From: Acidimicrobiaceae bacterium
GTDB lineage: Bacteria; Actinomycetota; Acidimicrobiia; Acidimicrobiales; Ilumatobacteraceae
DNA: 34,637 bases
Direction of reading: 5' to 3'
NCBI GenBank assembly: GCA_947505655.1
Contig: CANNMD010000008.1
Coordinates: 1-34,637, forward strand
Shown here in pieces: positions 1 to 34,637 of the stretch. The notes beneath the pieces were generated by a model. The model was not told the origin of the DNA and searched no databases. It was given only the letters and a program-made list of their open reading frames with translations. Numbering within the stretch: the first letter of the stretch is position 1; each line of letters opens with the position of its first letter. A program made the translations under genes and the position numbers.

Positions 1-2945
1 GCAAGGTCAAGTCGAACAAGCTCACCGTCGCTGATTTCCAAGGCGCCACAATCACACTCACGAACCCAGGCACCATCGGCACCGTACAGAGCGTGCCTCG
101 CTTGATGCCCGGCCAAGGCGTCATCGTTGGTGTGGGCAGCATCGATTACCCGGCCGAGTTCCAGGGCAGCGATGAGCGCACGCTCGGTTCGCTCGGTGTG
201 AGCAAGGTTGTGACCATCACGAGCACCTACGACCACCGCATTATTCAAGGCGCCGAAAGTGGCATGTTCTTGAAGCGGGTGCACGAGCTGCTGATGGGTG
301 AGCACGGCTTCTACGAGAGCGTGTTCAGCGATCTCAGCGTGCCGTACGAAGCAGTGAAGTGGCGCACCGACATCAACCCAAGCAACAGCGAAGACGCAAT
401 GTTGCACAAGCAGATGCAAGTAGCAACGCTCATCCGCGTGCACCGCGTGCGCGGGCATCTCATTGCCGATCTCGATCCGCTGCGTTGGAAGCAGCCCAAG
501 ATGCCCATCGAGCTCGATCCGGCAACGTATGGGCTCACCATCTGGGACCTCGAGCGCGAGTTCCTCACGGGTGGCGTCGGCGGCGTCGAAAAGCAGGCGC
601 TCGGCGAACTGCTCGGCGTGTTGCGTGATGCGTATTGTCGAACCATCGGCATCGAGTACATGCACATCCAAGACACCGAAGAGCAGCGCTGGATTCAGAG
701 CAAGGTCGAAGGCGTGCAGTTCACCGTCTCGAAGGTAGAAAAGCGTCGCATCCTCGATCGTCTCAACGCCGCCGAGGCGTTCGAAAAGTTCCTCGCTACC
801 AAGTACGTGGGCGCCAAGCGTTTCGGCCTTGAAGGCGCCGAGTCGGCGATCCCAATTCTTGATTCGATCCTCATGGGTGCAGTCGACGCCGGACTCGATT
901 CGGCGGTTGTTGGCATGGCCCATCGAGGTCGACTCAACGTGCTTGCCAACCTGATGGGCAAGAGCTACGACCAGATCTTCAAAGAGTTCGAAGGCCATGT
1001 CGATCCAACCTCAGTGCAGGGCTCTGGCGACGTGAAGTATCACCTTGGGGCGGTGGGCAAGTATCAGAGCCCCGGTGGCTCCGAGATCAAAGTTGAGCTC
1101 GCTGCGAACCCCAGTCACCTTGAGACAGTCGACCCGATCGTGTTGGGCATGGTGCGCGCCAACCAAGACCGCATCGAGCCGCCAGGGTCGTATTTGTCGC
1201 TGCCAATCTTGATCCACGGCGACGCGGCGTTCGCTGGGCAAGGTGTTGTGGCCGAGTGCCTCGCAATGAGCGACATCAACGGCTACCGCGTGGGCGGCAC
1301 GATTCACCTCATCATCAACAACCAGATCGGTTTCACCACCAGCCCCAAGTTTGCGCGTAGTTCGCTGTATTGCAGCGATGTCGCCAAGACCGTGCAGGCG
1401 CCGATCTTCCATGTGAATGGCGACGACCCCGAAGCATGTGTTCGTGTGGCTCAAATGGCCTTCGAATATCGCCAGCGGTTCCACAAAGACGTCGTGATCG
1501 ACATGGTGTGTTATCGCCGTCAGGGGCACAACGAAGGCGACGATCCGAGCTACACCCAGCCGCTGATGTACAAGGCAATCGCCGAGCGCCGCAGCATTCG
1601 CAAGCTCTACGTTGAGGCGCTCGTGAAGCGTGGCGAGCTCACCGTCGAAGAAGCCGAGAGCGTGCTCATCGACTTCCAGAGCAAACTGCAAGTGGCGCTC
1701 GACGAGACACGCGCACACGCCCCCGAAGTAGTCAAGGTGGCCAGGCCACCGCGTCCCCTCGGCGTTCTGCCGCACATCGAAACCGGAGTCGAGCGCGCCA
1801 AGCTCGACGTGATCTTTGATCACCTCACCGAGTATCCCGAAGGCTTCACGCCGCATCCAAAGTTGATGCGTCAGTTTGAGAACCGGGCCAAGTTGTACCA
1901 CGAGGGCAATCAGGTCGATTGGGCCACAGGCGAAGCATTGGCTATTGGCTCCCTCGTGATGGGTGGAACGCCCGTGCGGTTCTCGGGCGAAGACTGTCGA
2001 CGCGGCACGTTTAGCCAGCGCCACGCGGCACTCATCGATTACGAGAACGAAGAGAACTGGATTCCGCTCGACGATCTGCCGGGTTCGCCGGCCAAGTTCT
2101 GGATCTACGACTCACTGCTCAGTGAGTACGCAGCGGTCGGGTACGAATACGGATATGCACACATCAACCGCGACACGTTGGTGATGTGGGAGGCGCAGTT
2201 CGGTGACTTCGTCAACGGCGCGCAGATCATCATCGACCAATACATCGTGGCCGCCGAAGACAAGTGGGGTCAGGGTAACGGATTGGTGCTGTTGCTGCCG
2301 CACGGCTTCGAGGGTCAAGGCCCAGAGCACAGTTCGGCCCGTATCGAGCGCTTCTTGCAGTCATGCGCCGAAGACAACATTCAGGTCTGTAACGCCACCA
2401 CTGCAGCGCAGTACTTCCACCTGTTGCGTCGCCAAGCAATACGCGAAGTGCGCAAGCCGTTGGTGTTGTTCACTCCAAAGTCGGCGCTGCGTATCGCCCA
2501 GACCCGTTCTACCGTCGACGAACTTGCCAGCGGATCGTTCCAAGAAGTACTCGACGATCCAACGCCAGGCCTCGACAAGAACGCCGTGCAGCGCTTGGTG
2601 TTCTGCAGCGGCAAGGTTGCGTGGGATGCATTGGCCGAGCGCGACAAGCGCAACGCCGCGGCTGCTGTGATCCGTATCGAGCAGTTGTACCCATTCCCAG
2701 TCGATCAGATGCTCGCCGTGCTCGAGAACTACCCCAACGCACGCGAGTTGGTGTGGCTGCAAGAAGAGCCAGAGAATATGGGTCCATGGAACTTCGTTGA
2801 GGCCCGCGTGTGGCGTGTGAAAGAGCGCGGTTACGACCTTCGTCACGTTGCGCGTGTCGAGAGCGGCAGCCCAGCTACCGGCTCAAAGACGATCCACGAT
2901 CAAGAGCTCGCCGACTTGATGGACGAAACCTTCGACGGTTTGTAG
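1..2945 (+). CDS. kgd: Multifunctional 2-oxoglutarate decarboxylase/dehydrogenase E1 (fused E2-like N-terminal part), 5' truncated by window edge
   Basis: The frame is open from base 3 (KVKSNKLTVADFQGATITLTNPGTIGTVQSVPRLMPGQG...), so the track start at 93 is artificial. E2-like NPGTIGT/PRLMPGQG followed by E1 motifs (GMAHRGRLNVLANLMGK, HGDAAFAGQGVVAECLAMS, RRQGHNEGDDPSYTQPLMY, FSGEDCRRGTFSQRHA). Confidence 0.95.
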   Translation, partial: KVKSNKLTVADFQGATITLTNPGTIGTVQSVPRLMPGQGVIVGVGSIDYPAEFQGSDERTLGSLGVSKVVTITSTYDHRIIQGAESGMFLKRVHELLMGEHGFYESVFSDLSVPYEAVKWRTDINPSNSEDAMLHKQMQVATLIRVHRVRGHLIADLDPLRWKQPKMPIELDPATYGLTIWDLEREFLTGGVGGVEKQALGELLGVLRDAYCRTIGIEYMHIQDTEEQRWIQSKVEGVQFTVSKVEKRRILDRLNAAEAFEKFLATKYVGAKRFGLEGAESAIPILDSILMGAVDAGLDSAVVGMAHRGRLNVLANLMGKSYDQIFKEFEGHVDPTSVQGSGDVKYHLGAVGKYQSPGGSEIKVELAANPSHLETVDPIVLGMVRANQDRIEPPGSYLSLPILIHGDAAFAGQGVVAECLAMSDINGYRVGGTIHLIINNQIGFTTSPKFARSSLYCSDVAKTVQAPIFHVNGDDPEACVRVAQMAFEYRQRFHKDVVIDMVCYRRQGHNEGDDPSYTQPLMYKAIAERRSIRKLYVEALVKRGELTVEEAESVLIDFQSKLQVALDETRAHAPEVVKVARPPRPLGVLPHIETGVERAKLDVIFDHLTEYPEGFTPHPKLMRQFENRAKLYHEGNQVDWATGEALAIGSLVMGGTPVRFSGEDCRRGTFSQRHAALIDYENEENWIPLDDLPGSPAKFWIYDSLLSEYAAVGYEYGYAHINRDTLVMWEAQFGDFVNGAQIIIDQYIVAAEDKWGQGNGLVLLLPHGFEGQGPEHSSARIERFLQSCAEDNIQVCNATTAAQYFHLLRRQAIREVRKPLVLFTPKSALRIAQTRSTVDELASGSFQEVLDDPTPGLDKNAVQRLVFCSGKVAWDALAERDKRNAAAAVIRIEQLYPFPVDQMLAVLENYPNARELVWLQEEPENMGPWNFVEARVWRVKERGYDLRHVARVESGSPATGSKTIHDQELADLMDETFDGL

Positions 2946-2960
2946 ACCAGCGTTGTTGCG

Positions 2961-2986
2961 CCGGCCTTAGCTCAGGCTGAGGCCGG
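2961..2986. terminator. Strong hairpin between convergent kgd and HAD gene (bidirectional terminator candidate)
   Basis: CCGGCCTTAGC-TCAG-GCTGAGGCCGG: 11-bp stem with one T-G pair and a 4-nt loop; lies 16 bp after the kgd stop and overlaps the 3' end of the HAD gene. No U-tract. Confidence 0.55.
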
Positions 2987-3611
2987 TTGCCGCTGACAGT
3001 TCGGCCAACGCCGTTGCTGGATCGACGACCTTAATTGTGTGCATGCCCATCGCGGCTGCGGGCTTTAAGTTGATGCCGAGGTCATCGAGGAAGATGCACT
3101 GGCTCGGTTGCACATCGAGCAGCTCGCACGCGATTTCGTAAAAGCGCGGTTCGGGTTTGCGAACGCCCACCTTGCTGCTCTCGACGATGGCATCGAACCG
3201 TGCCATCACGGCGGCGAGCGCCAGCGATCGGTCGGTGTTGATAGCCATCGACTCCGCTCCGGTAGCGACCACGTTGTTGGTGAGGCATGCGGTTTTGAAG
3301 CCGGCCGCTTTCACGGCGTCGAGCGCAGCGACCATCGCTGGGCGAATCTCGCCTGCGAGTAAGGCCAACACGTTCGCCCCGCGAACCTCGTGACCGAGGC
3401 TTTGCGAATCGTGGGCAAAGGCCACGTCGAACTCAGCTGGACTGAGTTCGTTGCGCTCGAGGCGAGCCCACGCGTTGGAGTCAGGATTGGTTGCGTTGAC
3501 CGAACGAATGAAGTCGCGCGGCAGGCCGACGCTTGTCTCGTAATGGTTAAACGCTTCGAATGGACTCGACAGAATGACGCCGCCAAAGTCCCAGAGTACG
3601 GCTGTGAACAC
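2967..3611 (-). CDS. HAD-superfamily hydrolase
   Basis: Start chosen at GTG 3611 (VFTAVLWDFGGVILSS); HAD motifs DFGGV, CLTNN, K..VGVRKPEPRFY, IFLDDLGINLKPA. The long N-terminal extension in the track ORF is antisense to the neighbouring gene. Confidence 0.85.
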   Translation of the reverse strand: MFTAVLWDFGGVILSSPFEAFNHYETSVGLPRDFIRSVNATNPDSNAWARLERNELSPAEFDVAFAHDSQSLGHEVRGANVLALLAGEIRPAMVAALDAVKAAGFKTACLTNNVVATGAESMAINTDRSLALAAVMARFDAIVESSKVGVRKPEPRFYEIACELLDVQPSQCIFLDDLGINLKPAAAMGMHTIKVVDPATALAELSAATGLSLS

Positions 3612-3659
3612 GCGACGATCGTACGCACATGGGCGTCGAGATGCTTGACTGGCAGTGTT

Positions 3660-4922
3660 ATGCCTCACCACGTCATCATCGACGGCTCCAATTTGGCCAC
3701 TGAAGGCCGAACCGCGCCAAGCCTCAAACAACTCAACGAAGCGATCGACGCGTATCGCTCCGATTTCCCTACAACCCTGATCACGGTAGTTGTAGACGCC
3801 ACCTTTGGTCATCGAATCGACCCCAAAGAAGTGGCCGAATTCGAGCGTGCCATCGAGACCAACGCCTTTGTGGCGCCGCCGGCCGGTGCCGTCGGCCGCG
3901 GCGATGGTTTCATCTTGAGTATCGCCAATAAGGCCAAAGCAACGGTGTTGTCGAATGACAGCTACCAAGAATTTCACGGCGAATATGCGTGGCTATTCGA
4001 AGAAGGTCGCCTCGTGGGCGGCAAGCCGGTGCCACACGTTGGTTGGGTGTTCGTCTATCGCACGCCCGTGCGTGGGCCCGTAAGCCGCCGATCGGTCAAA
4101 GAGCAAAAGGTTGTCGACAAATCGCCCCGCCGCCGTTCGCCAGCAACCCATCTCAACGATGTGCCCGCGATCTCGGCAAATGCCCCGATGCCCGTGCCGA
4201 AATCGGCTCCTCCAGGCGCTGTCATGCCGGCACCCAAGCCAGTGGCTGCAAAGACCGTGAACGACTTGATGGCGTTCTTGTCGTTTGTTGAGCACCATCC
4301 GGTTGGCACCTCGGTCGAGGCCGTGGTCGACAGTTATTCATCGCACGGCGCCTATGTGCTCATCGGCGAAGCGCACGGCTATGTGCCATTGCGGTTGATG
4401 GGCGATCCGGCACCGCGAAGCGCGCGAGACGCCATGACCCTGGGCGATGTGGTCACGTTGGTCGTCAGCAGTTTTGACGCGAAGCGTCGCAGCATCGATC
4501 TGTCGGTGCTCTCGATGGCTCCCGATGCCAAGCCGGCTGAGCCCAAGAAGGCGACGAAGAAGGCAGCGAAGGCAGACAAGACAGCGAAGGCGGACAAGCC
4601 AGCAAAGGCAGACAAGCCAGTGAAGGCAGCGAAGCCAGAGGTCGCGAAGCCAGAGGTCGCGAAGCCAGAGGTCGCGAAGAAGGCCGTTGCCAAGAACGCT
4701 ACGGCGAAAGCGCCTGCACCGAAGAAGTCTGCGGCGAACAAGGCCCTCGCAGCGCCGGTCGTGGTTGAGGTGCCCGTTGTGAAAGTGCCACCGGCGAAGA
4801 AGGGCGCGGCCAAGAAAGTTGCAGCCAAGCCAGCCGCAGCCAAGCCAGTTGCGAAGAAGGCCGCTGCGCCGACAAAGGTTGCGGCGAAACCGACCAAGCC
4901 AGCCAAACCAGCCAGGGCCTAG
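3660..4922 (+). CDS. NYN-domain (Zc3h12a-like) putative RNase with S1-like domain and Lys/Ala/Pro-rich C-terminal tail
   Basis: Starts MPHHVIIDGSNLA; acidic NYN/PIN motifs (IDGSN, VVVDATF, GRGDGFIL, LSNDSYQEF); S1-like GTSVEAVVDSYSSHGAYVLIGEAHGYVPL...GDVVTLVVSSFDAKRRSIDLSV; then KADKPAKADKP/AKPEVAKPEV tail. The track start at 3390 overlaps the HAD gene antisense and is rejected. Confidence 0.8.
   Translation: MPHHVIIDGSNLATEGRTAPSLKQLNEAIDAYRSDFPTTLITVVVDATFGHRIDPKEVAEFERAIETNAFVAPPAGAVGRGDGFILSIANKAKATVLSNDSYQEFHGEYAWLFEEGRLVGGKPVPHVGWVFVYRTPVRGPVSRRSVKEQKVVDKSPRRRSPATHLNDVPAISANAPMPVPKSAPPGAVMPAPKPVAAKTVNDLMAFLSFVEHHPVGTSVEAVVDSYSSHGAYVLIGEAHGYVPLRLMGDPAPRSARDAMTLGDVVTLVVSSFDAKRRSIDLSVLSMAPDAKPAEPKKATKKAAKADKTAKADKPAKADKPVKAAKPEVAKPEVAKPEVAKKAVAKNATAKAPAPKKSAANKALAAPVVVEVPVVKVPPAKKGAAKKVAAKPAAAKPVAKKAAAPTKVAAKPTKPAKPARA
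4629..4673 (+). repeat. 3 perfect tandem copies of a 15-mer (GCGAAGCCAGAGGTC) encoding AKPEV
   Basis: Direct reading: three consecutive identical copies within the Lys/Ala tail. Confidence 0.95.
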
Positions 4923-4924
4923 TC

Positions 4925-5701
4925 ATGCGCGTCGCTACGTGGAACGTGAACTCACTCAAGGCGCGTCTCGTACGAGTCGAAGAATGGCTCAGCGATGTGC
5001 AGCCCGACGTGTTGTGCTTGCAAGAAACCAAGCTTGCCGACGACGCCTTTCCGGCGCTCACCTTTCAGGCACTGGGCTATGAGAGCGCGCATCACGGCCA
5101 GGGCCAATGGAATGGTGTTGCCATTCTGTCGAAAGTTGGTCTCACTGATGTGGTCGCTAACTTCGCCGATGGCCAGCCGCTCGATCCAGAAGCGCGCCTC
5201 ATCACAGCCACTTGCGGTGGTGTGCGCGTCAGTTCGGTCTACGTGCCAAACGGTCGCTCGCTCGACCACGATCACTACCAGTACAAGTTGCGTTGGATGG
5301 CTCGATTGCGCGCCCACGTGGCTCAGAACAGTTCTCCAAACGACGCGGTAATCGTCACAGGTGACTTCAACATCGCACCCGAAGACAAAGATGTCTTCGA
5401 TCCCAGCAAGATGGTTGGGTCAACACATGTCAGCGCCGCCGAGCGCGACGAGCTGCACGCGTTGTGCCAGTGGGGGATGACCGACGTGTTTCGTCATCAT
5501 CATCCTGAGCCCAAGCTGTACTCGTGGTGGGACTATCGGGCCGGCGATTTCCACATGGGGCGCGGCATGCGTATCGACCTCATCTTGGGCACGGCGGCGG
5601 TTGTCGAGCGCAGCACGTTTTGCGTCATCGATCGCAACGCTCGCAAGGGCACATTGCCCAGCGATCATGCTCCGGTTCTGGTCGATCTGAGCGACTCGTG
5701 A
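4925..5701 (+). CDS. xth: Exodeoxyribonuclease III (AP endonuclease family)
   Basis: MRVATWNVNSLKARL, CLQETKL, GVAILSK, VTGDFNIAPEDKDVFDP, SWWDYRAGDFHMGRGMRIDLIL, SDHAPVLVDL. Confidence 0.93.
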   Translation: MRVATWNVNSLKARLVRVEEWLSDVQPDVLCLQETKLADDAFPALTFQALGYESAHHGQGQWNGVAILSKVGLTDVVANFADGQPLDPEARLITATCGGVRVSSVYVPNGRSLDHDHYQYKLRWMARLRAHVAQNSSPNDAVIVTGDFNIAPEDKDVFDPSKMVGSTHVSAAERDELHALCQWGMTDVFRHHHPEPKLYSWWDYRAGDFHMGRGMRIDLILGTAAVVERSTFCVIDRNARKGTLPSDHAPVLVDLSDS

Positions 5702-6450
5702 GCGACCCATCAGACCCAACACACGACCTGCCTGATGACCACCCCTTCTCGGGTGGCGGGCCAGCCAACATGCGCGACGCGCTGGCTGCGCGCAATAGGG
5801 GTGTCATGCCGTCTTCTGGCACTCGTGCCGAACTCGCCGAAGCCACGCGTGTGGTGATCGACGAGCTCATGCGCAACAACGCCGATGACAGTGAGCTTGA
5901 AGCCGCCTCCATTCTTGTGAAGCAGGCAGCAGCGTTACTCAAGCAGCAAACGCATGGGCGCAGCTATGTGGGTGTGGCCGAAGGCTCATTGGCGAACGGA
6001 CACCAAAACTTCATCGACTTCAGTCCGTTTATCGGCGTGCTAAATCCGCTGGCGCCACCCATCAGTATGAACTTCGCCGAGAACGGCGAGGTGTTTGCCA
6101 CATGCACCTACGGGGCCGCCTACGAAGGGCCTCCGGGCTGCTTGCATGGCGGCTTTATCGCTGCCGGTTTCGACGAGGTGCTCGGCTTCGCTCAGGCGCA
6201 ATCGGGCAGCGCGGGCATGACTGGTCGACTCACGATTTCGTATCGCTCGCCAACTCCGCTTTTTCGTGAGGTGCGCTTCACTGGTCGCCTCGATCGAGTC
6301 GAGGGTCGCAAGATCTACGCGAGTGCCGAACTGCGCGCTGGCGACACGCTGTGCGCCGAAGCCGAAGGTTTGTTCATCTCAATGAAGCCAGCGGTTTTCG
6401 AACGACTCATGCAGATTCGTTTGGGAAACGCGGCTACAGCACCTGAGTGA
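5698..6450 (+). CDS. PaaI/hotdog-fold thioesterase family protein
   Basis: GTG start overlapping the xth stop (GTGA); GPPGCLHGGFIAAGFDEVLG, GMTGRLTISYRSPTPL, ASAELRAGDTLCAEAEGLFI. Confidence 0.75.
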   Translation: MSDPSDPTHDLPDDHPFSGGGPANMRDALAARNRGVMPSSGTRAELAEATRVVIDELMRNNADDSELEAASILVKQAAALLKQQTHGRSYVGVAEGSLANGHQNFIDFSPFIGVLNPLAPPISMNFAENGEVFATCTYGAAYEGPPGCLHGGFIAAGFDEVLGFAQAQSGSAGMTGRLTISYRSPTPLFREVRFTGRLDRVEGRKIYASAELRAGDTLCAEAEGLFISMKPAVFERLMQIRLGNAATAPE

Positions 6451-8323
6451 GTGCGCTCAGAATGCGCGGAGCAATTCGCGCGCCAGATACGGGGCCGAGG
6501 TTGGCCACCAGCACGATCTCTTCAATGGTGGTTGGCCGCGCCTTGGCGACGGCACGAAGTGATTCGTCGGAGCAGATCGAGGTTGGCGATACCTGCGCGG
6601 CTTTCGCTGCCGCAGAGCGCCACGCCACAAGCGCCGCATACACCGGATCAACCACCGGACGCGGCAGACGCGGCATCGGTGATGGCACCACGACCGAATC
6701 GGCATCGGCGTCGGAACCGATGTCGGCAATGAGCGCCGACGGTTGGCTGACTCGTCCGTTGCGCAGCGCTGCCCATGAGATGACGAGTTGCTCGCGTGCT
6801 CGGGTGCATGCCACATACAGCAACCGCGCTTCTTCGTCGCGCTGGGCCTGGGTGGTGGCCGACGAGTGCGGCACGAGACCATGCTCGGCGCCGATGATGA
6901 CCACGGTTTGCCACTCGCGACCCTTGGCTCCGTGAAACGTGAGCAGGTCGACGGCGTCGTCGGGCTCGGCGTTGTCGAGATTGTCGAACGGTGAGTGCAG
7001 CTCGACCCATGCACGAAACGAAAGGCCGGTTCCTTGCGCAATGAATCGGTCGGCTGCCTCGGCTACGCGAGCGCGGGTGGGGTTCGCCGCAGGGTCGGCG
7101 GCCACGGTCTCAACCCATGCGCCGAGTTCGGTGTGGGTGCGGCAGCCATAGGCCTCGGCCACAGCGGCCCCAAATGCCCGTTTGGCGCCGTTGCGCCCTT
7201 GCAGATTGGCTGGCACCCCAGCGCGTGCGAGAGCGGCGTGTACGGCCGTGAGTTGGGCAACTGTGCGAGCCAACACGGCGCAACTGCGCCACAGTTGCTG
7301 CGGTCCAACCATTTCGCGCAGGAGGCGGGCAACCGCCACGTTCTCGTTGATGTCGTCGGTAGCGCTGACCACTCGCACCGCTGCGCCATCCATCGGCACG
7401 GCGATTGAGTCGTCGCTTTGGTCGGACCGTTGCAGAACGCCACGAGCGGCATCGATGATCTGTGGTGTGCAGCGGTAGTTGCGGGTGAGTCGGGTGATGG
7501 TGATGCCGGGATACAACTGGGCCACGTTGTCCATGATGGTTGGGTCGGCGCCGTTGAATCCGAAGATCGCTTGCCGTGGATCGCCAACGAGGCAGAGGTC
7601 TGGTCGACCATCGCGTATCGCTTCGAGGAACGCGTATTGAAGTGGGTTGAGGTCTTGCGCTTCGTCGACGAACAGATGGCGAAAGCGCCAGCGAATCCCC
7701 GACGCCCATTGCCGGTCGGTGGTGAGCGCATGTAGGCATCGCTCGAGGAGGTCGTCGAAGTCGACGACGCCGCGGCGGGTCTTGAGGGCTTCGTACGCGG
7801 CGGCCACGTTGGCAAACTCGGCGGCGCTGAGGCTGATGCGCCGTCCGGCGCGCCGGGCGGCCGCTGCCGAGTCGGCGAACGAAACGCGACGGGCGCGGGT
7901 CCAGTCGAGATCGTTCAGCACAGCCGCCGCATCGGCCTTAGAGCCAGCAGCGCGAAGCGCTTCGTTGATCAGCCGGAATCGGTCGGTGGCTACCGACGGC
8001 GGACGCTGTCCCATGTCGATGGCGCGCTGGCGGAGCAGGCGCAGGGCCACGGCGTGGAACGTGCCGGCCTCAACGCGTTCACGTACACCGCAACGGCGCA
8101 GGCGGCGGTGCAGTTCGCTGGCGGCCTGGTTGGTGAAGGTAAGCGCGAGTACGTGTTGCGCTTCGACATCGGGGTCGCTGGCGATTCGATAGGCGATGCG
8201 ACGGGTGAGCACTGTGGTCTTGCCTGAACCGGCGGCAGCAATGATCGCGAGGGGCGACGCAGCCACTGTGACGGCTGCGCGTTGATCCGCGTCAAGGCCG
8301 AGCAGCAGTTCCTCCACGTTCAT
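6434..8323 (-). CDS. UvrD/Rep-family ATP-dependent DNA helicase
   Basis: LDADQRAAVTVAASPLAIIAAAGSGKTTVLTRR (Q motif/Walker A), ALTFTNQAASEL, DFDDLLERC, LFVDEAQDLNPLQYAFL, LVGDPRQAIFGFNGAD, LTRNYRC, LLTFHGAKGREWQTVVIIG, EEARLLYVACTRAREQLVISW. Confidence 0.93.
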   Translation of the reverse strand: MNVEELLLGLDADQRAAVTVAASPLAIIAAAGSGKTTVLTRRIAYRIASDPDVEAQHVLALTFTNQAASELHRRLRRCGVRERVEAGTFHAVALRLLRQRAIDMGQRPPSVATDRFRLINEALRAAGSKADAAAVLNDLDWTRARRVSFADSAAAARRAGRRISLSAAEFANVAAAYEALKTRRGVVDFDDLLERCLHALTTDRQWASGIRWRFRHLFVDEAQDLNPLQYAFLEAIRDGRPDLCLVGDPRQAIFGFNGADPTIMDNVAQLYPGITITRLTRNYRCTPQIIDAARGVLQRSDQSDDSIAVPMDGAAVRVVSATDDINENVAVARLLREMVGPQQLWRSCAVLARTVAQLTAVHAALARAGVPANLQGRNGAKRAFGAAVAEAYGCRTHTELGAWVETVAADPAANPTRARVAEAADRFIAQGTGLSFRAWVELHSPFDNLDNAEPDDAVDLLTFHGAKGREWQTVVIIGAEHGLVPHSSATTQAQRDEEARLLYVACTRAREQLVISWAALRNGRVSQPSALIADIGSDADADSVVVPSPMPRLPRPVVDPVYAALVAWRSAAAKAAQVSPTSICSDESLRAVAKARPTTIEEIVLVANLGPVSGARIAPRILSALTQVL

Positions 8324-8329
8324 CCGGCC

Positions 8330-8335
8330 ACGTTA
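8330..8335 (-). promoter_or_regulatory. -10 element (TAACGT) 6 nt upstream of the uvrD-like ATG
   Basis: Minus strand reads TAACGT-GGCCGG-ATG. Confidence 0.45.
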
Positions 8336-8363
8336 CGTCGCTGAGCAGGGTTTGCGCATCACG

Positions 8364-8369
8364 TATAGT
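8364..8369 (+). promoter_or_regulatory. -10 element (TATAGT) 7 nt upstream of the PH-domain gene ATG
   Basis: TATAGT-GGCGCGC-ATG; typical leaderless spacing. Confidence 0.5.
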
Positions 8370-8376
8370 GGCGCGC

Positions 8377-9003
8377 ATGGCGTATCCGAAGAAGCATCTC
8401 AACCCGAATGAAACGGTTGTCCTCGACCTGCAGCCACATTGGTGGTTCTTTGCGGGGTCAGCATCGACACTGACGTTGTGCGTCATCGCCGGTTTGGTAG
8501 TGACGGGTCAGCTCGAGTCCGGCACGGGCCGCAACGTCTTGATAAAAGTCATCACGGCCGCCATCGTGCTCTCGGCGGTGTGGCTGTTGCAGCGCTTCGT
8601 GAAGTGGCGCACTACCAACTTCGTGATCACCAGCGACCGCGTCATCTTCCGCGAGGGCATGATCGCCAAGCGCGGCGTCGAGATCCCACTCGGCCGCGTG
8701 AACAACATCAACTTCAATCAGACAATCTTCGAGCGCATCATCGGCGCGGGCGATCTACTCATCGAGTCAGGTGGCGAAGATGGTCAACAGCGCTTCACCG
8801 ACATCAGTCATCCGCAGGCCGTTCAGAATCTGTTGCATGCTCAGGTCGAGGCCAAAGCGGCCCGCACGATGGGATTCACCCCGCCATCGGCATTGCCGTT
8901 CGACATCGCTGGCCAGTTAGAAAAGCTCGAGGGTTTACTCGACCGCGGTGCACTGTCGCAAGACGAGTTCGATGCGCAGAAGGCGCGTCTACTGCGCGAC
9001 TGA
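8377..9003 (+). CDS. Membrane-associated PH-domain (YdbS-like) protein with C-terminal SHOCT-like motif
   Basis: Two hydrophobic segments, then WRTTNFVITSDRVIFREGMIAKRGVEIPLGRVNNINFNQTIFERIIGAGDLLIESGGED; C-term QLEKLEGLLDRGALSQDEFDAQKARLL. Confidence 0.85.
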   Translation: MAYPKKHLNPNETVVLDLQPHWWFFAGSASTLTLCVIAGLVVTGQLESGTGRNVLIKVITAAIVLSAVWLLQRFVKWRTTNFVITSDRVIFREGMIAKRGVEIPLGRVNNINFNQTIFERIIGAGDLLIESGGEDGQQRFTDISHPQAVQNLLHAQVEAKAARTMGFTPPSALPFDIAGQLEKLEGLLDRGALSQDEFDAQKARLLRD

Positions 9004-9363
9004 TTTGTATCCGACGAACGCGCCGTTCTCGTCGCGAACTATTGCCTGAGTGCCAATCACGGCGACTCGATCGATGGGCCCGTACACATGTGGAAACTGT
9101 GGAGCCAGTGCCTGACCCGTATCGCTAATGTGCGCGGGGGCTTCCCACACGCACCGACTCGTGAGCCGCTCGGTGTCGATATGGGCAACGATGAACGCCC
9201 CGGGCAGCGACGTATAGAACGCGTTGGCCACCAACAGCATCACGCGCGGCTCGTCGGTGCAGTGGATGAATCCTTCGCTGTCGAGTGACGCGTTGCTGAT
9301 TGGTTCGCCATCGGCGAGAGCCAACCACGCGACTGCTGGCATGAGATGAAGCACTACGGCCAT
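8989..9363 (-). CDS. DUF952 family protein
   Basis: MAVVLHLMPAVAW...SLDSEGFIHCTDEPRVMLLVANAFY...FPHVYGPIDRVAV; SD-like AAGGAA 8 nt upstream of ATG 9363. Confidence 0.8.
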   Translation of the reverse strand: MAVVLHLMPAVAWLALADGEPISNASLDSEGFIHCTDEPRVMLLVANAFYTSLPGAFIVAHIDTERLTSRCVWEAPAHISDTGQALAPQFPHVYGPIDRVAVIGTQAIVRDENGAFVGYKSVAQ

Positions 9364-9374
9364 GTGTCGTTTCC

Positions 9375-10379
9375 TTATGTTCGGTCGATGGTGGCGCCGT
9401 CTACAGCGCGAACCACCCAACCGGTGGTTGTGGTCCCTGGCGCAGCGAGGGCAACAATGCAGCCGCCGAAACCGCCCCCGGTCATTCGTGCGCCGTATAC
9501 GCCAGGCGTGGCGCACATCTGCCGCACGGCTTCGTTTACGGCTGGGGTGCTGGTTTCGTAGTTGTCGCGGAGGCTGTGATGGCTTTCGATCATGAGCCGC
9601 CCTGCGGTTGCGAGGTCGTTCGTGCGGAGCGCGATTGCGAAGTCGCGAACGCGTTGGTTCTCGCTGACAACGTGGCGAGCGCGGCGCTGAACAAGTGGAT
9701 CGTCGATGGTGCCGACGTCGGCGAGAGTCGCGAGCCGCAGCGGACCGATGAGTCGTTCGGCGTGTTCGCACTCGGCCACGCGTTGGGCGTACTCGCTGCC
9801 TGCCAGTGTGCGGTGGGCGACGAATTGCACGATGACGTCGGCATTGTGCGGCACTGGCACGGCCTCAATTGCGAGGGTGTGGCAATCGATGAGCAACGCG
9901 TGATTGGCGACCCCGGCTGCAATGCAGAGTTGATCCATGATCCCGCACGGCACACCGCTGGCGCGGTGCTCGGCGCGCCGAGCCAACTGAGCGAGGTCGG
10001 CGGCGCTGCCATCGAACCCAAGCGCGAGAGCCGCAGCGACTTCGAGCGCTGCGCTGCTGGACAATCCCGCGCCGACCGGAATGGTGGTGGTGACGTGGCC
10101 GTCGATCGGCATTGCGGCGGTCCCAAGTTCGGCTGCGACACCCGCCACATAGCGACCCCAACGCGGCTCAACAACGGCCGGGTTATGAATGGGCAGAGTG
10201 ATGCTGACTGGGTCTGGTTCGTTGGCCGAGGTGAGTGTGATGGCGCCGTCGCTTTGCGAGCCTTCGATAACCGTCCAGCGATCGATGGTCATCGGCAGCA
10301 CCAGGCCGCCGGTGTAGTCGGTGTGGTCGCCGATGAGGTTCACGCGCCCCGGGGCGCGAGCAACGAAGTGGTTGGTCAT
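9375..10379 (-). CDS. galK: Galactokinase / GHMP-family sugar kinase
   Basis: MTNHFVARAPGRVNLIGDHTDYTGGLVLPM, PVGAGLSSSAALEVA, SGVPCGIMDQ, ARMTGGGFGGCIVAL; ATG overlaps upstream stop (ATGA). Confidence 0.85.
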   Translation of the reverse strand: MTNHFVARAPGRVNLIGDHTDYTGGLVLPMTIDRWTVIEGSQSDGAITLTSANEPDPVSITLPIHNPAVVEPRWGRYVAGVAAELGTAAMPIDGHVTTTIPVGAGLSSSAALEVAAALALGFDGSAADLAQLARRAEHRASGVPCGIMDQLCIAAGVANHALLIDCHTLAIEAVPVPHNADVIVQFVAHRTLAGSEYAQRVAECEHAERLIGPLRLATLADVGTIDDPLVQRRARHVVSENQRVRDFAIALRTNDLATAGRLMIESHHSLRDNYETSTPAVNEAVRQMCATPGVYGARMTGGGFGGCIVALAAPGTTTTGWVVRAVDGATIDRT

Positions 10380-11275
10380 GCCAACTTGAGGGCGATGCTC
10401 AGACGCTCGAGAGCATCGAGATCGAACGGTGCGCGCAGCGCGATGTTTACCTGATTGGCGCCAGCTTCGATGTACTGACCGATGCGGTCGAGCACCTGTT
10501 CGTCGGTGCCTGTAAGGCAACCGTTGCGCACGGCATTGGCGAGGTGGCCGAACTGTGCGTTCAGACTTTCTTCGGTCCACGCGAGCCCCACGTTGATGGC
10601 ACAGCTGATGTCATCGGGGTTGCGGCCAACAGCGGCGCAATGCTCGTGCAGCACGCCCCGCTTGCGAGCAAATTCTTCGGGCGAGACGAACGGCACGTTC
10701 CAACCGTCGGCGTATTTCGCAGTGATCTTGAGCGTGCGCTTTTCGCCGCCGCCGCCCACCCAAATGGGCATCTTGGCTTGCACGGGCCGTGGCTCGTTGC
10801 GCGCATCGCGCGTGGTGAAGTACTTACCTTCAAAGTTCGACGCCTCGGTGTGCAGCATGCCGCGCAACACTTGGATGCCTTCTTCGAGTTGGTCCATGCG
10901 CACTTTCACTTCGGGGAACTCGATGCCGTATGCGTTGTATTCGACCTGAGCCCAACCGGCACCGATGCCCATCTCGGCGCGACCGTTGCTGAGGTGGTCG
11001 ATGGTGGTGATTGCTTTGGCCAGAATCGCGGGGTGGCGATAGCCGATGGAGTACACCAACGAACCGATGCGCACCCGCGAGGTCTCGCACGCCAACGCTG
11101 CATGCATAGCAACTGATTCGAGACACTCGGCATCGTCGGGCTTGCCGGTGGCGCCATAGAAGTGATCCCAGATCGAGATCCACCCGTATCCGAGCGATTC
11201 AATGCGCCGCCACGAAGCACGCAGATCGTCGCTGCTGATGTTTTGTAGGCCTGTGTGCACCCCGAAAATCGTCAT
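10376..11275 (-). CDS. LLM-class (putative F420-dependent) oxidoreductase
   Basis: MTIFGVHTGLQN...YGWISIWDHFYG...LGSLVYSIGYRHPAILAKAITTIDHLSNGRAEMGIGAGW, PIWVGGGGEKRTLKITAKYADGWN. Confidence 0.88.
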   Translation of the reverse strand: MTIFGVHTGLQNISSDDLRASWRRIESLGYGWISIWDHFYGATGKPDDAECLESVAMHAALACETSRVRIGSLVYSIGYRHPAILAKAITTIDHLSNGRAEMGIGAGWAQVEYNAYGIEFPEVKVRMDQLEEGIQVLRGMLHTEASNFEGKYFTTRDARNEPRPVQAKMPIWVGGGGEKRTLKITAKYADGWNVPFVSPEEFARKRGVLHEHCAAVGRNPDDISCAINVGLAWTEESLNAQFGHLANAVRNGCLTGTDEQVLDRIGQYIEAGANQVNIALRAPFDLDALERLSIALKLA

Positions 11276-11337
11276 GGCGCAACCGTAGTCGGTCGTCCGT
11301 GTTGACCGATGAGCCGCTCGCACACGAGACTCGCTGC

Positions 11338-12237
11338 ATGCCAAAAGTCGTTGTCAACAACATCGCTTCTACCAACGAGCCTGTCGAACTCGAATACGAG
11401 ATCATCGGGTCGTCAAAAGATCCGGCGATGTTGCTCATCATGGGCTTCGGCGCACAACTCACGCTGTGGCCCGATGGCTTTTGCGAGATGCTTGCCAATC
11501 GTGGCTATTGCGTGATTCGTTTCGACAATCGCGACTGTGGCCTCAGCACCAAACTCGACGGCGTCGAGATCGACATGGCCGGTGTGATGATGGCAGCGCT
11601 CGGCGGCCAGCCCGATCTGTTGCCACCAGTGCCGTACACGTTGTCTGACATGGCCGCCGATGCTGTTGGTCTGCTGAGCGCACTCGGATTCTCCGGGGCG
11701 CACATCGTTGGTGCATCGATGGGTGGCATGATCGCGCAGACCGTGGCTATCGAATACCCGCAGCACACGCACTCGCTCACCTCGATCATGTCGAACACGG
11801 GCGAGTCCGATGTCGGCATGCCGCTGCCCGAGGCAGGCGCAGTGCTGCTGGCCGAACCGCCCAGCGATCGTCAGGGGTACATCGATGCATCGGTGGCCTC
11901 AATGATCTGGCAGTCGAAGCGCTATGCAGACGCCCACGAAGTTCGTGCTCAGGCCGCGCGTTCGTACGATCGCAGTTTCTATCCCGAAGGCAGCGCCCGA
12001 CACTTAGGGGCAATCGCCGCCAGCGGATCACGCGCCGAGTTGCTGCCGCACCTCACCATGCCCACGTTGGTGGTGCACGGCCGCGACGACACGTTGCTGC
12101 CTCCCGAAGGTGGTGTGCGCACCGCTGAGCTGATCCCCGGCGCCAACCTGTTCTTGGTGGCCGACATGGGCCACGACTTCCCTACACCGTTGTGGCCGGT
12201 GATCGCCGATGCGATTGTCGCCAACGCCAATCGCTAA
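11338..12237 (+). CDS. Alpha/beta-fold hydrolase
   Basis: AMLLIMGFGAQLTLWPDGF...YCVIRFDNRDCGLS; nucleophile elbow GASMGGMIAQ; LVVHGRDDTLLPPEGG; MGHDFP. Confidence 0.9.
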   Translation: MPKVVVNNIASTNEPVELEYEIIGSSKDPAMLLIMGFGAQLTLWPDGFCEMLANRGYCVIRFDNRDCGLSTKLDGVEIDMAGVMMAALGGQPDLLPPVPYTLSDMAADAVGLLSALGFSGAHIVGASMGGMIAQTVAIEYPQHTHSLTSIMSNTGESDVGMPLPEAGAVLLAEPPSDRQGYIDASVASMIWQSKRYADAHEVRAQAARSYDRSFYPEGSARHLGAIAASGSRAELLPHLTMPTLVVHGRDDTLLPPEGGVRTAELIPGANLFLVADMGHDFPTPLWPVIADAIVANANR

Positions 12238-12277
12238 CTATTCCCTTCTTCGCGTCCATTTCACAGGAGTCATCAAC

Positions 12278-13423
12278 ATGTCAGGTCCATTGAGCGGCTA
12301 TCGCATCATCGAAATCGCGGGTATTGGCCCAGGTCCATTCGCGGCGATGATGCTCAGCGATATGGGTGCCGAAGTCATTCGCGTCGAGCGCGCCCAGGCT
12401 GTGCGTCCAGAGGCTGGGCCAAACCGCGATGTCATGCAACGCAACCGCCGCAACATCGCCATCGACCTCAAGAACCCCGAAGGTGTCGAGACGCTCATGC
12501 GTCTCATCGAGAGCGCCGATGCGCTCATCGAAGGTTTCCGCCCAGGCGTCATGGAGCGTCTTGGTATCGGCCCCGATGCCTGTCTCGCCCGCAACCCCAA
12601 GCTGGTGTTCGGCCGCATGACCGGTTGGGGTCAAGAAGGTCCCTACGCATTGGCCGCTGGTCACGACATCAACTACATCTCGCTCGCCGGAGCATTGGCC
12701 CATTTCAGTCGCGCAGGCGAAGCGCCAGTGCCTCCACTCAACATGGTTGGCGACTTTGGTGGCGGCGGTATGTTCCTCGCGTATGGCGTGGTGTGCGCGT
12801 TGCTCGAAGCTCAGCGCAGCGGCGCTGGCCAAGTTGTCGATACCGCAATGGTCGACGGTGCCGCAGTGTTGATGAGCATGTTCTGGGGCTTTAAGAACAT
12901 GGGTGCATTCAACGAAAATGCGCCCGGCACCAACTTGCTCGATACAGGCGCTCACTTCTACGACGTCTACAAGTGCAGCGACGATAAGTACATCTCGATC
13001 GGCTCTATCGAGACGCAGTTCTACGCCGAACTGTTGGCCCTCACCGGACTGTCCGACGATCCCGAATTCGCGCAGCAGCACAACACCGCCAATTGGCCGC
13101 ACCTGAAGGGTCGCTTGACCGAGTTGTTCGCCACCAAATCACGCGACGAATGGTGCGCGCTGATGGAGCACACCGACGTGTGCTTCGCTCCGGTGCTCAC
13201 GATGAGCGAAGCTGCGAAGCATCCTCACAACGTCGAGCGCGGTACTTTCATCGAATACGACGGCGTCATGCAGGCGGCACCGGCTCCTCGCTTCAGCCGC
13301 ACCAAGGCCGAGGTGTCAATGCCTCCAGCGCGCGCTGGCGAGCACACCCGCGAGGTGCTTGCTGATTGGGGTATTGGCGCCGCCGACATCGACACGTTGT
13401 TTGCGTCTGGCGCGATCAAGTAA
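12278..13423 (+). CDS. CaiB/BaiF-type CoA transferase (alpha-methylacyl-CoA racemase-like)
   Basis: SD AGGAG before ATG 12278; PLSGYRIIEIAGIGPGPFAAMMLSDMGAEVIRVER, RNRRNIAIDLKNPEGVETLMRLIESADALIEGFRPGVMERLGIGPD, MTGWGQEGPYALAAGHDINYISLAGAL. Confidence 0.93.
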   Translation: MSGPLSGYRIIEIAGIGPGPFAAMMLSDMGAEVIRVERAQAVRPEAGPNRDVMQRNRRNIAIDLKNPEGVETLMRLIESADALIEGFRPGVMERLGIGPDACLARNPKLVFGRMTGWGQEGPYALAAGHDINYISLAGALAHFSRAGEAPVPPLNMVGDFGGGGMFLAYGVVCALLEAQRSGAGQVVDTAMVDGAAVLMSMFWGFKNMGAFNENAPGTNLLDTGAHFYDVYKCSDDKYISIGSIETQFYAELLALTGLSDDPEFAQQHNTANWPHLKGRLTELFATKSRDEWCALMEHTDVCFAPVLTMSEAAKHPHNVERGTFIEYDGVMQAAPAPRFSRTKAEVSMPPARAGEHTREVLADWGIGAADIDTLFASGAIK

Positions 13424-14229
13424 TGGGAACTCTCGTCTGCTTTCACGCGCACCCCGACGACGAAACCATCTCCACCGGCGGCAGCATTGCCAGAGCCGTG
13501 GCCGAGGGTCATCGTGTCGTGCTTGTGGTGGCTACCAACGGCGATTTCGGCGAAGTGCCCGACGATCTCGCTCCGGGCGAGACACTGGTGCATCGGCGTC
13601 AGAATGAAGCGGCCAAGTCGGCCGAGGCACTTGGCGTGCACCGCCTCGAGTGGCTTGGTTACAAAGACAGCGGCATGACCGGGTGGGAGCAGAACACCGA
13701 CCCTGAGTCATTTCTGCTCGCCGATCTCGAAGAAGCTTCCGAGCGGTTGGCCACCATTCTGCGCGAAGAGTCAGCCGACGTGATGACCACCTACGACTGG
13801 CACGGAAACTACGGCCACCCCGATCACATCAAGGTGCATCAGGTTGGTCATCGTGCCGCCGAACTCGCCGGCACGCCTGCCGTGTTCGAAGCAACGATGA
13901 ACCGCGATCACATCGTGCGCGTGATGAGCATGGCCAGCGAGCTGGGCGCCGCAAACGGCGACGACAACGACGACGATTTCGACCCCTCTGGTCCCGCCGA
14001 CGATGGCAATCCGTTTGGCATGTCCGAGCACGAACTCACTCACGCTGTTGATGTCACCGCGTTCATCGCTCAAAAGCGGGCGAGCATGCGCTGTCACGCC
14101 AGCCAGATCACCGACACCAGCTTCTTTTTGCAGCTGCCCGACGAAGCCTTTGCGGTTGCGTTCGGCACTGAGTGGTACATCCGCAAGGGCGCCCCAGTCG
14201 GTGTGCGTCCGGGCTGGCTGTTCGAGTAG
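13423..14229 (+). CDS. PIG-L family deacetylase (mycothiol deacetylase-like)
   Basis: TAATG overlap with upstream gene; MGTLVCFHAHPDDETISTGGSIARAVAEGHRVVLVVATNGD...TYDWHGNYGHPDHIKVHQVG. Confidence 0.88.
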   Translation: MGTLVCFHAHPDDETISTGGSIARAVAEGHRVVLVVATNGDFGEVPDDLAPGETLVHRRQNEAAKSAEALGVHRLEWLGYKDSGMTGWEQNTDPESFLLADLEEASERLATILREESADVMTTYDWHGNYGHPDHIKVHQVGHRAAELAGTPAVFEATMNRDHIVRVMSMASELGAANGDDNDDDFDPSGPADDGNPFGMSEHELTHAVDVTAFIAQKRASMRCHASQITDTSFFLQLPDEAFAVAFGTEWYIRKGAPVGVRPGWLFE

Positions 14230-14232
14230 CCG

Positions 14233-14784
14233 ATGCCGCGTCTCTACCTCGTACGACACGGCCGCGCTGCAGCGGGCTGGAACGTAGACCCCGATCCGGG
14301 GCTCGACGATCTTGGCGCGCAACAAGCCAATGCAATGGCCGATGTGTTGGCTCCGCTGGGGCCCATGGCGTTGGTGTCGAGCCCGCTGCTGCGGTGCCAG
14401 CAAACCGCTGGCGCGCTTGCCCAGCGTTGGTCAACAACAGCTGTCATCGAACCCGCAGTTGCCGAAATTCCATCGCCTCACGGTGTTCCCATGACCGAGC
14501 GCGTCGAGTGGCTTCGCATCACAATGAGCGGCACGTGGAGTGTGCTTGAGCCGCGCTACACAGCGTTTCGCGACGGTGTGGTTGCATGCCTCGCGGCGAC
14601 GACAACCGACACCGTGGTGTCGAGTCATTTCATCGCCATCAATGCCGCCATCGGTGCGGCGTGTCATGACGATCGCGTGGTTATCCGCAGCCTCGACAAC
14701 TGTTCGATCACCATCGTCGATGTCGTCGATGGCCAACTGCACTTGGTCGAGGGCGGCCACGAAGCCGACACACTGATTCGCTAA
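14233..14784 (+). CDS. Histidine phosphatase (phosphoglycerate mutase-like) family protein
   Basis: MPRLYLVRHGRAAAGW...LDDLGAQQANAMADVL...LVSSPLLRCQQTA...VVSSHFIAINAAIGAA. Confidence 0.87.
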   Translation: MPRLYLVRHGRAAAGWNVDPDPGLDDLGAQQANAMADVLAPLGPMALVSSPLLRCQQTAGALAQRWSTTAVIEPAVAEIPSPHGVPMTERVEWLRITMSGTWSVLEPRYTAFRDGVVACLAATTTDTVVSSHFIAINAAIGAACHDDRVVIRSLDNCSITIVDVVDGQLHLVEGGHEADTLIR

Positions 14785-14832
14785 GTGCGGTGGTGGCGCG
14801 AGTTTGGTCGCTCGAACGGGCAAACTCTGCAC

Positions 14833-15555
14833 ATGAGAAATCGTCATCGCCCAGTGTTTCTGGCCGCGTGCATATCGACATCGATGATGTTGGTGGCGTG
14901 CGGAAGTTCTTCAAGCGACTCGCCCAGCTCGTCGCTTGGCGAATCCACTACCGACGTGTCCACAGTGATCGATGCATCAAGCACGACCTCGGTGGTCGAG
15001 ACAACCACCACCGTTGTCGACGCGTCGAGCACAACCTTTGCTGTGGCCACCACGGTGCCCGTCGGCGCCTCGATCACGCTTCGCGCCGACGGCGTTGGCG
15101 ACGCACTGTTCGGGGCCGAACCTGAAGGCGTGATTGCATACCTTCGAGGTCTTCTCGGGCCACCAAGCACCGACTCTGGTTGGGTGTCAGCGGTGCAACG
15201 CACGTGCCCGGGCACCGAGGTGCGCAATGTCACCTGGGGCGATCTGGCGCTGCTGTTCGGTGACCAGAGCAACGTTTCTACGTTGCGTCGTCACTTCTTT
15301 GCCTGGTCGTATGGTCCTCCTGCTGGCGAGGTCATCGCGCCGTTCGGCTTGGTCACCGGGGCTCCTGCGCTCATCGGCATTGGCTCCACGGTTTCGCAAT
15401 TACGCGCTGCGTATCCGTCCGCGGTGATCTTTGCTGGCGACGAACTCGTGGGGCCGTGGGCAATGATCTCTGCAGATCTCGTGGCCTACCTCACCAACAC
15501 CGGCCCGGCTGGCGTGGTCACCAGTTTCGTGGGCGGCACCGGCTGCGGTGAGTAA
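14833..15555 (+). CDS. Putative lipoprotein with Ser/Thr-rich linker
   Basis: Signal peptide MRNRHRPVFLAACISTSMMLVACGSSSS with lipobox LVAC, low-complexity Ser/Thr linker, then a globular C-terminal part. Confidence 0.75.
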   Translation: MRNRHRPVFLAACISTSMMLVACGSSSSDSPSSSLGESTTDVSTVIDASSTTSVVETTTTVVDASSTTFAVATTVPVGASITLRADGVGDALFGAEPEGVIAYLRGLLGPPSTDSGWVSAVQRTCPGTEVRNVTWGDLALLFGDQSNVSTLRRHFFAWSYGPPAGEVIAPFGLVTGAPALIGIGSTVSQLRAAYPSAVIFAGDELVGPWAMISADLVAYLTNTGPAGVVTSFVGGTGCGE

Positions 15556-15626
15556 CGCCACCGACACCGCCTCGCGGTTGACACGGTGACTAGGCTGACC
15601 ACACTGTTCACATCGGAGGTACTGCC

Positions 15627-16469
15627 ATGAAACGAATGCTGCCTGTTACCGAATTGGCACGTGACTCACGCTTCCAGCGCGTGTCGCTCGAAACCACTGT
15701 TTTCGATCCCCGCAACCTCAGCCCATCGGCTCAGATCAACGGAATCGCCCCCACCTACGTGAACGCCAGCGACAACGCGCGTGGCCTCATGCACGGCATT
15801 TTTGTTGGCGAGATTCAAGCGCTCGAGGGTGCCGGTCGCACATGCTTCGATTTCGAGACAGGCACCGGTCGCGAGCAGGCGCCGTTTGCGATGAAACTCG
15901 ACATGGCCCGCCAGTGTTGGGACGAAGCCCGCCACGTAGAGATCAGCTGCAAGCTCAGCGAGCACATGGGCAGCGAGATCGGCGAGTTCGGCGAGGGCAC
16001 TGTGCTCTACGAAGCCGCATGTAACGCCGACCCGGTGTTGCGCCTTACCGGCGTGAACCGTGCGCTCGAAGGTTTGGCCATCGACGTGTTCACCACCATG
16101 AAGAACTTCGGCACCACGCTCGACGATCCGGTGATGCAGTTCTGCGAAGACTGGATGCTCGCCGACGAAGTCACCCACGTGAAGATGGGCAGCGATTGGC
16201 TGCGCAAACTCACCGCCGACGATCCACAGCGCCTCAAGGACGCCCTCGAGTTCCAGCGCGCTGTCGACAAGCTGTTCAGCTTCGGTGGTTTCCGTGGCGA
16301 GAGCGACGAGCACCCGGTGCACCTCGCCCGCAACTTCCGTCGTCTCGCAGGTTTCGACGACGCCGAAATCGCCGACCTCGTTGAGATCGCGGCGCAGGCC
16401 TACACCGAGGCACAAGAACAACAACAGCTTCGAGCCACCGCAGCGGCCGCCAGTGCCGCTGCGCGCTGA
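15627..16469 (+). CDS. Ferritin-like di-iron-fold protein (DUF455-like)
   Basis: SD GGAGG; helical Glu/His motifs GEIQALEGAGRTCFDF, ARQCWDEARHVEISCKL, NRALEGLAIDVF, MLADEVTHVKMGSDWL. Confidence 0.75.
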   Translation: MKRMLPVTELARDSRFQRVSLETTVFDPRNLSPSAQINGIAPTYVNASDNARGLMHGIFVGEIQALEGAGRTCFDFETGTGREQAPFAMKLDMARQCWDEARHVEISCKLSEHMGSEIGEFGEGTVLYEAACNADPVLRLTGVNRALEGLAIDVFTTMKNFGTTLDDPVMQFCEDWMLADEVTHVKMGSDWLRKLTADDPQRLKDALEFQRAVDKLFSFGGFRGESDEHPVHLARNFRRLAGFDDAEIADLVEIAAQAYTEAQEQQQLRATAAAASAAAR

Positions 16470-16502
16470 TCGTCTTACTGGGCGGCGATTGTTCTGATTG
16501 GC

Positions 16503-16862
16503 TTGCTGTTACGCGACCTCCACGCAAACTGGGCATGGTTCGTCATCGTTGGAAATGGGTTAGCGGGTATCTGGTCGCTGGCCGCTCACAAATACACGGC
16601 GCTGCGCACGCGCGCGCTGTGGTGGTTTATCGGCATTGTCGAAGTTGCCATCTTCGTCCAGGTGGCGATGGGCGTCGCCTTGGTGAACAAATACAAATTC
16701 GGCTTCCCGAAGTTCCACGCGTTCTACGGGTTTGTGGCCATCATCGCTGTGGCCATCATCTACAGCTACCGCCCGCAACTCAAGGGCAAGACCTACCTGC
16801 TGTATGGCGGTGGGGGACTGTTCTTGATGGGCCTGGGTATCCGGGCCATGCTTGTTGGCTAG
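16503..16862 (+). CDS. Small integral membrane protein (about 4 TM helices)
   Basis: Hydrophobic segments [71 protein letters not shown]; convergent 4-bp overlap with the PEPCK stop. Confidence 0.7.
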
Positions 16863-18655
16863 GCGCTTGCGAGGCCAGCTTCGAGCGTGTCGAGCGCTGT
16901 ACCCAGCTGAGCTGGCAATGCGGCGCCGAACTGGGCAAAGTGGCCACGGATCTGTGGGATCGCTGCAGTCCAACCCTGCGAGTCGACCGACAACAACTGG
17001 TTGAGGTCGTCTGGGGCGATGTCGAGACCATTGAGGTCGAGGCCGCCAGCGGTGGGCAGGTAGCCGATTGGGGTCTGCACAGCATCGACTGAACCGTCGA
17101 TGCGCTCGAACACCCACTTGAGTACTCGGCTGTTCTCGCCATAGCCAGGCCACAGGAAGCGGCCGTCTTCGTCGCGGCGGAACCAGTTGACGAAGAAGAT
17201 CTTGGGCAAGTTCGATGCATCGGTGCTGGCGCCAACCTTGAGCCAATGAGCGAAGTAGTCGCCCATGTTGTAGCCGCAGAACGGCAGCATGGCCATTGGG
17301 TCGAAGCGAAGCTGTCCAACGGCGCCAGCGGCGGCTGCAGTGGTCTCTGAGGCCATGATCGAGCCAAGGAACACGCCGTGCTCCCAGTCGAATGCCTGAG
17401 CAACCAATGGCACGGTGGTGCGACGACGGCCGCCGAACAAAATTGCCGAGATTGGCACGCCGGCTGGATCTTCCCACTCGGGGGCGATCGAGGGGCACTG
17501 CGCCGCAGGGGCGGTGAAACGAGCATTGGGATGGGCGGCAGGCGTGGTGGACTCAGGGGTCCAGGTCTGGCCGCGCCAATCGGTGGCACGTGCTGGCGAC
17601 GTATCGCTCATGCCTTCCCACCACACATCGCCATCGCTGGTCAGTGCAGTGTTGGTGAAGATGCTGTTACCCCAAAGGGTCTCCATCGCGTTGGCGTTGG
17701 TGTCGTAGCCGGTGCCCGGTGCCACGCCAAAGAAGCCGGCTTCGGGGTTGATGGCATAGAGGCGGCCGTCGGCGCCGTACTTCATCCAGCAGATGTCGTC
17801 GCCGATTGTCTCGGCTTTCCAACCTGGAATGGTTGGCACGAGCATGGCGAGGTTTGTCTTGCCGCACGCCGAGGGGAACGCAGCCGCGATGTACTTGGCT
17901 TCGCCCGCTGGGTTGGTGAGCTTGAGGATGAGCATGTGCTCGGCGAGCCAACCGGCATCGCGAGCCATCACCGAGGCGATGCGCAATGCGAAGCACTTCT
18001 TGCCGAGCAGCGCGTTGCCGCCGTAGCCCGAACCGAACGACCAAATGTCGCGGGTCTCGGGGAAGTGAACGATGTACTTGTTGTCAGGGTTGCACGGCCA
18101 CGACGAATCGATGTCGCCGGGTGCGAGTGGGGCGCCAACCGAGTGCACGCATGGCACCCAATCGCTGTTGCCGAGTGCGTCGAGAGCGCCCTGGCCCATA
18201 CGGGTCATGATGCGCATGTTGGCCGCTACGTAGGGGGAGTCGCTGAGCTGCACGCCAATGTGTGCAATCGGCGAGCCGAGCGGACCCATGCTGAACGGCA
18301 CCACATACATGGTGCGGCCCTTCATCGCGCCGGTGAACAACGTGGTCATCTCGACGCGCATTTCGGCAGGGTCGCGCCAGTTGTTGTTGGGGCCGGCGTC
18401 GGCAGGATTGGCCGAGCAAATGAACGTGCGGTCTTCGACTCGGGCAACGTCGCCCGGATCGCTGTGCGCCCAATAACTGTTGGGACGCTTGGCTTCGTCG
18501 AGCTTGGTGAATGTGCCGCCGTCGACCAGTGTCTGGCACAAGCGCTCGTATTCATCGGCGCTGCCGTCGCACCAGTAGACGCTGTCGGGCTGGAGGATTT
18601 CGGCCCAGTCATTGACCCACTGATGAAGACGCGTGTTGTTACTCGTACCGCTCAT
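16859..18655 (-). CDS. pckG: Phosphoenolpyruvate carboxykinase (GTP)
   Basis: [135 protein letters not shown]. Confidence 0.97.
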
Positions 18656-18672
18656 TGAAGAAGTCTCCTTGG

Positions 18673-18690
18673 TGGCGCGCGCTCGCGCCA
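18673..18690 (-). promoter_or_regulatory. Perfect 7-bp hairpin just upstream of the pckG SD
   Basis: Minus strand TGGCGCG-AGCG-CGCGCCA followed by CCAAGGAGACTTCTTCAATG. Confidence 0.45.
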
Positions 18691-18704
18691 AAAGCAAACG
18701 TGAG

Positions 18705-18741
18705 AAAAAACGTACAGCCCCTAATCAGTGATGATCAGGGG
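18705..18741 (-). terminator. Hairpin plus T6 tract after the cold-shock-like gene
   Basis: Minus strand CCCCTGATCA-TCAC-TGATTAGGGG (10-bp stem, one G-T pair), then CTGTACG and TTTTTT (18710-18705). Confidence 0.45.
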
Positions 18742-18949
18742 TACCCATATCGACTTCGCTGCCGAGGCTCAGCGCTGTTGCGCGGCCATCGGAGTCGAGC
18801 GAAAACACCACGCGCTGCCCCTGACGGAGCATGCGGAAGATCGACCCCTGCAGCGCGTTCGCTGCGAGGTCGTAGTCATTCAGGTTGGTGTCGCAGATGA
18901 CGACGCCGTCACCGCTGCCAGGATCGTAGGACTTGATGACGCCCTGCAT
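18725..18949 (-). CDS. Cold-shock-domain-like small protein (divergent)
   Basis: MQGVIKSYDPGSGDGVVICDTNLNDYDLAANALQGSIFRMLRQGQRVVFSLDSDGRATAL: CSD-like spacing G-IKSYD--G-G-V and L-QGQRV-F; lies between rpmB and pckG. Confidence 0.65.
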   Translation of the reverse strand: MQGVIKSYDPGSGDGVVICDTNLNDYDLAANALQGSIFRMLRQGQRVVFSLDSDGRATALSLGSEVDMGTPDHH

Positions 18950-18961
18950 GACGGTGGCGCC

Positions 18962-19153
18962 TCAGCCGGCCTTGACGACTTTGCCCGATTTGATGCAACC
19001 GGTGCACACGTTCATACGTGTGGGGGTTTTACCGACGAGGGCGCGAACCCGCTGGATGTTTGGGTTCCAACGGCGCTTGGTGCGACGGTGGGAGTGCGAG
19101 ACGGACATGCCCCATGAAGGGCCCTTGCCACATAATTCACATACTGCTGCCAT
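18962..19153 (-). CDS. rpmB: 50S ribosomal protein L28 (zinc-ribbon C+ form)
   Basis: [63 protein letters not shown]. Confidence 0.95.
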
Positions 19154-19257
19154 GAGGGTTTCTCTTTCCCAGAAGGGTCTAACGAGTCGTCAAAGGCTAT
19201 CAGCGCGTTGCGAATCTCCAACAAGCGATCGAAGCGATGGGCGACAGGTTCTGTACT

Positions 19258-20946
19258 ATGCGGTACGTGCCCACCCTAGACCGGCTCTCGGCGGATGCCC
19301 TGCGCAACACCGTGATTACATTCCGCGACGCTATGAAAGCCCATTCAGCCGGTATTAACCGGCTCAATGTGTATCCCGTGCCCGATGGCGACACGGGTAC
19401 AAACATGGCTCGCACGCTCGATGCAGTAGTCGCCGAACTCGAAAGCAGCGCTCCCGAACTCGGGCCGACCTGTACTGCCATCAGCCACGGATCATTGATG
19501 GGGGCCCGCGGCAACAGCGGTGTCATCCTCAGCCAGATCCTGCGCGGCATTGCCAACACCATGAAAGAGGCCAGCGATGGCACGGCCTCGAAGGTGGCCG
19601 AAGCGCTGAAGAACGCGTCGCTCGCTGCGTACCAAGCGGTGCTCAAGCCCATCGAGGGAACAATTCTCACGGTGGTTCGTGAGTCGGCCGACGCGGCGCA
19701 GGCATCTGCTGCCGATGGCGCCTCGCTCGTGGTGATGCTTCGGGCGGCTCGCGATGCGGGTCGTTCGGCGCTCGATCGCACACCCGACATGCTGCCCGTG
19801 CTGAAAGAAGCCGGGGTCGTCGATGCCGGCGGGGCGGGCTTCATGTTGTTACTCGACGCAGCGTTGTTCGTGGTCGATGGCGAGCCGTTACCCGTGCCAG
19901 TCGACGTCGGCGACTCGTCGTTCGATCCGTTTGCACTGGTGGCGCATCGCGGCGAAGGCGATGTCAGCGAGTTGCGTTACGAGGTCATGTATTTCATCGA
20001 TCTACCTGACGAAAACATCGAGCCGTTCAAACAAGCATGGGGTCTCATCGGTGACTCAATCGTGGTGGTGGGTGGCGACGGTCTGTGGAACTGTCATGTG
20101 CACACCAACGACATCGGTGCCGCCATCGAGGCAGCTATCGATAACGGCGGGCGCCCTCATCAGATTCGGGTCACCGACCTCTTCGAAGAGGTTGCCGAAG
20201 AGCATGCTCATCGCGAGGCTGCGCTCAAGGGCGGGTCAGCGGCAAACATGGTTCACCGTGGCGCCAGCGCGGCCGGTATGCCGCCGGTTACCTGTGCAGT
20301 TGTGGCCGTATGCAGTGGCGAAGGGCTCTCCGAACTCTTCGACCAGCTGCACGTGCAAGGTGTTGTCACGGGCGGCCAAACGCTCAACCCGTCCACCGCC
20401 GAATTGCTCGCAGCGGTCGAGGCGGTAAACGCCGATCAAGTCATCGTGCTGCCAAACAACAAGAACATCATTCCGGTTGCCGAGCAACTCAACGCGCTCA
20501 CCACCAAGACCGTTGTTGTGGTGCCTACGTGCAGCATGCCCGAGGCGCTGGCAGCGTTGGTTGTGTACGACCCCGAAGAATCAGCCGAACACAACGGCGC
20601 TGAGATGACCGATGCAGCAGCGTCAGTGGCAACTGGCGAAGTTACCCAAGCGGTGCGCGACACCAACAGCGACGCTGGCCAGATCACCGTTGGCGACTGG
20701 ATCGGCATCGTTCGCGGCGACGGCATTGTGTGTGTGGCCGGTTCGGTGATCTCTGCCTCCACAGCGCTGCTCGAGAATCTCATCACGCCAGGTCGCGAAA
20801 TCGTCACCATCATCGAAGGCGCTCAGTCCACCCCTTCGGCTACGGCGGCATTGCGGGCATGGCTCGCCGACGAGCATGCTGGATTACAGGTCGAGGTGCA
20901 CCGCGGCGGGCAACCCCTGTATCCATATCTGTTCGGGGTTGAGTGA
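19258..20946 (+). CDS. DAK2-domain protein, fatty acid kinase FakA-like
   Basis: LNVYPVPDGDTGTNMARTLDAV, GSLMGARGNSGVILSQILRG, AGVVDAGGAGFMLLLDA; C-terminal DegV/EDD-like region LPNNKNIIPVAEQL...VPTCSMPEALAALVVYDPE. Confidence 0.9.
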   Translation: MRYVPTLDRLSADALRNTVITFRDAMKAHSAGINRLNVYPVPDGDTGTNMARTLDAVVAELESSAPELGPTCTAISHGSLMGARGNSGVILSQILRGIANTMKEASDGTASKVAEALKNASLAAYQAVLKPIEGTILTVVRESADAAQASAADGASLVVMLRAARDAGRSALDRTPDMLPVLKEAGVVDAGGAGFMLLLDAALFVVDGEPLPVPVDVGDSSFDPFALVAHRGEGDVSELRYEVMYFIDLPDENIEPFKQAWGLIGDSIVVVGGDGLWNCHVHTNDIGAAIEAAIDNGGRPHQIRVTDLFEEVAEEHAHREAALKGGSAANMVHRGASAAGMPPVTCAVVAVCSGEGLSELFDQLHVQGVVTGGQTLNPSTAELLAAVEAVNADQVIVLPNNKNIIPVAEQLNALTTKTVVVVPTCSMPEALAALVVYDPEESAEHNGAEMTDAAASVATGEVTQAVRDTNSDAGQITVGDWIGIVRGDGIVCVAGSVISASTALLENLITPGREIVTIIEGAQSTPSATAALRAWLADEHAGLQVEVHRGGQPLYPYLFGVE

Positions 20947-23072
20947 CCACCGAGCCCATCACGCTTCGCGAACTGCGAGACATCCCGGTCGAACGACTCA
21001 AAGGTGTCGGTGAAAAGAAGCAGGCTGCGCTGAGCGAAATGGGCATCACGTCGGTTCTCGACCTGATTACTAACTACCCGCGGCGCTGGGTCGACCGAAC
21101 GAACGAGGCTCGGGTCAGCGACCTCGAGGCCGGGCGAGAGGCGTTGGTGCTCGTAACGGTGCGTTCTGTGACCAAGCGCACGATGCGTAATCGCCGCACG
21201 ATGGTCGAGGCGCAAGTGGGCGACGGGTCGGGTCGCATGCACGTGGTCTTCTTCAACCAACCGTGGCGCGAACGACAGCTTCGTGAGGGCTTGCAGATTG
21301 TGTTGTTCGGCAAGGCCGAGGTGTACCGCGGTGGCTTGCAGATGACGAATCCCATTGTCGATCTCATCGGCGATCGAACCGGTCGCATCGTGGCGATTTA
21401 TCCGCAGAGCGAAAAGGTTCAGCTCAGCACTTGGGAGATTGCTGGATGGGTCGAAAACGCGCTCGACCGTTGCGCAGCGCGCGGCTTCGGTGATCCGTTG
21501 CCGGCATCGATTCGCAACGAGTTTGGGCTCATCGATCGAACCATTGCGATGCGTCAGATTCATCTCCCCGAAACCATTGGCGAGAAAGAACAAGCGCGCC
21601 GCCGACTCGCGTTCGACGAACTGTTTCGCGTGCAAGCGGTGTTGGTGATGCGCAAGCGCGCCTTCGAGCGCGAGCAGCGCGGCATTCGCCACGAGACCGA
21701 CAGCGAGTTGGTGCGGCGCTTCCACGCTCAACTGCCGTACGACCTCACCGGCGCTCAGCAGCGTGCCATCGGTGAGATCGAGGTCGACCTGTGCGGCCCG
21801 CATCCGATGCATCGATTGCTGCAGGGCGACGTTGGCTCGGGCAAGACGGTAGTTGCTGTGTCCGCGATGTTGTGCGCTGTGCAGGGCGGGCATCAAGGCG
21901 CGCTCATGGCGCCAACCGAAGTGCTTGCCGAGCAGCATGCAACCGGCGTCCGGCGACTGCTTGAGGGCCTCCGGGTGCCCGATCCCGACAACCTGTTTGG
22001 CGAGCGCGCCATCAACGTGCAGTTGCTCACCAACCGAATCAGCGGCCAAGAGCGCCGAGACGTGATGGCCGGTCTCGCCGACGGCACGGTCGACATCATC
22101 ATTGGCACTCACGCTCTGATCCAAGACGCGGTGGCGTTTCACAGCCTCGGAGTTGTAGTTGTCGACGAGCAGCATCGCTTTGGTGTCGAGCAGCGCGCTG
22201 CACTGCGAACCAAGGGCGCTGGCGACGTCGTTCCCGACGTGCTCGTGATGACGGCAACACCAATTCCGCGCACCGCCGCAATGACCGTGTACGGCGATCT
22301 CGATGTGAGCGTGCTCGACGAACTGCCGCCGGGGCGCACCCCAATCGTCACCCATTGGGCCAATGGTCAGCTGATGGAGTTGGCGGCGTGGTCCGACGTG
22401 CGCGAGGCGGTCAGCGAAGGCCGCCAGGCGTATGTGGTGTGTCCGCTGATCGACGAGAGCGAGAAGCTTGAGGTTGCATCCGCGCAGGAGACATTCGAGC
22501 GTTTGATGCATCAAGACCTCAAGGGCCTACGCATCGGCTTGCTGCACGGGCGAATGTCGTCGGCCGAAAAAGAACAAGTGATGAATGCCTTTCGGGCGGT
22601 TGAACTCGACGTGTTGGTTGCAACCACCGTGATCGAGGTTGGCGTCGATGTACCCAACGCCACCGTCATGGTCATTCTCGACGCAGACCGATTCGGCATT
22701 GCTCAACTACACCAGCTCCGCGGACGCGTTGGCCGCGGTCAGCATGCTTCGCTGTGTTGGCTTGTCACCAGTGACCTCGAAGACACCAACCCGCGAATCG
22801 AGGCACTCGTCGCCACCACAAATGGTTTCGAGCTGGCCGAAGTAGATCTCGACCTGCGCGGCGAGGGCACGCTGATGAACACCATGCAAAAGGGTCGCAG
22901 CGATCTGAAGTTGGCCTCGTTGCGCCGCGATCGCGAGTTGGTTGGCTTGGCTCGCCAAGCTGCGTTCGCCATCATCGACGCTGACCCGTTACTCGCCGAG
23001 CACCCGTTGGTGCTCGATGAGGTTCGTCTGCTGTTGAGCGCCGAAGACGAAGAGTTCTTGTTTAAGAGCTAG
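20943..23072 (+). CDS. recG: ATP-dependent DNA helicase RecG
   Basis: KGVGEKKQAALSEMGITSVLDLITNYPRRWVDR (wedge domain), LLQGDVGSGKTVVA, MAPTEVLAEQH, IIGTHALIQ, VVVDEQHRFGVEQR, LVMTATPIPRT, LHGRMSSAEKEQVM, LHQLRGRVGRGQHASLCWL; GTG start overlaps upstream stop. Confidence 0.96.
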   Translation: MTTEPITLRELRDIPVERLKGVGEKKQAALSEMGITSVLDLITNYPRRWVDRTNEARVSDLEAGREALVLVTVRSVTKRTMRNRRTMVEAQVGDGSGRMHVVFFNQPWRERQLREGLQIVLFGKAEVYRGGLQMTNPIVDLIGDRTGRIVAIYPQSEKVQLSTWEIAGWVENALDRCAARGFGDPLPASIRNEFGLIDRTIAMRQIHLPETIGEKEQARRRLAFDELFRVQAVLVMRKRAFEREQRGIRHETDSELVRRFHAQLPYDLTGAQQRAIGEIEVDLCGPHPMHRLLQGDVGSGKTVVAVSAMLCAVQGGHQGALMAPTEVLAEQHATGVRRLLEGLRVPDPDNLFGERAINVQLLTNRISGQERRDVMAGLADGTVDIIIGTHALIQDAVAFHSLGVVVVDEQHRFGVEQRAALRTKGAGDVVPDVLVMTATPIPRTAAMTVYGDLDVSVLDELPPGRTPIVTHWANGQLMELAAWSDVREAVSEGRQAYVVCPLIDESEKLEVASAQETFERLMHQDLKGLRIGLLHGRMSSAEKEQVMNAFRAVELDVLVATTVIEVGVDVPNATVMVILDADRFGIAQLHQLRGRVGRGQHASLCWLVTSDLEDTNPRIEALVATTNGFELAEVDLDLRGEGTLMNTMQKGRSDLKLASLRRDRELVGLARQAAFAIIDADPLLAEHPLVLDEVRLLLSAEDEEFLFKS

Positions 23073-23076
23073 CGCT

Positions 23077-23097
23077 GGGTCGTTAGTCGTACGACCC
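23077..23097 (+). terminator. Perfect 7-bp inverted repeat just after the recG stop
   Basis: GGGTCGT-TAGTCGT-ACGACCC; no U-tract, so factor-independent termination is uncertain. Confidence 0.35.
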
Positions 23098-23154
23098 TCG
23101 GGCGATCTGGCGTAGTCCATTCGACCCCTTAACAAACATTGGATTGACCACTAC

Positions 23155-23183
23155 TTGACAGGGTGCGATCGTCGGCTTATAGA
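23155..23183 (+). promoter_or_regulatory. Sigma70-type promoter for the TSP3-like gene
   Basis: TTGACA (23155-23160), 17-nt spacer, TATAGA (23178-23183); ATG at 23227 preceded by a GGGGG-type SD. Confidence 0.65.
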
Positions 23184-23226
23184 ACAGGTCCCTGTGGGGC
23201 AAAGTCGAAATTGTTGGGGGATAGTC

Positions 23227-24327
23227 ATGTTGCCAAGTATCGCTCGTCGTTACGACGGGAGAAGCCTGCGGTTGCGCCTCATTCACGCTGGAGCCGCTTC
23301 GCTGCTCGCGTTGGCGCCGGTCGCTATCGCGGGCCTTACTGGTTCAGGTGGTGCCGCGGCGACCACCGCATCGAAAATCGATACCGACGGCGATCGCATC
23401 CCCAACCAGTTGGACACAGACATTGACAACGACGGTGTTGTAAATGGCTCCGACGACGACGTCGACGGCGATGGCATCGCGAACGGAACTGACTTCGACG
23501 TTGATGCCGACAGCTTGCTCAACGGGTCGAAGAAGGAAAAGGACATCGATAGCGACGGCGCGCTGAATGGCGCTGACTCCGACATGGACGCTGACGGCGC
23601 CTCGAACGGCAGCGACGATGACACCGATGGCGATGGCTCATCCAATGGCAGCGACGCAGATGTCGATGGCGATGGCGTCAAGAACGGCAGGGACGGCGAC
23701 GTCGACAGCGATGGACTCTTGAACTCGGTAGACCCCGACGTCGATGCCGATGGCGTTTCGAACGGCAGCGACGATGACACCGATGGCGATGGCCTGTCGA
23801 ACTCGGACACCAATGAACGAGACATTGATGGCGACGGCATCCAGGACAAGTCAGACCCCGACGTCGACGGTGATGGCGCCTCGAACTCAAGCGACTCCGA
23901 TATCGACGGCGACAGCATCTCGAACGGTAGCGACGACGACATCGATGGCGACGGTGCGCTGAACAGTGCCATTGGCGAGAAGGACATCGATGGCGATGGC
24001 GTGCTCGACGGCAGCGACCGCGATGTCGACGGTGACGGAGTGTCCAACGGCAGCGACAGCGATGTCGATGGCGATAGCACTGCCAACGGCAGCGACGATG
24101 ACGTCGATGGCGATGGCCTGTCGAACGGGTCGAAGAGGGAGGACGACATCGACGGTGACGGCAAGGTCGACAGCATCGACGACGACTCTGACGGCGACGG
24201 AGTCTCCAACGGCCGCGACGATGACATCGATGGTGACGGCATCAGCAACTCGAACGACGCCGACGAAGACGGCGATGGAGTGAAGAACTCAAGCAGCTCG
24301 ACCACATCGACCACTCTGCTGCCGTAG
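23227..24327 (+). CDS. Secreted Asp-rich TSP3-like calcium-binding repeat protein
   Basis: Signal-peptide-like MLPSIARRYDGRSLRLRLIHAGAASLLALAPVAIAGLTG, then 23 D-x-D-x-D-G units (e.g. DVDGDGVSNGSDS) and a Ser/Thr tail SSSSTTSTTLLP. Confidence 0.88.
   Translation: MLPSIARRYDGRSLRLRLIHAGAASLLALAPVAIAGLTGSGGAAATTASKIDTDGDRIPNQLDTDIDNDGVVNGSDDDVDGDGIANGTDFDVDADSLLNGSKKEKDIDSDGALNGADSDMDADGASNGSDDDTDGDGSSNGSDADVDGDGVKNGRDGDVDSDGLLNSVDPDVDADGVSNGSDDDTDGDGLSNSDTNERDIDGDGIQDKSDPDVDGDGASNSSDSDIDGDSISNGSDDDIDGDGALNSAIGEKDIDGDGVLDGSDRDVDGDGVSNGSDSDVDGDSTANGSDDDVDGDGLSNGSKREDDIDGDGKVDSIDDDSDGDGVSNGRDDDIDGDGISNSNDADEDGDGVKNSSSSTTSTTLLP
23380..24288 (+). repeat. 23-unit Asp-rich repeat array (13 aa/39 nt units, four 15-aa variants)
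   Basis: Manual parsing: unit lengths sum exactly to 303 aa; 15-aa variants are units 4, 11, 15 and 19. Confidence 0.92.
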
Positions 24328-24331
24328 ATCT

Positions 24332-24364
24332 CTCAAACTTTTCTCAAGTTCCCCTCAAGTTCGG
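24332..24364 (+). promoter_or_regulatory. Three 11-bp-phased direct repeats upstream of whiB
   Basis: CTCAAACTTTT / CTCAAGTTCCC / CTCAAGTTCGG starting at 24332, 24343 and 24354. Confidence 0.6.
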
Positions 24365-24397
24365 CATTGACGCGCCGATCTATCTGGTGTGGGAATC

Positions 24398-24706
24398 ATG
24401 TTTAGAGACGATCCAGCCAACACATACGAGTTCGATCTTGCATCGCTGACACAACGCCCTGCGTGGCATAGTGAGGCAGCGTGTCGGGGGATGCAGAACA
24501 TCAACTTCTATCCGGTGCGTGGAGAGAACGCTGCTCCAGCATTGGCCATCTGTGGCACGTGCACGGTGCAAGACGAGTGTCTGGCACAGGGCGTGAGAAA
24601 CAACGAGCGTGGCGTGTGGGGCGGCTCAACAGCGCGTCAGCGCCGTCAGATTCGCACGACCTCGGCGCTGATCCGGCCGCGTCTGGATGCCACGACCCTG
24701 TTGTGA
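24398..24706 (+). CDS. WhiB-family Fe-S transcriptional regulator
   Basis: PAWHSEAACRGMQNINFYPVRGENAAPALAICGTCTVQDECLAQGVRNNERGVWGGSTARQRRQIRT: four-Cys pattern C-Xn-C-X2-C-X5-C and the GVWGG turn. Confidence 0.93.
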   Translation: MFRDDPANTYEFDLASLTQRPAWHSEAACRGMQNINFYPVRGENAAPALAICGTCTVQDECLAQGVRNNERGVWGGSTARQRRQIRTTSALIRPRLDATTLL

Positions 24707-24737
24707 GCCGTGAGCCGTGAGCCGTGAGTCGTTAGTC
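24703..24737. repeat. Five tandem heptamers (GTGAGCC x3, GTGAGTC, GTTAGTC)
   Basis: Read directly; followed by the palindrome CGAGTGACTCG (24737-24747). Spans the stop codons of whiB and the convergent zinc-ribbon ORF. Confidence 0.9.
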
Positions 24738-24911
24738 GAGTGACTCGGGGAGTACGAGATCCCAGCGATCGAGACAGTCCTGACATCGGTAGGACACGAA
24801 ATCTCCGGGGTACCAGAGCCCGTCTTCGGGTGGCTGAGTGAGCAAAAATGCCCGCCCGCCACAGTCGACACACACGATCTCGGGCTCGGGAGACAAGTCA
24901 GATTCAGCCAT
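24732..24911 (-). CDS. Small zinc-ribbon-like protein
   Basis: MAESDLSPEPEIVCVDCGGRAFLLTQPPEDGLWYPGDFVSYRCQDCLDRWDLVLPESLD: two CxxC knuckles; start placed at ATG 24911. Confidence 0.7.
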   Translation of the reverse strand: MAESDLSPEPEIVCVDCGGRAFLLTQPPEDGLWYPGDFVSYRCQDCLDRWDLVLPESLD

Positions 24912-24930
24912 CGCCCGTAGTCTTGCGGGA

Positions 24931-25449
24931 ATGCGAGTGATTTCGGGTGAATTGGGCGGACGCAAATTGGTGACTCCTCAGGGACTCTCCACCCGACCCA
25001 CCACCGACAAGGTGCGCCAGGCGGTGTTCAACTCGCTCGGCAGCATGGGTGTTCTCGAAGGTGCAACCGTTGCCGATCTCTATGCCGGTTGCGGCGCTTT
25101 GGGTATTGAAGCGCTGTCGCGTGGCGCCGAGTCGTGCACGTTCGTTGAGCGCGACCGATCAGCGTTGCTGGCCCTGAAGGCCAACCTCAAAGATCTCGGC
25201 CTTGAGTCGCGTTCGCACGTGGCGGCCACCGATGTCATGGCGTTTGCGCCCGGCATCACCGGGGTCGACATCGCCTTCGTCGATCCGCCGTACAACTTCA
25301 CCAATTGGGCCGGCCTGCTGCAGTTTTTACGGGCCGGACTCGTCGTTGCCGAGTCCGATCATGAGATCGAACCCGAAGCCGGTTGGGTCACGTTGCGCGC
25401 GAAGAGATACGGACGCACCGTCATCACTACTCTCGAACGGTTACCGTAG
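24931..25449 (+). CDS. rsmD: 16S rRNA (guanine(966)-N2)-methyltransferase RsmD
   Basis: MRVISGELGGRKLVTPQGLSTRPTTDKVRQAVFNSLGS, VADLYAGCGALGIEALSRGAESCTFVE, VDIAFVDPPYNF. Confidence 0.95.
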   Translation: MRVISGELGGRKLVTPQGLSTRPTTDKVRQAVFNSLGSMGVLEGATVADLYAGCGALGIEALSRGAESCTFVERDRSALLALKANLKDLGLESRSHVAATDVMAFAPGITGVDIAFVDPPYNFTNWAGLLQFLRAGLVVAESDHEIEPEAGWVTLRAKRYGRTVITTLERLP

Positions 25450-25455
25450 GCAGCA

Positions 25456-25974
25456 ATGAATTCATCCGTGACCAGCGTGTTGTACCCGGGCAGCTTCGAT
25501 CCGCTGCATCTTGGCCATGTCGATGTTGTCGAGCAGGGTGTCGAGCTCTTCGGTCGGGTCACCGTTGTGGCGATGTACAACCCCTCGAAACCGTCGGGCA
25601 TCTTTACCATCGACGAGCGAGTCGCAATGATTCGGGACAGCTTGGCCCACCTACCCACCGTGAGTGTCGAGGCGTTCGATGGCCTCGCTATTCACGCCGC
25701 CGACCAGTTCAACGCCGACTTCATTCTCAAGGGCCTTCGTAACGCTGGCGATTTCGAAATCGAGCAGCAAATGGCTCATACCAACCATTCGGTATCGGGC
25801 GTACGCACGGTCTTTGTGCCGTGCCGGCCTGATCAGGTGTTCCTGAGCAGTCGCTTCGTGCGTGAGATCGCCCAGCACGGTGGCGATGTTTCGCACCTGG
25901 TGCCGGCCCCGGTTGCCTCAGAACTTGCCCGTATCTTTCCATCCGCGACACATTCGACAGGGTCCCCATCATGA
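25456..25974 (+). CDS. coaD: Phosphopantetheine adenylyltransferase
   Basis: VLYPGSFDPLHLGHVDVVEQGVELF, LKGLRNAGDFEIEQQMAHTNHSVSGVRTVFVPCRPDQVFLSSRFVREIAQHGGDVS. Confidence 0.96.
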   Translation: MNSSVTSVLYPGSFDPLHLGHVDVVEQGVELFGRVTVVAMYNPSKPSGIFTIDERVAMIRDSLAHLPTVSVEAFDGLAIHAADQFNADFILKGLRNAGDFEIEQQMAHTNHSVSGVRTVFVPCRPDQVFLSSRFVREIAQHGGDVSHLVPAPVASELARIFPSATHSTGSPS

Positions 25975-26564
25975 ACTACGACGACCAAGACGACGACCTG
26001 CTCGAGGACACCGACAACGAGACCGACAGTTACGCGCGCCTCGGCGTGGTCGGTGATGCCGAGTCCTTGGTGCGTCGTGCCGCCGATGTCATTCACAGCG
26101 CCCCAACGATGCCGCTGTCATCGTCACCTCGTATCGACCGTGCCGAAGTTGTTGACATGCTCGAAAGCGCGCTCGAGCGACTGCCCGACGAGCTGCGTCA
26201 GGCGCGCTGGATGCTCAAGGAGCGTCAAGAGTTCGTCGCCAAGACCCGTCGTGAAGCCGACGAGATGCTTGAAGCAGCGCGTGTGCAGGCCGAGCGCATG
26301 GTGCAGCGCACCGAGGTGGTTCGCGCTGCCGAGCAACGTGCCCGCCAGATCATCGAGGCCGCCGAAACCGATTCGCGCCGTTTGCGTCACGAAACCGAAG
26401 ACTTCCTCGATCAGCGCCTTGGCAGCTTCGAGATCTTGCTCGACAAGTTGTCGAAGACCGTTCACTCGGGCCGTTCACGGCTCTCGATTGGTGCTCACAA
26501 AGAACAGCCAGCCGACGAAGACGACGAGGATCCCACTAAGGGGTTCTTCGATCAGGACCGCTGA
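25971..26564 (+). CDS. Coiled-coil, DivIVA/ATP-synthase-b-like protein
   Basis: ATGA overlap with coaD; heptad-rich RQARWMLKERQEFVAKTRREADEMLEAARVQAERMVQRTEVVRAAEQRARQIIEAAETDSRRLRHETEDFLDQ. Confidence 0.75.
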   Translation: MNYDDQDDDLLEDTDNETDSYARLGVVGDAESLVRRAADVIHSAPTMPLSSSPRIDRAEVVDMLESALERLPDELRQARWMLKERQEFVAKTRREADEMLEAARVQAERMVQRTEVVRAAEQRARQIIEAAETDSRRLRHETEDFLDQRLGSFEILLDKLSKTVHSGRSRLSIGAHKEQPADEDDEDPTKGFFDQDR

Positions 26565-26566
26565 CC

Positions 26567-27082
26567 ATGGCGCGTCCATTGTTAGTGAACGCGGCCGAAT
26601 TGTTGCGCCGCCCGGGCACCGAGCGAGTCATTTCGGTACCCATCGGAGCCGTCGATCTCGGGCTCTCCGACTCTCGGTTCACCGCCGACGAGGTCATCGA
26701 CGTGCAGCTGCGGCTCGAAAGCCTCACCGACGGCATCGTGGTGGCAGGCACTATTTCGGTGCCGTGGCACGGGCAATGCCGGCGTTGTCTGCGTGACCTT
26801 GCCGAGGTTGCAATCAGCGAAGTCGACGAGCTCTATCAGACTCAGGTCACCAACACTGAGGCCTTCGAGATCGTCGACAACCAGCTCGACCTGTTGCCGA
26901 TGGTCCGTGAATTCGCCCTGCTCGATGCCCCATTGGCGCCACTGTGTCAGCCTGACTGCGCTGGGTTGTGCCCCATCTGCGGTATCGATTTCAACCACAA
27001 GCAGTGCAGTTGCGTGCCAGCCCCGGTTGAGTCCCAATGGGCAGTACTTGATCAACTCAAAGCGCAGCTTGACGGAAACTGA
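26567..27082 (+). CDS. YceD/DUF177 family protein
   Basis: VSVPWHGQCRRCLRDLAEVAISEVDELYQ, LDLLPMVREFALLDAPLAPLCQPDCAGLCPICGIDFN; directly upstream of rpmF. Confidence 0.9.
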   Translation: MARPLLVNAAELLRRPGTERVISVPIGAVDLGLSDSRFTADEVIDVQLRLESLTDGIVVAGTISVPWHGQCRRCLRDLAEVAISEVDELYQTQVTNTEAFEIVDNQLDLLPMVREFALLDAPLAPLCQPDCAGLCPICGIDFNHKQCSCVPAPVESQWAVLDQLKAQLDGN

Positions 27083-27132
27083 TTCTGAGCCGCTAGCATC
27101 GCAGGGCTGATTGAAGTGAGTGGAGACCTGCG

Positions 27133-27312
27133 ATGGCCGTTCCGAAGAAGAAAAAGTCGAAGATGAAGACCCACAGCCACCGTGCTGGTTCGTGGCGTCT
27201 CAAGGCTCCGTCACGTAGCACCTGTCCGCGCTGTGCCGCGGCCAAGTTGCCACACACGGTGTGCCACACCTGCGGTTGGTACAAGAACCGCGTCGTCATC
27301 GACGTCAGCTGA
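27133..27312 (+). CDS. rpmF: 50S ribosomal protein L32 (not in the ORF track; 59 aa)
   Basis: MAVPKKKKSKMKTHSHRAGSWRLKAPSRSTCPRCAAAKLPHTVCHTCGWYKNRVVIDVS; conserved yceD-rpmF-plsX order. Confidence 0.96.
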   Translation: MAVPKKKKSKMKTHSHRAGSWRLKAPSRSTCPRCAAAKLPHTVCHTCGWYKNRVVIDVS

Positions 27313-27323
27313 CCACGGTTTCA

Positions 27324-28295
27324 ATGCTTCCCATCGCTGTCGACGCCATGGGCGGCGACAAGGCTCCCAGCGAAATTGTTGCGGGTGCCCGTCAGGCTGC
27401 TGAGCTTGGATTCAACGTTGTTCTCGTCGGCCCTGCCGATCTCGCAGACATCGGTGATCTGCCGCTGATCGTTGCCTCCGAGGTGATCGAGATGCACGAC
27501 GACCCAGCTCAGGGCGTCCGTCGCAAGAAAGACTCCACCCTTGTGCGTGCTGCCGAGGCCGTCCGTGATGGCCGGGCCAGCGCAATGGTCTCTGCTGGCA
27601 ACACCGGAGCCACGATGGCATCGGCGCTGCTGCGCATGGGTCGCATCAAAGGCGTCAACCGCCCAGCGATCGCCACACCAATTCCCGTCCCCGGTTCGTT
27701 GCCCACGCTGTTGCTCGACGCCGGCGCCAACTCTGAGGTGCAAGCCGATTGGCTCGTGCAGTTCGCTCAGATGGGATCGGTCTTTAGCCACCATCGTTTC
27801 GGTATCGAGAACCCCAAGGTTGGGTTGTTGTCCATCGGCGAGGAGCCCGGCAAGGGCGACACGTTGCGCAAAGAAGCGTTCGAGCTGTTGTCGGTTGCGC
27901 GTGGCATCAACTTCATCGGCAACGTCGAGGGTCGCGACATCATGACCGACACCGTCGACGTGGTTGTCACCGATGGCTTTACCGGCAACGTGGTGCTCAA
28001 AACGCTCGAAGGCGCTCTCAAGACCGTGGTCAAGGCGTTGTTCGCAGCGTTCGCCAGCGAAGAGTCATACAAGCCGCACGCTGATGCATTGCTGCCAGCG
28101 CTGTTGCCGTTGTATGCCTCGCTCGACCCCGAAACCTATGGCGGCGCCATTTTGTTGGGCGTCGATGGCGTGTGCATCATCTCGCACGGTTCCACCAGCG
28201 CCAAGGCAATGGTGAACGCCATTACCGTTGCTCACGACATGGTCGCAGCGGGCATCGTCGAAGAGATTCGCAACGCGATAGCCGCCAACGCCTAG
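27324..28295 (+). CDS. plsX: Phosphate acyltransferase PlsX
   Basis: MLPIAVDAMGGDKAPSEIVAGA, SAGNTGATMASALLRMGRIKGVNRPAIATPIP, LLDAGANSEVQADWLVQFAQMG, GNVEGRDIMTDTVDVVVTDGFTGNVVLKTLEG. Confidence 0.97.
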   Translation: MLPIAVDAMGGDKAPSEIVAGARQAAELGFNVVLVGPADLADIGDLPLIVASEVIEMHDDPAQGVRRKKDSTLVRAAEAVRDGRASAMVSAGNTGATMASALLRMGRIKGVNRPAIATPIPVPGSLPTLLLDAGANSEVQADWLVQFAQMGSVFSHHRFGIENPKVGLLSIGEEPGKGDTLRKEAFELLSVARGINFIGNVEGRDIMTDTVDVVVTDGFTGNVVLKTLEGALKTVVKALFAAFASEESYKPHADALLPALLPLYASLDPETYGGAILLGVDGVCIISHGSTSAKAMVNAITVAHDMVAAGIVEEIRNAIAANA

Positions 28296-28353
28296 TCTGC
28301 TTGCACACAACCGCGAGGCGCATGAGCGCCTGCATGCTTGGGAGAGTCACACT

Positions 28354-28650
28354 GTGTCCGCCGAATCAACTGCCGCTCAAGGACCACTGAACCGTCTGGG
28401 AGTGTTCGCAATCGTGCGTGACAACCTTGCCGAGATTCTCGAGCGCGAAGCCTCGACCATCACCGAGGGTCAGTCGTTCGGCGACGATCTCGAGGCCGAC
28501 TCGTTGGCGCTCATCGAATTGGTCGAAGCACTCGAAGAAGAACTCGGCGAGCGCGGCATCGCGTTGCGCATCGAGGACGAAGATCTCGAAGACCTCAAGA
28601 CCGTGCGCGACGCGGTCGATTACGTCTTCGCTCGCGTTCAGGAGAGCTGA
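28354..28650 (+). CDS. Acyl carrier protein-like protein
   Basis: GTG start; VRDNLAEILEREASTITEGQSFGDDLEADSLALIELVEALEEELG with candidate phosphopantetheine Ser in EADSLALIE; plsX-acp-rnc context. Confidence 0.88.
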   Translation: MSAESTAAQGPLNRLGVFAIVRDNLAEILEREASTITEGQSFGDDLEADSLALIELVEALEEELGERGIALRIEDEDLEDLKTVRDAVDYVFARVQES

Positions 28651-28652
28651 CC

Positions 28653-29384
28653 CTGGCTGGCGTCTCTGACCGACTTGAGTCCGACCCAACGGCCGGTGAT
28701 CTCGAGGCGCTCAGTGGTCGGCTGGGGCATACCTTCGCCGACATCGGCCTGCTCAAGCGAGCGATGGCGCATCGCTCATGGTGCGCCGAAGTGTCGGGCG
28801 ACGAAGCATCGAACGAGCGGCTTGAGTTTCTCGGCGACGCTGTGTTGGGCTGGGCTGTGGCCGACATTGTGTTTCGGCATTTCACCGACCTGCCCGAGGG
28901 CAAGCTCACCGATCTCCGCAAGAGTGTCGTCAACGCCACCGCGTTGGCAGCGATGGCCGTAGAACTCGACATCGGTAGCTGCCTGTTGTTGGGCAAGGGC
29001 GAGTCGTTCGCTGGCGGGCGGGCCAAGCCCTCGATTCTCAGCGATGCGCTTGAGGCCGTGCTTGGCGCCATCTATCTCGATGCGGGGTCCGCTGCCGCTT
29101 ATGCGTTCGTCGAGCGCGTGCTTGGTGAACGCCTGCTGCTCGCGGTGAAGCAATTGCATCGCCTCGATTACAAGACCTTGCTGCAAGAGATCGTGGTTCG
29201 CGAGTTCGATGCTGCACCCGTTTACGTCATTCGTGAAGAGGGCCCCGATCACGCCAAGCACTTCTTTGCCACGGTATTGATCTCCGGACAGCAGTTTGGC
29301 GAGGGCACTGGAACCTCAAAAAAGCAGGCCGAGCAGGTCGCCGCGATGGTGGCATGCGACAGCCTGTCTGCGGACAACGACTAA
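28653..29384 (+). CDS. rnc: Ribonuclease III (likely CTG start at 28653; first ATG is 28764)
   Basis: Frame reads LAGVSDRLESDPTAGDLEALSGRLGHTFADIGLLKRAMAHRSW...NERLEFLGDAVLGWAVADIVF...SDALEAVLGAIYLDAG, then dsRBD DYKTLLQEIVVREF...GEGTGTSKKQAEQVAA. Confidence 0.9.
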   Translation: MAGVSDRLESDPTAGDLEALSGRLGHTFADIGLLKRAMAHRSWCAEVSGDEASNERLEFLGDAVLGWAVADIVFRHFTDLPEGKLTDLRKSVVNATALAAMAVELDIGSCLLLGKGESFAGGRAKPSILSDALEAVLGAIYLDAGSAAAYAFVERVLGERLLLAVKQLHRLDYKTLLQEIVVREFDAAPVYVIREEGPDHAKHFFATVLISGQQFGEGTGTSKKQAEQVAAMVACDSLSADND

Positions 29385-30226
29385 TGCCCGAGCTTCCCGA
29401 AGTAGAGACAGTTCGGCGCGGACTTGAGCAACGCTTTGTCGGACGGCTCATCGAGCATGTCGAGGTAGGCCGAGAGCGCACGGTGCGGCGCACGTCGCGC
29501 CTGGCCGTAATCGATGGCCTCACTGGCGTCACTGCGACGGCGGCTCAGCGGCGTGGCAAGTACCTCATCTGCCCGCTCGATAGCGGCGACTCGATGATGA
29601 TTCATCTGCGTATGAGCGGCAGGGTGCTGATTGATCCGGTGTCATCTCCGCGCCCCTTGCACACCCATGTCGTGCTGCACCTTGCGGGCCCCGAGGCCGA
29701 AGAACTTCGCTTCGTGGACCCGCGCACGTTTGGTGAGGTCGTTGTGTACGACCCCGACAACGCCTCCGTCGAGATGCCCGAGCTTGGTCGCCTCGGTATT
29801 GACCCCATCACCGACGGCCTCAGCCGATCGCAACTCGCGGCCCTCGTTGGTGGTCGGTCACGCCAACTCAAGGCGTTGTTGCTCGATCAGAGCATCATCG
29901 CCGGCATCGGCAACATCTATGCCGACGAGACGCTGCACGCTGCCCGATTGCGTCATGACCGGCTGAGCAACTCGCTGCGGCCGGTCGAGGTCACCCGTTT
30001 GCATCAGGCCATCCACGACACACTGAATGCCGCCATCGCAGCGGGTGGGTCGACGCTCAAGGACACCCAGTACGTAGACATCGGCGGTCAGGGCGGCTGG
30101 TTTCAGGTTTCGCATCGCGTGTACGACCGCGAGGACCAGTCATGTCTCACCTGCGGCCGTGCGGTGATTCGCCGGGTGATTGCTGCCGGCAGATCGACAT
30201 GTTTTTGCCCTCGCTGCCAGAAATAG
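29384..30226 (+). CDS. mutM: Formamidopyrimidine-DNA glycosylase
   Basis: MPELPEVETVRRGLEQRFVGR, RGKYLICPLDSGDSMMIHLRMSGR, LLLDQSIIAGIGNIYADETLHAARL, zinc finger CLTCGRAVIRRVIAAGRSTCFCPRC; TAATG overlap with rnc. Confidence 0.97.
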   Translation: MPELPEVETVRRGLEQRFVGRLIEHVEVGRERTVRRTSRLAVIDGLTGVTATAAQRRGKYLICPLDSGDSMMIHLRMSGRVLIDPVSSPRPLHTHVVLHLAGPEAEELRFVDPRTFGEVVVYDPDNASVEMPELGRLGIDPITDGLSRSQLAALVGGRSRQLKALLLDQSIIAGIGNIYADETLHAARLRHDRLSNSLRPVEVTRLHQAIHDTLNAAIAAGGSTLKDTQYVDIGGQGGWFQVSHRVYDREDQSCLTCGRAVIRRVIAAGRSTCFCPRCQK

Positions 30227-30298
30227 GCATCGCTCGCTGCTCCCGGAGCATGTCACTGGGACCTCGAGGTGTCGTATCGACTAGCGTGCCGTCTTGCC

Positions 30299-33200
30299 GT
30301 GTTCCTTAAAGCATTGACCCTCAAAGGCTTCAAGTCGTTCGCCGATACCACCGTGATGCAGCTCGAGCCGGGCGTTACGGTTGTGGTCGGTCCGAACGGC
30401 TCGGGCAAATCCAACGTTGTCGACGCCATTGCCTGGGTTCTCGGGGCACAGGCGCCCAGCGCTGTGCGCAGCCAGAAGATGGACGATGTCATCTTTGCGG
30501 GTACTGCAAAGCGGCCAGCGCTTGGTCGCGCCGAGGTCATTCTCACGCTCGACAACTCCGCTGGGCTGTTGCCCATCGAGTTCACCGAAGTCACCATCAG
30601 CCGCACGCTGTTCCGCACGGGCGAAAGCGAGTACGCCATCAACGGCATCTCGTGCCGTTTGCTCGATGTGCAAGAACTACTCAGCGACGCTGGTGTTGGT
30701 CGCCAGCAGCATGTGATCGTGAGCCAGGGTCAGATCGACGCAGTGCTCAACGCCCGCCCCGAAGATCGCCGCGCAATCATCGAGGAAGCCGCTGGCGTCT
30801 TGAAGTACCGCAGGCGCAAAGAGAAGGCCGAGCGTCGTCTCGATGCCACCGAAGCCAGTCTGCTGCGCGTGCAAGACCTGTTGCGCGAGGTTCGCCGTCA
30901 GTTGCGCCCGCTTGAGCGTCAAGCCGAAGCAGCTCGCCGCCATGGTGGGCTCGTCGAAGAGCTGCAAGCGCTTCGCGTGTTCTTGTCGGGCCGCGAGATC
31001 GCCTCGCTGCGCACACGACTCACTTCGCTTGCCGGCGACAAGATCTCCAGTGGCGGCGCCGAAAAGCAGCTGCGCGCCGAGCTCAGCCGGCTCGACACCG
31101 ATGTGCTCAGCGCCGAAGCCGAACTTACGGCTCGTGGCGACACCGACATCAGTGACGAACTCGTGCGGGTCGAGCAGTTACGCGAACGGGCCCGTGGCTT
31201 GTCGGCCGTACTTGTCGAACGTCGTCGCTCGATGGAGCGTGACCGCGGTCAACTGATGAACGCCGGTGTCGTGGCCAACCTCGAAAACGACGCTGCTCGT
31301 TTCTCAGCCGAGCTCGAAGCCGTCACACTCGAGTTGTCGCAACTCGAGCCCGCTGCCGAGGCGCTCGCCGCCGAAGAAGAAGCGTTCCAGAGCGAGCGCC
31401 ACGAGACGATGACCGTGCTGCAAGCCACATCGTCGTCGGCAACTGCAGCGAGTGCTGCTGCCGAGGTTCGTGGCGAGCTTCGTTCGCTGCGCGCGGGTCT
31501 CGATCGTGGCGACAACGAGCTGCGCCGTCAGACAAGCCGACTCGAAGCGTTGCGCCAGCGTCTCGAACGTCTCGACGCCGACGCCGACCGACTCAAGGCC
31601 GAGTGCGAGCAGTCGCAAGACGTCGAGGCGCCGTTGGTGGCCGAGGTCGAAACTGCCGAGAGCCGTCGCCTTGCCGCCGATGCACTGGCCGAGACGCTGA
31701 ATACCTCACGTCAGGCGGCCGCCGAAGAACTGTCTCGCTGGCGTGCTCGCTCAGATGCGTTGCAGTTGGCGATCGACAGCGCCCGCGCCCGAGCTGGTGC
31801 CGAGCGCCTGGCCAATCTCGATGGCGTGGTCGGTACCTTGCTCGAACTCGTCGAGATCGACGCCGGTTGGGAAGCCGCTGCCGAAGCAGCGATGGGCGAG
31901 GCCCTGCTGGCCGTAGTTGTTGCCAATCCCAAGGCCGCTCGCAGCGCGCTCGAGTCACTTCGTTCGTCGAAGACCAGCGGCGCCGTTATTGCGTTGGGCG
32001 CAGTGGCGGTTGCCGTGTCCACACCGCCATTTGGTGAGCCGATTCGTGCACACGTTCGGGCCCACGCCCATGGGCATCGCGCCGAGATCGAAACCTTGCT
32101 CGACACGCTGCTCGGTGGCGCTGTTCGGGTCAACGAATGGTCAGCCGCGTTCGACGGTGCGTTGGCGCACCCGTCGGCAACGGTTGTCACCAACGACGGC
32201 GACCGGTTTGGCCGCTCCGGATGGCGTCTCGGTACATCGGGCGGGGGAGCCACGGCTGCTGCTCTCGAAGAGGCCATCGATCGTGCCAGCAATGCCGCCG
32301 CCGAACTCGAACGCTGCGACGCAGCGGTGCGCGCGGCCAAGGCCGAGCAGGCAGCGGCGCGTCAGGCCGAGTCCGATCTCACCCGCCGACTCGACGCCAA
32401 CGACGCGAGATTCGCTGCAGCGTCCGAGGGCCTTGTGCGCGTGCACAGCGACCGCCGCGAGTCCACCACCGAAGCCGATGCAGTAGCTCGGGTCATTGCC
32501 GAAGCCTCCGAGCGTCTCGATCGCGAACGCGATCGCATCGGCGAACTCGATTCGTTGGTGCCCGCGCTCGAAGCCGATGAACAGGCCGAGACCAATGCTG
32601 CTAAAGCGCGTGGCGAGGCTCGTGCTCTGATTGAGTCGCGTACTGCGTTGCTGGCCTCGCGTCGCAAGGATCTCGAGGTTCGTAACGCTGGCTTGGGCGA
32701 GCGTCAGCAGTTCCTCGAGCGTCGTATCGAAGAGACCGAACACCGACTCGTTGCCGACGAGCAGGCGCGTGCTCAGGCGGCGCAGCATCGCGTGGCCATC
32801 GAGGCCAGCCTGCTTGCAGCCGCACGCCTCGGAGCCCTTGTCGACTCGCATCGCCACACCATCGAATCCCGTCTCGCCGAACTCCACGAGCAGCGTCGTC
32901 GTCAGAGCGAAGAGGTACGGGCGTTGGTGGCTCGTCTCGACGAACTTCGCCGGGCTCGCGCCGGCGCCGAGCGTCAACTCGACGAGACCCGCGAGCGGGC
33001 GCGTCGTGTTGAGGTCGAAGAGGCCGAAGCTCGCATGCGCCTCGAGGCAGCCGTCGAATCACTGCGCCGCGAACTCGATCTTGAACCCGCAGCCGCCGAG
33101 GCAGCAGAAATGCCCGAGTTGCCCGAAGGCATTACGGCTGCCGCTCGTGTTCGCGATCTCGAACGTGAGCTCCGTTTGCTCGGCCCGATCAACCCGCTCG

Positions 33201-33781
33201 CGCTCGAAGAGTTCAACGAACTACAAGAGCGTCATCGGTTCCTCGAAGAACAGCTCGAAGACGTGCGCAACACGCGTCGCGAACTCAGCCGGGTCATCAA
33301 AGCGGTCGATGCCGAAATTCAGTCGGTGTTTGCCGCTGCCTTCGCCGATGTCAGCTTCAACTTCACCAGTTTGTTCTCGATGTTGTTCCCCGGTGGTACT
33401 GGCAACTTGGTGCTCACTAATCCTGATGACCTGCTGAACACGGGCATCGAAGTTGAAGCCAAGCCAAGTGGCAAGAACGTGAAGAAGCTGTCCCTGTTGT
33501 CGGGCGGCGAGCGGTCGCTCACTGCGCTGGCGTATCTCTTCGCTGTCTTCCGCAGCCGTCCGTCGCCGTTCTACGTGATGGACGAAGTTGAGGCAGCCCT
33601 CGACGACGTAAACCTGCACCGGTTCCTCAGCCTGATTGCCGAGTTCCGGCGCGACGCTCAGTTACTCATTGTGAGCCACCAGAAACGGACGATGGAAGCT
33701 GGCGACAGCCTGCTGGGCGTCAGCATGCAGCCGGGCGGCTCATCGAAGGTTGTTACCGAACGTCAGTCGGCCACTGCCTAA
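30299..33781 (+). CDS. smc: Chromosome segregation protein SMC
   Basis: FLKALTLKGFKSFADTTVMQLEPGVTVVVGPNGSGKSNVVDAIAWVLG, long coiled coils, hinge region, LSLLSGGERSLTALAYLFAVFRSRPSPFYVMDEVEAALDDVNLHRF. GTG 30299 preferred over GTG 30269. Confidence 0.96.
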   Translation: MFLKALTLKGFKSFADTTVMQLEPGVTVVVGPNGSGKSNVVDAIAWVLGAQAPSAVRSQKMDDVIFAGTAKRPALGRAEVILTLDNSAGLLPIEFTEVTISRTLFRTGESEYAINGISCRLLDVQELLSDAGVGRQQHVIVSQGQIDAVLNARPEDRRAIIEEAAGVLKYRRRKEKAERRLDATEASLLRVQDLLREVRRQLRPLERQAEAARRHGGLVEELQALRVFLSGREIASLRTRLTSLAGDKISSGGAEKQLRAELSRLDTDVLSAEAELTARGDTDISDELVRVEQLRERARGLSAVLVERRRSMERDRGQLMNAGVVANLENDAARFSAELEAVTLELSQLEPAAEALAAEEEAFQSERHETMTVLQATSSSATAASAAAEVRGELRSLRAGLDRGDNELRRQTSRLEALRQRLERLDADADRLKAECEQSQDVEAPLVAEVETAESRRLAADALAETLNTSRQAAAEELSRWRARSDALQLAIDSARARAGAERLANLDGVVGTLLELVEIDAGWEAAAEAAMGEALLAVVVANPKAARSALESLRSSKTSGAVIALGAVAVAVSTPPFGEPIRAHVRAHAHGHRAEIETLLDTLLGGAVRVNEWSAAFDGALAHPSATVVTNDGDRFGRSGWRLGTSGGGATAAALEEAIDRASNAAAELERCDAAVRAAKAEQAAARQAESDLTRRLDANDARFAAASEGLVRVHSDRRESTTEADAVARVIAEASERLDRERDRIGELDSLVPALEADEQAETNAAKARGEARALIESRTALLASRRKDLEVRNAGLGERQQFLERRIEETEHRLVADEQARAQAAQHRVAIEASLLAAARLGALVDSHRHTIESRLAELHEQRRRQSEEVRALVARLDELRRARAGAERQLDETRERARRVEVEEAEARMRLEAAVESLRRELDLEPAAAEAAEMPELPEGITAAARVRDLERELRLLGPINPLALEEFNELQERHRFLEEQLEDVRNTRRELSRVIKAVDAEIQSVFAAAFADVSFNFTSLFSMLFPGGTGNLVLTNPDDLLNTGIEVEAKPSGKNVKKLSLLSGGERSLTALAYLFAVFRSRPSPFYVMDEVEAALDDVNLHRFLSLIAEFRRDAQLLIVSHQKRTMEAGDSLLGVSMQPGGSSKVVTERQSATA

Positions 33782-33814
33782 GCAATCGGGGCTTGCTGGT
33801 CGATGACCTGCCGA

Positions 33815-33820
33815 TAGCGT
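33815..33820 (+). promoter_or_regulatory. -10 element (TAGCGT) 6 nt upstream of the ftsY GTG
   Basis: TTGCTG-N16-TAGCGT-TTCGGC-GTG. Confidence 0.45.
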
Positions 33821-33826
33821 TTCGGC

Positions 33827-34637
33827 GTGCCTTCGATCTTTCTCGTTCTTATTGCCGTCGTCGTAATCTTCGGCGTCGCCGCGGTTGTCGTTGGCCGCCA
33901 GCGTGCCAAAGCAGTTGCGGCCGCTCCGGTTGCCACGCCTATCGCGCCAGCTGCCACTCGCTCTCCTGAGCCGATCGCTGCGGCTGAGGTTGAGGCAGAA
34001 CCCGACACCGATGTCGAGGTCGACGGTGAACCCGAATCGTTCGAGCGGCCCCGCTTTCGCGACCGCATGGCAAAGTCACGCGCAGCACTTGTTGGCGTGT
34101 TCAGCGGCGTGCGCGGGCGTGCGGGCATCACCAACGAAACATGGGACGATCTCGAAGAAGCCTTGCTGCGTGCCGACGTTGGAGTACGCGTCACCGACGA
34201 ACTACTCAACGGGTTGCGCGCTCGGGTGAAGGCCAAAGAACTCACCGATCCCGACGCACTGCTCGATGCCTTGCAGGCCGACATGATCGGTCGTCTCAGC
34301 GCCAGCGATCGGGCGTTGCGGCTCGAGCCAGGTGAAGCCGATTCGCCAAACGTATGGCTTTTTGTCGGCGTCAATGGTGTGGGCAAAACCACCACCATTG
34401 GCAAGGTCGGCGCTCAGCAGCGCCAGCTTGGCCGCACTGTGTTGATGGCGGCGGGCGACACCTTCCGTGCCGCCGCAGCAGAGCAACTCGCCACGTGGGC
34501 GCAGCGCTCGGGCAGCGAGCTGGTGCGAGGCAACGAGGGCAGCGATCCGAGTGCAGTGATCTTCGACGGCATCGAAAGCGCAAGCGCCCGCAAGATCGAA
34601 CTCGTGCTGGCCGACACCGCTGGCCGCTTGCACAACA
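33827..34637 (+). CDS. ftsY: Signal recognition particle receptor FtsY (3' truncated by window)
   Basis: VPSIFLVLIAVVVIFGVAAVVVGRQ anchor, acidic linker, ETWDDLEEALLRADVGVRVTDELL, VWLFVGVNGVGKTTTIGKVGAQ, MAAGDTFRAAAAEQLATWAQRSG, LVLADTAGRLHN; open to the window end, so absent from the track. Confidence 0.96.
   Translation, partial: MPSIFLVLIAVVVIFGVAAVVVGRQRAKAVAAAPVATPIAPAATRSPEPIAAAEVEAEPDTDVEVDGEPESFERPRFRDRMAKSRAALVGVFSGVRGRAGITNETWDDLEEALLRADVGVRVTDELLNGLRARVKAKELTDPDALLDALQADMIGRLSASDRALRLEPGEADSPNVWLFVGVNGVGKTTTIGKVGAQQRQLGRTVLMAAGDTFRAAAAEQLATWAQRSGSELVRGNEGSDPSAVIFDGIESASARKIELVLADTAGRLHN

Follow-up and report, generated by a model that had tools for sequence, protein, structure and literature searches.

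Can a protein built almost entirely of aspartate-rich D-x-D-x-D loops have an order that is maintained by selection, and if so, what might it do outside the cell? Repeat proteins of such purity tend to be set aside as low complexity. The case considered here is encoded between recG and whiB, with rsmD downstream of whiB, in a window of 34,637 nucleotides (contig 8 of an Acidimicrobiaceae assembly of 2.76 Mb in 282 contigs). The repeat order of this protein, termed copy A, is real, ordered and conserved, and the earlier interpretation of the locus (the original prediction) is right in part.

Parsing of the translated ORF, from which the unit counts were taken, gave a leader, 23 D-x-D-x-D loops and a 12-residue tail (Table 1), with the ORF, unit number and unit lengths as originally described. 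Units 4, 11, 15 and 19 have 15 aa and the remaining units 13 aa; they start at residues 50/52, 65, 78, 91, 106 and so on up to 346, giving modules of 54, 93, 54, 54 and a truncated 52 aa. The start codon is supported by the orthologues, as their conservation begins there and a GTG stands at the matching place in the copy of congener G002. Upstream of the gene, the TTGAC box is kept in all three A copies and the second hexamer lacks conservation; the promoter-like element was not returned by a consensus scan, and a strong conserved promoter was rejected because conservation is limited to the TTGAC box. An antisense ORF of 343 aa (23283-24314, minus strand) was likewise dismissed as a side effect of the Asp-codon repeat, since the loci of paralogue B (see below) show the same.

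Table 1. Features of the copy A locus, in window coordinates.
Feature	Position	Strand	Basis
Copy A, secreted-type 23-loop repeat protein, 366 aa	23227..24327	+	ORF and unit parsing
Promoter-like TTGACA-N17-TATAGA	23155..23183	+	Upstream sequence comparison, suggestive only
Signal-peptide-like leader, predicted cleavage after A43-A44-A45	23227..23361	+	ASA in both A orthologues
Module 1, units 1-4, 54 aa; unit 4 of 15 aa, NGSKKEK	23380..23541	+	Unit parsing
Module 2, units 5-11, 93 aa; unit 11 of 15 aa, NSDTNER	23542..23820	+	Unit parsing
Module 3, units 12-15, 54 aa; unit 15 of 15 aa, NSAIGEK; opener with D at loop position 9	23821..23982	+	
Module 4, units 16-19, 54 aa; unit 19 of 15 aa, NGSKRED; opener with D at position 9	23983..24144	+	
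Truncated module 5, units 20-23; opener with D at position 9	24145..24300	+	Unit parsing
Ser/Thr tail SSSSTTSTTLLP	24289..24324	+	STTLLP ending conserved in the G002 copy
39-nt tandem array	23596..24128	.	Tandem Repeats Finder
162-nt tandem array, 3.0 copies	23731..24219	.	Tandem Repeats Finder

The leader consists of an Arg-rich n-region, a hydrophobic stretch at about residues 23-37 and A-x-A at 43-45, directly before the first loop. The Arg-rich start, the hydrophobic stretch and the A-x-A precede the first loop in every copy, supporting the predicted secreted-type N-terminus as a signal-peptide-like leader. Its invariant Arg residues 7-8 fall short of the full Tat consensus, and the Sec route is assumed here.

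The predicted 39-nt and 162-nt diagonals were both recovered as arrays by Tandem Repeats Finder, the 39-nt array with 13.4 copies (score 204) and the 162-nt array with the higher score (392). When the order of the units was shuffled, a lag of four units alone gave clearly raised similarity, both for the window protein (0 of 5000 shuffles) and at the DNA level for its gene (P = 0.002). After the 15-aa units and positions 10-13 were left out, the lag-4 signal persisted in the three A copies (P values of 0.006-0.017) and was lost in the B copies (P values of 0.11-0.22), indicating that the period of B rests mainly on its marker units. The hierarchical organization of 13 and 54 aa is supported.

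Orthologues of copy A were found in two of eight congeners, with 91% identity in G007, in which the contig ends inside the gene, and 82% identity in G002. Each of the three A-bearing genomes also carries one divergent paralogue B (about 62% identity) with the same leader as A; six other congeners have neither, so that A and B genes occur in three of the nine genomes of the genus. The leader common to the six copies gave no convincing score elsewhere in the genus. Units 2-15 begin at identical residues in all six copies, with the 15-aa units 4, 11 and 15 at residues 91, 184 and 238; a few B units and one unit of the G002 A copy are split differently by the parser, where the alignment is gapless. 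Loop lengths thus follow exactly the same order in three species and on both sides of an old gene duplication, and the identical lattice indicates that the 4-7-4 order was already in place before A and B diverged. Whole-gene dN/dS values among orthologues range from 0.11 to 0.31, and those of the 49-residue leader scatter more widely, with one value of 0.51. Values of 0.1-0.3 point to a protein under purifying selection.

Length differences between copies were found at both scales. The 366-aa copy of the window and the 312-aa A copy of G002 are separated by a single clean gap of 162 nt (codons 295-348, beginning in unit 19 of copy A), and the B copies of the same two genomes by a single clean gap of 39 nt. 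Size change by one module and by one unit has thus happened near the C-terminus. A loss may account for the 162-nt difference, the direction of which has no confident polarity. These gaps show change at both of the scales originally proposed for growth by duplication, but a recent 162-nt duplication is not supported, since the module copies share at most about 73% DNA identity. Together with the 4-7-4 order being older than the A/B split, this divergence indicates an old, frozen arrangement. The neighboring 39-nt units at the C-terminus of B, which are up to 92% identical, look recent.

Clean gaps of this kind, the readiness with which repeat arrays grow and shrink and the lineage-restricted distribution would suit a repeat array that arose by slippage behind a signal peptide, is neutral or nearly so and has little function. 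This explanation is considered very improbable, because almost every orthologue comparison, for leader and core alike, gives a dN/dS of about 0.1-0.3, a lattice of 15 units is frozen in six copies, and two paralogues are present in each of three genomes, the one incomplete copy being cut by a contig end.

The loops themselves are close to invariant at their predicted ligand positions. Among the 103 13-aa units of the six copies, D1 and D5 are found in 100%, D3 in 98%, D12 in 95% and G6 in 80%, and position 9 is Asn in 81% and Asp in 19%. All 20 of the 15-aa units have D1, D3, D5, N9 and E14, and none has D12. A 13-aa unit may accordingly be read as an EF-like loop of 12 residues followed by a single linker residue, and a 15-aa unit as a loop of 14 residues followed by one more; 14-residue loops closed by Glu occur in S100 proteins. 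The original prediction had observed that the modules after units 11, 15 and 19 open with D at position 9, which is correct and generalizes to six copies: Asp9 is present in 17 of the 20 units that follow a long unit and in 3 of the 83 other 13-aa units; these sequences are mutually related, so that a P value for the contrast overstates their independence. New here are the 15-aa units without an acid at position 12, their invariant Glu14 and the switch to Asp9 in the next loop.

The same coupling was observed outside the genus, in L113/L114 (Acidimicrobiales, same family, another genus) and L049/L071 (Verrucomicrobiota). In these proteins together, position 9 is D in 23 and N in 1 of the units after E14 units, and D in 0 and N in 6 after 13-aa units; the count covered those fetched proteins that have three or more Glu14-type units, a restriction picked after the data were seen. 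As the long units often stand in runs, inheritance of one unit type could explain part of this pattern; the informative cases are those at the boundaries (the first long unit and the first unit after a run), and they agree with the E14-D9 switch. A general rule for position 9 over all fetched DxDxDG proteins failed (P = 0.77), with 319 D to 117 N after 13-aa units and 141 D to 48 N after 15-aa units. The rule is thus confined to proteins whose 15-aa units carry Glu14 and is not general for TSP3-like repeats.

Mature copy A contains no Cys and no Trp, is about 31% Asp, and has a net charge of about -88 and a pI of about 4. With this composition and as a free, unanchored secreted form, it could be an extracellular calcium buffer or mineral-interacting protein, in which the Asp-rich chain sequesters Ca2+ or steers the growth of carbonate or phosphate mineral at the cell surface and shape is unimportant. 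Bulk charge, however, needs no exact loop positions, no invariant Glu14 and no position-9 switch preserved through an old duplication, and Gly, Asn and the loop geometry are conserved as well, which makes such a role unlikely.

The label of thrombospondin type 3 (TSP3) given to the repeats was not borne out by profiles. Neither Pfam TSP3 profile (PF02412, PF18884) matched copy A above the curated cut-off, and PF18884 had zero matches across the genome of the window, whereas the same search detected PF18884 in the classical proteins L018 and L065. The look-alikes L138 and L020 were also missed, and L023 scored below the cut-off. As the profiles detect classical repeats but not copy A, the protein is better called TSP3-like, outside the Pfam families. 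It shares tandem D-x-D-x-D-G calcium loops with the thrombospondin repeats (PF02412; COMP structure 3FBY), and the COMP TSP3 region was its best match among solved structures, a weak one by phmmer (E = 0.003); a PDB search with the module profile found nothing. Bacterial Asp-rich loops are likewise shared with PF18884, although its unit has 22 residues. Copy A has a period of 13/15 instead of 36 or 22 residues, and lacks the Cys pairs of both families and the long/short motif alternation and EGF or lectin domains of PF02412. In function it is probably akin to a TSP3 wire, although it does not pass as a family member. The top NCBIfam match (E = 9 × 10−4) was the MtsC-type MYXO-CTERM cohesion protein (NF047638), by model name a myxobacterial cell-cell cohesion protein with TSP3-kind loop repeats; copy A scored 18.2 bits, the cut-off of the model being 350, and lacks the MYXO-CTERM tail, its own tail SSSSTTSTTLLP having no Cys and no membrane segment.

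Other calcium-binding or surface systems fit less well. The 13-aa units agree with the 12-residue D-x-D-x-D-G-x-x-N/D-x-x-D loop of EF-hands and dockerins, but the flanking helix and the doublet of about 22 residues are absent and no Pfam match was obtained; the loops stand one residue apart, leaving no room for a helix. Unlike RTX proteins, copy A has no GGxGxD motif and carries an N-terminal leader rather than signs of type I secretion. Unlike sortase-anchored proteins, it ends without LPXTG, membrane segment or basic tail. A phage or mobile origin was rejected, with no match in phages or PHROGs, and a literature search found no description of this protein class.

The nearest plan is that of L138/L139 (same family, another genus; genomes as for L113/L114), which share a leader ending in ASAT, the loops and a Ser/Thr tail and show E14-D9 coupling, but consist mostly of 15-aa Glu14 units. 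L023 (Terrimicrobiaceae) has a leader, a short tail and nearly pure loops, mainly in 13-aa units. The 54-aa rhythm was not seen in L138/L139 or L023. L020 (Planctomycetota) is a lipoprotein-like look-alike. Outside the genome of the window, a phylum-wide search gave no more than weak partial matches. Since similar loops occur in bacteria mostly within large and often multidomain proteins (L028, L029, L065), copy A might be an ordinary TSP3 linker whose partner domains were lost, or a piece of some larger adhesin or enzyme. Complete copies of 312-366 aa with nothing further attached, the stop codon and tail kept in the A copy of G002 and the failure of the TSP3 profiles render this quite improbable. 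The pure repeat content without any other domain, as first described, is supported by sequence parsing and by the Pfam and NCBIfam searches.

A search across the order turned up further short, pure repeat proteins, but of a leaderless type. L155 (G501:C37), L165 (G501:C25), L161 (G428:C1), and L158 and L166 (G551:C33) are short, near-pure DxDxDG proteins that start with MSDF, and several end with GPFQA; they belong to other Acidimicrobiales families, and the two copies of G551 lie about 26 kb apart. They apparently form a separate, intracellular group. In the same family as the window, L136 (G242:C584) is a giant relative, a contig-filling frame of 1411 aa, cut at both ends, of nearly all DxDxDG loops, mostly 13 aa apart.

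Our preferred reading, held with a probability of about 0.5, is a secreted chain that Ca2+ folds, once it is outside the cell, into an extended wire linking anionic polymers of the surface or matrix. The chain would leave unfolded through Sec, given low cytosolic Ca2+ and strong self-repulsion, be cleaved after A-x-A and then fold as each loop binds Ca2+, the loaded loops forming an extended rod and the Ca2+-free chain being disordered. The 15-aa units would be 14-residue-loop variants rather than broken loops, in which Glu14 takes over from position 12 as the closing acid. Asp at position 9 of the next loop would compensate for this, and the long units, mostly one in every four loops, would set a regular kink or register point. 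As to function, copy A would most likely be a soluble or matrix-associated spacer or cross-linker, whose Ca2+ bridges to anionic wall or exopolymer support cohesion. Paralogues A and B, of the same design with different tails (Ser/Thr in A, basic Gly/Ser/Lys in B), could be two components of the matrix.

The calcium wire is favored by the near-invariant loop ligands, the six-copy lattice, the low dN/dS, the E14-D9 coupling outside the genus, the plan of L138/L139, the composition and charge, and the weak COMP match. Against it, AlphaFold2 failed to yield a usable model, with a pLDDT of 38 for full copy A and of 45 for a 108-aa two-module segment. Searches of the sequence with Pfam and NCBIfam returned no sortase motif, lipobox, post-leader membrane segment or known binding domain, and no anchor, partner gene or adhesion domain was found in sequence, profile searches or neighbors. 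Also against the wire stand the presence of A/B genes in only three of nine genomes and the gene neighbors, as neither recG, whiB and rsmD nor those of the B locus (a DUF3048 gene, an uncharacterized 166-aa protein and an AMP ligase) point to a matrix.

A bolder version, which we regard as possible though doubtful, is a class of calcium wires with an interface code of its own, in which a 12-residue loop would call for Asn9, and a Glu14-closed 14-residue loop for Asp9, in the loop that comes after it, with long loops mostly every four units acting as ruler or kink in a secreted rod with a selected 54-residue superperiod. Recurring in another genus and phylum, the E14-D9 coupling offers a simple rule for how neighboring calcium loops may share ligands. 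For structural work, copy A is a candidate for a minimal natural calcium wire free of cysteine; it is also a candidate matrix protein for uncultured, probably freshwater actinobacteria with little-known surfaces.

The setting of the gene varies within the genus. The gene directly after recG is pilin-like in G008 and MFS-like in G003, as judged by eye from the ORFs, and because of these differing genes the recG-rsmD gap (23072-24838) looks like a variable insertion spot. An adjoining whiB is present only in the window's genome and G002, the contig of G007 ending inside its A copy. Just past whiB lies a GTGAGCC 7-nt tandem repeat of 4.3 copies (24703-24732). Elsewhere in the window, the ORF at 3390-4922 has a Lys/Ala/Pro-rich repeat tail at 4559-4852 with 18- and 15-nt tandem arrays.
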